Source: a virus
Direction: 5' to 3' (one strand)
IMG/VR virus record: IMGVR_UViG_3300032285_000900
Location: 1 to 49,055 of that record
DNA: 49,055 nt
Shown: positions 1 through 49,055 of the stretch, piece by piece
Layout of the letters: the number at the start of each line of letters is the position of its first letter
Numbering within the stretch: the first letter of the stretch is position 1
The notes under the pieces: model-generated
Seen by the model: only the letters and a program-made list of their open reading frames with translations
Databases searched by the model: none
What the model was told of the DNA's origin: nothing
Translations under genes and position numbers: made by a program

Positions 1-1
1 A

Positions 2-595
2 GAAGAAGTGCAAGAATGGATTGGGTTAGAGATTCACCACCATCCTGATAACTCTAAACCACGTTCACAGTATTTTCCTTTGCTTGCTTTGTCTGTTGAA
101 GAAGACCCAACTGATGACCGTAACGCTTTTTATTATGCTCGTGAGTTGTTTTTTAATGGTTTATACGAACAAGCAGCAGAAGAATTTAAACGCCATTTGA
201 GTTTGCCTAAAGCTGTTTGGGCTCCAGAACGTGCGGCGTCTATGCGTTACATTGCAAAATGTCTTCCTGAAGAAACTCGTTACTGGCTTGAGTTAGCTAT
301 CACGCAAGCTCCTGGTAGGCGTGAACCATTAGTAGAGTTGGCCCAGTATTTCTACGCTCGTGAAGATTGGCAAAATTGTTACTGGTCTTGTATAGACGCT
401 ATAAAAATTAAAGAAAAACCTCTTGATTATCTATGCGAAGAATTTGCTTGGAATGCACTTCCATATGATCTAGCTGCTATATCTGCTCATAAACTTGGTT
501 TTTCAGAAGAAGCAGTTAAGTATGGAGAACAAGCTTTCTTGCTAAACCCTGAGGATACTCGCTTACTAACAAATTTGACCTTCTACAAGTCATAA
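2..595 (+). CDS. C-terminal part of a glycosyltransferase/TPR-type protein (5' partial)
   Basis: The reading frame is open to the left edge, so the GTG at position 8 need not be the true start and the N-terminus is probably missing. What is visible is helical and TPR-like: repeated Tyr/Ala helices (YYARELFFNGLYEQAAEEF, APGRREPLVELAQYFY, and AVKYGEQAFLLNPEDTRLL at the end). This resembles the C-terminal TPR half of bacterial and phage family-2 glycosyltransferases, whose catalytic domain would lie upstream. That assignment is from recalled similarity; the catalytic part is not in view. It precedes virion genes, so modification of a virion or surface glycan is possible but inferred. Confidence 0.7.
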   Translation, partial: EEVQEWIGLEIHHHPDNSKPRSQYFPLLALSVEEDPTDDRNAFYYARELFFNGLYEQAAEEFKRHLSLPKAVWAPERAASMRYIAKCLPEETRYWLELAITQAPGRREPLVELAQYFYAREDWQNCYWSCIDAIKIKEKPLDYLCEEFAWNALPYDLAAISAHKLGFSEEAVKYGEQAFLLNPEDTRLLTNLTFYKS

Positions 596-619
596 TAGTA
601 GATAGATGAAAGGCGTTAT

Positions 620-1183
620 ATGCGTGGTGGTAATGAGGGTGCCGATAGAAACTCTCGATTTTCTATTGAGTATGAAGCCAAGTCTATGTACGAAGGTATG
701 TCAGAAGATCTTGGTGGCACTGTAGGTCAAACTGTTGACTGGCTACGTTGGCAAGACTACTACCTACAAGAAAACTACTCAGACATTGTAGACGATGTTT
801 ACGATGTCTCTAGTTCTATTCCAGGTAAAGGAAGACGATGGATGCTTCCTTTTAAAATGCCAGTTCTTATGGCTCAAGCAATTCGTGGTACCAACGTTAT
901 GAACGAACGTGGTTTCTATGTTTCAGACACTTTGCGTTTAGTAATAAACGTTGGAGATGTTAACAATCTTCTTCCTTCTTTAGTAACAGACTCAAACACT
1001 CATATTAAAGATCGTGTAATTTATCGTGGGGAAGTTTACGTTCCTACTCGTGTACTTCCACGAGGTTCTTTTGGCAGTCGCTATTCAGTAGTTACTGTTG
1101 ATTGCAACCAGGTAAACCCAGAAGAACTAGTAAACGATCCTCAACTACAAAAGTACGCTTCTCCTTCAGTTACTGGACATTAA
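620..1183 (+). CDS. Putative head-closure/neck protein
   Basis: A 187-aa soluble protein starting at ATG 620 behind a GAAAGG ribosome-binding site. The N-terminal half is acidic and helical (YEGMSEDLGGTVGQTVDWL). The C-terminal half is beta-rich, with DRVIYRGEVYVPTRV, a pattern like small head-closure (stopper) or adaptor proteins that describe a sample 'RVxYRGxxY' strand. Its position upstream of the tail completion, terminator and sheath genes fits a connector role. No domain is recognised with certainty, so the function is inferred from position and general shape. It ends one base before the next ATG. Confidence 0.5.
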   Translation: MRGGNEGADRNSRFSIEYEAKSMYEGMSEDLGGTVGQTVDWLRWQDYYLQENYSDIVDDVYDVSSSIPGKGRRWMLPFKMPVLMAQAIRGTNVMNERGFYVSDTLRLVINVGDVNNLLPSLVTDSNTHIKDRVIYRGEVYVPTRVLPRGSFGSRYSVVTVDCNQVNPEELVNDPQLQKYASPSVTGH

Positions 1184-1318
1184 ATGCCTTTTAAGTCACA
1201 AGCTCAACGTGCATGGATGTATGCTAATAACCCAAAGATGGCTAAAGAGTGGGAAGAGCATACTCCTAAAGGTAAGAAGCTCCCTAAAAAGAAAAAGGAT
1301 ACTAAAAATGGCAAGTGA
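1184..1318 (+). CDS. Small basic protein, MPFKSQAQRAWMYANNP type
   Basis: A 44-aa gene whose ATG directly follows the upstream TAA. The protein begins MPFKSQAQRAWMYANNPKMA and ends in a lysine-rich tail (KKLPKKKKDTKNGK). Very similar short proteins recur in many phage and metagenomic virus genomes, generally as hypothetical proteins. It is the first of a run of tandem lysine-rich genes. The stop overlaps the start of the next gene by 11 bases, indicating translational coupling. A DNA- or capsid-associated role is a guess from charge and position. Confidence 0.75.
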   Translation: MPFKSQAQRAWMYANNPKMAKEWEEHTPKGKKLPKKKKDTKNGK

Positions 1319-1619
1319 AGCTTGGCAAAGAAAAGAAGGTAAGGCAAAAAAGGGTGGGCTCAATGAAAAGGGTCGTAAGTCTTATGAAAAGTCACACCCT
1401 GGGTCTGACCTAAAGGCTCCAGTTAAGTCTGGAGACAATCCTCGTCGTGCATCTTTCCTAGCACGTATGGGTGGATCCCCTGGTCCTGAACGCAAGCCTA
1501 ATGGTGAGCCTACTCGTCTTCTACTTAGCCTTGAGGCTTGGGGTGCATCTTCAAAGGCAGACGCCAAGAAGAAGGCCGCCGCTATGTCCAAGAGACTTAA
1601 GGCCAAGAAGGGCAAGTAA
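1308..1619 (+). CDS. DUF6321-like basic protein
   Basis: A 103-aa protein. I chose ATG 1308 because the sequence from there (MASEAWQRKEGKAKKGGLNE) matches the usual N-terminus of the family, while the longer frame upstream is only a shadow of the previous gene. The conserved pattern is AWxRKEGKxxxGGLNxKGRxSY, then GSDLKAPV, then a RRASFLARMGG block, as in the DUF6321 family that is common in phages. The function of this family is not known to me. The tail is Lys/Ala-rich. Its TAA shares a base with the next ATG. Confidence 0.8.
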   Translation: MASEAWQRKEGKAKKGGLNEKGRKSYEKSHPGSDLKAPVKSGDNPRRASFLARMGGSPGPERKPNGEPTRLLLSLEAWGASSKADAKKKAAAMSKRLKAKKGK

Positions 1620-1807
1620 TGGCTGAAAAGAAAGCTAAGTCTAAGGTTAACGAAGCAGGTAACTACACCAAACCTGGTCTTAGAAAGAAGCTATTCAACA
1701 GTATCAAAGCAGGGTCAAAAGGTGGAGACCCTGGTGAATGGTCAGCTCGTAAAGCTCAGTTGCTTGCTTCTGAGTATAAGAAGGCTGGCGGAGGCTACAA
1801 GAACTAA
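1619..1807 (+). CDS. DUF5872-like protein, N-terminal half
   Basis: A 62-aa basic protein with the pattern YTKPGLRKKLFNSIKAGSKG, then GEWSARKAQLLASEYKKAGG, then GYKN. This matches, from memory, the first half of DUF5872-type proteins, where the same segment is followed in one chain by a second segment that here is encoded by the next gene. The two genes overlap by one base (TAATG), so their products would be made together. Function unknown; it may act as a two-subunit version of the fused protein. Confidence 0.75.
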   Translation: MAEKKAKSKVNEAGNYTKPGLRKKLFNSIKAGSKGGDPGEWSARKAQLLASEYKKAGGGYKN

Positions 1808-2049
1808 TGGCTAAAGCAAAGTCTCAACAGTCGCTAGATAAGTGGACTAAAGAAGAGTGGACAACCTCAGATGGAAAACCATCTAAGGGTAAAAAGCGCT
1901 ACCTTCCAAAAAAGGCTTGGGATGATTTAAGCCCTGCAGAGAAAGCTGCTACTAACCGTGCCAAGAAAAAGGGCGATGGTGGTAAGAAGGGCAAACAATT
2001 TGTACCACAACCTAAAAAGATTGCTGAGAAGACTGCGAGGCACCGCTAA
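1807..2049 (+). CDS. DUF5872-like protein, C-terminal half
   Basis: An 80-aa lysine-rich protein with LDKWTKEEWTTSDGKPSKGK, then RYLPKKAWDDLSPAEKAATN, then KKGKQFVPQP. This is the second half of the DUF5872 pattern (a 'W..E.W.T.DG', 'RYLPKKAW', 'GKQFV' series) that in other genomes is fused to the segment encoded just upstream. TAATG overlaps couple it to both neighbours. Function unknown. Confidence 0.75.
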   Translation: MAKAKSQQSLDKWTKEEWTTSDGKPSKGKKRYLPKKAWDDLSPAEKAATNRAKKKGDGGKKGKQFVPQPKKIAEKTARHR

Positions 2050-2288
2050 TGGCTAAAGTAACTGCTGGTGGATTAAAGCACAAAGTAACTAGAAAAAAAG
2101 AAGACCGTGGTGCTGGAGATAAGGGCGATATCATCGTCCAGCAAAGCAGTAAGAGCGGTGAGCAAGAGCGCATGAACTTGACAAAGTTGGCTGGTGCTAA
2201 AACTGTGGCTCAAGGTGTTAAGGCTACTAAGAAGTACCACAAAGAGCACCCAGAGATTGGTAAGGGTAAGCGTAATGTCAGAGGTTAA
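2049..2288 (+). CDS. Small basic protein of unknown function
   Basis: A 79-aa Lys/Gly-rich protein starting at a TAATG junction (MAKVTAGGLKHKVTRKKEDR). It contains GDIIVQQSS and a helical KLAGAKTVAQGVKATKKYHK segment. I recognise no family. It overlaps the downstream HNH gene by 14 bases. It belongs to the tandem block of lysine-rich genes and may share their unknown role. Confidence 0.65.
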   Translation: MAKVTAGGLKHKVTRKKEDRGAGDKGDIIVQQSSKSGEQERMNLTKLAGAKTVAQGVKATKKYHKEHPEIGKGKRNVRG

Positions 2289-2580
2289 AGTAGGAACCCG
2301 TAAGAAGTTTGGGCCGTATAAAGGTTCTGAGCAAAATGGTGGTCGCCCCATCTATGTTTGGAAAGTCAAGACCAAAGATGGTTGGAGAACTGAAACTAAG
2401 AATAAAGCTCGTGCTGACTATGAAGATAGACACGGCAAACTAAGCAAAGACACTGACGTAGACCACAAGAACAATAAGCACTCAGATGATCGTGCAAGTA
2501 ACTTGCGTCCGTTAAAGCACGGTAAGAACACGGCTAAAGAGAATAAGCGTCGTGCTGGCAAAAAGGAGAATGAAAAGTGA
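2275..2580 (+). CDS. HNH endonuclease-like protein
   Basis: A 101-aa protein. I place the start at ATG 2275; the longer frame upstream is a shadow of the preceding gene. Residues 60-90 carry the HNH pattern: DVDHKNNKHSDD (His64 after Asp63), SNLRPLKHG (Asn76) and N85 with N90, the usual beta-beta-alpha metal finger. The N-terminal part (GRPIYVWKVKTKDGWRTE) is a beta-rich substrate-binding-like segment. HNH nucleases near packaging genes can assist terminase, but others are free-standing homing enzymes. Here it lies inside a coupled operon of small basic genes, which argues for a resident role. Confidence 0.75.
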   Translation: MSEVKVGTRKKFGPYKGSEQNGGRPIYVWKVKTKDGWRTETKNKARADYEDRHGKLSKDTDVDHKNNKHSDDRASNLRPLKHGKNTAKENKRRAGKKENEK

Positions 2581-2774
2581 TGAAGAAACCTCCTACACCA
2601 AAACCTGCCTATCCTAATGGTGGGGGAATTGCTGCAGCTAAGAAAAAGGCACAAGTTGCTAAAGGCCCAAGTCCAAAAGTAATAAGCACTAGTAAGCAAG
2701 CTTTAGTTGCTAAGCATGATGCTGAAAAAGCAAAGTTTGAAGAAAAGTTTGGCACTCAGGATTGGAGTAAGTAA
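2580..2774 (+). CDS. Small Pro/Lys/Ala-rich protein
   Basis: A 64-aa protein from ATG 2580, which overlaps the HNH stop (TGATG). A GTG three bases upstream is in frame, but the ATG is the better start. The N-terminus is Pro-rich (MKKPPTPKPAYPNGG), followed by a charged helix (KHDAEKAKFEEKFGTQDW). No family recognised. Part of the basic-gene cluster. Confidence 0.6.
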   Translation: MKKPPTPKPAYPNGGGIAAAKKKAQVAKGPSPKVISTSKQALVAKHDAEKAKFEEKFGTQDWSK

Positions 2775-2917
2775 TGGCAGAATTAAAGAAGAAAAAGGAT
2801 CCATTAGCAAAGTTGGCACTACCTCAACTACCTAAGCTTCCTAAACAAAAACAAATGATTCGTGAAAATAACCTTGCTACTCGCAAGAAAAACTCAAAGA
2901 ATAGGACAGGAAAATAA
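2774..2917 (+). CDS. Very small lysine-rich protein
   Basis: A 47-aa gene (MAELKKKKDPLAKLALPQLP, then KLPKQKQ and a tail ending KKNSKNRTGK). Both its start and its stop share a base with the neighbouring genes (TAATG at each end), which is the main evidence that it is real. About one third of the residues are Lys or Arg. Function unknown; nucleic-acid binding is suggested only by charge. Confidence 0.65.
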   Translation: MAELKKKKDPLAKLALPQLPKLPKQKQMIRENNLATRKKNSKNRTGK

Positions 2918-3117
2918 TGGCAAAAAAGACACCATGGCCTGGTTCAAAGGCAGATGAAAAAGCAGATAAGAAACTTGAGAAGGGTATGACCCCAGCTCAG
3001 AAGAAGGAGTTTGAGTCCGCTGATAAGAAGATGGACAAGGACAAGAAGATGTCTAAGTCTGAGGACATGAAGAAGGACAAGAATCTTGCAAAGAAAGTTA
3101 TGAGCAAGAAGAAGTAA
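2917..3117 (+). CDS. Lysine/aspartate-rich helical protein
   Basis: A 66-aa protein at a TAATG junction, built almost wholly from Lys, Asp, Glu, Met and Ala (KADEKADKKLEKGMTPAQKK, DKKMDKDKKMSKSEDMKKDK). It looks like a charged low-complexity helix or disordered chain. It is the last gene of the basic cluster and is followed 20 bases later by an intrinsic terminator. Function unknown. Confidence 0.65.
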   Translation: MAKKTPWPGSKADEKADKKLEKGMTPAQKKEFESADKKMDKDKKMSKSEDMKKDKNLAKKVMSKKK

Positions 3118-3136
3118 CCCAACACAAACAAAGTTT

Positions 3137-3164
3137 ACCCAGACATTGTCTGGGTTTTCTTTTA
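3137..3164 (+). terminator. Intrinsic terminator after the basic-protein cluster
   Basis: ACCCAGAC, a three-base loop ATT, then GTCTGGGT gives a perfect 8-bp stem, followed at once by TTTCTTTT. It closes the first transcription unit. Confidence 0.8.
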
Positions 3165-3176
3165 CTCTTATTGTGT

Positions 3177-3209
3177 AGTATTCATGCGAATACTGCCTAC
3201 ATTATGTAG
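3177..3209 (+). promoter_or_regulatory. Two adjacent perfect inverted repeats upstream of the tail operon
   Basis: AGTATTC-ATGC-GAATACT (3177-3194) is followed two bases later by CTACAT-T-ATGTAG (3197-3209). They lie between the terminator and the first gene of the neck/tail operon, where a promoter is expected. They could be operator half-sites or leader-RNA hairpins. I could not pick a convincing -35/-10 pair. Confidence 0.4.
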
Positions 3210-3234
3210 CCTGCGCCTCATAGAGGATTTTGCG

Positions 3235-3414
3235 ATGTCAGATAACTTCAAGCCTTGGTGGGTCAAGGTTGGTGAGCTAAACTCCGCCGCTGAACAAGAA
3301 CAGTTCATGCGTGGGGTTGGTGGTGCTACACCTGGGTTAGACAAAAACATTCTTTTCTCATTAATCGCTGGTTACGTTGGTGGCAGAATTGCCCAACGTA
3401 AGGACAGTAAGTGA
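3235..3414 (+). CDS. Small protein with a possible membrane segment
   Basis: A 59-aa protein. I chose ATG 3235 because AGAGGA lies seven bases upstream; the earlier in-frame ATG at 3184 falls inside the inverted repeat and has no ribosome-binding site. The N-terminus is polar (MSDNFKPWWVKVGELN). The C-terminal part is LFSLIAGYVGGRIAQRK, a short hydrophobic stretch with a basic end. First gene of the neck/tail operon. Function unknown. Confidence 0.6.
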   Translation: MSDNFKPWWVKVGELNSAAEQEQFMRGVGGATPGLDKNILFSLIAGYVGGRIAQRKDSK

Positions 3415-3710
3415 AAAGTTTAGAACAAATCGCAAACAGAGCTGCACAAACTTCCACAGTACAGTACACCCACGCCCTTAGAGCGCATTTGGCTGCTCAC
3501 AATTGGGATTCAGATGTGGTAGCTCACACCCATGTAGCCCAAGAAGATGGCTCTTTTAAAGTTGTTACTCACCCTGATTACGCTGATCGTGCATTTGTAC
3601 ACGAGTACGGTAGTGAGACTACTAGGCCTACCGCAGCAATCCGTAGATTCTCAGAAGGCATGGGCGAAATTTACATGCACCACTTTAATGCGCACTTTAA
3701 GGGGAACTAA
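3411..3710 (+). CDS. Putative tail-completion/neck protein (HK97 gp10-like)
   Basis: A 99-aa protein that starts with GTG overlapping the previous stop (GTGA). The segment DYADRAFVHEYGSETTRPTA has the 'aYa..vEYG....p..p..RP' character of HK97 gp10-like tail-completion or minor capsid proteins, usually found just before the tail terminator. Position (before the terminator-like and sheath genes) agrees. Similarity is weak, so this is inference. Confidence 0.5.
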   Translation: MKSLEQIANRAAQTSTVQYTHALRAHLAAHNWDSDVVAHTHVAQEDGSFKVVTHPDYADRAFVHEYGSETTRPTAAIRRFSEGMGEIYMHHFNAHFKGN

Positions 3711-4324
3711 TGTTTCTACTTTCAGAAGACCGTGCCCTTAAAGCTGCACTAAAGGGCATGACTGTAAATGACCAAAGATCTACTGAAGATGACCTCCCTA
3801 GACCTGTTCGAGTATTTTATGGTCAACCTGACCAAGAACTTCGTCCTCAAGACTATCCATACATAACTATTGATCATTTAGGCATCTCAAGAGATCCTGA
3901 ACGTGAAATGCGTGGATACACTAATAGCGTTCTAGCCCCATATTTAGCTCCTTCAGATCTAGAAGAAACTAAAGACTGGAAGATTCACCTTCCTATTCCA
4001 GTAATGATTGATTATCAAATTACTACCTATGCACGTCAACCAAGACATGATATTGAAATCATTGCACAGTTGATGTACCAAAAACTTCCTTTAAGATTTG
4101 GTCAATTATCTTTAGATGATGGTACATACCGTCGTTTAGAGGTATTAGATCTTGCTAAGAGGGACAGCACAGAACAGGCAAAGCGCCTTTATGTGAACGC
4201 AGTAACCGTGCGAATTTCTAGTGAAATTTCGCAAGATCAAGCATCCGAGATTTACAAGGTCAACAACGTCATTATTACTGAACCTACGATTATTAATTAC
4301 CCACAATTTACTACTCAAATTTAG
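3710..4324 (+). CDS. Putative tail terminator/sheath-completion protein
   Basis: A 204-aa protein starting at TAATG. It contains VRVFYGQPDQELRPQDYPYI, then PIPVMIDYQITTYARQPRHD and PLRFGQLSL, typical of phage proteins in the tail-terminator slot just upstream of the sheath (alternating strands with 'P.i.i....' and a 'v.y.i..ya' central strand). It ends 13 bases before the sheath gene. The role, capping the tail and joining it to the neck, is inferred from position and general resemblance. Confidence 0.55.
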   Translation: MFLLSEDRALKAALKGMTVNDQRSTEDDLPRPVRVFYGQPDQELRPQDYPYITIDHLGISRDPEREMRGYTNSVLAPYLAPSDLEETKDWKIHLPIPVMIDYQITTYARQPRHDIEIIAQLMYQKLPLRFGQLSLDDGTYRRLEVLDLAKRDSTEQAKRLYVNAVTVRISSEISQDQASEIYKVNNVIITEPTIINYPQFTTQI

Positions 4325-4337
4325 TTAGGAGAAAACA

Positions 4338-5921
4338 ATGACCTATGGTCGTCCAGGAGTCTACGTAAGTGAGTCTCTACTTCCTGCCCCTGTTGTTGCA
4401 GTAGGCGGCTCAACCGCCGCTGGTGCAGTATTAGGTGCATTCCCTCAAGGTCCTGAGAATGTTACTTTGGTACGTTCTTGGTATGACTTTACCCGCCAAT
4501 TTGGTGGTTACAATGCCGCATTCCCAGCAACATTTGGGGTTGCTCAGTTCTTCAACAACACTGGTGGAGATCTTTACGTAAAGCGTGTACTGGGTTCAGG
4601 AGCTGCTGCAGCTACTGTAACCATTCCATCTACTACCTCTGGTGTAAATCTAGGTACTGCAACTGCTGTCAACCGTGGTGATGCAGGTAACAACCTTCGT
4701 ATTCAAATCAGCAAGGTTGGAAGTGGAAACTTATTTAACCTTACCGTTTACAAGGAAGTTGCTGCAGGTGAGCTTGGTACTAACAACGCAAACGCTACCA
4801 ACGACCTAATTGTAGAGCAGTATTTAAGTGTTGTGTTTAACGACTCAACTTCTTCTTCCTACGCTCCTACACTAATCAACGGTGTGTCTGCATACATTAC
4901 CTTGAGCATTACTGCTGGTACTCCAGCTGTTCAGTCAGTAACCTCAGTTCTTCCATTAACTGGTGGTTCAGATGGTTCTGCTCCAGTAGCTGCTGACTTT
5001 GGTAATGTTATCCCTACAGATGGTTCATCGGATTTCGATGCTCTAGACCGTCCTTTGGTAATGTTTGCTCCTGAGCTTGCTACTAAGTTTGCTCTTGATG
5101 GTGACAGTGCTGCAGAAGCAAACGCTACTACCGTTGACCAGGCCATGATTGCTTGGGCTGATGCAGGTCTTGGTTTTGCAGTTATTGAAACTGCTGCTGG
5201 CAAGACCGTTGCTCAAGCAATTGCTTTTGCAACTGGCCTTACTGCTTCTAGTCACGCTGCCGTCTACTACCCACACATTTACGTAGCTGACCCATTCAGT
5301 CGTTCAGGAAACACTCTGCGTAAGGTTGGACCTGCAGGTTCAATTGCTGGTCTTTACTTGGCAACTGATGCAAAGACTGGACCATTCAAGGCCCCAGCTG
5401 GTATTCAAGCATCGGTTCGTGGAGCTGTCTCGCTAGAGCGTGCGTTCACTCCTTCGGATCTTGATTCCCTAAATACTGGTATCTATACTACTGGTGGAAC
5501 TACCCACTATGGTACTTCGGTAAACGCAATCCGTAATATCCCAGGTGCAGGCATTGTTTCAATGGGTGCCCGTACACTACTTCAAGATGGTACTGCAAAC
5601 AAGTATGTAAACATGCGTCGTAGCTTGATTTTTATTGAGAAGCGTCTTCGTGATCTTACACAGTTTGCTATCTTCCAAAACAACGACGATAAGCTCTGGG
5701 CTCAGTTAACAACGGTTATTAGCGTATTCCTAAACGAATACCGTAACCAGGGCGGTCTACGTGGAACTTCTCCATCTCAGGCATACTTCATCAAGATTGA
5801 CTCAGAGAATAATACTGCTGAGTCTGTTGCTAATGGTGAAGTACACATTTCTGTTGGTGTTGCTCTTGAGTACCCAGCTGAATTCATCGTTATCAACCTA
5901 AGCCAGACCACTGGTTTCTAA
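4338..5921 (+). CDS. Contractile tail sheath protein
   Basis: A 527-aa protein with a strong ribosome-binding site (TAGGAGA) ten bases before ATG 4338. It starts MTYGRPGVYVSESLLPAP, the hallmark N-terminus of phage sheath subunits. The C-terminal domain has RSLIFIEKRLRDLTQFAIFQ, then FLNEYRNQGGLRG and EYPAEFIVINLSQ, the core sheath fold used for subunit linking. The middle 300 residues are Ser/Thr/Gly-rich and probably form the surface domain. The sheath encloses the tube made by the next gene and contracts on infection. Length is usual for the family. Identification is secure. Confidence 0.95.
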   Translation: MTYGRPGVYVSESLLPAPVVAVGGSTAAGAVLGAFPQGPENVTLVRSWYDFTRQFGGYNAAFPATFGVAQFFNNTGGDLYVKRVLGSGAAAATVTIPSTTSGVNLGTATAVNRGDAGNNLRIQISKVGSGNLFNLTVYKEVAAGELGTNNANATNDLIVEQYLSVVFNDSTSSSYAPTLINGVSAYITLSITAGTPAVQSVTSVLPLTGGSDGSAPVAADFGNVIPTDGSSDFDALDRPLVMFAPELATKFALDGDSAAEANATTVDQAMIAWADAGLGFAVIETAAGKTVAQAIAFATGLTASSHAAVYYPHIYVADPFSRSGNTLRKVGPAGSIAGLYLATDAKTGPFKAPAGIQASVRGAVSLERAFTPSDLDSLNTGIYTTGGTTHYGTSVNAIRNIPGAGIVSMGARTLLQDGTANKYVNMRRSLIFIEKRLRDLTQFAIFQNNDDKLWAQLTTVISVFLNEYRNQGGLRGTSPSQAYFIKIDSENNTAESVANGEVHISVGVALEYPAEFIVINLSQTTGF

Positions 5922-5941
5922 GAAAGAGAGAGTGACGCTAA

Positions 5942-6616
5942 ATGGCTACCGTATTAAATAACCGTTCAAGTATCGTTACCGATCCAATCCGTAACTTCCG
6001 CTTCCTAGTTACCTTTTTGCCACAGGACTTGACCGTCCCTAACACTGGTACTCCTAATAAAAATGGTGGAACTGATGGTGCAACAAAGTACCTAGAAAGC
6101 TGGGCAACTAACCTTGCAGCAGTTCCTTTTGGGTTTACTTCAGTATCGGGGTTGTCAGTAACCACTGATTCAATCCCTTACCGTGAGGGTGGCTACAACA
6201 CCACCGTACACCAGATGCCTGGACAAACTTCGTTTGCTCCTATTACCCTACAACGTGGTGTTCAAATGGGTAGTTCACAAAACTACTACTGGATGCGACA
6301 GTTGTTTAACACGGTTCAGGGAAATAGCGACAAGGTTGCTTCAAATTTCCGTTGTGATCTTGAAATTCAGGTTCTAAGTCACCCAGCAGCATCTATTAAC
6401 AACAGTAGTGGAAATACTACTCCAAACAATGTAGACGTAGACCATGTTGCAATCCGAATTAAGGTATATAACGCCTGGATTACTTCCCTGTCATACTCTG
6501 ACCTAAACGCTGGTGACAATGCCATCTATGTAGAGCAGATGACTCTTGTACACGAAGGCTTTGACGTAACCTGGGCCGACAGCCTAGAGAAGTCTGCGGC
6601 TAAGTTTACTAACTAA
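5942..6616 (+). CDS. Tail tube protein (T4 gp19-like)
   Basis: A 224-aa protein starting at ATG 5942. The pattern DPIRNFRFLVTF near residue 16, GFTSVSGLSVTTDSIPYREG near 68, and a late YNAWITSLSYSDLNAG is that of T4 gp19-type tube subunits. An insert (NTGTPNKNGGTDGATKY) follows the first strand. The protein would stack as hexamers around the tape measure and lie inside the sheath, whose gene is immediately upstream. Confidence 0.92.
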   Translation: MATVLNNRSSIVTDPIRNFRFLVTFLPQDLTVPNTGTPNKNGGTDGATKYLESWATNLAAVPFGFTSVSGLSVTTDSIPYREGGYNTTVHQMPGQTSFAPITLQRGVQMGSSQNYYWMRQLFNTVQGNSDKVASNFRCDLEIQVLSHPAASINNSSGNTTPNNVDVDHVAIRIKVYNAWITSLSYSDLNAGDNAIYVEQMTLVHEGFDVTWADSLEKSAAKFTN

Positions 6617-6639
6617 TTTATACAAATAAGGAATACTAA

Positions 6640-7449
6640 ATGTCAGAAAAAACAATTAATGCTGGTGCAAATGCCCAGCTTGCGAATAATTTGATTGATC
6701 AAGCACTGTCTGTAGAACCAGAACAGCCAGTAGCGGAAATCGCCCAACCTTCAGAAAATCTTGTAAGTCTCCCTGGCGGATTAATTTTCGCTGGGGAGCT
6801 TATGAGAACTGCTGAAGTTCGGGAGCTAAATGGTCGTGATGAAGAAGTAATCGCCAAATCTGCTGGTAGCCCACGAATTTGGAACACTATCCTAAGTCGT
6901 GCCGTAGTTACTGTAGGAACTAAGCCTGCAACAGAAGAGTTATTAGACTCTATGCTGGCTGGTGACCGAGATGCTCTTCTTTTGGGTATTTGCAGAGCTA
7001 CATTTGGTAATGAAGCAGAACTTAGCGGTTGGTGTGAATCTTGCCGTGAAGTTAAGCCAGTAGTAGTTGATTTAAATTCTGACATTAAAACTAAAATATT
7101 GGTAGACCCTGTAGAAGATCGTACCTTTACTGTTAAAAATAGAGGTCATGAATTCAGGGTAACTCTACCTACTGGAACTACTAGTAAAGAACTTGCTAAT
7201 AATCCAGAACTAAATTACGCCGAGTCTCTTACTTTGCTCCTTAAGAACACTGTATTAGAAATTGACGGCAAAACTGTTTACAGTCCTATGCAGATTCAAA
7301 ATCTGTCTATAACTGATCGTCGTGCAATATCTGAAGCATTAGCTGAACGAAATCCTGGACCACAGCTTACAGAAACCACTGCACCATGCCCTAAGTGTGG
7401 TGGAGAGGTCGTGATTCCGATTAGTTTCGGAGCTTTGTTTCAATTCTAA
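6640..7449 (+). CDS. Tail assembly chaperone / T4 gp26-like protein (short form)
   Basis: A 269-aa protein from ATG 6640 lying between tube and tape-measure genes, the classic slot of the tail assembly chaperone. It has two CxxC pairs (CESC near residue 132, CPKC near 251), probably a zinc ribbon. It ends EVVIPISFGALFQF, close to the 'CP.C.....i.l.FF' end of T4-baseplate-protein (gp26/gp51-like) families. The reading frame stops at 7449, but an open +1 frame continues to 7609, so a longer fusion is likely (separate entry). The chaperone would coat the tape measure while the tube assembles. Confidence 0.75.
   Translation: MSEKTINAGANAQLANNLIDQALSVEPEQPVAEIAQPSENLVSLPGGLIFAGELMRTAEVRELNGRDEEVIAKSAGSPRIWNTILSRAVVTVGTKPATEELLDSMLAGDRDALLLGICRATFGNEAELSGWCESCREVKPVVVDLNSDIKTKILVDPVEDRTFTVKNRGHEFRVTLPTGTTSKELANNPELNYAESLTLLLKNTVLEIDGKTVYSPMQIQNLSITDRRAISEALAERNPGPQLTETTAPCPKCGGEVVIPISFGALFQF
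7438..7441 (+). other. Candidate +1 ribosomal frameshift site (TTT C)
   Basis: The short-form frame reads TTG TTT CAA TTC TAA. A tRNA-Phe on TTT can slip one base forward onto TTC (7439-7441) and re-pair fully, after which the +1 frame (AAT TCT AAT TCC) is open for more than 50 codons. The zero-frame stop follows two codons later, which would favour slipping. This is read from the sequence; no experiment supports it. Confidence 0.5.
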
Positions 7450-7609
7450 TTCCACTTCGTATGATACGTTATTGGCAGAATGGCTAGTACTTTCTCAGTC
7501 GTTTACTGGATGGACATTAGGTGAGATAAAAGACCTTTCTCCTCGTGAGAGGAAAAATTGGCTAGAAGTCTTCAGAGAGTATAAGAAAGTAGCACAAGCT
7601 AATGTCTGA
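7439..7609 (+). CDS. Frameshifted extension of the tail assembly chaperone
   Basis: From 7439 the +1 frame is open to TGA at 7607-7609 and encodes YDTLLAEWLVLSQSFTGWTL, then GEIKDLSPRERKNWLEVF and REYKKVAQANV. This is protein-like, helical and charged, as expected for the downstream part of a G/GT-type chaperone pair. The frame has no ATG or GTG; a TTG (TTATTGGCA) is the only alternative start and has no ribosome-binding site. The frame ends eight bases inside the tape-measure gene, so the region is coding and not spacer. Expression by +1 (or -2) frameshift is the simplest reading. Confidence 0.65.
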   Translation, partial: FNSNSTSYDTLLAEWLVLSQSFTGWTLGEIKDLSPRERKNWLEVFREYKKVAQANV

Positions 7610-10169
7610 TGCAGAAAAAGAGATTGGCTCCCTTAGTAAGGGAGTACAAGAATTAATCTCACAACTTAAAACTCTTGGTAGAGAAATTGTTGGGTTTCCT
7701 TCTACTAAAGGAATGCTTCAGTCTATTGTTGGTGGAGCAGCCAATTCTTCTGGAGGTATAGGACAACTTACCCTAGGTTCTTCTGGCAATAACTCTTTAA
7801 GTGGCGCTTTAGCCGATGTAAATGTACAAAACTTTTTAGCGGCTAGTCGTCAAAGAAGTCAATTCCAAGCCAATGTTATGGGCGGTATCCAGGCTGGTAC
7901 TGGAATCCTAAGTGGTGCCATGGCTGCTATGCCAGATGTAGCAGGAACTACTGCTAGAAGTACTGGCTATTACAACGCAGGTGTTTTAGGCAGTGTAGGT
8001 ATTTACGGGCCTAATGGTTTAGCTGCACGTGGACTAGCTTCTATGGCTGGTGGGCTACAATTTAAGGGCGCAGATGCTGCTGTAGCTAATACTCTTGCTG
8101 CTCAAGGTATTACCGCTGGTGGAGATAACTTCTACAACATTATGCGGTCAACCGCAGGAGTTACAAGACTCACTAATATGGGTAACGTTCAAGCAGCGGC
8201 TGCTCTTGGAGGACTTACTGCTGGTGGAACATCTGCAGCACTTATGCGTAACTTTGGCGTATTTACAACTAACCCAAATACCAGCCAAGCATACAGCCCT
8301 AGTCAAATTTTTGCACAATTGCAAGACAGACTTACAATGGGTGGAACTATTAAGCCTACTGTAGCTCAACTTAACCAGCAGCTACACGGTGGCTATCTTG
8401 GTCAAGATTTAGCCAACTCAGGGCTAAGTGCAGACGAACAAAGTATCTTTTTTCAGGGATTAGTAAACAGTGCTAAAACTGGTTATAAAACTATGACTGA
8501 CTGGGCTAACCCAGGAACTTACTCTGCTCTTCAAAAGCAAGTGGGAACTAACCCACAATCAGCACTATACAAAATGGCACAAGCACAGACTGGTACTGAA
8601 CAAGCTGCTATGGGTGCGTATGTTAAAGGTATGGAAGATGCTGCTGTTGCCGTAACGAAATTCCAACAGGCAATTACTAACTTCCTAAACAGTGGTGTGG
8701 GCCAGTTAATGGCTAGAGGAAACGCTAGTTTGCAAACTGCAGCTACTGATAACGCTATTAATGGTGCGTATGTTGCTGGAAGCTCTGTTTTAGGTGCTGG
8801 GATTAATATAGCTGGTGTTGCTGCTCAAAATCAAATGTTGGCAAGAATGACTGGAGGCGCTGCTGCTCTTCAATCACCGTATACTGTGTTACCTAATGGC
8901 GCTGTTAAAGGTCCTAATGGCAAGTTTGTTAGTCAAGCAAAGTACAATACTTGGCTTGCAAGTTCTGAGGGCAAAGCTTACGCACAGAATGCTGCTAATG
9001 CTGCTAGAACTCAAAGAGCTGGTATGACTGCTTCCCGTTTAGGAAAGGGAAGCATTATGGCTCTTGGTGGACAGGTAGCTGGCTCTATAATCCAAAATCT
9101 TCCAGGAAATACCCAAGGTAGTGTTGGAAGTAAGATAGGTAATGCAATTAGCACCGCTGCTCAATGGGGCAGTATGGGTATGATGCTAGGAAGTCTTGCT
9201 GGTCCCGAAGGCACATTGATTGGTGGAGTCGCAGGAGCCCTTATTGGAGGAACAGTAGGTGCTTTTTCTGGTGGTTCTAAAAGCACTGTAAACTCTGGCT
9301 CGCAATCACCTACTGGAGAAGGAAGACCTAACTTAGTTGCTCCAGTAAAAGCTCAAATTACTACTAAATGGGGACAGGTAACAGACGCTCATGGCGTTGC
9401 CCTTTGGGGAGGTAACCCCCACAAAGCTATTGACTATGGTGTGCCTACAGGAACTGCTGTGCAAGCTTCTGGTGATGGTAAAGTTGTAGAAATGGGATCT
9501 GGATCAGGAGATAGATCTTACGGTAATTACGTAATTATTGACCATGGCAGTGGCTACTCTACGCTTTACGCCCACTTAAGTGAGTTTAGAGTAGGACGTG
9601 GCGATGTTGTCAAACAAGGTATGGTTATCGCTTTATCTGGTGCTACTGGTTATGTAACTGGTCCTCACCTTCACTTTGAAGTTCGTCAAAATGGGCAATC
9701 AGTTAACCCTAGTTCCTGGTTAGGTGCGGGAGTAGCTGCTGTTGCAGGTAATTTCGTTACTAGTGCCTCAAATAAAGCAGGTAGTTCTGCTTCAGGTGAC
9801 TCAGGGTCTTCTGGTATGTACGACGGTGGCTCTTATTCTTCAGGTGCTTCTTCGGCAACCAGTGGCTATAACGTGGGAACTATGAGTGCCTCAAATACGA
9901 TCCCTAAAGCGTATACAGGTGCTGCTATTGCTGGTGCTGCATCAGGAATTGCTGGATCAGGAACCACTCTAGGTCATGCTTCACCAAGAGCTGGAGCCAG
10001 TACTCCTTACCAAGGAGGTCCTAACTTAGCTCGTGGTGGTGGAGGCAATAACGTTACGATCAATGTAACTATTTCAGAAGCAAGTGCTGATGAGGCTCGT
10101 AAATTTGCTCAAATGGTAAAATCTTATTTAGATAAAGATAGTCTTACACGTAGTATGGGAGCCTTGTAA
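7602..10169 (+). CDS. Tape measure protein with M23 peptidase domain
   Basis: An 855-aa protein after the chaperone gene. The first 570 residues are Ala/Gly/Ser/Gln-rich and helical, with hydrophobic glycine-rich stretches (GTLIGGVAGALIGGTVGAFS) typical of tape measures. Residues about 590-705 form an M23/LytM metallopeptidase: His607 and Asp611 in HKAIDYG, the LYAHLS strand, and PHLHFE with His689 and His691 as zinc and catalytic residues, all present. A Gly/Ser-rich linker and a helical end (ADEARKFAQMVKSYLDKD) follow. It would set tail length and, on injection, cut peptide cross-links in the cell wall. At about 1.5 angstrom per residue the tail would be up to roughly 130 nm (inference). 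Confidence 0.9.
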   Translation: MSDAEKEIGSLSKGVQELISQLKTLGREIVGFPSTKGMLQSIVGGAANSSGGIGQLTLGSSGNNSLSGALADVNVQNFLAASRQRSQFQANVMGGIQAGTGILSGAMAAMPDVAGTTARSTGYYNAGVLGSVGIYGPNGLAARGLASMAGGLQFKGADAAVANTLAAQGITAGGDNFYNIMRSTAGVTRLTNMGNVQAAAALGGLTAGGTSAALMRNFGVFTTNPNTSQAYSPSQIFAQLQDRLTMGGTIKPTVAQLNQQLHGGYLGQDLANSGLSADEQSIFFQGLVNSAKTGYKTMTDWANPGTYSALQKQVGTNPQSALYKMAQAQTGTEQAAMGAYVKGMEDAAVAVTKFQQAITNFLNSGVGQLMARGNASLQTAATDNAINGAYVAGSSVLGAGINIAGVAAQNQMLARMTGGAAALQSPYTVLPNGAVKGPNGKFVSQAKYNTWLASSEGKAYAQNAANAARTQRAGMTASRLGKGSIMALGGQVAGSIIQNLPGNTQGSVGSKIGNAISTAAQWGSMGMMLGSLAGPEGTLIGGVAGALIGGTVGAFSGGSKSTVNSGSQSPTGEGRPNLVAPVKAQITTKWGQVTDAHGVALWGGNPHKAIDYGVPTGTAVQASGDGKVVEMGSGSGDRSYGNYVIIDHGSGYSTLYAHLSEFRVGRGDVVKQGMVIALSGATGYVTGPHLHFEVRQNGQSVNPSSWLGAGVAAVAGNFVTSASNKAGSSASGDSGSSGMYDGGSYSSGASSATSGYNVGTMSASNTIPKAYTGAAIAGAASGIAGSGTTLGHASPRAGASTPYQGGPNLARGGGGNNVTINVTISEASADEARKFAQMVKSYLDKDSLTRSMGAL

Positions 10170-11740
10170 TGGCTAATAGTCACGACTTTACACCAGTAGT
10201 TTTAACTGCTCAAGAAAAGGCTGCTAAACAGCAGACAGAGAATAATCTTGTATCTACAACTGCTGCTCAAAAAACTGCAAAACGAAAACAGAAAAAAGAA
10301 GAAGCTACTTTTAATTCAATTAAAAGTATGAAACCTTTTGCAACTGCTATAAACACTGCTCCTTATACAGTAGGACTAAGCCATGCAACTATTACTACTG
10401 CAGTAATTACTAATAAGGTAGCTACTATTACTTGGAGTGGAACACTTCCTTCTGATCTTTCTGCACAATCTGACCCAAGACTTGGTAATAAAGTATTTAT
10501 TGATGGTCTACCTTCTGCTTTTAATGGGAAATTTTTCCTTAAGTCTATAGACCATGTAACTAAACAGTTAACTTACTCAGTAAACGCTAGTAACACTAAC
10601 TATGTTACAAATCCACCTAAGGGAACTGTTTTTGCAAATCTTCTAAAAGACTCAGATTGGATTAGCCTAATATACGGCTATAGCCACTATGAAGATGCTG
10701 ATTATGTAACTAAATTAGGTACAAGCTATGACAAAATTCAAACTTATAAAGAATCTGTAAAAACTTACCAAAAGCAAATAGATCAGTATTATAAAGACCT
10801 TTCTAGTATTGCTAAGGGAACCATACCTTCGGCCCTTGGTGGGTCAACTGCAGTATCTACTGCCGTTATGCCTAAACCTGACCACAACCAGGTAACATAC
10901 AATATCCCTAGTGTTAGAGAATCTTATTTTAAAGAAACTTTTAATGATAAAAACCCAAGTTATGACACTGTTCAATTAATAACTTCTGGTGGAGCCCCAG
11001 TCTCCGTCTTAGAAGCAGCCGAACTATGGAGTAATGATAAAACTCACAAGGGAATGATCCAAAGTTTTATTATTCCTGGGGGAAGTAGCACCAACAATGG
11101 AATTGGTAAAGCTACCAATGTGACACCAGATGCTTGGAATAAAAATTACCCAAATAACGGACGTTATGCTTACCAATTCCAATACAATCCTGGGGTTGTA
11201 GATATGGTGTACGCTGGCATGCAGAATGTAGACCCAGGGTTGGTGATGTCTGGTGTAAACCAGATTCCATTAATTGGTGCGTCTAATACATCTTCAAGTA
11301 TTGATTTCGACATTATTATAAATCGTATGGCCGATATGAAATACATTCGATCTACCAATAAATCGGATGCTAGATTAAGCGATAATTATGTATATGGAAG
11401 AGCTGTTTCAACAGATGACTTGCAAAAAATTAGTGACAAAGGAACTATGTATGATTTAGAGTTTCTTTTGCAAACTCTTCTTGGTTATAAAACTAACTCT
11501 AAATTACGTGGGTTTACTTCTGATGTAGGATATATGGGAACATTTCCTGTAGAACTACACTTGGGTAAATCACTTCGATACATCGTTATCATTAACTCCT
11601 TAACTGTTAGCCACACTATTTTTACAAAAGATATGGTTCCCGTGTATACAAACGTTCACGTAAGTGCTGGCCGTATGCCTGACGTTGGTTTTAACAACTT
11701 AATTACCAACACAACTGCTTACCAAGCAGGCGTTAAGTAG
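10169..11740 (+). CDS. Baseplate/tube-adapter protein (CIS-tube/LysM-associated type)
   Basis: A 523-aa protein at a TAATG junction. The C-terminal 200 residues show the contractile-injection-system tube/adapter pattern: YAYQFQYNPGVVDMVYAG, then SSSIDFDIIINRMADM, then PVELHLGKSLRYIVIINSLT and PVYTNVHVSAGRMPDVG. In related phages this protein lies between tape measure and hub and is followed by a LysM-type protein, as here. The N-terminal 330 residues contain a KRKQKKEEA coiled segment and a beta-rich domain I do not recognise. Confidence 0.65.
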   Translation: MANSHDFTPVVLTAQEKAAKQQTENNLVSTTAAQKTAKRKQKKEEATFNSIKSMKPFATAINTAPYTVGLSHATITTAVITNKVATITWSGTLPSDLSAQSDPRLGNKVFIDGLPSAFNGKFFLKSIDHVTKQLTYSVNASNTNYVTNPPKGTVFANLLKDSDWISLIYGYSHYEDADYVTKLGTSYDKIQTYKESVKTYQKQIDQYYKDLSSIAKGTIPSALGGSTAVSTAVMPKPDHNQVTYNIPSVRESYFKETFNDKNPSYDTVQLITSGGAPVSVLEAAELWSNDKTHKGMIQSFIIPGGSSTNNGIGKATNVTPDAWNKNYPNNGRYAYQFQYNPGVVDMVYAGMQNVDPGLVMSGVNQIPLIGASNTSSSIDFDIIINRMADMKYIRSTNKSDARLSDNYVYGRAVSTDDLQKISDKGTMYDLEFLLQTLLGYKTNSKLRGFTSDVGYMGTFPVELHLGKSLRYIVIINSLTVSHTIFTKDMVPVYTNVHVSAGRMPDVGFNNLITNTTAYQAGVK

Positions 11741-11754
11741 CTAGGAGATTTTCA

Positions 11755-12030
11755 ATGATTTATTCAGATAGTAGATACGCTGATGGGTATATTTACAAAG
11801 CCCAAAGACCTATTGACGGTAGTTACCAGATAAACGTAGACAGAGTATTTCCTACAATGACTGCAAACTTTTATTATTATGAATGGGTAGCAGGGGATCG
11901 AGTAGACACTGTTGCTTATTTCTCATATGGAAATTCTTCTCTATGGACTAGAATTGCTGACTTTAATCCAGAAATTTTAGATTTTACAAGTATTGCGCCA
12001 GGAACTACTATAAGGATTCCTTATGTCTAG
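11755..12030 (+). CDS. LysM-like baseplate protein (tail protein X type)
   Basis: A 91-aa protein with ribosome-binding site CTAGGAG before ATG 11755. Residues 40-91 read YEWVAGDRVDTVAYFSYGNS, then LWTRIADFNPEILD and PGTTIRIP, the LysM/tail-protein-X pattern (a 'GDR.d.iA...yGn...W..I...N' core and an 'G..i.iP' end). In myophages such small LysM proteins join the tube end to the baseplate hub. It overlaps the hub gene by eight bases. Confidence 0.75.
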   Translation: MIYSDSRYADGYIYKAQRPIDGSYQINVDRVFPTMTANFYYYEWVAGDRVDTVAYFSYGNSSLWTRIADFNPEILDFTSIAPGTTIRIPYV

Positions 12031-13309
12031 TGTTAATGGTAAATGGCGTAGAGGTACGCTATATAAAGTAAGTTTTCCTACCTTGGCTACTTTAGATATC
12101 CAACCTAGACGTGTTGAATTGCTTCAATCTATCCACACGCATGAAATCCTTACTATGGAGTTTACAAATGCTCCAGATAATTACTTTCAACTATTAAGAA
12201 CAGGTGTTCCTGTTCAGTTTGAGTATTCTCAAGGAACAATAACCAGTACTTTTTTTGGTGTAGTTTCAACAGTTACTAAACGTGTTGCGGGTCAACGTGT
12301 AAACGTAACTGAGGTTACTTGTATTGGTAGCACCTTTTCTTTAAAAGAACGTAAAAATAAAACTTATTACAACACCACAATCCCAGAGGCAGTTCACTCG
12401 ATTGTTTCTGAATTTGGATTTAACTTTATTGGAGAACCACACCCAGTAAAATTTGATCAATTGAGTATTGCTGGACATTCTTATTGGGAATGGATTCAGG
12501 AATACGCTAAAAAAATTGGCTATGGTGTAGTAGTTATTGGTATGGATTTTATTTTTAAGCCTTTAGACAAAATTATTGATCAAAATATGACTAATGTACC
12601 TGTTCTTTCTTTCTTTGGTAAAGAAATGGGTATCAATAGTCAAATTTTTGATAGAACTTTAGACTCTTTTGAGGCGCTGAATGGTGAGCACGTAGAATAC
12701 AGCCATTCACTTCGTACAAATAAAACTGTTGGTGGAGTAGACCCAATAAGTAGCACAATTGTAAATGCCACTTCATCTCCAAAAACAGTTGGAAAAAATA
12801 TCAGAAAAGATGTAAATGATGTTTTATTTAACGAAGTTAGAAGTGACCAAGTAGTTACTAGTCACAATCTTGCTAAATCAATGTCTGACGGAGCAGCTCA
12901 TAATGGTAGATTGAACACTCCTGCACGAGTTAAGTGTCAAGGAGATCCAAGAATTCGTCCTTATGCACCTGTATACATCCAGGGAACTGGCACTACTAGC
13001 GATGGTTACTGGATCTGCAAAGAAATTAAACATATGTTTGCCTACATAGGTGACTACCAAATTGAAATGACTGTGTACTCGGATGGTTTAGGTCCTGCAG
13101 CAGTAAGCACACTTCGACAAGGAACTGTGACTATCTCTGGGGTGGTAAACTTAACAGAGGCATTGAAGAATGGTGGAAAGAACCCCGCTAGTCCTTCTAC
13201 AAAGAAAGTAACTCTTAAAGCAAAAACACCGTTAGTGTCTGCTTCTAAACAAGGGTTTAAGAGAACACCAGTAGCTTGGACCAGTAAAGGAGTTAAGGGA
13301 CATAAATGA
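12023..13309 (+). CDS. Baseplate hub protein (gp27/gpD-like)
   Basis: A 428-aa protein with the layout of late-control D/gp27-type hub proteins: an N-terminal beta barrel that includes PVQFEYSQGTITSTFFGVVS, VTEVTCIGSTFSLKERKNKT (the characteristic 'v.c.g....l' strand), TIPEAVHSIVSEFGFNF, SYWEWIQEYAKKIGYGVVVI and a C-terminal barrel ending in QIEMTVYSDGLG. The hub trimer connects the tube to the spike (encoded at 15623). The C-terminal tail is Lys-rich. It overlaps the gp25-like gene by four bases (ATGA). Confidence 0.75.
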   Translation: MSSVNGKWRRGTLYKVSFPTLATLDIQPRRVELLQSIHTHEILTMEFTNAPDNYFQLLRTGVPVQFEYSQGTITSTFFGVVSTVTKRVAGQRVNVTEVTCIGSTFSLKERKNKTYYNTTIPEAVHSIVSEFGFNFIGEPHPVKFDQLSIAGHSYWEWIQEYAKKIGYGVVVIGMDFIFKPLDKIIDQNMTNVPVLSFFGKEMGINSQIFDRTLDSFEALNGEHVEYSHSLRTNKTVGGVDPISSTIVNATSSPKTVGKNIRKDVNDVLFNEVRSDQVVTSHNLAKSMSDGAAHNGRLNTPARVKCQGDPRIRPYAPVYIQGTGTTSDGYWICKEIKHMFAYIGDYQIEMTVYSDGLGPAAVSTLRQGTVTISGVVNLTEALKNGGKNPASPSTKKVTLKAKTPLVSASKQGFKRTPVAWTSKGVKGHK

Positions 13310-13743
13310 GTAACCAAATAACCAAAATCTCAGAAGTAGCTATTTCTCTTCCATTTACTATTACTCAGTTTGGTACTATTAACGCTACTACTGATCAAAA
13401 TAAAATCTGGGCAGACAGAGTTTTATCTGTAATAGGCACTGGCTTCTATGAACGTGTTTTAAACCCTACTTTTGGTAGTACTATGTACACTGCTCTTTAT
13501 AACAACACTGACTCAACTATTTCTAATAGTTCTGCAGTGGTACAAATTACTAACTCTATTAAAGATGCTTTTATTACTTTTCTACCTCTGTTATCTTTAC
13601 AGGATGTTAAAGCTAACTTTGATTCAAACTTAGGCGTTCTGTCTATTGAAGTTATTTACCAACTTCCTAACCAGAAAACTTCTACGCTAACTGTTGGAGC
13701 GGTTAGCATTAATGGAAATACTCCTCCAACTGAAAGACGATAA
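13306..13743 (+). CDS. Baseplate wedge protein (gp25/GPW family)
   Basis: A 145-aa protein starting at ATGA overlap. KIWADRVLSVIGTGFYERVL, then NPTFGSTMYTALYNN and the late DVKANFDSNLGVLSIEVIYQ match GPW/gp25 proteins ('w......l..t..GeR...p.fG..l...l' and a terminal beta strand pair). The usual 'GeR.m.p.yG' block is here GFYERVLNPTFGST, a close variant. gp25 nucleates sheath polymerisation at the baseplate. The next gene is baseplate J, its normal neighbour. Confidence 0.88.
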   Translation: MSNQITKISEVAISLPFTITQFGTINATTDQNKIWADRVLSVIGTGFYERVLNPTFGSTMYTALYNNTDSTISNSSAVVQITNSIKDAFITFLPLLSLQDVKANFDSNLGVLSIEVIYQLPNQKTSTLTVGAVSINGNTPPTERR

Positions 13744-15623
13744 TGGCTAGTCAAAATAACATTCCAACTGCAATCGACTACACTTCTAGAGATTTTTACT
13801 CATTAAGATCGGACTTAATTGCTCGAGTTCAAGCACGTGTAAACGTTCTAGGTAAACAATGGAGTGCCACTGACCCAGCAGACTTTGGTGTTGCTCTAGT
13901 AGAAGCTTTTGCTCACGTAGGAGACTTAACTAGTCACTACTTAGACCGAGTGGCAAATGAATCATTCCTAGAAACAGCTGTTCAAAGACAAAGCCTTTTA
14001 AACATTGCAGATATGTACGGCTATAGTCCTTCGGGATACCGCCAAGCTTCTGTTTCTCTAACGTTTAGCAATACTACTAGCAATGTAGTTACAGTACCTG
14101 CAGGCACGTTACTTTCTATTGATATCGTAACTAACAATGGTGTCTCTCAAACTACCGCAACACTTTTCTTTACAGTAACTGATGATGTTATTATTGCTGC
14201 GGCTTCAGGCGGAGTTGCGGGAACTGCTGTGGGTCAAGCCACTCACGGAGAGACCTCAGACTCTTTAGCAAAAAATGCTGCTGATGGAGCAGACTCTACA
14301 GACATTGCTGGTGAGTTACTAGGATTCTCTAATGGTTATGGAAATCAAGTATTTCAGTTAGAGTACAATCAGGTAGTTGATGACAGCGTAACTATCTACG
14401 TTAAAACTGGAGATTTTTATACACCTTGGAATCAAGTTAAAAATCTGTATGACTATGATGGCACTAGTGCTGTATACACGCTTACTACAGACTCAAACAA
14501 CTACGTTTATGTAACTTTTGGTGATGGTGTTGGTGGAGCAATCCCAACCCTAGGTGAACCAATTAAAGCTGTGTATACAATTGGCGGCGGTTTAGTAGGA
14601 AATATTACTAGTGGCTATCAATTTACTGCGCTAAGTGTGCCTGCGACTAGCGGGCTTACGTTGTCAAGTATCAGTGGCGTAACTATCTACAATAGTTCTG
14701 CTGCGACTGGTGGTGAAGACCCAGAATCTGATGACAGTATTAGAAAAAATGCTCCAAGAGCTTTAAAGGCGCTTAACCGAGCAGTTACTCTAAAAGATTA
14801 CGCTGATTTGGGTTTATCAGTTGCAGGGGTAGGCAAAACTTCTGCTTACGCAACTAGTCCAAATGCCATAACTCTTTACGTAGGCCCTCAAATATCGGAC
14901 TCTTCTCCAGAGTACTACCCTGGATATGATGCAACTAATACTACTATCAGCACAACTTGGTATAACTTACAATCAGCTGTCGCTAACTATATTTCTGATA
15001 AAACTCAAATTGGCACAACAGTAACTATACTTCCTCCTGTTTATACACCAATTGTTATAACAGTCAATTACACCAAGAGTTCTCAGTATTCTGATGACAG
15101 TATTATTTCTGCTATTAAGTACGCAATTGTCTTTTTGCATGGTTACAACTACATTAATTTTGACCAGGTTATTTACCCAGGGCAGTTAGAAAGTGCGATT
15201 AACGCAATCAACGGAATTGTTTCTTCTAAAGTAACTGGACTTTATAGATATGGCACTACTCCTGGAGTAAACACACTTAAGCCTGCTACTGGAGAAATCT
15301 TTGTATTCTCAGATGCAAATCTCTCCGTCTATCCTATTGCAGGTTTATCTGCGCTTACTTCCAGCTCAGGTACTTTAAGTCCAGCATTTACTACTGGAAC
15401 TTCTAGCTACATTATTTCTGGAGTAAGTACCTCCACGATTACAATTACCCCTACAGTAGCTGTTAGTGGATCCACCGTTACTGTTAATGGTGCATCAGTA
15501 ACTAGTGGTTCTGCAAGTTCTAGTATTTCTACACCAACTGGTTCTACCACCGTAATCACTGTAGTAGTCACTTCTGCTGATACTACAGTAAATAACACTT
15601 ACACCTTAAAGGTAACTAGGTAA
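13743..15623 (+). CDS. Baseplate J-like wedge protein with C-terminal beta-sandwich
   Basis: A 626-aa protein at a TAATG junction. The N-terminus DYTSRDFYSLRSDLIARVQA, DPADFGVALVEAFAHVGDLT and YLDRVANESFLETAVQR is typical of baseplate J/gp6 proteins. The core runs to about residue 520 (GGEDPESDDSIRKNAPRAL is the usual J block). The last 100 residues are different: LSALTSSSGTLSPAFTTGTS, then Ser/Thr/Val-rich strands ending NNTYTLKVTR, which matches the cadherin-like beta-sandwich (PF12733-type) repeat. J forms the inner wedge ring; the added domain may project from the baseplate. Confidence 0.9.
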   Translation: MASQNNIPTAIDYTSRDFYSLRSDLIARVQARVNVLGKQWSATDPADFGVALVEAFAHVGDLTSHYLDRVANESFLETAVQRQSLLNIADMYGYSPSGYRQASVSLTFSNTTSNVVTVPAGTLLSIDIVTNNGVSQTTATLFFTVTDDVIIAAASGGVAGTAVGQATHGETSDSLAKNAADGADSTDIAGELLGFSNGYGNQVFQLEYNQVVDDSVTIYVKTGDFYTPWNQVKNLYDYDGTSAVYTLTTDSNNYVYVTFGDGVGGAIPTLGEPIKAVYTIGGGLVGNITSGYQFTALSVPATSGLTLSSISGVTIYNSSAATGGEDPESDDSIRKNAPRALKALNRAVTLKDYADLGLSVAGVGKTSAYATSPNAITLYVGPQISDSSPEYYPGYDATNTTISTTWYNLQSAVANYISDKTQIGTTVTILPPVYTPIVITVNYTKSSQYSDDSIISAIKYAIVFLHGYNYINFDQVIYPGQLESAINAINGIVSSKVTGLYRYGTTPGVNTLKPATGEIFVFSDANLSVYPIAGLSALTSSSGTLSPAFTTGTSSYIISGVSTSTITITPTVAVSGSTVTVNGASVTSGSASSSISTPTGSTTVITVVVTSADTTVNNTYTLKVTR

Positions 15624-16072
15624 TGATTAAAGACGAGTTTGGCAACAGACGGTACTTTGGTATTTACCGAGGAGTGGTAGTAAACAATCTTGATCCACTA
15701 AATAGAGATAGATTGCAGATCAAAGTCCCTCAGGTATTTTCTGATGAGGTACTTGGTTGGGCCTGGCCTAGAGAATCCTCATCTATTAAGCTACAGGTTC
15801 CTGCAGTAAACCAAGGTGTTTGGGTAGAGTTTGAGGGTGGGGATCCTTCTTTTCCAGTATGGGTAGGTACATTTGGAAAAGTAGTAGATGGATCTACGCA
15901 CGTAGTAATCTCTACACCAGATAGTATTCCTACGCCGCTTGTTTCCACTACTTCGGTAGATGGAAATCTTCAATTAGATTTAGTTTCTTCGTTAGTTTCA
16001 TTAGCTAATTACGTTACTGATTTACAAGGCAGAATAGCTGCACTAGAAGCGTACAATACGCTAAACCCGTAG
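15623..16072 (+). CDS. Baseplate spike OB-fold protein (gp5/gpV-like)
   Basis: A 149-aa protein. FGIYRGVVVNNLDPLNRDRL, QIKVPQVFSDEVLGWAWP and GVWVEFEGGDPSFPVWVGTF are the gp5/gpV/VgrG OB-fold strands ('g.v..n.DP....rv.V..p.......aWa.p' and 'G..V.v.FeeGD...P...G'). There is no lysozyme domain and no long beta-helix; the chain ends with a short helix (SLANYVTDLQGRIAALEAYN) that may trimerise. It therefore probably acts as a short spike base or adapter on the hub. TAATG links it to the J gene. Confidence 0.85.
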   Translation: MIKDEFGNRRYFGIYRGVVVNNLDPLNRDRLQIKVPQVFSDEVLGWAWPRESSSIKLQVPAVNQGVWVEFEGGDPSFPVWVGTFGKVVDGSTHVVISTPDSIPTPLVSTTSVDGNLQLDLVSSLVSLANYVTDLQGRIAALEAYNTLNP

Positions 16073-16131
16073 TTCAGCAGGTTTAAGTACGGTTTATCCG
16101 TCAAAATAGATATTGATTAGGAGAGTGTTGC

Positions 16132-16557
16132 ATGGCAGCGTCATACCCAAATGGAGTTAAAACCTTTGTTGAAAAGGTAGACAATCAAGACCCAGTTATT
16201 GCGTCTGACGTTAACTTGGTGTACGAAGAAGTAACTGCTATCGAAACAGTGTTGGGGACTACCCCAGCTACTTCTCTTGGTTGGTCTGGGTCGTTTACCC
16301 AAGGAACCACGTCCTGGAATAACGTTGCTAGCCGTCTACAAAATATTGAGTATGGATTAAATGTATCCTACAACCAAAGAGTAGACACTTCAGGCGGGTC
16401 CACAGTTTCTAATTCTGGATCCGTAGTAGGTTTAAAATTTACGCCTGCTTCTGGCGCTACTGGTAACTTAGTTGATTTTAATAATTCGTCTGGTACAGCT
16501 ATTACATCAATTGGTAAAGATGGGTACATCTTAGTTATTGATGGAGGAACTCCCTAA
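16132..16557 (+). CDS. Putative tail fibre protein
   Basis: A 141-aa protein with a good site (TTAGGAGAG) before ATG 16132, after a 59-base gap. The start ASYPNGVKTFVEKVDNQDPV, then ASDVNLVYEEVTAIETVLGT is typical of fibre N-terminal attachment domains in actinophages and related viruses. It then has short Ser/Gly/Thr-rich strands (VSNSGSVVGLKFTPASGATG). It lies between baseplate and gpI-like genes. A fibre or fibre-attachment role is inferred. Confidence 0.6.
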   Translation: MAASYPNGVKTFVEKVDNQDPVIASDVNLVYEEVTAIETVLGTTPATSLGWSGSFTQGTTSWNNVASRLQNIEYGLNVSYNQRVDTSGGSTVSNSGSVVGLKFTPASGATGNLVDFNNSSGTAITSIGKDGYILVIDGGTP

Positions 16558-16568
16558 GGAGTTATCTT

Positions 16569-18854
16569 ATGGGTATTTTTAATACATTTGGATATGGTGA
16601 TGGTACCCTTTACGGTATTAACTCCCGTATTGAGTACTCAGTAGCACCATTTACTGCTACTGCTATCGATTACGCTAGAGATAGCTTTAATATCCCACAT
16701 CCTATTGTGGCAATTACTTGGGCAACTCCTTCAGGTGTAGTCGAAGGTTTTAGAATTGTACGTAATCAAGATGGCTATTCAGAAACTCAAGAAGATGGCC
16801 ACATTATCTATGAAGTTTATGGTGCTGCTCCAACTGTAAATTCAATTTATGATCAGTATAATAGCGTCCCAATAACTAGTGGGCAATACGCTTTTTATAC
16901 CGTTTGGATTCTTAGAGCAGACAATACTTGGTTTCCAGCAGATCATACTTATTGCTTAATTCCAAAAGAACACATGACTCTTACTCCTGAAAAAGTTGTG
17001 CTTGAAAGTGCCCAAGATAAGTTTGTTGGCTTATTGCCTAAAGTATACACTTCTCAAGAGCAAAGTTATGTAGATGCTATTGATCCAAATTCAGATATTT
17101 ACGCATTTCTTGGTGGCTTTTCATTTACCTATGATGAATGGTTAACTTACGCTGATTTACTTCTTCCAAGAATACTTGGTAAGCCTGACAGCCCAGAATT
17201 TATTTCTGCACATATCAAAGAAGTAGGCATGCCACAGGAGCCAACTTTGGGGCTACGTACTCAAAAAAGACTTCTTCGTCAAGCTATTAACTTGTACAAA
17301 TCTAAGGGAACTTTAAACGGTGTTCACCTATTTGCTGAAACACTAAGTGGATTTTCTACAAATGTAACAACTTCTCCCAATGTACTTGTTGACTCTCAAA
17401 ATAGTTCTTTCTATAAAGGTGTGGGTAATTGGGTAGGAACAAATGCTGCCATTACTGCAGCTACAGACCTGGCTCCTAACCAACTAGAGACCTACGCCGT
17501 TGACCGTACTTATGCGGGAAAGGTAATTACTTCAGCAAGTAATGGCTATGTAACCAACGGATATTCAAATGTTATAACTACAGGCACCCCTGTAAATCCT
17601 GGTACTTCGTATACATTTTCTTATTACGTAACCGCACCTTCAAATACGTCAAATGTTACCCCACAGATTACTTGGTATGACCATTCTGGAGCAGTGCTTG
17701 AAGTAACTAACGGAACTGCACATGCTGCAACTAACCAATGGGTTAAATACAGTTTTTCCCATACTTCTAAAGGGTTATCTGTAGGAGTTACAAACACTCA
17801 AGTAACCTCAAACGTAGCTACAGTTACTGTAGGCGCTGGGCACCCATTTAGTACTGGAAATACAGTAATTTTAACTAATTTGGGCTACCCATATAACGGT
17901 ACGCACACGATTACTGGTACCACCAGTACTACAATTTCTTTTACTGTAACTGGTCCTGATAAGGCTTCAACTGCAGTTTATGGTACTGCTTCCGAACCTC
18001 TTGCGGTATTTGCTGGTATTAAATTTACTTTTGCTACTGCAGGAACCTACTATATTGACCAGCTTCAACTTGCAGATTCTACAGACTCCAGATCTACTAA
18101 TTACTATGAAGCTCGTGCTGTAGAACTTTACTTTTCTCCTACAAAAATTAACTATTTAGAAAATCCATCGTTTGTGGAGATAACTGACTCAGACGATTAT
18201 GACTGGACATTTACTGGTCAAACTGCAATTGACTATGTAAGTCCTACAACTGTTCCTGGTATTCTTGACAGTTCTGAAATGGTAGAAGTAACCACAAGTT
18301 CTACTACTCCTCTACTTATTCAAACTTATACGGACGCAGTTCCTTCTAATTCTTACTATACGTTTAGCGTTTATGTGAAAACACTTTCTGGTTCTGAAAC
18401 ACTCACTTTTGGTATTCAAGTTGTAGATTCTTCTGGAACTGTTTTAACTGAAAATGGGCTAAATGTAGAAGCTGCTTATACTCCGATTCCTTCAGTTTCT
18501 ACAACTTGGACTAGGTATCAAGTTACCGTGTTTGCTCCTTTAACTGCTGGGACTATTTATCTTATTCCTTACATTTCAGGTAACACTACTGGCAACACTT
18601 TAGCTATTGATGCGGCTCAAGTTGAGGCTGGGTATACTGCAACAGATTATTTTGATGGTAGCTATATTGGTCGTGGGGCTTTCTGGCTTGGAGATGCACA
18701 CGATTCAGAGTCAATGTTGTACGCTAATCTCGCAACTAAATTAGGTCGTTTGCAAGCAGAACTAAAGAACTACCTGCCAATTAATACTCCGTATATTTTG
18801 ACTATTGGTGACCCAACAAATAAAACACTAGAAAGTTCTGGTTTTTCATCGTAG
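16569..18854 (+). CDS. gpI-like baseplate/tail protein with carbohydrate-binding-like modules
   Basis: A 761-aa protein (site CTAAGGAG before ATG 16569). Residues about 135-260 are P2 gpI-like: KFVGLLPKVYTSQEQSYVDA, LLPRILGKPDSPEFISAHIK, RTQKRLLRQAINLYKSKGTL, the usual link between baseplate and fibres. Two beta-sandwich modules follow, each with a carbohydrate-binding (CBM4/9-like) look: about 280-520 (TSYTFSYYVTAPSNTS, TFATAGTYYIDQLQL) and about 530-710 (ENPSFVEITD, SYYTFSVYVKTLSGSE, LAIDAAQVEAGYTATDYFDG). A shorter strand-rich insert (VGAGHPFSTGNTVILTNLG) sits between them. It probably binds host surface glycan directly. Confidence 0.72.
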   Translation: MGIFNTFGYGDGTLYGINSRIEYSVAPFTATAIDYARDSFNIPHPIVAITWATPSGVVEGFRIVRNQDGYSETQEDGHIIYEVYGAAPTVNSIYDQYNSVPITSGQYAFYTVWILRADNTWFPADHTYCLIPKEHMTLTPEKVVLESAQDKFVGLLPKVYTSQEQSYVDAIDPNSDIYAFLGGFSFTYDEWLTYADLLLPRILGKPDSPEFISAHIKEVGMPQEPTLGLRTQKRLLRQAINLYKSKGTLNGVHLFAETLSGFSTNVTTSPNVLVDSQNSSFYKGVGNWVGTNAAITAATDLAPNQLETYAVDRTYAGKVITSASNGYVTNGYSNVITTGTPVNPGTSYTFSYYVTAPSNTSNVTPQITWYDHSGAVLEVTNGTAHAATNQWVKYSFSHTSKGLSVGVTNTQVTSNVATVTVGAGHPFSTGNTVILTNLGYPYNGTHTITGTTSTTISFTVTGPDKASTAVYGTASEPLAVFAGIKFTFATAGTYYIDQLQLADSTDSRSTNYYEARAVELYFSPTKINYLENPSFVEITDSDDYDWTFTGQTAIDYVSPTTVPGILDSSEMVEVTTSSTTPLLIQTYTDAVPSNSYYTFSVYVKTLSGSETLTFGIQVVDSSGTVLTENGLNVEAAYTPIPSVSTTWTRYQVTVFAPLTAGTIYLIPYISGNTTGNTLAIDAAQVEAGYTATDYFDGSYIGRGAFWLGDAHDSESMLYANLATKLGRLQAELKNYLPINTPYILTIGDPTNKTLESSGFSS

Positions 18855-18863
18855 GATAGTCAC

Positions 18864-19130
18864 ATGGACTATTTAATCGATGTAATTTTAGTTGGATCAG
18901 CTACGTACTACGTTACGGAACTTCTTACCTCATTCTGGCAAGCAAACAGGTTGTTAAAGACAATCATAGACATGCTGCTTGCATTAAGCGCAGGATTTTT
19001 TTTGTATCCGCATTCCTTTTTTGGATTAGTCCTTTTTTGTTCAGGAAATCTTGTAGCTTCTATTTTGCGTCTTGCAATTGATGTAGTAACATCTAAACCT
19101 CAAACAGTTACTCGTCAAAGGAATTTTTAG
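18864..19130 (+). CDS. Small membrane protein, possible holin
   Basis: An 88-aa protein with two or three hydrophobic segments (DYLIDVILVGSATYYVTELL, TIIDMLLALSAGFFLYPHSF, FGLVLFCSGNLVASILRLAI) and a short basic tail (TVTRQRNF). Size, position at the end of the tail operon and topology fit a holin, but no endolysin is adjacent or elsewhere in the window, so this is only a possibility. Its TAG overlaps the GTG start of the next gene. Confidence 0.6.
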   Translation: MDYLIDVILVGSATYYVTELLTSFWQANRLLKTIIDMLLALSAGFFLYPHSFFGLVLFCSGNLVASILRLAIDVVTSKPQTVTRQRNF

Positions 19131-19990
19131 TGAACCTATCGCCTTCTGAACAGGCGGTATTTGATGCACTCAAAAGTAAGCGGGATCGTTGGGGCGATAT
19201 AAACGTCACCATGATCGATCTTGGTATACTTACTGGATTTGGTCGCACCAAGTTATCGCAAACCGTGTCTACCCTAAAACAAAATGGGGTTATTCAGGTT
19301 ACCCGTACTAAACGCAATTACGGTAAGTTATTTACTAATCGCTATCGCATTGTTGAACGAACATCAACAGACAGTAGTACAGATAAAAAAGAAATTAATA
19401 ATAAATCTATATCTATCTATCTAGCTAACAATGTCAGCTGTGGATGTTCGGATCCAAATTGTAAAGGAAGTGTTATGAATAAGTGGCAAGACGAAGATGA
19501 CTTTGGAGCAGTAGGTCTCTTTGAGGGAGAAAAGCAACAGAAAGCTGTAAGCAAGAAAGACCCTAAGACTAGACACCTTCGCCCTCAGGAGGAGTGGACT
19601 AGCGCTGATGTGGCATCAGAGTTTGGGGCTAAACTTCGCTCTAAATTTAACCACATTCCTGGATTGGTTAACGTGGCCAACCTTCGACCTATTTTGGCAA
19701 AGTACCGTAAAGAATATGGTCTTACTCCTCTTGTGGAGCTAGAAATTATGGAAATGATGTTCGGAGATAACCGCATACTTGACAGGATCAAGAATGAACC
19801 ACATAATGCTTATAGAGTGTTTCTAAAGATGCTCAGTACGCACCACAATCAAGCTCTATCAAATCTTGGTTTAGCTGATGTAGACCAATCGGAACCAGAA
19901 CTCTACGTATACGCCTCAGATGGAACTAAATTTGACAACTCCATGATGGGTAGGGCAGACTTACGTGAGTACGAAGCTTCGTTAAAGTAA
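19130..19990 (+). CDS. Winged-helix replication initiator-like protein
   Basis: A 286-aa protein with GTG start in a TAGTG overlap. The N-terminal 75 residues form a winged helix (LSPSEQAVFDALKSKRDRWG, LGILTGFGRTKLSQTVSTLK, QNGVIQVTRT), as in DnaD-like or phage replication initiators. The middle has a CGCSDPNC pair and a charged linker. The C-terminal half is helical. It sits directly before a DnaC-like loader, the normal place for an origin-binding protein. That role is inferred from context. Confidence 0.6.
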   Translation: MNLSPSEQAVFDALKSKRDRWGDINVTMIDLGILTGFGRTKLSQTVSTLKQNGVIQVTRTKRNYGKLFTNRYRIVERTSTDSSTDKKEINNKSISIYLANNVSCGCSDPNCKGSVMNKWQDEDDFGAVGLFEGEKQQKAVSKKDPKTRHLRPQEEWTSADVASEFGAKLRSKFNHIPGLVNVANLRPILAKYRKEYGLTPLVELEIMEMMFGDNRILDRIKNEPHNAYRVFLKMLSTHHNQALSNLGLADVDQSEPELYVYASDGTKFDNSMMGRADLREYEASLK

Positions 19991-20011
19991 AGCAAGTCAG
20001 AAAGGGAAAAA

Positions 20012-20731
20012 ATGACTTACGATGTACAAACTCTTAACTCTCTAAAAAAGAGCTGGATTGTATCGACATCTAACATTCCACATCGTTTTATGGGACTAGA
20101 ACCGCAGGATATTATCAATGATCTGGGCTCCTTTCCTAAGGAGATCACTAATTGGTTAGAGAAGATCTACGCAAATAAAGTGATTAAACGTAGTGGAGGA
20201 CTTGGCACTACTGGCGTTGGTTTGTTATTCGATGGAGGACCAGGACTGGGGAAGACTACTCACGCAGTCACTACCATCATGGAACTAATCAGGAACATGC
20301 CAGAAAAGGATGAAGAAGTTGCAGAACTGTTTAAGTACACTCTGTCTAACTTAAGTCGTAAATCACGTCCTATTTACTACATGACTTTTCCAGAGTTTAT
20401 CTCTCGTAAGAAAGCTCTTATGGAGGCAGACCCAGATGTAAAGCAGAATCTTTTTCAAGAAATGGAAGGATTCCATGGTCGTGCAAAAGACGATATGCTA
20501 AACGTACGTGTCCTTGTTCTTGATGACCTTGGCAAGGAATACGGTTCGGAGTATAACAACGCCGCATTTGACGAAGTTCTTCGTTCCAGGTATGATAAAG
20601 GTCTACCAACAATAATCACAACAAATGTGCTTCGTAATGACTGGGAGCGTCAGTACGGAGCAGCGATGGGAAGTTTCGCCTTCGAAGCCTTTCATCGAGT
20701 TGCTATCCTAGGAAAGGATCTACGGAAATGA
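20012..20731 (+). CDS. DnaC-like helicase loader ATPase
   Basis: A 239-aa AAA+ ATPase (site AAAGGG before ATG 20012). Walker A is GGPGLGKTT at residues 75-83; Walker B is VLVLDDLGKEY near 170; a sensor-like TTNVLRNDW follows, with the usual arginine-rich end. Length fits DnaC/IstB-type loaders. It lies three genes before DnaB, so it most likely loads the phage helicase. It overlaps the next gene by four bases. Confidence 0.85.
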   Translation: MTYDVQTLNSLKKSWIVSTSNIPHRFMGLEPQDIINDLGSFPKEITNWLEKIYANKVIKRSGGLGTTGVGLLFDGGPGLGKTTHAVTTIMELIRNMPEKDEEVAELFKYTLSNLSRKSRPIYYMTFPEFISRKKALMEADPDVKQNLFQEMEGFHGRAKDDMLNVRVLVLDDLGKEYGSEYNNAAFDEVLRSRYDKGLPTIITTNVLRNDWERQYGAAMGSFAFEAFHRVAILGKDLRK

Positions 20732-21039
20732 CGAAAGAAGTAGCAATGGAAATCGACTGGCGTGTAGTGCAGTTCTTTATCTCTGAAGACGGCGTTGCAG
20801 AAGCCGAGGTTGATTCTGAAAACCCAAACCGTGTACGTTGCAGTTGCCAGAGGTTCTCTGTTCGGGGACGTTGCAAGCACGTAACGTACATCAAGGAAAA
20901 GATGGCTGAAAATGAGGGACACTACCAAATTAAGGTTCCTTATGAAGTGCCTGACGATGAAGCTATCTTAGCCATCTCTACCGCTAAGCGTTTCCGTGAC
21001 TTTATTCTTAAGTACGGAACAGTAATCTCCATTGATTAA
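20728..21039 (+). CDS. SWIM zinc-finger protein
   Basis: A 103-aa protein at ATGA overlap with the loader gene. Residues 36-51 read VRCSCQRFSVRGRCKH: Cys38-x-Cys40-x8-Cys49-x-His51, the SWIM pattern CxCxnCxH, known for nucleic-acid or protein binding. The rest is a small alpha/beta wrapper. Its place between helicase loader and helicase suggests a part in replication, perhaps regulating loading; no direct evidence. Confidence 0.75.
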   Translation: MTKEVAMEIDWRVVQFFISEDGVAEAEVDSENPNRVRCSCQRFSVRGRCKHVTYIKEKMAENEGHYQIKVPYEVPDDEAILAISTAKRFRDFILKYGTVISID

Positions 21040-21448
21040 TGGGGATATCTCTAACGAGACTTCTCCACGCATCATCGTTGTAGTAGACGTTGTTGCTGAG
21101 ACAGACCTTGTAGAGAACCGCAAGTTATTTCGTTCCACCACTGAACGCAAAATCACCAAGCTAAATAACCAAGCTTTAGCGCATCTTTGGATGAAAGCAG
21201 ATAGATTTGGTCTATCTGTGGAAATGGCTGGTTTTGCGGATCAGGGGTGGGAGGAAGAACATCTTTCATATCTAATGGATAAATTAGATAGGCGTGGTGG
21301 TAATCCATTCAACTACGCAGAACTTTACACAAGCATTGAAGATTTTATAAGTGAACTTCCTTATCGATCAAACCTAAAAGGTGTGATAGATTTGCGAAGT
21401 AGGGTTGCACGATACGGTTCCTGGGGAATTGAATTAGACAATCTATAA
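21032..21448 (+). CDS. Conserved hypothetical replication-cluster protein
   Basis: A 138-aa protein. No ATG or GTG is available near the front; TTG 21032, overlapping the previous stop by eight bases, is the likeliest start and would be coupled. The sequence IIVVVDVVAETDLVENRKLF, then LMDKLDRRGGNPFNYAELYT and VIDLRSRVARYGSWGIEL is soluble alpha/beta. I do not recognise a family. Flanked by SWIM and DnaB genes, it probably serves replication. Confidence 0.55.
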   Translation: MINGDISNETSPRIIVVVDVVAETDLVENRKLFRSTTERKITKLNNQALAHLWMKADRFGLSVEMAGFADQGWEEEHLSYLMDKLDRRGGNPFNYAELYTSIEDFISELPYRSNLKGVIDLRSRVARYGSWGIELDNL

Positions 21449-21466
21449 AGATAAAAGGGGCATAAC

Positions 21467-22726
21467 ATGGCAGCAGATAACGAGTATCGTTTAGTAAGTA
21501 AGGTCATCTATGACCGCAACATCATTCCTGTTCTAGAACGTGGAATTAAAGATGATTGGTTTGTAGACGATGACCTGCGCCGTGTCTGGAAGTTTCTTCG
21601 TGACCACTACACTACTTATCGTGAAGTACCTACGATTGTCAGTGTCAACGACCACTTCCCAAATTTCCGTGCCCTAAAGGTAGAGGACACCATCGATTAC
21701 TTGATCGATACGATGGTGGAATTTCGACGTAACTTCTTAACTCGTAATGGTGTACAAGATGTTGTACAACTTATGGCACAAAATGACCATGAAGCGACTA
21801 TTGCTGAAATGTCAAAGGTCATTGCCAAGATTAACGAACAAGGTGTAGTAGGCACTACCCATATTGACTTGACCAAAGACCCTGACAAATTTTGGGAAGA
21901 GTACCAGAACGTACAAAACTCCAAGATGCTTGGGGTTCCTACTGGCTTCCAAAAGATTGATGAAGCTACTGCAGGATTGCAGGGCGGTCAGTTAATTACC
22001 GTTATTGCTCCACCAAAGACTGGTAAATCACAGATTTGCCTACGAATGGCCGCTAACGTGCACGAAGCTGGGCTGGTTCCTATGTTCCAATCCTTTGAGA
22101 TGAATAACCACGAGCAGACCCAACGATACTTGTCAATGTCTGCTAACGTCTCTAACTCTCGTTTACGGCAGGGAAAACTAAAGTCTGACGAAGAAGACCG
22201 ACTAATCACTTTAATTGATGATCTAAAGGACCGCCAACCATTCCACTTCGTAGACGCAGTTAACGGTCTTACTGTAGACTCCCTGATGGCTAAAGCAGAC
22301 CAACTAAAGCCAGATGTTCTATTTGTTGACGGTGTGTACCTAATGCTTGACCAAGTTACTGGTGAGGCAAACACTCCACAAGCGTTAACTAACATTACTC
22401 GTGCGCTAAAGCGTGTAGCACAACGGCTAAACATTCCTGTCATTATTTCTACCCAGACTCTTCTCTGGAAGATGAAAGGTGGAAAAGTTTCTGCTGACTC
22501 TATTGGTTACTCGTCTTCGTTCTTCCAAGACTCGGATGTAATTCTTGGTCTAGAACCTATTGAAGAAGACGACTCTCAGAGGTTGCTAAAAGTAGTACAG
22601 GCACGTAACTGTCCTCCTAGTGAAACTTCTATAACATGGAAGTGGGAGCATGGCTGCTTCCACGATGAGAGTAAAGAATCTGACTGTAAGTTCTGTAACC
22701 CACGTCAACCATGGAGTGGACGATGA
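21467..22726 (+). CDS. Replicative DNA helicase (DnaB-like)
   Basis: A 419-aa protein (site AAAGGGG before ATG 21467). Residues 1-110 are the helical DnaB N-domain type. From about 170 it has the RecA-like core: GFQKIDEATAGLQGGQLITV, Walker A APPKTGKS (181-188), FQSFEMNNHEQTQRY, Walker B region PDVLFVDGVYLML, and IPVIISTQTL near the end. A short C-terminal Cys/His cluster (CFHDESKESDCKFCNP) is additional and may bind zinc. It unwinds DNA ahead of polymerase A. The next gene, primase, overlaps it. Confidence 0.88.
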   Translation: MAADNEYRLVSKVIYDRNIIPVLERGIKDDWFVDDDLRRVWKFLRDHYTTYREVPTIVSVNDHFPNFRALKVEDTIDYLIDTMVEFRRNFLTRNGVQDVVQLMAQNDHEATIAEMSKVIAKINEQGVVGTTHIDLTKDPDKFWEEYQNVQNSKMLGVPTGFQKIDEATAGLQGGQLITVIAPPKTGKSQICLRMAANVHEAGLVPMFQSFEMNNHEQTQRYLSMSANVSNSRLRQGKLKSDEEDRLITLIDDLKDRQPFHFVDAVNGLTVDSLMAKADQLKPDVLFVDGVYLMLDQVTGEANTPQALTNITRALKRVAQRLNIPVIISTQTLLWKMKGGKVSADSIGYSSSFFQDSDVILGLEPIEEDDSQRLLKVVQARNCPPSETSITWKWEHGCFHDESKESDCKFCNPRQPWSGR

Positions 22727-23727
22727 TCTTAGATATCCCCGATGTATTAGACGCATTGGGACTTGACTACACCGAGCGTGGCGTTGAAGCTAATGCTCTG
22801 TGTCCAGGACATCTAGCTCGTACAGGAAAATCAGACAACTCTCCTTCTTGGTGGGTTAACCTTGAGACTGGGCAACACATTTGTTTTTCTTGTGGCTATA
22901 AAGGAAACATTCTTCAACTTGTTTGCGATGTTAATGAGTTCTACATTAAGAGCTGGGGCAATCAGTTTGGTTATGATTACGGTGCTGCAGAAACTTGGAT
23001 TGCCACTGTATCTGAAATGCCTATCGAGCGTCTTGCTGAGATGGTTCGTAAACTACCTGAGTATGTTGGACCAGCTCCTAAGCCATTAGAGATGTCTGAG
23101 TCCCGTCTTGCTGTGTTTGTTACTCCTCCAGAAGAAGTATTGCAGTCCAGAAATATTACAGAAGATTCTGCATCAAAATACGGAATACTTTGGGATACCA
23201 AAACTAACACCTGGATTCTTCCTCTTCGTGAACCCCACTTTAACCGCTTGATGGGGTGGCAAGAAAAGGGTACAGTACACCGCACATTCTTTAATCGACC
23301 AGCAGGTTTAGTTCGATCTAAGACACTCTTTGGTATTGAAAACCAGACTGAGGATGTAGTGGTAGTAGTAGAGTCTCCTTTAGACTGTGCTCGGGTTTAT
23401 TCTGCTACAAATATTGCTGCAGTAGCTACTTGTGGGTCTTCTTTGTCAGAGGACCAGATTAAACTTATTAGGTACTCAAAAAAAGTTATTGCTGCTTTTG
23501 ACAACCCTAACTTGGATAATGCAGGAAAAAAAGCAAGCAAAGAAATGCTTGAATGGTCTCGTAAATACGGTTTAAATTTGTTCTTTTTCAACTATGGTAG
23601 TAGTAGTAAGAAAGACCCTGGAGACATGACCAATGAAGAAATTCTTTGGGGTATAGACAATGCTGTTTCAGCACTATACGGAGAACTAGCCTATGTTCAA
23701 AGGGACTCTAAAGCCCTACCAAGTTGA
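22723..23727 (+). CDS. DNA primase (CHC2 zinc finger and TOPRIM)
   Basis: A 334-aa protein. I prefer ATG 22723 (ATGA overlap with the helicase stop, GGAG six bases upstream); an in-frame ATG at 22711 would add four residues. The N-terminal zinc finger is CPGHLARTGKSDNSPSWW with CFSCGYKGNI, the CHC2 pattern. TOPRIM motifs follow: VVVVESPLDCARVYS and VIAAFDNPNLDNAGKKA, the latter lacking the usual DxD spacing exactly but clearly related. It is shorter than cellular DnaG and lacks a helicase-binding domain, as in many phages. Overlaps the SNF2 gene by 35 bases. Confidence 0.85.
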   Translation: MILDIPDVLDALGLDYTERGVEANALCPGHLARTGKSDNSPSWWVNLETGQHICFSCGYKGNILQLVCDVNEFYIKSWGNQFGYDYGAAETWIATVSEMPIERLAEMVRKLPEYVGPAPKPLEMSESRLAVFVTPPEEVLQSRNITEDSASKYGILWDTKTNTWILPLREPHFNRLMGWQEKGTVHRTFFNRPAGLVRSKTLFGIENQTEDVVVVVESPLDCARVYSATNIAAVATCGSSLSEDQIKLIRYSKKVIAAFDNPNLDNAGKKASKEMLEWSRKYGLNLFFFNYGSSSKKDPGDMTNEEILWGIDNAVSALYGELAYVQRDSKALPS

Positions 23728-25261
23728 TGCCGTTGATAAGATGGTTGCTTCAAAAGCAACTCTTGTAGCTTATGAAATGGGTCTAGGCAAAACTCCTATG
23801 ACCATTGCCGCAATTGAAAATCTCAGAGAACAAAGCCACATAACTGACACTGTTCTTGTTCTTTGTTTGGCATCACTTAAGTACCAATGGAAAAAAGAAG
23901 TAGAAAAGTTTACAGACAGAACTGCTCTAGTTATTGATGGCACTGTAAGTCAGCGGCATAAGCTTTACGACCAAACCAAAGACTACGATTACATAGTTAT
24001 GAACTATGAGCAGGTAGTTAACGATTGGGATATTCTACAAACTAAAAACTTTGCTGCAATCGTGTGTGATGAAGCTACTGCGATTAAAGGCTTTAGAGCT
24101 AAAAGAGCTAAAAAAGTAAAGCAACTATCTAAAAAAATACCTATTAGGTTTGCTCTTACTGGTACTCCAATAGAAAACGGTAGACCAGAAGAACTATTCT
24201 CCATCATGGAGTTTGTTAATCCTAAAGTATTAGGAAGATTTGATTTATTCGATAAAACATTTATCGTTAGAAATCATTTTGGCGGTGTACAAAGATACCG
24301 AAACTTACCGACTCTCCATAATGCACTGATGGAACACACGGTACGCAAATCTCAAAAAGATGAAGATGTTAAACCATACCTACCAGATGCAATCTATAGA
24401 GAACCAATCACCGTTAAATTAGATGGTGCTAGTCAAAAACTGTATAACTATATAGCAGCTGATCTTTTAACACTCCTTCAGGAAGCAAGTGAAAGTTTTG
24501 GTTCTTCTTTTAACCTGGCCGCACATTATGGTCAGAGCTATGATCCAGGTGATCCAGCCAATGAAATGCGGGGGCAAATTATGTCTCGTATTGGTGCAAT
24601 GAGAATGCTGTGTTCCAGTCCAAATGTGTTGGTGTCTAGCTTTAAAAATTTTGATAACCATACAGGTAAAGGAAGTGCTTACATTCACTCCTTAGGAGAT
24701 CTTCTTCATGGGATAACTAAGACCCCAAAGTTAGATATCACCATGCGGTATCTAGAAGACCATTTAGAAATTGACGATACGTATAAAGCAGTTGTTTTTA
24801 CTTCTTATCTTGACTCAGTATCAGAGCTTGTTGATAGACTAAACGCTAAAGGCTATGGCGCAGTGGCATATACAGGGGAAATGAATGCTGTTAAAAAAGA
24901 AGATGCAAAAGTTAAGTTTCAAACTAGGGCACATATTCGTGTCCTTGTTAGCAGCGATGCTGGTGGGTATGGTGTTGATTTACCACAAGCTAACCTCCTT
25001 GTTAACTATGACCAACCTTGGTCTTCTGGCATGGCGGTTCAAAGAAACGGCCGTATTAAAAGAGCGTCATCTACATGGGAAACAGTAACTATTCAAGATA
25101 TTTTGATTAAGGATTCCATTGAGCAAAGACAATACGATATGCTCAAACAAAAGATCAGTATTGCAGATGCAATTCTTGATGGTGAAAATATAAATAGCCA
25201 AGGTGGAGTTGACTTAACTGTAGGTAGCCTGATAGGATTCATATCTAATAAGCTAATTTAG
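23693..25261 (+). CDS. SNF2-family helicase/translocase
   Basis: A 522-aa protein. Motif I is YEMGLGKT (27-34), motif Ia CLASLKYQWKKEV, motif II CDEAT (a DEAx box), motif III ALTGTPIEN, then helicase C domain AVVFTSYLDSVSELVDRL, motif V SSDAGGYGVDLPQANLLVNY and motif VI QRNGRIKRASS. This is a compact SNF2 ATPase such as occurs in many phages in place of UvsW-type enzymes. It would remodel or unwind DNA in replication or recombination. The ATG lies inside the primase gene. Confidence 0.88.
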   Translation: MFKGTLKPYQVDAVDKMVASKATLVAYEMGLGKTPMTIAAIENLREQSHITDTVLVLCLASLKYQWKKEVEKFTDRTALVIDGTVSQRHKLYDQTKDYDYIVMNYEQVVNDWDILQTKNFAAIVCDEATAIKGFRAKRAKKVKQLSKKIPIRFALTGTPIENGRPEELFSIMEFVNPKVLGRFDLFDKTFIVRNHFGGVQRYRNLPTLHNALMEHTVRKSQKDEDVKPYLPDAIYREPITVKLDGASQKLYNYIAADLLTLLQEASESFGSSFNLAAHYGQSYDPGDPANEMRGQIMSRIGAMRMLCSSPNVLVSSFKNFDNHTGKGSAYIHSLGDLLHGITKTPKLDITMRYLEDHLEIDDTYKAVVFTSYLDSVSELVDRLNAKGYGAVAYTGEMNAVKKEDAKVKFQTRAHIRVLVSSDAGGYGVDLPQANLLVNYDQPWSSGMAVQRNGRIKRASSTWETVTIQDILIKDSIEQRQYDMLKQKISIADAILDGENINSQGGVDLTVGSLIGFISNKLI

Positions 25262-25269
25262 GAGGCAAA

Positions 25270-25398
25270 ATGGCAAAAGGAAATAACGGTAAGCCCGCAG
25301 TACCAGTAAAGAGTGGCCCAGACCGTCCAAATGGTAAAGCTTTTAAGAAGCACCCAAAGATGTTCGATCCTGCTAAACGTAAGTTGGTGTCAGCCTAA
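25270..25398 (+). CDS. Small basic protein
   Basis: A 42-aa gene (ATG 25270, strong site TTAGGAGG just before). The chain begins MAKGNNGKPAVPVKSGPDRP, followed by a Lys-rich part KAFKKHPKMFDPAKRKLVSA. Its TAA shares a base with the next ATG. Coding is supported by the ribosome-binding site and the TAATG junction. Function unknown. Confidence 0.65.
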   Translation: MAKGNNGKPAVPVKSGPDRPNGKAFKKHPKMFDPAKRKLVSA

Positions 25399-25841
25399 TG
25401 GCAAATCGTGTTGAAGAAGAACTTCGTGAGTTCTCAGATCCTAATGATATTAGCTCGCAAATTCGTGAGTACATCAAGATAAAAGCCACCATGACTTCTA
25501 TGGAGTCTCGTTCCAAAGAACTTCGTGACATTCTTATGGCACAAATTGATTCTGAAGGATACGAAGATAACAATGGTAATCTACAACTAGACTTTGAATC
25601 TCCGATTGATGGGGTTGTTCGTTTAGAAAAGCAACGCCGTACATCTCGCAGTCTAAATGAAGATATTGCTATGGAGATTCTTGAAGCAAAGGGTCTGGTA
25701 GACGATTTAACAAAGTTAGTTCGTGTTGTAGATGAAGAAGCTGTCATGGCAGCTCTTTACGAAGACAAGCTAACCGAAGAGGAACTTGACAGTATGTTTC
25801 CTACGGTAGTAACATGGGCTCTACGTACACCAAAGAAGTAG
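25398..25841 (+). CDS. Conserved hypothetical coiled-coil protein
   Basis: A 147-aa acidic protein with a helical N-terminus (DISSQIREYIKIKATMTSME, SRSKELRDILMAQIDSEGYE), a beta segment (NGNLQLDFESPIDGVVRLEK) and a helical end with SLNEDIAMEILEAKGL and EEAVMAALYEDKLTEEE. No family recognised with confidence. The position between helicase and the ssDNA-binding region suggests a DNA-metabolism role. Confidence 0.65.
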   Translation: MANRVEEELREFSDPNDISSQIREYIKIKATMTSMESRSKELRDILMAQIDSEGYEDNNGNLQLDFESPIDGVVRLEKQRRTSRSLNEDIAMEILEAKGLVDDLTKLVRVVDEEAVMAALYEDKLTEEELDSMFPTVVTWALRTPKK

Positions 25842-25847
25842 GTAACT

Positions 25848-26318
25848 ATGCGCAATCCAGAGGACATTCTCAAGACATTTGAAAATCTTGATAAAGTACC
25901 TGGATCCAAACGTGTTCGTCGTGAAAGCTCACCTGTAGCTGATCAACGGCGTAAACGTATCCTGGACGATGAGACTAATGGCTGGGATTCAAATCCAGTT
26001 ATTAAAAGCCTACGTGGACAGGAAGTTGAATTTTTTACCATTAACTCTTTAGCAACTGCTTTAGAAAAAAGTGTAGTTAGTATTCGTCTATGGGAGAAAA
26101 AAGGCTTTATTCCTAAAGCTCCTTATCGTTTGCGTTCTAAGACACTTAATGGTAAAAAGGTAGAAGGTAATCGTGCTTACACACGAGACCTGATTGAAGT
26201 AGCAATAGAAGAATTCTCACGGCGTGGACTTTTAGGCTCCGCTCGTGTAGAATGGAAAAACCATGATGATCTAACTGACGCTCTAGTAAAGCGTTGGAAA
26301 GATATAGTGGGTAACTGA
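25848..26318 (+). CDS. MerR-like DNA-binding protein
   Basis: A 156-aa protein. Residues 62-110 read FFTINSLATALEKSVVSIRL, WEKKGFIPKAPYRL, the MerR-type helix-turn-helix ('fsi..lA..l..s...ir.WE..G.i'). The N-terminal 55 residues are charged and look disordered; the C-terminal part is helical with RRGLLGSARVEW. It may regulate early genes, or serve as a DNA-binding factor of the replication operon. Followed by a leader with hairpins before the next gene. Confidence 0.65.
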   Translation: MRNPEDILKTFENLDKVPGSKRVRRESSPVADQRRKRILDDETNGWDSNPVIKSLRGQEVEFFTINSLATALEKSVVSIRLWEKKGFIPKAPYRLRSKTLNGKKVEGNRAYTRDLIEVAIEEFSRRGLLGSARVEWKNHDDLTDALVKRWKDIVGN

Positions 26319-26354
26319 GGGCCATCTGGCCTCCGATAAATTGGACGTAAGTCC
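26317..26354 (+). promoter_or_regulatory. Two leader hairpins upstream of the ssDNA-binding protein gene
   Basis: Between the MerR-like stop and ATG 26376 lie GAGGGCC-ATCT-GGCCTC (26317-26333, one bulged G) and GGAC-GTAA-GTCC (26343-26354, with a GNRA-type loop). Neither has a following T-run, so they are not intrinsic terminators. They could be protein-binding RNA hairpins, for instance for autoregulation as T4 gp32 does, but that is speculation. Confidence 0.35.
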
Positions 26355-26375
26355 CAACTGAAAGAACAACACACT

Positions 26376-27050
26376 ATGAAAAACCCAGCAGTAAATTCCT
26401 CATCGTACCTTGATGAAGACCTAGAAGACGAGTTCGTACAGGACTCCCCTACTCTATCGGCCAAGCACGGCACCACCGTTCAGGCTGGATGGGGTGCAGC
26501 TAAGGCTGCCCTAAAGCCAAAGGAAAAGACTTCGGCTTACCCTACTAACTTCCGTTTTAGTGAGCAGGCTACTCTAGTACGCTTCCTAGACAACGAGCCA
26601 TTTGCCGTTTATGACGAGCACTGGGTTGACCGCACTGAGGGTCGTCGTTCGTTTGTTTGCTTGGGTGAAGATTGCCCACTATGTACTATCGCAAACCAGA
26701 AGCCTCGTGCTAAGTTCTCTTTCAACGTAATGGTTGTAAGTGATGGAGAGCCAAACGTTCAGATTATGACCGTTCCTCCTACCTTTGCACGTCAGCTAGA
26801 GTCCGCTAACGATGACCCACGTCGTGGCCCACTAACTAAGTTTTACTGGGCTCTAAGCCGCATCGGTGTTGGTCGTGACACCCAGTACAACCTTGACCGT
26901 GTTCGTGCTACCGATCTTGCAGAAGATTGGGAGCTAGACGCTGACGTTCTAGACGAGGCAGCTGCATCGGCTAAGCGTTACGATCTTAGTACTGTCTACG
27001 TAAGCCCCTACGAGGACGTACTTGAGGTAGCAAAGTCAATCGCAGGCTAA
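26376..27050 (+). CDS. ssDNA-binding protein (gp32-like)
   Basis: A 224-aa protein. The core holds FRFSEQATLVRFLDNEPFAV, a zinc/ribbon-like CLGEDCPLCTIANQKPRAKF and a strand NVMVVSDGEPNVQIMTVPP, which is the pattern of phage ssDNA-binding proteins. The N-terminus is acidic (DEDLEDEFVQD). Codon use differs from neighbours: many CTA, GCC and CGT codons and few A/T-ending variants, consistent with high expression. It stands between replication genes and is followed by a strong terminator. It probably coats single strands during replication and recombination. Confidence 0.75.
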   Translation: MKNPAVNSSSYLDEDLEDEFVQDSPTLSAKHGTTVQAGWGAAKAALKPKEKTSAYPTNFRFSEQATLVRFLDNEPFAVYDEHWVDRTEGRRSFVCLGEDCPLCTIANQKPRAKFSFNVMVVSDGEPNVQIMTVPPTFARQLESANDDPRRGPLTKFYWALSRIGVGRDTQYNLDRVRATDLAEDWELDADVLDEAAASAKRYDLSTVYVSPYEDVLEVAKSIAG

Positions 27051-27063
27051 GCTAAAACCAATT

Positions 27064-27106
27064 AGGGGGCCAAGATTATTACTCTGTCTTGGCCCCCTAT
27101 AATTTT
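27064..27106 (+). terminator. Strong intrinsic terminator after the ssDNA-binding gene
   Basis: AGGGGGCCAAGA (27064-27075), an 11-base loop, and TCTTGGCCCCCT (27087-27098) form a perfect 12-bp stem, followed by ATAATTTTCT. It separates the highly expressed upstream gene from polymerase. Confidence 0.88.
27098..27103 (+). promoter_or_regulatory. Perfect -10 box (TATAAT) before DNA polymerase
   Basis: TATAAT overlaps the end of the terminator and lies six bases before ATG 27110, the right distance for transcription to start at that ATG. No good -35 is visible; TTATTA at 27076 is a weak candidate at 16 bases. It may give a leaderless polymerase transcript. Confidence 0.4.
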
Positions 27107-27121
27107 CTAATGGGGCAAAAC

Positions 27122-29125
27122 ATGAATATTATTACTACCAAAGACCAGCTACAAGAGTTTGTAGAGTACTACGAGAACGTAGACGCATTTGCATTTGACG
27201 TAGAGACTATCGGTGAAGATCGTCTTTACCCTGTAATTAATGATGTCTGCTGGATATCCTTTGCTACTGAGGGACGCACAGATGTCATTCCTATGGGTCA
27301 CCCCAATGGCTCTTTTGAAGATTGGGATAAGCCTCTTCTTTTAGAGGGTCAGCGTCGCCTTGAATCAGGCAAACCTATTACAGACGCTCACTATTCAAAA
27401 GATCAGCGTAAGTGGGAGGCCAAGTTTGGCCCTGCCCCAGAGCAGTTACTTCCTGGAGAAGTATTTGCAGCTATTAAGCCAATTATGTTTAGCGATAAGT
27501 TAAAGATTGCCCACAATGCTAAGTTTGATCTTAAGTCAGTAGCTAAATACTTCCGAGGACGAGTTCCTTCAAAACCTTACTTTGACACTCTCACCGCATC
27601 GTTTATCATTAACAACTTGAACAAGAACTCTTTAGGACTTAAAGCGTGTGTTCAGCGTGAACTAGGTGTAGAAATGGAAAAGGGTGTAGGAGAGAACGTT
27701 GCTCTGCACTCTTTTGAAGAAGTAGCAAACTATTCTGGTATTGACTCTGCACTTACCTGGGAGCTGTACAAAGCTCTTGCACCAAAGATTACTGGCAACC
27801 TCCAGAAAGTTTGGAAGCTAGAGATGGATGTGTTAGCTGCTTTGTGTGACATGGAGCTAACTGGTGCTTACATCGACCAAGATGTGCTGAACAAACTGTC
27901 TACTCAAATTAACGATGACAAAGAATTGGCAAAAGCCAAGGCGTTTAAAGTCGCTGGTGAACCTTTTGCAATCAATTCAGTTCCTACTAAACAACGCCTC
28001 CTATTTACTACCCAGGATGGCGCTAGTAGGCCAAGAATCGTTCCAAATACCAAGTTCAAGAATGTGCTCACAACTAAGGGGTTTGAGGCTCAAAAGGCTG
28101 GTCAGACCCTTACAGAAAGCCACTACTCAGTAGGAGCTGAAGCTCTAGAATACTACCGTGGTAAGGATGACTTAGTTGATGCTTTACTAGAATATGCTGA
28201 CTTAAATAAGCTTATGACTACCTATGTAACCCCATACACTGGCGGTATGGTAGAGCGTGAAACCAACGGCAAGAAGACTCTTATTGAAAAGAAGTCGTTG
28301 CTTATTAATGGGCGTGTTCACACCAACTTTAAATCCCATGGAGCAGAGACTGGTCGTTTTTCTTCAAGTGAGCCTAACCTGCAAAACATCCCATCTTCTG
28401 GTGAATATGGAAAACTAGTTCGTAATCTTTTTGTTGCCCCTCCAGGACACAAATTAATCGTTGCTGACTACTCGCAGATTGAGCCACGAGTTATCGCTAG
28501 TTTTGCTAATGACCCAGTTCTAGTAGACAACTATCTGACTGGTGGGGACATCTACACCACCATCGGTAACACCATGGGCGTTGACCGTAAAGCAGGTAAA
28601 GTTCTAGTTCTTGCTATTTCATACGGTGTTGGACCTGACAAGATTGCCGCATCAATTGGCTGTACTCTCAAGGAAGCTAAGGATCTACTTAGTCGCTTTG
28701 AGAAAGAGTTTTCCTCTATTGCTAAATACAAAGCCAAGGTAATTCGTATGGCTAAGCAGGCAGGGTCAGTCCCGTATGTTGAGACTCTATTTGGTCGTCG
28801 TCGCTACATCCCAGACCTACTGAGTAGGGATACTGGGCTTCTATCTCGTGCAGAACGCCAAGCGTTTAACACGATGATTCAGGGATCTGCAGCAGACATT
28901 ATGAAACTTGCGTTGGTACGTGCTCATTCATGTTTTACAGATGAGCCAAATATTAACGTAGTTTTGACTGTTCACGATGAATTGGTAACTATTGTTCCTG
29001 AAGATCGTGCAGAAGAAGCAGCAGAAGCTATTCGTGAATCAATGGAAGGAATCAAATTGAAAGCGATTAAAGTACCACTAAAAGCAGAAGTCTACGTTGT
29101 AGACAAGTGGGGAGAGGCAAAGTAA
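27122..29125 (+). CDS. polA: DNA polymerase I (family A) with 3'-5' exonuclease
   Basis: A 667-aa polymerase. I prefer ATG 27122 (GGGG six bases upstream); ATG 27110 in frame is an alternative (see the TATAAT entry), and the longer TTG frame begins inside the terminator. Exonuclease motifs are intact: FDVET (Asp and Glu) near residue 21, AHNAKFDLKS, and YSGIDSALTW. Polymerase motif A is ADYSQIEPRVIA, the O-helix RKAGKVLVLAISYG with Arg489, Lys493, Leu497 and Tyr501, and motif C VLTVHDELV. There is no 5'-3' exonuclease domain. The position equivalent to E. coli Phe762 is Leu497. It is the replicative polymerase. Confidence 0.95.
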   Translation: MNIITTKDQLQEFVEYYENVDAFAFDVETIGEDRLYPVINDVCWISFATEGRTDVIPMGHPNGSFEDWDKPLLLEGQRRLESGKPITDAHYSKDQRKWEAKFGPAPEQLLPGEVFAAIKPIMFSDKLKIAHNAKFDLKSVAKYFRGRVPSKPYFDTLTASFIINNLNKNSLGLKACVQRELGVEMEKGVGENVALHSFEEVANYSGIDSALTWELYKALAPKITGNLQKVWKLEMDVLAALCDMELTGAYIDQDVLNKLSTQINDDKELAKAKAFKVAGEPFAINSVPTKQRLLFTTQDGASRPRIVPNTKFKNVLTTKGFEAQKAGQTLTESHYSVGAEALEYYRGKDDLVDALLEYADLNKLMTTYVTPYTGGMVERETNGKKTLIEKKSLLINGRVHTNFKSHGAETGRFSSSEPNLQNIPSSGEYGKLVRNLFVAPPGHKLIVADYSQIEPRVIASFANDPVLVDNYLTGGDIYTTIGNTMGVDRKAGKVLVLAISYGVGPDKIAASIGCTLKEAKDLLSRFEKEFSSIAKYKAKVIRMAKQAGSVPYVETLFGRRRYIPDLLSRDTGLLSRAERQAFNTMIQGSAADIMKLALVRAHSCFTDEPNINVVLTVHDELVTIVPEDRAEEAAEAIRESMEGIKLKAIKVPLKAEVYVVDKWGEAK

Positions 29126-29535
29126 TGTTTAAGCGTAAAAAGCGTAACAAGATGGATCTGAGCATAGCCGAGATGAGCAGTCGTGTTCGTGGCTTTCTTC
29201 TAGATTCACAATTCCCAGAGGCATATGAATTAAGCGTCTTAATGGGTTGCTCTGTAGTAAGTGAAGAGATTGCAGCACATGAAGAAGAAGATAGTGAAGA
29301 CCGTGTAGAGCGGGTTGCCTCTCTTATTCCAATCCTTTACGCCTACTCCCACACCATTTCTGAAGGAGCAGTAGAATACCAACGTAAGAATATTGATGAG
29401 AGTCTAAAGGCATTTCCAGAAGAACTATGGACTGCTGCTCGTCGCATTCTTGAACAGGTAACTATGTCTGTACTTCTAGGTGCTGTCTCACAGCTTGTAG
29501 ATATGGAATTCCTTAAATTGACAGGAGAGAAATAA
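29125..29535 (+). CDS. Hypothetical helical protein
   Basis: A 136-aa protein starting at a TAATG junction with polA. N-terminus is basic (MFKRKKRNKMDLSIAEMSSR); the rest is helical with an acidic stretch (HEEEDSEDRVERV) and a hydrophobic C-terminal helix (ILEQVTMSVLLGAVSQLVDM). No family recognised. Confidence 0.6.
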   Translation: MFKRKKRNKMDLSIAEMSSRVRGFLLDSQFPEAYELSVLMGCSVVSEEIAAHEEEDSEDRVERVASLIPILYAYSHTISEGAVEYQRKNIDESLKAFPEELWTAARRILEQVTMSVLLGAVSQLVDMEFLKLTGEK

Positions 29536-29660
29536 TGTTAGCTAAATTTGATGGCAAGTGCGGTGCTTGTTATGACCCTTTTTACGAAGGAGATAACATT
29601 GATTACGACCAATTTTTTCAAAAGTGGGTACATCCTGATTGCAAGACGGAGGGCTTTTAA
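29535..29660 (+). CDS. Tiny zinc-finger-like protein
   Basis: A 41-aa gene bounded by TAATG junctions on both sides. It has CGACYDPFYEGDNIDY and, after a Phe-rich stretch, WVHPDCKTEGF: Cys-x2-Cys, about 22 residues, His-x2-Cys, a single treble-clef or LIM-like zinc site. Function unknown. Confidence 0.65.
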   Translation: MLAKFDGKCGACYDPFYEGDNIDYDQFFQKWVHPDCKTEGF

Positions 29661-30037
29661 TGAGTAACGCAGACTGGTTTTCACGTAAGTTAGGAAACCC
29701 CCAACCAGTACAACAGGGGCGTCCTACAAACATGCCTCCTATGCCTCCTTCACAACAACCTATGCAGCCGATGCCCACGTTTCAACAGCCGCCGCAAAGC
29801 AAGGCGCAGAGTGCTAACTCGTATGATACGTGTCCTGACTGCGGGTCAGGCAATTACATGGCTGCAACTCCTCAAGTTGCAAAGCGTTGCTATGACTGTG
29901 GGTATCCCGTACAACAGTCTGGCTCACGTTTCGGCTCACTCGCTGGTGCGCACACTGAGGGTGCTGCTAAAGCTTCGATGGGTAATGACTCAACCAGCAA
30001 CTGGAACCCACAGGGAATTATTGGACGTATTGACTAA
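29660..30037 (+). CDS. Pro/Gln-rich protein with zinc ribbon
   Basis: A 125-aa protein. ATG 29660 is chosen at the TAATG junction. Residues 13-52 are Pro/Gln/Met-rich and disordered (PPMPPSQQPMQPMPTFQQPP). Residues 60-85 are a ribbon with CPDCGSGNY and RCYDCGYP (two CxxC pairs). The C-terminus is polar. It could be a nucleic-acid-binding adapter; unknown. Confidence 0.65.
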   Translation: MSNADWFSRKLGNPQPVQQGRPTNMPPMPPSQQPMQPMPTFQQPPQSKAQSANSYDTCPDCGSGNYMAATPQVAKRCYDCGYPVQQSGSRFGSLAGAHTEGAAKASMGNDSTSNWNPQGIIGRID

Positions 30038-30483
30038 TGAATAAAAAACCTTTTAATAAAGATCTTTATGATAAAGATGACAGTGCTAAATACCAAGTCA
30101 TTAAGTGGTTACGAAACAATGGTCATGAAGCTCAAGTAAACCCTGAGCGGTATGGTATTGACGTACTTGCTTCTAAAGCTCAACAAGAGTATCAGTATGA
30201 AGTAGAAGTAAAGCACAACTGGAAGGGAGTTACGTTTCAGTATGACACTCTGCACTACTCAGATCGCAAGCGTAAATTCTTAACTAATCCAAGTAATACT
30301 TTTTTTGTCACGTTAAACCATGACCGTACACACGCTCTATTAGTTCCAGGTTTGATTTTGTCAACAGCTCCTACTATTATTAAAGATACGATCTACACCC
30401 GAGGTGAAAAGTTCATTGAGGTCAAAGTGTCAGATTGCACCATCATCCCCATGCCAGAGTTGGAAGAACTAGATGTCGAATAG
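30037..30483 (+). CDS. PD-(D/E)XK nuclease-like protein
   Basis: A 148-aa protein. GIDVLASKAQQEYQYEVEVK supplies Asp42, Glu57 and Lys59, the PD-(D/E)XK pattern, after an N-terminal helix (YQVIKWLRNNGHEAQVNPER). The C-terminal part is beta-rich. It may cut recombination intermediates or host DNA. TAATG junction upstream; it overlaps the next gene by 11 bases. Confidence 0.65.
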   Translation: MNKKPFNKDLYDKDDSAKYQVIKWLRNNGHEAQVNPERYGIDVLASKAQQEYQYEVEVKHNWKGVTFQYDTLHYSDRKRKFLTNPSNTFFVTLNHDRTHALLVPGLILSTAPTIIKDTIYTRGEKFIEVKVSDCTIIPMPELEELDVE

Positions 30484-30655
30484 CCTTGAGTACACCCAGG
30501 GTTACAATGCTGGTATTTACCAATCAGCACATGTTTTACAAACCTTAGCACAAGATATAAGAGACCTTAAAGGACCTCACTCTAAAGACGCAAAGTTCCT
30601 AGAGGATATTTCTAACATGCTTACTAATGACTTTATTGAAATGGAAAAGAAATGA
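30473..30655 (+). CDS. Short helical protein
   Basis: A 60-aa protein overlapping both neighbours (11 bases upstream, four bases into recA at ATGA). Contains EYTQGYNAGIYQSAHVLQTL and FLEDISNMLTNDFIEMEKK. Unknown function; the overlaps are the evidence that it is translated. Confidence 0.55.
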   Translation: MSNSLEYTQGYNAGIYQSAHVLQTLAQDIRDLKGPHSKDAKFLEDISNMLTNDFIEMEKK

Positions 30656-31710
30656 TTAACGCCGAAGCTCGCAAGATCATGGCCCAGATTAACAAAAAGC
30701 TGGGTAACGATGTAGTAGTCATGGGTGGAGATATCCGCACAGACCTCATCCAGAGGGCTACAACTGGCTCTACAACCCTTGATTACGTATTTGGTGGAGG
30801 ATTTCCTACTAACCAATGGAACGAGCTACGTGGAGAGCCTAGCCATGGCAAGACCGCTCTTGCTCTAAAGACTATTGCTGCAAATCAAGCTAAAGACCCA
30901 GAGTATATTGCTGTTTGGGTAGCTGCAGAACAATGGGTACCTGAATATGCTGAAATGTGTGGAGTGGATACTGACCGTGTCATTGTTATTGAAACCAATA
31001 TTATGGAAGAAGCTTACGACGCAGTCTTGGCTTTTGCTGAATCAAAGTCAGTCGATGCTATCGTTATTGACTCTCTTCCTGCCCTAGTTCCAGGTCCTGA
31101 GAACGAAAAGAATATGGATGAAATGACTGTAGGTCGTGGAGCCCTTCTTACAAATAAGTTCTTCCGTAAGGCGGGTGCCGCAATGAAGCGTAGTCTTACT
31201 GAGAATGAACGTCCTATTCTAGGCATTATCATTAACCAATACCGTAGCAAGATTGGTGTGATGCACGGAGATCCACGCACTACCCCAGGTGGTCAAGGTA
31301 AAGACTATGCTTACTTTACTATCTCCGAAGTTCGTCGTGATGAATGGATTGAAGAAGGCACGGGAGTAAACAAGGTACGTGTAGGACAGCGTATCAAGGT
31401 ACGTGTTATTAAAAATAAGACTGCTCCTCCACACCAGACTGCCTACATTGATTACTACTTTAAAGACTCTAATATCTTTACCGCTGGTGACTTTGATATA
31501 GCTAAAGAAGTTGCGGCAATGTGCATTACTCTAAACGTAGTTGATCGTAAGGGTGGCTGGGTTTACTATGGTGAACGTAAGTGGCAGGGTCTAGAGAACT
31601 TTGCAAATTCTGTACGTGAGGAACTTGACTTACAGGATGAACTGCGTAAACTAGTACTTACTAATACCAACACACCGATGGGAGTTGAAGACGATGGGGA
31701 AGATGAATAA
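30652..31710 (+). CDS. RecA-like recombinase
   Basis: A 352-aa protein. Walker A GEPSHGKT at residues 61-68; FGGGFPTNQWNELRG precedes it, as in RecA/UvsX. Walker B region is VDAIVIDSLPALVP, then a loop with MDEMTVGRGALLTNKFFRKA, and ILGIIINQYRSKIGVMHGDP with the usual GG loop (TTPGGQGKDY). It mediates strand exchange. The C-terminus is acidic (GVEDDGEDE). It is grouped with resolvase and nuclease genes. Confidence 0.9.
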   Translation: MINAEARKIMAQINKKLGNDVVVMGGDIRTDLIQRATTGSTTLDYVFGGGFPTNQWNELRGEPSHGKTALALKTIAANQAKDPEYIAVWVAAEQWVPEYAEMCGVDTDRVIVIETNIMEEAYDAVLAFAESKSVDAIVIDSLPALVPGPENEKNMDEMTVGRGALLTNKFFRKAGAAMKRSLTENERPILGIIINQYRSKIGVMHGDPRTTPGGQGKDYAYFTISEVRRDEWIEEGTGVNKVRVGQRIKVRVIKNKTAPPHQTAYIDYYFKDSNIFTAGDFDIAKEVAAMCITLNVVDRKGGWVYYGERKWQGLENFANSVREELDLQDELRKLVLTNTNTPMGVEDDGEDE

Positions 31711-31912
31711 CCAGTATCTAGAGGCTAATGAAGCCGAGTACGATAAGTACGTAGAGGCAGAACGTGAAGCTCTACGTAAAGAAGGAGCAGAAGAACTCCG
31801 ACAGAGTATCATCAATGATATTAATATCGAACTTAGCTGGAAAACCCAAGATGAGGGATTTATTGGCGGGCTACATTGGGTACTAGATAAGTTGAACGGT
31901 ATCCACCGCTAA
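31694..31912 (+). CDS. Small acidic helical protein
   Basis: A 72-aa protein; ATG 31694 has GGAG about nine bases upstream and overlaps recA by 17 bases. ATG 31703 is an alternative. Strongly charged (EANEAEYDKYVEAEREALRK), ending GGLHWVLDKLNGIHR. Unknown. Possibly a partner of RecA, by position only. Confidence 0.55.
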   Translation: MGKMNNQYLEANEAEYDKYVEAEREALRKEGAEELRQSIINDINIELSWKTQDEGFIGGLHWVLDKLNGIHR

Positions 31913-32235
31913 TGAAATCAGAAGGCCAAAAGCAGTCCCAGAAGCACGAAAAACGTATTGCTAAGGAGATCGGCGGCTCCCGCACTGCGGCTTCTGGGGC
32001 CTTTTGGTCTCGTAAAGGAGATGTGCGTAACTCCGAACTACTCGTTGAGCACAAATGGACAGGGAAGAAGTCCAAAACTATCACAGCAGCAGAACTAGAA
32101 AAAATTTCAACGGAAGCCATCATGGACGGACGTATGCCTGTCTTTGGTATACACCTAAACGGAGAAGATTACGTCATTCTTTCTGAAAATGACTTTTTAG
32201 AGATGGCACGAAAGTTAGGCAAAGTTAGTGATTGA
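31912..32235 (+). CDS. Holliday-junction-resolvase-like PD-(D/E)XK nuclease
   Basis: A 107-aa protein. KEIGGSRTAASGAFWSRKGD and VRNSELLVEHKWTGKKSKT fit the small phage Hjc-like resolvases ('GSR..pasGA.w..KGDv......i.e.K.T'): Asp37, Glu46 and Lys48 are the expected metal ligands. The end (PVFGIHLNGEDYVILSENDF) completes the fold. It would resolve recombination junctions made by RecA, whose gene is two positions upstream. TAATG start; overlaps the WhiB gene by eight bases. Confidence 0.75.
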   Translation: MKSEGQKQSQKHEKRIAKEIGGSRTAASGAFWSRKGDVRNSELLVEHKWTGKKSKTITAAELEKISTEAIMDGRMPVFGIHLNGEDYVILSENDFLEMARKLGKVSD

Positions 32236-32581
32236 ACGCCAGAGTGAAAACTGGAGACATGATGCAGCTTGTTGGGGAGTAGATGTAGAAATCTTTTTCC
32301 CACCAAGAGATAAAGAACTGTATAGAACTATTGCTGATGAAGCAAAATCTTATTGTTTTGGATTTGACGATGTGCCTCCCTGCCCAGTACGCTTGAACTG
32401 TCTTTGGTACGCCGTCAATGGTGACGAAGTACACGGTATTTGGGGAGGGCTTTCTCATAGAGAACGTAACGCCCTTGTACGTAAATGGCGTAAACAATTT
32501 CGCAATAAGATGACTCTGAAAGAGTATATCTTCTCAATAAATGAAGGAAACAAAAATGGGGCCAGTAAAATCAAGTCTTAA
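32228..32581 (+). CDS. WhiB-family regulator with atypical cysteine spacing
   Basis: A 117-aa protein with GTG start. It has DAACWGVDVEIFFPPRDKE, then Cys43, Cys52, Cys58 (CPVRLNCLWYAV) and the WhiB turn GIWGGLSHRER. The four cysteines that bind a 4Fe-4S cluster are present (15, 43, 52, 58), but the second pair is Cys43-x8-Cys52 where WhiB proteins have C-x2-C. WhiB proteins act on sigma-A promoters in Actinobacteria, so this is good evidence of host type. The C-terminal basic helix is extended. A second WhiB lies at 47.8 kb. Confidence 0.85.
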   Translation: MIERQSENWRHDAACWGVDVEIFFPPRDKELYRTIADEAKSYCFGFDDVPPCPVRLNCLWYAVNGDEVHGIWGGLSHRERNALVRKWRKQFRNKMTLKEYIFSINEGNKNGASKIKS

Positions 32582-33428
32582 GGCTTACTTAGACGCTAAG
32601 TCTAAACCAAATCGTTTGATAGGTGATCTAGAACGACACCTACAAAAGCGTCCAGTAGGAGACCGCAGCACTACTGTTCTACATCCTTCTGAGATTATTA
32701 AGACTGATTTTTGTGAACGTGCTTCTTGGTTCCTACTTAGCGGAACTAAAAAGGTTGCAGAGAAACCAAACCTACGTTTGCAGTCAATTTTTGATGAAGG
32801 TCACGCAATCCACGCTAAGTGGCAAAAGTGGTTTCAAGAAATGGGCATTCTTCATGGGAAGTTTAAGTGTGAAGTATGTGACCACATTACCTGGGGCACA
32901 TCTCCTTCAGAGTGTGAAGTATGTCAGGCTCCTGTTAGTAAACTTATCTATGATGAAGTAACCTTATTTGACGATGCCCTTCGTATCAAAGGTCACACTG
33001 ATGGCTGGATTAAAGACAAAACTGGTGACGCTCTAATTGAAATTAAATCAATTGGTCCAGGAACTCTTCGTAATGAAGCTCCTTCTCTAATGGCTGAAGC
33101 TGATGGTGACTTTATGAAAGCATGGAAGCTTGTTCGTAAGCCATTTGGTCCCCACATCTTACAGGGGCAGGTTTATATGGAACTTATGCACCGCATGGGT
33201 AACCCAGTAGAAGAAATTGTATTTCTTTATGAGCTAAAGGCTGACCAAGATTACAAAGAGTTTGTAGTAAAGCGTAATCCAGATCTTATCGAACATATTT
33301 TTGCTAAAGCAGAACGTATCGTAAAAGCTGTAGAAAATAAACTTGAACCAAAGTGTAACAATAACCCTGGCGGAACTTGCAAGCAGTGTCAGCCATATGA
33401 AGTAGAGGATGAAGATGTCATCGCTTAG
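32556..33428 (+). CDS. Cas4/RecB-like PD-(D/E)XK exonuclease
   Basis: A 290-aa protein. I chose ATG 32556 (AAGGA eight bases upstream); ATG 32541 is in frame. HPSEIIKTDFCERASWFLLS (first cluster Cys), then IFDEGHAIHAKWQKW, a ribbon CEVCDHITWG with CEVCQAP, then KGHTDGWIKDKTGDALIEIK with Asp149, Glu162 and Lys164, the QGQVYMEL motif, and a final KCNNNPGGTCKQC. This is the layout of Cas4/AddB-type Fe-S nucleases. It probably processes DNA ends for RecA recombination. No CRISPR genes are near. Confidence 0.85.
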   Translation: MGPVKSSLKAYLDAKSKPNRLIGDLERHLQKRPVGDRSTTVLHPSEIIKTDFCERASWFLLSGTKKVAEKPNLRLQSIFDEGHAIHAKWQKWFQEMGILHGKFKCEVCDHITWGTSPSECEVCQAPVSKLIYDEVTLFDDALRIKGHTDGWIKDKTGDALIEIKSIGPGTLRNEAPSLMAEADGDFMKAWKLVRKPFGPHILQGQVYMELMHRMGNPVEEIVFLYELKADQDYKEFVVKRNPDLIEHIFAKAERIVKAVENKLEPKCNNNPGGTCKQCQPYEVEDEDVIA

Positions 33429-33858
33429 GAAATTTGAAGGATGGGGCTTAACCTTTAAGCGTCCCGAAGGAGAGCCCCCTACTCTTCCAGCAGACATTAC
33501 TGACGTAACTTCAGAACAACTTGGAGAATTATTTACCAAACTCACTGCTTGGACTGATTACATTAATTCTCAGTTAGCTACAGCTCAACTAGATGAACGT
33601 GCTGCTCTAAAGAAAAAAGAGTTTACTGAAAACACCATGCTGATTAAACGTATGGGTTCTCAGGTAAAAGGTGAGCGCATTACTGCTATCAAGGCAGAAG
33701 TCTCTATCAATCCAGAGATTTTAGAACTTGATAATGATTACGAAGAAAAGTACGCTTATCGTAAGCTGGTGGAAATGCTTATGAATAACCATGAGCGTGA
33801 TTTACAACTAGTAAGTCGTGAGATTACTCGTCGCAACACATTTAGGCGGGATCTCTAA
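33415..33858 (+). CDS. Hypothetical coiled-coil protein
   Basis: A 147-aa protein; ATG 33415 has AGAGG six bases upstream and overlaps the exonuclease gene. Short N-terminal strand region (FEGWGLTFKRPEGEPPTLPA), then long helices (LTAWTDYINSQLATAQLDER, LMNNHERDLQLVSREITRRN). It lies between a nuclease and a nucleotide kinase. Unknown function, perhaps recombination. Confidence 0.6.
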   Translation: MSSLRKFEGWGLTFKRPEGEPPTLPADITDVTSEQLGELFTKLTAWTDYINSQLATAQLDERAALKKKEFTENTMLIKRMGSQVKGERITAIKAEVSINPEILELDNDYEEKYAYRKLVEMLMNNHERDLQLVSREITRRNTFRRDL

Positions 33859-34415
33859 TGATTATTGGTTTAAGTGGCTGGGCACGTACTGGTAAAGATA
33901 CTGTTGCAAATTACTTGGTAGAGAAACATGACTTTGTGAAACTATCTTTTGCTGACCCAATGAGGAAAGCGTTAATAGCACTTGACCCAATAATTACTGT
34001 TAGTGGAGTCTACACTCCGCTATCTCAAGCCGTACGTTTGATTGGTTGGGAAGAACTAAAAACTCTTAGTCCCGATATTCGACCATTGATGCAGCGTCTA
34101 GGCACAGAAGTTGGTCGTAATATTTTTGGACAAAACATTTGGGTAGACTTAGCTATGCAAGAGGCAGACAACCATAAAAACGTAGTGTTTGCTGATTGCA
34201 GGTTTCAGAATGAGGCACAGGCTATTAAAGATGCTAATGGTAGTGTGTGGAGAATTATGCGCTCAGGAGTAAAGCCAGCTAATAACCACATTTCTGAAAA
34301 TGATTTAAATGCTTATATATTTGATGCTTACTTAAGTAACTCAGGGGATACTAAAAATTTATACAAACAAGTTGAGGAAGTTATGCACTCTCACTATCTA
34401 CTAAACTTTAAGTAA
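33858..34415 (+). CDS. Deoxynucleoside monophosphate kinase
   Basis: A 185-aa P-loop kinase. IIGLSGWARTGKDTVANYLV has Walker A at residues 7-15; KLSFADPMRKALIAL and LMQRLGTEVGRNIFGQNIWV are the dNMP kinase (T4 gp1-like) substrate region; NVVFADCRFQNEAQAI is the usual 'v..DvRf.nEa' block. It phosphorylates dNMPs to dNDPs, feeding replication alongside NrdJ. TAATG at both ends. Confidence 0.85.
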   Translation: MIIGLSGWARTGKDTVANYLVEKHDFVKLSFADPMRKALIALDPIITVSGVYTPLSQAVRLIGWEELKTLSPDIRPLMQRLGTEVGRNIFGQNIWVDLAMQEADNHKNVVFADCRFQNEAQAIKDANGSVWRIMRSGVKPANNHISENDLNAYIFDAYLSNSGDTKNLYKQVEEVMHSHYLLNFK

Positions 34416-35005
34416 TGTCTGAAAAAATATTTGATGGTGATTTAGCACCAGGTACACCAGTGGCAATTGGTATTGATCAATCGCTCACTGGTTTTGCCTT
34501 ATCTGCGGTAAATGTTCTTAGTCCAAGTAATTACTATACTTGGGTGTACAAGTCTGAATACAGAGGCGTACAAAGATTAAACGATATTGCTTTTTGGATG
34601 TCGAACAAGCTAGAGCTATTAGAAGACGCTGGGAACAGCATTTATGATATTGCTATGGAAGGAACTGTTCTTCAAAGTCAAGCGGCGTTGGTTCTAGGGG
34701 AACTTGCCGCCACAGTTAAACTAGCCCTATTCAGTTATTTTGAGGATGTTCCCTATTCTTTATTAAGAACGCCACTGCAGATTCCCCCAATGACTCTAAA
34801 AAAGTATGCTGCAGGCAAGGGTAATGCCAAGAAACAAGAAATGCTGATGCAGATATACAAGCGCTGGGGTATTGAGTTTAACGATGACAACGCCGCAGAC
34901 TCCTATGCTTTAGCCAGGTTAGCTGCTGAATGTGTCATTGATGACGTAGAAAAAAGCATAGTAAGCCAAGTTAAAGATCCTAAATATAGAGATAAACTTG
35001 TCTAA
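34415..35005 (+). CDS. RuvC-like Holliday junction resolvase
   Basis: A 196-aa protein. PVAIGIDQSLTGFALSAV has Asp21; YDIAMEGTVLQSQAALVLGE has the second acidic residue; the end has NDDNAADSYALARLAAE with the DxxD pair, all RuvC/RNase H-fold catalytic sites. MTLKKYAAGKGNAKKQEM is the usual basic loop. It would resolve junctions late in replication; with the PD-(D/E)XK resolvase at 31.9 kb the window encodes two candidate resolvases. Confidence 0.82.
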   Translation: MSEKIFDGDLAPGTPVAIGIDQSLTGFALSAVNVLSPSNYYTWVYKSEYRGVQRLNDIAFWMSNKLELLEDAGNSIYDIAMEGTVLQSQAALVLGELAATVKLALFSYFEDVPYSLLRTPLQIPPMTLKKYAAGKGNAKKQEMLMQIYKRWGIEFNDDNAADSYALARLAAECVIDDVEKSIVSQVKDPKYRDKLV

Positions 35006-35057
35006 TTAATGTATTCTTAAGAGTGGATCGGCATATCTATATTTAAAGGACTACTAT

Positions 35058-35348
35058 ATGTCAAACGATCCCGTTAATTCCACCAAAGAAGAATTTCTTA
35101 GAGTTTCTGGTGGATCTAATCCCCAATCAGTAGCTGCAGCTGTAGCTCATCAGATTTACGACACTAATAACGTAAAGCTTCGTGCTGTTGGTGCTAGTGC
35201 AGTAAACCAGGCTGTTAAAGCTATCGCAATTGCAAGAGGATTTGTAGCCCCAAGAGGCTTAGATCTAGTTTGCAAGATTGGCTTTACAACGGTAGCTTCT
35301 CATGATGGCGACATCAGCGCCATTGTGTTTATTATTACTACTCACTAA
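35058..35348 (+). CDS. SpoVS-like protein
   Basis: A 96-aa protein with AAAGGA eight bases before ATG 35058. EEFLRVSGGSNPQSVAAAVA, then LRAVGASAVNQAVKAIAIAR and GFVAPRGLDLVCKIGFTTVA follow stage V sporulation protein S closely ('lkVs..S.P..vA.ala....... iraiGa.AvNqavKAiaiARgfvap.Gidl...p.f'). SpoVS is a small Alba-like, probably nucleic-acid-binding protein known from Bacillus and other bacteria. Here it opens a new transcription unit after a 52-base AT-rich gap. A phage role is unknown; DNA or RNA binding is inferred from the family. Confidence 0.85.
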   Translation: MSNDPVNSTKEEFLRVSGGSNPQSVAAAVAHQIYDTNNVKLRAVGASAVNQAVKAIAIARGFVAPRGLDLVCKIGFTTVASHDGDISAIVFIITTH

Positions 35349-35388
35349 AAAAGCTTTATCCTTATATAAAGGAACTAAAGGAGTCATC

Positions 35389-35808
35389 ATGGCAACTAAC
35401 TACAGCGTAGGACACGGCATGCGTCGTCGTTCGGGTATTCCATCATCCTATACACAGGCAGCAGGTAATTCAATGGCACGTTCACACAACACTTCAGAAG
35501 AGAACTACGCAGCTGCTGGCGCAGCGGGCAGTGTTCGTATTCCTATTGGCGCACCTACCGCCGCCCCAGCACTTCAGGGAACTCTAGTAGGTAAGAAGAG
35601 CTCTAAGGGTGACGTAACTCTAGGAAACAAGGCAAACCGTGCAAACATTGAGGTTTTAGGTGCTTCGTACCGCATTCAGCCTAATGTCAACCAGGTTGTA
35701 GTAGACCCATCGGTGGGTCCTACCATGACTAACGCACGAACCGTTCCTTCAGTAGCAGGTCGTGCAAACCCTAACTTCCAGTCGGGCATGCAGGCAGCAG
35801 ACCAGTAA
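35389..35808 (+). CDS. Probable virion-associated protein
   Basis: A 139-aa protein. ATG 35389 is preceded by AAAGGAG and is preferred over the upstream frame. Ala/Ser/Gly/Asn-rich and beta-poor (SYTQAAGNSMARSHNTSEEN; VRIPIGAPTAAPALQGTLVG), low in hydrophobics, with C-rich, G/C-ending codons hinting at high expression. No family recognised. First in a run of similar polar proteins, perhaps structural. Confidence 0.55.
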   Translation: MATNYSVGHGMRRRSGIPSSYTQAAGNSMARSHNTSEENYAAAGAAGSVRIPIGAPTAAPALQGTLVGKKSSKGDVTLGNKANRANIEVLGASYRIQPNVNQVVVDPSVGPTMTNARTVPSVAGRANPNFQSGMQAADQ

Positions 35809-35810
35809 TA

Positions 35811-36035
35811 ATGGACAATCAGGACACATCTGGAGCATACGTTCCCTCAATGGGTCCACGTAATCCTGTGCGTATTGCTCCTCTTTCTAAGAGCACCAAT
35901 AATACCGCAGGAAGATTAACTAGCTGGTACACTGCTCATCTTAACGGTGGAAATGCTCCTGTTTACAGTAGGCAGTTTAAAGCTAGTACTGTCGATTTTG
36001 GAGATAGCTCAGCTCCTCAGTATCAACAGCAGTAA
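35811..36035 (+). CDS. Small polar protein
   Basis: A 74-aa protein three bases after the previous stop. Contains SGAYVPSMGPRNPVRIAPLS and GRLTSWYTAHLNGGNAPVYS, ending in Gln repeats. Unknown; shares the Pro/Ser/Asn style of its neighbours and is probably in the same module. Confidence 0.5.
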   Translation: MDNQDTSGAYVPSMGPRNPVRIAPLSKSTNNTAGRLTSWYTAHLNGGNAPVYSRQFKASTVDFGDSSAPQYQQQ

Positions 36036-36045
36036 AGGATAGCCC

Positions 36046-36573
36046 ATGGCTGGTGCAGTAAACAACTTCTCACCATCACAGAACTGGCAATCCCTAGGTG
36101 GTAATGGCTTTATTGGCTATAACAACCAGGGAGGCCAGGGCGTTCCTGTCGCTCGTGGTGAACTAGACGCTATTCGTATCGGTACTGGACGTGTTCCTTC
36201 AGCGGAATATCCAGATGGATACCTGGGAACTATTCGTTCACGACGTGATGACCGACTCCTTGACTCAATTAAGAGTCGTGTAGGACAGAAGTCGTATCAG
36301 CGTGGTGTTCACAAGGGTGAGCGCATTGAGCCATCTATGTACTTTTGGCCATCTGATTTCAACGATCAAATGGGAATTAAGAGAGAAGCAAAAGCTAAGT
36401 ATGATAAAGCATCTGGTACATACCGTGTACCTCGCTTTACACAAGATATTCGACTTACTCCTGCACCCCACTTGGTCAATGATGGTAAAGCCAATACTGT
36501 GGCTAATGAACCTGGAGTAATGAACATGCAGAGAGCTAACGCCCTCTCCTATCTAAAGCCAGTATTTAGATAA
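36046..36573 (+). CDS. Hypothetical protein of the 35-41 kb module
   Basis: A 175-aa protein with site AAAGGA. N-terminus is Gly/Asn/Gln-rich (NWQSLGGNGFIGYNNQGGQG); the middle is charged (RSRRDDRLLDSIKSRVGQKS; KREAKAKYDKASGTYRVPRF) and the end is ANALSYLKPVFR. Soluble, no recognised domain. It is linked by TAATG to the next gene. Confidence 0.55.
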   Translation: MAGAVNNFSPSQNWQSLGGNGFIGYNNQGGQGVPVARGELDAIRIGTGRVPSAEYPDGYLGTIRSRRDDRLLDSIKSRVGQKSYQRGVHKGERIEPSMYFWPSDFNDQMGIKREAKAKYDKASGTYRVPRFTQDIRLTPAPHLVNDGKANTVANEPGVMNMQRANALSYLKPVFR

Positions 36574-36941
36574 TGTCATATACATTTGATGGTCGTTACG
36601 ACTACACAAAACCTTGGGTAACCGCCTCTCCTTCTGAGGAGGATTACGCACAGCCACAGTGGACTTATAACGGTCCTTGGGCATCCAATATGGAGCGTCT
36701 TACCCAACAAGCATTGTTAGCAGCTACCATGCCTGGTGTTCAGCTGCAGCAATTGGTGCGCCCGCCTCTACCACAGATTCGTTTATTCCCAGACCGTTTT
36801 GGGTTTGGTGAACGCCAGCAACCTGGCATCGATGATGTGGTCAGTCTTGACAGAGTATACCAAGAACCTCGAATTAGCTGGTACTCAGGTAGTCCAGCAG
36901 GGTATTCTGGTAGTAGTAGAAACGATCTAGGAGCTAATTAA
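36573..36941 (+). CDS. Hypothetical aromatic-rich protein
   Basis: A 122-aa protein rich in Tyr, Trp and Pro (YDYTKPWVTASPSEEDYAQP, QWTYNGPWASNMERLTQQAL), then VRPPLPQIRLFPDRFGFGER and RISWYSGSPAGYSGSSRN. No family recognised; may be structural. TAATG junction with the preceding gene. Confidence 0.5.
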   Translation: MSYTFDGRYDYTKPWVTASPSEEDYAQPQWTYNGPWASNMERLTQQALLAATMPGVQLQQLVRPPLPQIRLFPDRFGFGERQQPGIDDVVSLDRVYQEPRISWYSGSPAGYSGSSRNDLGAN

Positions 36942-36943
36942 TA

Positions 36944-38413
36944 ATGGCTGAACAACCAACTTCTAAAATTGGGGATGTAAGAGCACACCCAGATACAGGA
37001 TTTAGACAGGTTTTAACTAAGCGTGGTTTGCATGCTCGTTGGATTGACACTCCAGAAGAAACCCAACCTGGTCAAGTTTTACACTTTGGTTTTGCTAAGG
37101 ATTCGTCTAGCCTTACTCCTCAAGAAACTGAGGAAGTACGTTCTCAGGCCACTGGCCGTGCACAAGAAGCTATGCGTCCAGTTTCTGTTAATAGTATGGG
37201 TAAACCAACTGCACAAAAAGCTCCTTCTATTACAGAACAGGCTAGAGCTGCTGGTAAGCCTGTTAAGAAGCAATCAGAAATCGTAAAAGATGCAAATTCT
37301 CACATTGACTCTCTAGCCAGTCACATCACTGGTCTTAAAAGCCACCTTTCTGGAATGGATTTACCAGAAGATCACCCAGCAGTAAAGGCCGTTGACGAAG
37401 CTAGCGATTACGTTGCAGGAGCAGGAATGCTATTGCACGGTGAAAACTCTAGTGATAAAGAGTCTTTTGCTTTTCACAAGCGCCCTAATGCAGATGCTGT
37501 TGCGGCAGGTAGAGAGAACCCCCGTGAGAACAAGACTGAGGCAGAAAACGCATTAACTTCTGTTACTGCTGCAACTGCTCACGCTCACAGACTACTTAGT
37601 TCTAAAGCTGTTTTAGGAGTAGAAGGTGTAACTAGCCCTCCTGTACCTAAAGAAGCTGTACAGGATAACTATGAGCATGCTAAAACTTTCCAAATGTTTG
37701 GACACAAGAGTGGTCGTGCAGGAAACGTTAGCCTAGCAGGAACCACTATTTACGGAAATGATGCTGGTGTAAGAGGCGCAATTGCTCGTGTTCGTCAAGG
37801 TAAGAAAAATGGAGAATATTCAGCAACAAATCTCCAAGCCCTAATTAGAAACCTTCGTGGCACTAAGAGATTCACCGCAGGACAACTTGCAGAACAAGGT
37901 ATCACTAGACAAGAAGCCGCCAAGTCAGTTGAATGGAATGGTGTAGCACGTAAAGAGGGCATGCAGACTGGTTCTGCAGGTGTTGCAACTAGTGGTACTC
38001 GTCCTTGGTCAGGCCGTGAAGGAGACCTGGGGCCTAATGCAGGAGACTCCGCTCCAAGATCAGGCATGGCTAGACCTGAAGGAGCAGTACAGCAAGAGCG
38101 TGTTTCTGCAGATGCTGCTCAAGGAGAAGCCACTAGAGCCGCAGGAAGCACTCGTCGTGGTGCTGCAGACCGTTCTGCTGCTATTGCAGCATTCCGTGAG
38201 CAAGCTGGAGGAGACCGTGTACGTGCCTCACAAAATGCTGCCGAAAACAAGAAGTTCCAAGAAAATGCTGACCGTGATGAGGCCGTAGCTGCTGCAGCTG
38301 AAAAGATCCAAAAGCGCAGGGAAGGTACTGGAGGAACAATTCCACAGAATTCTGGAAATTCTGGTGCTAGAAAGGCAGCTGGTAGAGCACGTAGGATGAG
38401 AAATGGCAACTAG
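36944..38413 (+). CDS. Large Ala/Gln/Arg-rich hypothetical protein
   Basis: A 489-aa polar protein. A short N-terminal domain (IGDVRAHPDTGFRQVLTKRG, LHARWIDTPEE) is followed by helical stretches (DANSHIDSLASHITGLKSHL; LTSVTAATAHAHRLLSSKAV). The last 150 residues are Ala/Arg/Glu/Gly-rich, low-complexity and basic (ARKAAGRARRMRNGN). It resembles phage internal or injected proteins in composition but carries no domain I can name. It overlaps the next gene by 11 bases. Confidence 0.5.
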   Translation: MAEQPTSKIGDVRAHPDTGFRQVLTKRGLHARWIDTPEETQPGQVLHFGFAKDSSSLTPQETEEVRSQATGRAQEAMRPVSVNSMGKPTAQKAPSITEQARAAGKPVKKQSEIVKDANSHIDSLASHITGLKSHLSGMDLPEDHPAVKAVDEASDYVAGAGMLLHGENSSDKESFAFHKRPNADAVAAGRENPRENKTEAENALTSVTAATAHAHRLLSSKAVLGVEGVTSPPVPKEAVQDNYEHAKTFQMFGHKSGRAGNVSLAGTTIYGNDAGVRGAIARVRQGKKNGEYSATNLQALIRNLRGTKRFTAGQLAEQGITRQEAAKSVEWNGVARKEGMQTGSAGVATSGTRPWSGREGDLGPNAGDSAPRSGMARPEGAVQQERVSADAAQGEATRAAGSTRRGAADRSAAIAAFREQAGGDRVRASQNAAENKKFQENADRDEAVAAAAEKIQKRREGTGGTIPQNSGNSGARKAAGRARRMRNGN

Positions 38414-39650
38414 TAGAATTTCAGCTGCTGCGTACTTAAAAAAGGTCCAAGGACAAGCAAAAACAGTAAACCAAGCACAGAAACAGATTAACGCTGCATC
38501 AGCAGAAAAGTCTTACTCTGTAGGCGATACTTTAGAGGCAGATCCTAAGGTAGATAGTGGAGCAGAAGCGTTTCCAAATTCTCCAAATGCTATTTCACAA
38601 GATTGGCGTGGGCACAATTCTGTACTAGACGTCCTTGGTTCTATGCACGATGCTGTTAACCAAATTGACGCTAAACAAACTACAGGAGAAGCCCGTAGTG
38701 TTCAAGGTAGAAACCTCAGAACTGCAGCTAACTTTCACCTAAATAAAGCTGGCCAAATGTTAAACAATCACCTAAATGCACATGCTCAAGGTGATGCTGA
38801 AACTTCATTGGCTTCATTAAACAAGGCTCTAGACCACATCCACGATGCCCATAACGTAGTATCCCAAACTTCCTCTTATGAAAGAGAAGGTAAAGGAGGG
38901 ACTTCCACTACTGGTGTTCTTTCTTTAAAGAATCTCCCGTCAACTTTGGGAGAGATTAGCCGTGGGTACATTAACCACCTAAAAAAGCAAGGCAATAGGG
39001 GCAACGTTCCTGGCGTTACTGACAATGTTGAGAACGTGCGTAGCTACACACCAGGAGTAAACTCCCCAAGTTACCTAGCACCTAGTGGATTAGAAAAGAC
39101 TCAAAAACAAGGAACTGTTGCTAAGGCTAAGAAGGCAGAAAAAGTAAAGATTGCTGGGTTAACTGGTAATGATTTAGTTGGACACTTTGCTGGATTACCA
39201 GATAAAGCCTTAACTATTATGCGTAACACTATAAAGCCTCACTGGGAAGCAAAGAACCCAGGCAAAGAGTTTGTTGGTAGCGAGGCCCATGCTAACCCTC
39301 GTGAATGGGCAGCCAAGAACGACATAATTAAATACAATCCTGAAACTGAAGAAATTACAGGGGATCCTTATCCTCACAGGGAAATGGCAAAGCAACTTGA
39401 CCTTCCTACACCAGATCAAGCAGAAAGCTACGAACGACGTAAGGCTGCGGGAAGTAACGTAGCTAAAGATGATGCTGCACTTGCTGCAAAACTTAATGTT
39501 GCTAGAGCAAATAGGCTTTCTGCAGTTACAAAGAAAGATGCTGTTTCTATTCCTGAGGTACCAGACGCAGCCCCTACTACTGCTGTAGATGAGCGCCAAA
39601 GTAGATACTCAGTATTCAGCGACGCTGGAGAAAGATCGAGGAAGTTTTAA
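38403..39650 (+). CDS. Large helical hypothetical protein
   Basis: A 415-aa soluble helical protein. AAYLKKVQGQAKTVNQAQKQ opens it, then a His/Asn/Ala-rich bundle (HNSVLDVLGSMHDAVNQIDA; LNKALDHIHDAHNVVSQTSS). It ends SRYSVFSDAGERSRKF. The bundle resembles the corresponding part of the preceding protein (DSLASHITGLKSHL and ATAHAHRLL), so the two may be paralogues. Function unknown; position and composition suggest virion-associated. Confidence 0.5.
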   Translation: MATSRISAAAYLKKVQGQAKTVNQAQKQINAASAEKSYSVGDTLEADPKVDSGAEAFPNSPNAISQDWRGHNSVLDVLGSMHDAVNQIDAKQTTGEARSVQGRNLRTAANFHLNKAGQMLNNHLNAHAQGDAETSLASLNKALDHIHDAHNVVSQTSSYEREGKGGTSTTGVLSLKNLPSTLGEISRGYINHLKKQGNRGNVPGVTDNVENVRSYTPGVNSPSYLAPSGLEKTQKQGTVAKAKKAEKVKIAGLTGNDLVGHFAGLPDKALTIMRNTIKPHWEAKNPGKEFVGSEAHANPREWAAKNDIIKYNPETEEITGDPYPHREMAKQLDLPTPDQAESYERRKAAGSNVAKDDAALAAKLNVARANRLSAVTKKDAVSIPEVPDAAPTTAVDERQSRYSVFSDAGERSRKF

Positions 39651-39652
39651 CT

Positions 39653-39856
39653 ATGTTTGATGGTGATGGCGCAGAGACGCTAGAGTTACAGGCATTTAAG
39701 ATTGCCCAAAATGCTACACTATATAAAGGATCTGCTCCGTGTCCTCAGTGTGGCGTTATTATGAATCCTACAGAGTACATGTACAGTGTTCTAGGCCTTT
39801 GCCCACCATGTGGCGATAAGCGTAGAGCTAAGCGAATTAAAGGAAAGATGGCATAA
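39653..39856 (+). CDS. Zinc-ribbon protein
   Basis: A 67-aa protein. SAPCPQCGVIMNPTEYMYSV and LCPPCGDKRRAKR give two CxxC pairs about 17 residues apart, a zinc ribbon, with a basic C-terminus. Unknown, perhaps DNA-binding. TAATG junction with the next gene. Confidence 0.6.
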   Translation: MFDGDGAETLELQAFKIAQNATLYKGSAPCPQCGVIMNPTEYMYSVLGLCPPCGDKRRAKRIKGKMA

Positions 39857-40068
39857 TGGCAGTCAATACTAGCCGTTCAATGAACGCAAGCCTAGATGAA
39901 GGATCTACCGACGGTAAGTACCGTAAGGTACGCCCAGACACTACTGTAGTAGACATCGAAGGTAACGAAAAGACTACTGATAATAAGCAGACTCTTCACC
40001 CATTTTATGGTTACGGTTTTGCTACTAGTGAGTACCCAACTGCTTCGCAAGTAAACCCTGGTAAGTAG
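39856..40068 (+). CDS. Small hypothetical protein
   Basis: A 70-aa polar protein (MAVNTSRSMNASLDEGSTDG; KYRKVRPDTTVVDIEGNEKT; GFATSEYPTASQVNPGK). No domain recognised. Overlaps the previous gene by one base. Confidence 0.5.
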   Translation: MAVNTSRSMNASLDEGSTDGKYRKVRPDTTVVDIEGNEKTTDNKQTLHPFYGYGFATSEYPTASQVNPGK

Positions 40069-40076
40069 GTAGCACC

Positions 40077-41117
40077 ATGGCAGAGTTACAGCCCGCAAAG
40101 TTAAAGCCCACTACACCACAGGACACTAAAAACCCTTTTAGAACACCTGAAGGTAAACTTACTAAGATGGGTCGAATTAGCCTACAAAAGGCTGGTGAAG
40201 TTAGCACCAATATTGGAGAAGTAAAGCCTGTAAAAGCTGCCCGTACTCCTCAAACCAAGATGCAGACAATCACTGCTGCTGGAGATGTAGCTGTTGCTGG
40301 TGCTAAATCTAGATTTGTTCCTAAACATGTTGAAAAAATTGCTACTATGCCAGGTGGAGAGCACATTACCGCCGCAGACGCAACTGCAGCCGCTAACGCA
40401 GTTTTCGACAGAGACCACGCAGACAGAATTCGTTTTGCTGCTCGTAGAGAACAGGCACAGCGTGTTTTCCCAGCAGACGAAAGAACCCCAGAAGAGAAAA
40501 CTTCTGATGCACAAGTCGCCGCTGAAAGACAACAAAAACTTCAAGAAGCTAGCCATGAAGCTCACACAAGAAGCTGGGGACAGGTTGTAAAGGAAGGCCT
40601 TGCTCTAGTAGGTAAAAAGGCTGTAGATACAGAGACAGGTGAAACGGTGGGTAACCTCCGTTCACGTCTAAACGGCCCAGGTGTTTCTAAGATGGACCCT
40701 GTTGAGTCTGCCAAAATTGGTGAACAACAAAGAGCCGCTGCATTGGAGACTCCAGAAGGTAAGGCATGGTTGGCAAGAGTTGCGGCAAATACTGCAAACA
40801 AGCAAGGCGCAGCTGCTCCTAAGAAGGAGTGGCCAGCATTAGAGCCTACTCCTGCTAGAGAAGAGCCTGAGAATGCTCCTCTAAAGACAGAAGCGTTCCT
40901 ACACACTGGCCCTGTTCCTGGAAGTTCAAATCCTGAAGTCGCCGCCAAACTTGAGGCGGATAAGGAAGCTCGTAAAAATAACCCAGAAGCGGTTGTAGAT
41001 GACGCCGCTGCTCGTAAGAAGAAGAGCCTAGCTAATAAGCTGAAGGCTGCCGAAGATGCTAAGGGTGAGTTTGTAGGTACTGGCGGTAAGCCACGAAAGT
41101 ACGTTCCTAAGGCATAG
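40077..41117 (+). CDS. Ala/Lys/Glu-rich hypothetical protein
   Basis: A 346-aa soluble protein, mostly helical and charged. Segments include ITAADATAAANAVFDRDHAD, RIRFAARREQAQRVFP and ETPEGKAWLARVAANTANKQ; the end is basic (GGKPRKYVPKA). The TPEG-x2-WL motif recurs as TPEGQQWLKN in the gene at 41175. Family unknown. Last gene of the 35-41 kb module; ends one base before a promoter-like and hairpin region. Confidence 0.5.
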   Translation: MAELQPAKLKPTTPQDTKNPFRTPEGKLTKMGRISLQKAGEVSTNIGEVKPVKAARTPQTKMQTITAAGDVAVAGAKSRFVPKHVEKIATMPGGEHITAADATAAANAVFDRDHADRIRFAARREQAQRVFPADERTPEEKTSDAQVAAERQQKLQEASHEAHTRSWGQVVKEGLALVGKKAVDTETGETVGNLRSRLNGPGVSKMDPVESAKIGEQQRAAALETPEGKAWLARVAANTANKQGAAAPKKEWPALEPTPAREEPENAPLKTEAFLHTGPVPGSSNPEVAAKLEADKEARKNNPEAVVDDAAARKKKSLANKLKAAEDAKGEFVGTGGKPRKYVPKA

Positions 41118-41147
41118 TTGTAAAAAGTACTCCTCTGCTGGTATGAT
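41118..41147 (+). promoter_or_regulatory. Promoter with extended -10
   Basis: TTGTAA (41118-41123), an 18-base spacer and TGGTATGAT, with TATGAT at 41142-41147 carrying the TG extension. It lies in the only gap between the 35-41 kb and 41-45 kb modules. Transcription would start near 41154, within the hairpin described separately. Confidence 0.5.
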
Positions 41148-41169
41148 ATTAAATACCAACAGAGGAGTA
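41128..41169 (+). promoter_or_regulatory. Long hairpin that masks a ribosome-binding site
   Basis: TACTCCTCTG-C-TGGTAT (41128-41144) pairs with ATACCA-A-CAGAGGAGTA (41153-41169), leaving an eight-base loop and one C/A mismatch. The right arm contains AGAGGAG, the ribosome-binding site for ATG 41175. In transcripts from upstream the site would be paired; in transcripts from the local promoter the left arm is missing and the site is free. There is no good T-run, so termination is less likely. Confidence 0.55.
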
Positions 41170-41174
41170 TTTAC

Positions 41175-41372
41175 ATGTCTAAAGAAGCACCACACCTAGG
41201 TTTGATGATGTGGACCGATCTAAACGGTACCCCACGACCAATGATTGGATCCATTGAGCATGAACGTCGTGCAAAACTGCATGAAGAGAAGCGTTTAGAA
41301 GCGTTATCAACACCAGAAGGTCAACAATGGCTAAAAAATAGTCCATTATCAATGTCAAAAGATAAGAAGTAA
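41175..41372 (+). CDS. Small protein with hairpin-controlled start
   Basis: A 65-aa protein (GLMMWTDLNGTPRPMIGSIE; HERRAKLHEEKRLEALSTPE; QQWLKNSPLSMSKDKK). Charged, soluble. No family recognised. AGAGGAG is seven bases before ATG 41175 and lies in the hairpin described separately. The TPEG-x2-WL motif is shared with the protein at 40077. Confidence 0.6.
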   Translation: MSKEAPHLGLMMWTDLNGTPRPMIGSIEHERRAKLHEEKRLEALSTPEGQQWLKNSPLSMSKDKK

Positions 41373-41381
41373 TTCTAAAAT

Positions 41382-41951
41382 ATGTCTAATTTTATCGGAA
41401 CAGATGGTAAACCATTAATTGGTTCAAAGCCAGTTGAGGGCCCCATTATTCGGCTACTACGCTGTTTTGTCTGTGAAACTTGGGAAGAACTGCCCGACTA
41501 CGAAGGCCGTTCAGACCAGGATTACCTCCTAGAAATTTCCTTAGAGAAGCATAAGTTTCCTTCTGGAGATCCACACGTAGGTAAGCTGTTTAAAGTACCT
41601 GTTAAGTCATGGTCAAACCCAGAAGAGCGTAAAGCTATTATGGACCAGTTGGCTAAGGGTGGGTCTAAAGGACTAGACGAACTGGACCCAGAGAAGTCAT
41701 TTTATGAGACTAAAATGACATTTGCTAATGATGCAATGGAGTGTTGGGTTAAGCATAACCGTCCTAAAAATGACTGTGATGATTACCAAAAACCAGCAAA
41801 ACGCCTTCTACCAGACACCGCTAAAGAACGTGGTGAACTAGGTTTGCCAAAACCAGAACACTTGGATGGCCCAAAAATTTATACATGCAATTTCTGCCCA
41901 TATCACGGAGAAGTTGTTCAGCGTAAACGTCGTATTTTAGGAATGTATTAA
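41382..41951 (+). CDS. Conserved hypothetical protein with Cys pairs
   Basis: A 189-aa protein. CFVCETWEELPDYEGRSDQD near residue 28 and CNFCPYHGEVVQRKRR near 169 provide two CxxC pairs, probably one zinc site folded from both ends. The middle is acidic/basic mixed (KAIMDQLAKGGSKGLDELDP). No ribosome-binding site is obvious. It opens the 41-45 kb module. Function unknown. Confidence 0.6.
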   Translation: MSNFIGTDGKPLIGSKPVEGPIIRLLRCFVCETWEELPDYEGRSDQDYLLEISLEKHKFPSGDPHVGKLFKVPVKSWSNPEERKAIMDQLAKGGSKGLDELDPEKSFYETKMTFANDAMECWVKHNRPKNDCDDYQKPAKRLLPDTAKERGELGLPKPEHLDGPKIYTCNFCPYHGEVVQRKRRILGMY

Positions 41952-42244
41952 TGGCAATTGAAACTTATTTTTTAGTAGCAGTAAATGATGATGGAACGTT
42001 CACTACTTACACTGAACTTCCTGCAGAGCCGCTAATTGCGGCAAAGAAGGCGACTAATTTTGATGTGTACCAATCTTGTAAGCAAATTGCGCAAGAGTTT
42101 GACTCACAAATTTTGGTAGATCGTATTACCAGAGCAGTTGTAGCCTCGTTAATGCCGCCAAAAGAGCCTACAACCCCAGATAAAATCAAGGATGCCCTAA
42201 AAGAACGTGGTATTAACCCAGAAAGCAAACAACCAGTCCAATAA
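41951..42244 (+). CDS. Hypothetical protein
   Basis: A 97-aa protein at a TAATG junction. MAIETYFLVAVNDDGTFTTY suggests a small beta domain; the middle is helical (FDVYQSCKQIAQEFDSQILV) and the end Pro/Lys-rich. No family recognised. Confidence 0.6.
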   Translation: MAIETYFLVAVNDDGTFTTYTELPAEPLIAAKKATNFDVYQSCKQIAQEFDSQILVDRITRAVVASLMPPKEPTTPDKIKDALKERGINPESKQPVQ

Positions 42245-42253
42245 ACTAGTTGT

Positions 42254-43153
42254 ATGACTGTTTACGGCAACAACCCAACATCTTATTTCAGCGCACCCAG
42301 CTCAGAGCTAGACCCTAAGTTATTTCAGGGAAGAATGCTACAGAGCTGGGTGCGTACTGGTATACGCAGCGTTCTTATTGATTTCCTACACACTAAGTAT
42401 CGCCACGCAGAGTTGTGGTCGCACCCATGGTTAGCAGGTTCAGGTGTTTCCTATCAGTGGTCAGCAGATAGGCAGCCAGGTGATTTAGATTGCCTAGTAG
42501 GTATTGATTTTGTACAGTTTCGTCAAGCTAACCCAGAGTACAGAGGGTTGACAGACCGAGAGATTGCAGACCAATTAAACGAAGATTTCCATAATGGTTT
42601 GCAACAACAAACTGAAAATTGGAATGGGTATGAATTAACATTTTACGCCCTAACTACAAATGACATTAGAGACATCAAGCCGTATGCCGCATACGATTTA
42701 AAGTATGACGAATGGACAGTAACGCCTAACCCAGTTCAACAGTCGCCAGTTAATTCAACATGGGATTCCATTGTAAACAATGATTATCATGTAGCACAAC
42801 AGGCGCATACTCGATTTAATGCAGCGTTAATTGAGCTAGGAACAAGCCAGGGTGGGCCAAGTAAGCGCAATATTGAGGCACGTTTAGAGGCCGCAGCATC
42901 TCAGGCAACATCATTGTATGAAGAAATTCACGGTGGTAGAGGCAATGCCTTTTCTCCTATGGGCCAAGGATATGGTGATTTTTATAATTACCGTTGGCAG
43001 GGCGGAAAGAAGTCTGGAGCCATTGATTTGCTGAGAAACATTAAAAAGTATGTTGAATCATCACGTTTAAGTAACGACAAAAATGTGTACGGAGTAGACT
43101 TACCTGATTACAACACGTTAGTACGACGTGCCGCAACCTACAGGAGTAACTAA
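42254..43153 (+). CDS. Nucleotidyltransferase-like protein
   Basis: A 299-aa protein. After a helical start, HPWLAGSGVSYQWSADRQPG, DLDCLVGIDFVQFRQANPEY gives Gly62-Ser63-Gly64 and Asp77-x-Asp79, the GS...DxD signature of the pol-beta type nucleotidyltransferase fold. NWNGYELTFYALTTNDIRDI continues the sheet, and YADF-like GYGDFYNYRWQGGKKSGAID and LPDYNTLVRRAATYRSN close the protein. Similar proteins are conserved in actinophages (recalled). The substrate is unknown. Its stop TAA leads directly into the Cys-rich gene. Confidence 0.6.
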   Translation: MTVYGNNPTSYFSAPSSELDPKLFQGRMLQSWVRTGIRSVLIDFLHTKYRHAELWSHPWLAGSGVSYQWSADRQPGDLDCLVGIDFVQFRQANPEYRGLTDREIADQLNEDFHNGLQQQTENWNGYELTFYALTTNDIRDIKPYAAYDLKYDEWTVTPNPVQQSPVNSTWDSIVNNDYHVAQQAHTRFNAALIELGTSQGGPSKRNIEARLEAAASQATSLYEEIHGGRGNAFSPMGQGYGDFYNYRWQGGKKSGAIDLLRNIKKYVESSRLSNDKNVYGVDLPDYNTLVRRAATYRSN

Positions 43154-43248
43154 TTTCGCTAAAAGATACATGCCACAAATGTGGGCATGAATTATACAAA
43201 GACATTTGCACAGCTGATAACTGCAGATGTGATTGTTACGAGGACTAA
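43153..43248 (+). CDS. 31-aa Cys-rich zinc peptide with apparent ATT start
   Basis: Between 43153 and 43248 one frame encodes SLKDTCHKCGHELYKDIC, then TADNCRCDCYED: six Cys and two His in 31 residues, clearly non-random. There is no ATG, GTG or TTG in it. ATT at 43153 overlaps the upstream stop exactly as ATG does at the TAATG junctions elsewhere (here TAATT), and AGGAG lies six bases upstream (43142-43146). An ATT start is rare but known (infC). Four bases separate its stop from the HAD gene. Confidence 0.6.
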   Translation: MSLKDTCHKCGHELYKDICTADNCRCDCYED

Positions 43249-43251
43249 CAT

Positions 43252-43737
43252 ATGCACATTTTGGTAGACGTAGACGGTGTATTAAGAGGCACAAGTAACG
43301 AACCAATTCCTACTGGAATTATTATGGTTGGTACGTTATCTGTGTATAACACGCTAACTTTTATGGGTGCAGAGCCCGAAGAATCCTTAGAGCAATGGTT
43401 GAACGCCAACAAAATAGTTGATTATGACCGAATTGTTGACTCACGAGTATCCCTAGAGGGAGAAGACCTAGCCCATAGACAGATTCGTTTAGTGCGTAGT
43501 AGAGGGCCATTAGATTTATTTATCACTAATAACCCTAATCTGTGGGCATTTGCGTTTGAGTTAGGCATTCCTAGTGCCATGTTTGGTGTACCAAGTTACA
43601 CCAGAGTTGAGTTCAGACCAGATGCACCTAAAAAAGTGCGTGCATGGAATCAGATTGAGTCCGAAATTCAAAAGCAAAATGAATTACGAACCAAAGATGC
43701 ACGTTTAAGCCGCACAGAAAGCCTCAATTTCGAGTGA
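43252..43737 (+). CDS. HAD-like phosphatase
   Basis: A 161-aa protein (site CGAGGA before ATG 43252). HILVDVDGVLRGTSNEP has the HAD nucleophile motif Asp6-x-Asp8-G; LDLFITNNPNLWAFAFELGI is motif II-like (a Thr at the end of a strand). Motif III/IV is less clear. A small phosphatase or nucleotidase is likely. It sits in the 41-45 kb module; its stop overlaps the GTG of the next gene. Confidence 0.7.
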   Translation: MHILVDVDGVLRGTSNEPIPTGIIMVGTLSVYNTLTFMGAEPEESLEQWLNANKIVDYDRIVDSRVSLEGEDLAHRQIRLVRSRGPLDLFITNNPNLWAFAFELGIPSAMFGVPSYTRVEFRPDAPKKVRAWNQIESEIQKQNELRTKDARLSRTESLNFE

Positions 43738-45233
43738 TTATATTTTCTGGTGTTGAAATACCTTCAAATAGAACGTTATTAGAGCGTAGTGGCGCAACAA
43801 ACGTAATGTTGTCTTACTGGGGCCTACGTAAGCGTGGATTACCAAAGACAAAGCCGTATTTAATAGGGGAACATTTCCTACCAGGTATGAAAGTATGGGT
43901 TGACGCAGGGGCAACTCAGGCAGACCAGGCAAATTTATCCAGAGCTGAGCTAATGGATTACGCTGCCGATTACGAAGAGTTTATTGCGTTAAATTATGAC
44001 CGTATTGAAGGATTTGTAGAGTTTGATAGTCAAGTATTGGGGTTAAATACCGTCATACAAAACCGTGGTGTGTATGAAAATGATCCAAAGTTATGGGTTG
44101 TTTGGAGAGAAACATACGGGATTGGGGCCCTTAGATCCTGGTCAGCTCAGTATCACAACATTGCGATTCCACATGAAACAGTGGAGTCAATGACCACATT
44201 GTCAGGTGTTATTAGAGGCATAAAGACGCAGAATGATGTTAATTTTCATGGGTTAGCAATGGCCAAGCCAGATAACTTAAGGCAGATTCCATTCACCAGC
44301 ACCACTACATTATCGTGGTTATCACCAATGCGTAGAGGTGAAACAATTATTTGGGATGGCAGCAAGTTAGTTCGTTATCCTAAGAAAATGAAAGACCAAG
44401 CACGGCCTCGTTATAAGGGTATTGTGTCTAGTGCGGGATTAGATTTTCACAAGTTTATTTCAGACGATACATTAGAGGCCACAAGAGTCGCAGTATGGTC
44501 CTATTTACAGTTAGAGGCAAATATGGATAAGAATAAGCCAGACCTAAAGTTCATCCAAGGTGGTAAAAAGGAGCCTATGTTATCTGATAATAACGATGAC
44601 ACCCTGTATACCAGTTTGATGGAAATGGATGGGTACCTTTCTAATAACAGTGTGGATACAGTGCGGAAACAAGAACGTACTGAAGTGGTCCAAAGAGACC
44701 CACAAGAGATGACCCAAATGCCCGTTTTTGGGTTCCAAATGAAGACCATTGTTGAGAATGAAGATGGTCGAGATGTACTAAAAGATGTGCCAGTAGTACA
44801 GTCTAAAACAGCCAGTTTAAGACAGTGTAATACCTGTTTTGTAGCAGCAAATTGCCCAGCATTTAAAGACGATAACACCTGTGCATTTAACCTGCCAATT
44901 GAGGTAAAAACACCAGAACAACTAAAGGCAATGAATACCGCATTATTGGAGATGCAGGCCCAGAGAGTAGCATTTATGCGGTATGCAGAGGAAATGAACG
45001 GCGGATACGCAGATCCAAATGTGTCGCAGGAGATGGACCGTTATTTCAAAATGTTAGAGAGCATGAAGAAGTTAGATGAGCAAAAAGAGTTCATCCAAAT
45101 CACTGCTCAGAAGTCAGCTTCCCAGGGAATGTTGAGCGCAATTTTTGGAGATAAAGTACAAGCGTTAAAGGAACAACAGCAGGGGTTATCTGAGCAACAA
45201 ACAACCCATATTATCCGTAATACAATCGAGTAG
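43734..45233 (+). CDS. Large conserved protein, possible TGT/DpdA-like barrel with C-terminal Cys cluster
   Basis: A 499-aa protein with GTG start (GTGA overlap). The N-terminal half reads like an alpha/beta barrel: MIIFSGVEIPSNRTLLERSG, LPGMKVWVDAGATQADQ, YEEFIALNYDRIEGFVEFDS and FTSTTTLSWLSPMRRGETI. This order ('lvDsGA', 'd.y..lD', 'hs.dSt.Wl') is similar to phage tRNA-guanine-transglycosylase/DpdA-type proteins, though the motifs are altered and no other deazaguanine genes are seen. Residues 365-383 carry four Cys (C365-x2-C368-x5-C374-x8-C383), then helices. Function is inferred weakly; a terminator follows. Confidence 0.5.
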   Translation: MIIFSGVEIPSNRTLLERSGATNVMLSYWGLRKRGLPKTKPYLIGEHFLPGMKVWVDAGATQADQANLSRAELMDYAADYEEFIALNYDRIEGFVEFDSQVLGLNTVIQNRGVYENDPKLWVVWRETYGIGALRSWSAQYHNIAIPHETVESMTTLSGVIRGIKTQNDVNFHGLAMAKPDNLRQIPFTSTTTLSWLSPMRRGETIIWDGSKLVRYPKKMKDQARPRYKGIVSSAGLDFHKFISDDTLEATRVAVWSYLQLEANMDKNKPDLKFIQGGKKEPMLSDNNDDTLYTSLMEMDGYLSNNSVDTVRKQERTEVVQRDPQEMTQMPVFGFQMKTIVENEDGRDVLKDVPVVQSKTASLRQCNTCFVAANCPAFKDDNTCAFNLPIEVKTPEQLKAMNTALLEMQAQRVAFMRYAEEMNGGYADPNVSQEMDRYFKMLESMKKLDEQKEFIQITAQKSASQGMLSAIFGDKVQALKEQQQGLSEQQTTHIIRNTIE

Positions 45234-45249
45234 TGTTATCTGATAATAA

Positions 45250-45286
45250 GCCCCCATCATATTGAGAGTATGGTGGGGGTTATTTT
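45250..45286 (+). terminator. Intrinsic terminator after the 41-45 kb module
   Basis: CCCCCATCATA (45251-45261), seven-base loop, TATGGTGGGGG (45269-45279), with one G-T pair, followed by TTATTTTAT. It ends transcription before nrdJ. Confidence 0.85.
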
Positions 45287-45294
45287 ATGGGTAT

Positions 45295-45324
45295 TTGACG
45301 AAGTTAGCAGATACCCTGTAGAGT
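45295..45324 (+). promoter_or_regulatory. Probable nrdJ promoter
   Basis: TTGACG (45295-45300), an 18-base spacer and TAGAGT (45319-45324). It lies between the terminator and nrdJ, the only place for an independent promoter. The -10 box is only moderate. Confidence 0.5.
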
Positions 45325-45344
45325 AAATTGAGTCACAATAGATG

Positions 45345-45368
45345 TACCCCCAAATCGGGGGGTATTTT
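45345..45368 (+). promoter_or_regulatory. GC-rich leader hairpin with T-run before nrdJ
   Basis: TACCCCC (45345-45351), loop of about five or six bases, GGGGGGTA (45357-45364) and TTTT. It looks like a short intrinsic terminator, placed after the probable promoter and 27 bases before ATG 45396, so it may act as an attenuator. Confidence 0.5.
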
Positions 45369-45395
45369 AAGAAAACAACAAATAGGTGGTATTTT

Positions 45396-47432
45396 ATGAC
45401 GAATTTTTCGTTCCAGTTGGCGGCCGAATGGGTCGCCCAATACAAGGACAAGAAACCACCATTTGGCTACGCAGACGTAGCAGGAAACTCCGTAGGTGAG
45501 ATTACATTCCTCCGTACTTACAGCCGTAAGAAGCCAGATGGAACCAAGGAGACATGGGCTGAGGTGTGTGAGCGTGTAATCAACGGTATGTATTCGTTGC
45601 AGAAGGACCACGCAAAGCAGAACCGTTTGCCATGGAGCGACGCAAAAGCCGCTGCTAGTGCAAAGGAAGCATTTGACCGTTTGTTTAACCTAAAGTGGAC
45701 ACCACCAGGTCGTGGGCTATGGGTTATGGGAACATCAATCGTAAACGAACAAAAGAACAGTGCTGCATTGCAGAACTGTGCGTTTGTTTCGACAAAGGAG
45801 ATGACCAAGGATAACCCAGCAAAGCCATTTGCATTTTTGATGGAAGCATCCATGTTGGGTGTTGGCGTAGGTTTTGATGACAAGGGTGCGGATAAAGGAT
45901 TTGAAATCTACCAGCCATTAGAGTACAGCGACTATAACATCCCTGATACTCGTGAAGGTTGGGCGGAGTCAACTGCCGCATTAATTAATTCGTATTTAAA
46001 GCCAAACCAGAAGCGTTGGGAATTTAACTACGACCAGATTCGACCATACGGAGCTCCTATTGCAACATTTGGTGGTGTAGCTGCAGGACCAGATCCTTTA
46101 ATCAAGTTGCACAACTACATTCGCAATATGTTTGAAGGACGCAAGGGAGAAAAGATCACCCGAGTAGATATCGCTGATATTGGCAACATGATTGGTGTCT
46201 GTGTAGTTTCGGGTAACGTTCGTCGTTCTGCTGAGCTACTAATTGGGCAGATTGATGACCAAGACTTCCTTAACCTAAAGAACGCAGAGCGTTTCCCAGA
46301 GCGTAATTCATACGATTCAGAAACACCTGGTTGGGCATGGATGTCAAACAACTCTGTTGAAGTTGGTGTAGGAACAGATTTTAATCCTATTGTTGATGGA
46401 ATTGTACGCAATGGTGAGCCAGGCGTAATCTGGATGGATATGTCTCGTAAGTATGGTCGTCTTGCAGACGGTGTGAACAACAAGGACTGGCGTGTGTCTG
46501 GGTACAACCCTTGCGCAGAGCAGAGCCTTGAGTCCTATGAGATGTGTACTCTGGTAGAAACCTACTTGAACCGTCACGATTCATTAGAGGATTTTAAGCG
46601 TACCTTGAAGTTTGCATACTTGTACGCTAAGACAGTTACACTACTGCCTACACACTGGGAAGAGACTAACGCTATTATGCAGAGGAACCGTCGTATCGGA
46701 ACTTCTATTAGTGGCGTTGCTAATTTTGCTGATAACCGTGGCATGCAGACACTTCGTGAGTGGATGGATGAAGGTTATGGAGTAGTTAAGGGTTATGACC
46801 AAACATACAGTGAGTGGTTAGGTATCCGTGAGTCTGTAAAGATGACTACAGTAAAGCCTTCGGGAACTGTATCTATTCTTGCTGGTGAAAGCCCAGGCGT
46901 TCACTGGACTGCAGGTGGTAAGTACTTCAAGCGTGCTATTCGTTTTGCTAACAACGAGCCTATGCTTGAGTTATTTAAAATGGCTAACTACACTATTGAG
47001 CCAGCTTCTGAATCTCCTACAACCACTTCGGTTGTTTACTTCCCTATCAAGAGTGACGCTTCACGTTCAGAAAAAGACGTAAGTATCTATGAGAAGATGG
47101 CTCTAGCAGCACAGGCTCAGCGTTACTGGTCAGATAATTCTGTATCTGTAACTATTACTTTTGATACAGAGAAGGAATCGGATGCTATTGGTACTGTATT
47201 ACACATGTACGATGGCCAGATGAAGACCGTATCGTTCTTGCCTATGGGCAACCACGTTTACCCTCAAATGCCTTACACCCAGATTACTGAGGAAGAATAC
47301 TTGGCTTATGAGGCTTCTCTATTCCCTATTGACTTTGCTGGTGTATACGCTGGTATGGCTCTAGACGCTATTGGAGAGGCTTACTGTACTACGGACGCCT
47401 GTGAGATCAAGCTCATTAAGGAGAACGTGTAG
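45396..47432 (+). CDS. nrdJ: Adenosylcobalamin-dependent ribonucleotide reductase (class II, monomeric)
   Basis: A 678-aa enzyme. ATG 45396 has AGGTGG upstream; the earlier in-frame ATG at 45342 lies at the edge of the leader hairpin. It has FGYADVAGNSVGEITFLRTY at the start, CAFVS with Cys128, NPCAEQ with Cys373 (thiyl site) and Cys384 eleven residues later, as in Lactobacillus RTPR Cys408/419, the KPSGTVSILAG motif, and a terminal Cys664-x4-Cys669 pair for re-reduction. It makes deoxynucleotides from ribonucleotides with B12. Codon use changes within the gene (see findings). NrdH follows with a TAGTG overlap. Confidence 0.93.
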   Translation: MTNFSFQLAAEWVAQYKDKKPPFGYADVAGNSVGEITFLRTYSRKKPDGTKETWAEVCERVINGMYSLQKDHAKQNRLPWSDAKAAASAKEAFDRLFNLKWTPPGRGLWVMGTSIVNEQKNSAALQNCAFVSTKEMTKDNPAKPFAFLMEASMLGVGVGFDDKGADKGFEIYQPLEYSDYNIPDTREGWAESTAALINSYLKPNQKRWEFNYDQIRPYGAPIATFGGVAAGPDPLIKLHNYIRNMFEGRKGEKITRVDIADIGNMIGVCVVSGNVRRSAELLIGQIDDQDFLNLKNAERFPERNSYDSETPGWAWMSNNSVEVGVGTDFNPIVDGIVRNGEPGVIWMDMSRKYGRLADGVNNKDWRVSGYNPCAEQSLESYEMCTLVETYLNRHDSLEDFKRTLKFAYLYAKTVTLLPTHWEETNAIMQRNRRIGTSISGVANFADNRGMQTLREWMDEGYGVVKGYDQTYSEWLGIRESVKMTTVKPSGTVSILAGESPGVHWTAGGKYFKRAIRFANNEPMLELFKMANYTIEPASESPTTTSVVYFPIKSDASRSEKDVSIYEKMALAAQAQRYWSDNSVSVTITFDTEKESDAIGTVLHMYDGQMKTVSFLPMGNHVYPQMPYTQITEEEYLAYEASLFPIDFAGVYAGMALDAIGEAYCTTDACEIKLIKENV

Positions 47433-47653
47433 TGGTTACTGTTTATAGCAACCCTAACTGCGTACAGTGTGAGCAAACTAAAAAGTTTCTCACTCTAAAG
47501 GGAGTAGAGTTTGAGTCTAAGATGATTAGTGATAGCCCTGAAGTGTTTCCTATTATCGAGGCCAACAACTACACCTCAGCACCTGTAGTAGTTACTGAAG
47601 ATAGCTCTTGGTCTGGATTCCGTTTAGATAAACTAAACGAACTAACTAAATAG
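47432..47653 (+). CDS. nrdH: NrdH-like glutaredoxin
   Basis: A 73-aa redoxin. VTVYSNPNCVQCEQTKKFLT has the CxxC site (CVQC), and NNYTSAPVVVTEDSSWSGFR the cis-Pro and WSGF motif typical of NrdH. It would re-reduce the C-terminal cysteines of NrdJ. GTG start in a TAGTG overlap with nrdJ. Confidence 0.9.
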   Translation: MVTVYSNPNCVQCEQTKKFLTLKGVEFESKMISDSPEVFPIIEANNYTSAPVVVTEDSSWSGFRLDKLNELTK

Positions 47654-47662
47654 CAAAGCATA

Positions 47663-47699
47663 AAAGGCCCCCAGCACTTTGTTTGTGTTGGGGGCCTTT
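47663..47699 (+). terminator. Bidirectional terminator between nrdH and the minus-strand operon
   Basis: AAAGGCCCCCAGCAC (47663-47677), loop of seven, GTGTTGGGGGCCTTT (47685-47699): a 15-bp stem with one wobble pair. On the minus strand it is followed by a T-rich stretch; on the plus strand the tail is weaker. It sits between convergent genes. Confidence 0.85.
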
Positions 47700-47707
47700 G
47701 CTATTGC

Positions 47708-47980
47708 TTACTTAAGCGGTATGGAGATTAGCTTCATCTTGCGCTTAATATTCTTACGTTCGAACTCAGTGGTTCCTCCCCAAATACCGTACTCATTGTT
47801 GTGTAATGCTACGGTTAAACACTCATTGATAATGGGGCAAGTAGCGCACACTGCCTTTAATTCTGCTACTTTTTTACGGTTGATTGGTCCTTCTGGGAAG
47901 AACTCGTTTACATCCATATCTTTACAAGCGGCTTTATCTAGCTCACCTGAGTCTAATGAATATACTGTTGACTTAATCAT
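47708..47980 (-). CDS. WhiB-family regulator (canonical)
   Basis: A 90-aa protein. DKAACKDMDVNEFFPEGP, then AVCATCPIINECL and NEYGIWGGTTEFER, with Cys19, Cys45, Cys48 and Cys54 in the standard C...C-x2-C-x5-C arrangement for a 4Fe-4S cluster and the GIWGG turn. WhiB proteins are confined to Actinobacteria and their phages and bind sigma factor. It is the last gene of a minus-strand operon; TAATG junction with the HicA-like gene. Confidence 0.92.
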   Translation of the reverse strand: MIKSTVYSLDSGELDKAACKDMDVNEFFPEGPINRKKVAELKAVCATCPIINECLTVALHNNEYGIWGGTTEFERKNIKRKMKLISIPLK

Positions 47981-48195
47981 TACTTCCCTTTCTTAGTTAT
48001 CTCAAGAAATCCATTAATCTTTAGATCCCTCTTGAGATTCTTTATTGCCCTGTGGTCTGATGGGCTATATGCGCTAAAGAAGAATCTTCCTAAAGGAGAT
48101 ACCCATTTGTAATGGTGTCCTTTGGTCATCTCTACTTCCCAGCCTTGGTTTTTTGCTTCCTTTATGAGATTAGCAAACTCTTTATTGCTACTCAT
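47980..48195 (-). CDS. HicA-like protein
   Basis: A 71-aa protein. LIKEAKNQGWEVEMTKGHHY, then KWVSPLGRFFFSAYSPSDHR and AIKNLKRDLKINGF is the HicA-type double-stranded-RNA-binding fold: a helix, 'GW.v..tkGsHyk...p.G' with the catalytic-type His, and a helix. HicA toxins degrade mRNA and are paired with HicB antitoxin; no HicB is adjacent. It may be a solitary or altered member. ATGA overlap with the upstream peptide gene. Confidence 0.72.
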   Translation of the reverse strand: MSSNKEFANLIKEAKNQGWEVEMTKGHHYKWVSPLGRFFFSAYSPSDHRAIKNLKRDLKINGFLEITKKGK

Positions 48196-48287
48196 TTACC
48201 GCTCCAACGAACAATGATTACAGCAAGAGCCATAACCGCCAGGGTTAGAACTGTTTCGCATACATATAGTGTTGATACATCGGTCAT
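48192..48287 (-). CDS. 31-aa single-span membrane peptide
   Basis: MTDVSTLYVCETVLTLAVMA, then LAVIIVRWSGK. One hydrophobic span of about 18 residues with a basic C-terminal end. AGGA lies about ten bases upstream, and its TGA overlaps the HicA-like ATG (ATGA), so translation is likely. Function unknown. Confidence 0.6.
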   Translation of the reverse strand: MTDVSTLYVCETVLTLAVMALAVIIVRWSGK

Positions 48288-48303
48288 AGTTTTATTTTCC
48301 TTT

Positions 48304-48807
48304 TTATAGTGGCCATATATAATCATAGCCAGTGGGTGTGACACCAGAATCTTCTGGCCAGTTAAACTGACTATACCATTTATAATCTTTCACAAGCAAA
48401 GCCTTACGATGACTTGACGCAATTTCTTCGAATAGAGATTGGTCTGCCATCCACTGAGGTGCGCTTGCATTGTCTGTAGATAGCTGCATTAGTAAGGCCA
48501 GGTTATGTGACTTAGTTACTGTGCTATGTAGTTTTTCTCGTAGAGTGCTTTTGAAACCACGATGCTTCCATTCACGAACCATTGCTTGCGCATACAAATA
48601 CAGCGCAGCCTCATTACCACGCCACATCTTTACTGCTGGATGGTTAACCCAACCTTTGGGCTTACGTGGGTTACCTTCGGGGTCTATCTCTAGTAACACC
48701 ATAAGAATTTGCCAGGCTTCTAGCGCTTGCTTATGCAACCGTTTGTTGTCTATTATTTCGGCTATCTTATTTGGATCTGTTGTTGCTAATGGTATGAACG
48801 TTTGCAT
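48304..48807 (-). CDS. MSMEG_6728/Pyr_excise-like protein
   Basis: A 167-aa protein. MQTFIPLATTDPNKIAEIID, NKRLHKQALEAWQILMVLLE and GWVNHPAVKMWRGNEAALYL follow the MSMEG_6728-type pattern ('MQTFlPy.d......lD.kRL.KQ..E...il......GW.nHPav.MWrG...aL..Y'). That family is linked to pyrimidine-dimer glycosylases by Pfam Pyr_excise, which would suggest repair of UV damage; activity of this member is unproven. TAATG junction upstream. Confidence 0.72.
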   Translation of the reverse strand: MQTFIPLATTDPNKIAEIIDNKRLHKQALEAWQILMVLLEIDPEGNPRKPKGWVNHPAVKMWRGNEAALYLYAQAMVREWKHRGFKSTLREKLHSTVTKSHNLALLMQLSTDNASAPQWMADQSLFEEIASSHRKALLVKDYKWYSQFNWPEDSGVTPTGYDYIWPL

Positions 48808-48953
48808 TAGTCCCTCTCTACATCCCAGTTAACTTGCTTGATGGTGCCAGCACCATTTTCAATTAGTTCTTGTACTTGACTATCAGTCAAATCTACATCT
48901 GACCATAGTTTGTACACAATTTCTTTTGATACCCAGTAATAGTTATCACTCAT
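48807..48953 (-). CDS. Short hypothetical protein
   Basis: A 48-aa gene (MSDNYYWVSKEIVYKLWSDV, then DLTDSQVQELIENGAGTIKQ, VNWDVERD). Its stop shares a base with the start of the next minus-strand gene, the same TAATG arrangement as elsewhere. It ends in an acidic tail. Function unknown. Confidence 0.6.
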   Translation of the reverse strand: MSDNYYWVSKEIVYKLWSDVDLTDSQVQELIENGAGTIKQVNWDVERD

Positions 48954-48957
48954 TTAG

Positions 48958-49055
48958 TTATTTAACTCTCAATTGGTTAGTGTATGGAACGGTAGGTGTG
49001 GCGCACACTAGGCACGCATAGTCTGTATCTCTCGGGCTTTGCCATTCGCAAGCAG
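48958..49055 (-). CDS. C-terminal part of a Cys-containing protein (cut by the window edge)
   Basis: The minus-strand frame open from the edge encodes ACEWQSPRDTDYACLVC, then ATPTVPYTNQLRVK, ending at 48958, four bases before the next gene. Three cysteines (C-x11-C-x2-C) suggest a zinc site. The start lies outside the window. It is short, so confidence is limited. Confidence 0.4.
   Translation of the reverse strand, partial: ACEWQSPRDTDYACLVCATPTVPYTNQLRVK

Follow-up and report, generated by a model that had tools for sequence, protein, structure and literature searches.

Why would hundreds of viruses of bacteria keep together a tightly packed set of genes that includes a relative of a DNA-modifying enzyme? 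We addressed this question in a window of 49,055 nucleotides (the whole stretch of DNA analyzed here) that constitutes positions 1 to 49,055 of the IMG/VR virus record IMGVR_UViG_3300032285_000900. DpdA is the phage enzyme that exchanges guanine for preQ0 in DNA, and the first-pass annotation of the locus, which recognized a DpdA-like protein next to a nucleotidyltransferase-like and a phosphatase-like protein, had proposed a coupled pathway editing a base, a nucleotide or a tRNA. To our knowledge, the gene set matches no described pathway.

Organization of the gene block

All predicted open reading frames were confirmed at their positions (Table 1). As previously noted, the genes overlap by 1 to 4 nt or are spaced by 9 nt, save for one 98-nt gap before the gene of the 161-aa protein, in which a 31-aa Cys-rich peptide is encoded. 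The frame of this peptide contains no ATG, GTG or TTG; it begins with ATT, 6 nt after an AGGAG sequence and at the exact position of the GTG or ATG of its relatives. About 15 near relatives share the conserved peptide. The block has its own terminator, and terminator-like sites in the region exceed those in shuffled sequences (12 versus 3.8 ± 1.7). The claim that it also has its own promoter found no such backing, since promoter-like sites occur at chance level (13 versus 10.2 ± 3.5 in shuffled sequences) and the 65-aa ORF, one gene upstream, is probably where the block begins. Shared codon habits were observed for the block as a whole, with TTA representing 48% of its Leu codons (23% in 15 other genes) and CCA 61% of its Pro codons (45% in the same 15 genes); the first gene lacks TTA enrichment. 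Comparison of the window with a phage collection by megablast returned no match, and an Rfam search gave sub-threshold matches only.

Table 1. Coordinates of genes, key codons, domains and signals of the block in the 49,055-nt window
Feature	Position	Strand	Remarks
65-aa ORF	41175..41372	+	Probably the first gene of the block here; restricted to a few close relatives
189-aa CxxC protein	41382..41951	+	Eight invariant Cys/His; probably zinc-binding
97-aa small protein	41951..42244	+	Syntenic though poorly conserved
299-aa pol-beta-type nucleotidyltransferase-like protein (NTase)	42254..43153	+	C-terminal part helical
NTase catalytic motif set	42437..42634	+	G62-S63, D77-x-D79, E127; all invariant
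31-aa Cys-rich peptide ISLKDTCHKCGHELYKDICTADNCRCDCYED	43153..43248	+	Probable ATT start
161-aa HAD-like protein	43252..43737	+	Motif I is DVDGV here, degenerate in most relatives
499-aa DpdA-like protein	43734..45233	+	GTG start; N-terminal TIM barrel (predicted) without nucleophile and C-terminal TerS-type Cys/helical domain
D57 codon	43902..43904	+	Aligns with Asp of 'DSGAF' (TGT Asp102); acidic (D or E) in 114/127
D98 codon, EFD motif	44025..44027	+	Aligns with the DpdA 'LD(V/G)IGD' Asp; D in 123/127
T190 codon	44301..44303	+	Site at which TGT/DpdA has its nucleophile Asp; 127 distinct sequences have A95/V22/T9/S1
C-terminal domain of the 499-aa protein	44811..45158	+	CxxC-x5-CP-x7-C and helix 'EMQAQRVAFMRYAEEMNGGYADPN'; sequence homology to the C-termini of terminase small subunits
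Intrinsic terminator closing the block	45249..45281	+	Strong, 15-pair stem

Conservation and synteny

Within its phage lineage, few blocks are as well conserved as this gene set. Its genes co-occur far beyond chance: with the NTase as bait, its neighbors were present in 69/69, 74/74 and 65/65 cases, and the order CxxC protein, NTase, HAD-like protein, DpdA-like protein was held in 55 of the 56 contigs with enough flanking sequence. The proposal that these genes form a conserved unit thus stands, their homologues not being scattered singly. The block is retained near-universally alongside one type of large terminase subunit (TerL). Streptomyces phages BRock, GiJojo, Alone3, LuckySocke and pSt2308 encode homologous NTase, HAD-like and DpdA-like proteins; the same block is present in BRock and GiJojo, for which the CxxC gene and the same gene order were demonstrated. 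In GiJojo, the NTase, the DpdA-like protein and TerL are gp178, gp181 and gp61, respectively. Unlike in the block studied here, an endolysin gene and one extra gene are inserted in the Streptomyces phages, and the RNR gene is not adjacent. One contig, L131, keeps the DpdA-like and HAD-like genes with no detectable NTase, and a search for the NTase in Bacteroides-type and other DpdA phages did not find it.

A DpdA homologue without the catalytic nucleophile

The 499-aa protein matches PHROG 887 with an E value of 2e-57, and DpdA of phage 9g falls into the same group over positions 1–283/509. Alignment of eight canonical DpdA-type sequences with the barrel of the family using hhalign scored 98% (0.2% for the reversed control). 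AlphaFold2 predicts a barrel over residues 1–265, with pLDDT values mostly between 76 and 94, and a Foldseek search with this model returned TIM barrels on top, with murine TGT (7owz) at rank 7; a PDB sequence search with the DpdA-like profile gave nothing meaningful. Taken together, sequence comparison and the structural model identify the 499-aa protein as a genuine homologue of DpdA/TGT with a predicted TIM barrel, as the first-pass annotation had suspected, followed by a separate C-terminal Cys cluster. Its barrel is homologous to that of phage DpdA (for example gp03 of Enterobacteria phage 9g or DpdA of the mycobacteriophage Rosebush type), with which it shares the DSG, LD/FD and HG(F/L) strand motifs. 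The block protein differs from phage DpdA by the absence of the nucleophilic Asp, by an extra C-terminal domain of the type found in terminase small subunits (TerS), the proteins that select the viral DNA to be packaged, and by the lack of preQ0 genes alongside.

We take the nucleophile position to be that of Asp280 of bacterial TGT and of the Asp of 'VDSSSW' in DpdA. The alignment is ungapped at this site, where 'YSVDSSSW' of DpdA faces 'TSTTTLSW' of the block protein. In all 127 distinct family members the position is occupied by Ala, Val, Thr or Ser, never by Asp, which is retained in 10/10 canonical DpdAs examined. The position of TGT Asp102 is occupied by Asp in 52 members, by Glu in 62 and by His or Asn in 13, and the only strictly invariant acidic residues of the barrel in 22 representatives, E96 and E248, do not align with the nucleophile. 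Because the nucleophilic Asp is lost, the 499-aa protein should not catalyze base exchange, as judged from these alignments.

Searches of module genomes for preQ0 genes revealed no QueC (0/19), QueD (0/20) or FolE (0/20), while QueD and FolE were present in 3/3 control genomes with an intact DpdA. Their absence is not an absolute criterion against a transglycosylase because dpdA-only phages exist, a situation that has been explained by host supply of preQ0, and one of them, Salmonella phage 7-11, carries measured dADG (PMC6884629). An active DpdA using host-supplied preQ0 is nevertheless disfavored here, where the nucleophile is lost, yet dpdA-only phage 7-11 keeps it.

A C-terminal domain shared with terminase small subunits

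The TerS of Gordonia phage Demosthenes, whose gene lies directly upstream of that of TerL, matches PHROG 887 at 2.9e-4. Alignment of the C-terminal domain with the TerS C-terminal domain using hhalign scored 96% (0.8% for the reversed control), and the similarity runs past the metal knuckle into the following helix. A profile built solely from TerS of Gordonia, Tsukamurella and Rhodococcus phages matched 7 of 15 module genomes, at seven places in total, each match being weak on its own (E values from 0.0045 to 0.42) and all seven lying within the Cys domain of the DpdA-like gene. At the level of sequence, then, the Cys-rich C-terminus has its homologue in the C-terminal domain of the TerS proteins of these phages (PHROG 6902/16015; Demosthenes gp9, GTE7 Orf1), which carry CxxC-x5-C-x8-C and a helical domain as the block protein does. 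They differ from it by an unrelated-looking N-terminus and by a gene immediately upstream of that of TerL; the Cys domain is common to TerS proteins with differing N-termini. The notion that the Gordonia TerS N-terminus is a further diverged barrel rests on a likeness by eye and was not significant with hhalign (4.5% at most). BT50 TerS was not supported as a homologue of the C-terminal domain, and the neighbors of mycobacteriophage DpdA do not carry this domain.

Homology of the 499-aa protein to known TerS is confined to the C-terminal domain, and its gene lies about 28–41 kb from that of TerL. No TerS is annotated in GiJojo. Another, unrecognized TerS could exist, such as a 78-aa ORF that is among the small unassigned ORFs preceding the TerL gene in contig L110.

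The same two domains are encoded by adjacent or overlapping genes in Bacteroides phage BS162P1 and in the IMG/VR contig L197, whose TerL proteins are related to those of the block-bearing phages. Unlike in the block, the domains are unfused there, the DpdA nucleophile is intact and preQ0 genes are present. In such Bacteroides-type phages the free C-domain protein adjoins the intact DpdA and QueC/QueE, not TerL, so that the domain could be a general partner in DNA modification or DNA binding.

The accompanying proteins

The 299-aa protein carries the motif set of pol-beta-type nucleotidyltransferases, in line with the first-pass annotation; the set is invariant in 58/58 sequences and situated on core strands of the AlphaFold2 prediction (pLDDT 91). 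Viral Foldseek matches of the NTase include a phage protein with a 'nucleotidyl transferase domain'; against the PDB, the search retrieved largely helical proteins and nothing at E ≤ 0.001. The HAD-like protein has retained the first Asp of motif I in 11/61 sequences and lost it in 50/61, and BRock-type members lack both motif-I Asp residues (nucleophile and acid/base). No Pfam or PDB profile matched the HAD-like protein, and searching PDB sequences with profiles of the NTase, the HAD-like protein and the CxxC protein yielded no meaningful match. The CxxC protein, homologous to GiJojo gp175 and BRock gp42, probably binds zinc through its invariant residues C28, C31, H57, C121, H125, C132, C169 and C172.

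Discussion

These results speak against the proposed editing of a base, nucleotide or tRNA: the nucleophile is missing throughout, preQ0 genes are absent, the HAD Asp is mostly lost and the Cys domain leads to TerS. Loss of the catalytic residue combined with fusion to a packaging domain therefore probably indicates DNA recognition for packaging rather than editing. The explanation that we favor, with the chances about evenly balanced, is a DpdA-derived, catalytically dead DNA-recognition protein that acts as TerS, or as a closely related packaging or recognition adaptor, together with accessory proteins. The barrel would now bind phage DNA, with the C-terminal domain serving as its link to the large terminase. 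Subunits or chaperones of the packaging complex would be the likely roles of the pseudo-HAD, CxxC and small proteins, and the NTase, alone in having kept its catalytic motifs intact, might modify or regulate the complex or its nucleic-acid target. A core packaging function would fit the near-universal retention of the block with one TerL type. We more tentatively suggest, as a history that we consider possible but less likely than not, that a DNA-modifying lineage gave rise to a packaging-specificity subunit: adjacent genes for DpdA and the C-terminal domain would have fused, catalysis and the preQ0 genes would have been lost, and the former base-exchange pocket would read DNA for the terminase, helped by the NTase-containing operon.

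Alternatively, the protein could be a non-catalytic subunit binding nucleic acid or a base, which acts together with an enzyme of the host, or else protects phage DNA or regulates it, its C-terminal domain being a zinc DNA-binding module that TerS also uses. The precedent is eukaryotic QTRT2, a catalytically inactive TGT subunit in which the fold is kept and the catalytic residues are replaced, and which differs in being cellular, in forming a dimer with catalytic QTRT1 and in targeting tRNA (PMC6165067). The C-domain protein encoded beside an active-type DpdA in Bacteroides-type phages is consistent with such a role. However, the annotation of the GiJojo stretches examined includes no second DpdA/TGT partner, and the C-domain similarity reaches beyond the metal knuckle. 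We regard this alternative as rather unlikely.

We consider it improbable that the protein still works as a transglycosylase by means of rebuilt chemistry, using another nucleophile or a non-covalent route to modify a base of phage DNA or tRNA, fed by the NTase and trimmed by the HAD-like protein. The acidic residues conserved at the Asp102 and EFD positions, the invariant NTase motifs and the many tRNA genes in the GiJojo record would suit such an enzyme, but the nucleophile is missing in every member, neither E96 nor E248 takes its place in the alignment, the module genomes lack preQ0 genes, most HAD-like proteins have lost their Asp, and L131 has the DpdA-like and HAD-like genes without a detectable NTase. 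Least probable of all is that the proteins reuse enzyme folds as minor components of the virion or of head assembly and play no part in DNA selection. This reading is compatible with the extreme retention and synteny of the block and with the lack of catalytic residues in both the HAD-like and DpdA-like proteins, but the full catalytic motif set of the NTase speaks against it, as does the distance of the block from the head genes in GiJojo.

A 'DpdA' annotation is taken as a marker of 7-deazaguanine DNA. A large group of proteins so annotated has no nucleophile, hence the annotation is misleading for them and a check of this residue is a simple filter. If the link to TerS is true, our preferred reading would supply the missing terminase small subunit of a widespread phage lineage, and would be a rare example of a packaging adaptor derived from a DNA-modification enzyme.

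A conserved gene module in a contractile-tailed phage

The window, an IMG/VR virus record of 49,055 bases, is by its gene content a fragment of a contractile-tailed phage: genes for the tail sheath, tube and baseplate occupy its left part, replication genes its middle, and a ribonucleotide reductase lies near the right end. All open reading frames of the first-pass annotation were found in place, and the terminator and codon habits that it attributed to the block are real; its proposal of a separate promoter found no support. The NTase, HAD-like and DpdA-like proteins all have homologues in Streptomyces phages GiJojo, BRock, Alone3, LuckySocke and pSt2308, and the neighbourhoods read in GiJojo and BRock also contain a CxxC homologue, with the gene order of the window. 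Scanning IMG/VR with the DpdA-like protein yielded 127 places (at least 318 with a broader alignment), and the CxxC, NTase, HAD-like and DpdA-like genes lie in order at 55 of the 56 first-scan loci with at least 6 kb upstream. An NTase-baited scan gave 517 places, of which 80 were kept; among those with enough flank, the neighbours include CxxC (69/69), HAD (74/74) and DpdA (65/65). A far relative, record L131, retains CxxC, HAD and DpdA, and no NTase is detectable there. The block is thus a real and strongly conserved module.

The nucleotidyltransferase-like protein of 299 aa carries GS, DxD and a third carboxylate, invariant in 58/58 sequences and present in far relatives. Its confident model (pLDDT 91) resembles phage proteins, one of them named nucleotidyl transferase, and matched no solved structure. 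The suggested HAD-like phosphatase (161 aa) resembles HAD proteins by motif I only; this motif is degenerate (first Asp in 11/61; ‘VVEG’ or ‘VVNG’ in BRock-type members), and no profile search with the protein confirmed HAD. Eight Cys/His residues are invariant in the 189-aa protein. The proposed 31-aa Cys peptide proved real, and near relatives conserve it. It probably starts at ATT, a candidate natural start codon: an AGGAG stands 6 nt ahead of this ATT, and in relatives the corresponding codon is GTG or ATG.

Features located by coordinates
Record	Coordinates	Observation
Window	8-595	Left-edge ORF matching a phage beta-1,4-glycosyltransferase family (PHROG 13126, E 2e-51)
Window	41125-41172	20-nt inverted repeat, 90% complementary, with AGAGGAG within the 3′ arm just before the ATG of a 65-aa ORF; could sequester the ribosome-binding site or be a terminator for the other strand
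Window	43142-43155	AGGAG and ATT at the start of the Cys-rich peptide
L197 (contig)	1866-5324	QueC, intact DpdA, overlapping separate C-domain protein, QueE; FolE and QueD elsewhere on this contig
L209 (Bacteroides phage BS162P1)	8500-13500	TerL frame of 910 aa, broken after ‘DLIVQK’ by ‘CYAEDTLINLPYG...GFLLGD’; the insertion looks like an intein

A barrel derived from DpdA that lacks the canonical nucleophile

The 499-aa protein is, as first suspected, a homologue of DpdA, the phage preQ0 DNA transglycosylase. It matches PHROG 887 (E 2e-57), whose first 283 positions are covered by the canonical phage 9g DpdA; canonical DpdAs score 98% against the family barrel (hhalign). In the predicted structure residues 1-265 form a barrel, for which Foldseek returned TIM barrels, a TGT among them. 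The canonical nucleophile sits in ‘VDSSSW’, to which the family aligns ungapped as ‘(T/S)(A/V/T/S)(S/T/A)(T/S)xSW’. Among 127 distinct family sequences this column holds A (95), V (22), T (9) or S (1) and never Asp (0/127); it is Asp in 10/10 canonical proteins (9g, Ssp-JY38, StAugustine, Tinciduntsolum, phiFN37, Typha, ART, BS162P1, contig L197 and 7-11). The barrel is therefore DpdA-derived and lacks the canonical nucleophile. In bacterial TGT, Asp280 makes the attack and Asp102 serves product formation, and in QTRT2 replaced residues mark a non-catalytic subunit (PMC6165067).

Loss of the nucleophile is accompanied by loss of the substrate genes. The preQ0 genes are absent from the module-bearing records searched, several of them fragments, with GiJojo and BRock complete genomes (QueC 0/19, QueD 0/20, FolE 0/20); QueD and FolE are present in 3/3 control genomes with intact DpdA. 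Hutinet and co-workers reported many phages with dpdA alone, finding no 7-deazaguanine in mycobacteriophage Orion and some in Salmonella phage 7-11 (PMC6884629). The 7-11 DpdA retains the nucleophile Asp.

Homology of the C-terminal domain to terminase small subunits

The C-terminal Cys cluster noted earlier forms its own domain. This C-domain is instead a stand-alone protein in Bacteroides phage BS162P1 and contig L197, encoded beside intact DpdA and near QueC (in L197 also near QueE). Beyond the module and this Bacteroides-type group, terminase small subunits are the best relatives of the C-domain. One of them, Demosthenes gp9, is encoded by a gene that overlaps the beginning of TerL; it matches PHROG 887 (2.9e-4) over exactly the C-domain, and the C-termini of nine TerS proteins score 96% against the C-domain in a profile comparison (reversed, 0.8%). 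When a profile of eight TerS C-termini only was searched against 15 module-bearing genomes, it produced seven matches, 7/7 inside the DpdA-like gene by coordinates and none elsewhere; single E-values are modest (0.0045-0.42), and the result draws its weight from the placement of every match in this one gene. These comparisons establish homology between the C-domain of the 499-aa protein and that of terminase small subunits. The C-domain stands after other N-termini in GordTnk2, GMA3 and Mbo2, and therefore acts as a TerS module.

The DpdA-like gene lies far from TerL. The window's group has a TerL related to that of Bacteroides-type phages (phmmer 1e-62 to 1e-84), with no relation to Gordonia TerL at the phmmer sensitivity used. 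Mycobacteriophages StAugustine, Tinciduntsolum and Typha (records L089, L090 and L092) carry ParB-like, DpdA and preQ0 genes immediately upstream of their terminase gene, a further link between 7-deazaguanine modification and packaging loci.

The first-pass annotation had offered a base-, nucleotide- or tRNA-editing pathway as a possible explanation of the block. The missing nucleophile, the missing preQ0 genes and the terminase-like C-domain argue against this reading. We infer that the 499-aa protein performs no base exchange and has a part in recognising or packaging DNA, the likeliest role being that of TerS.
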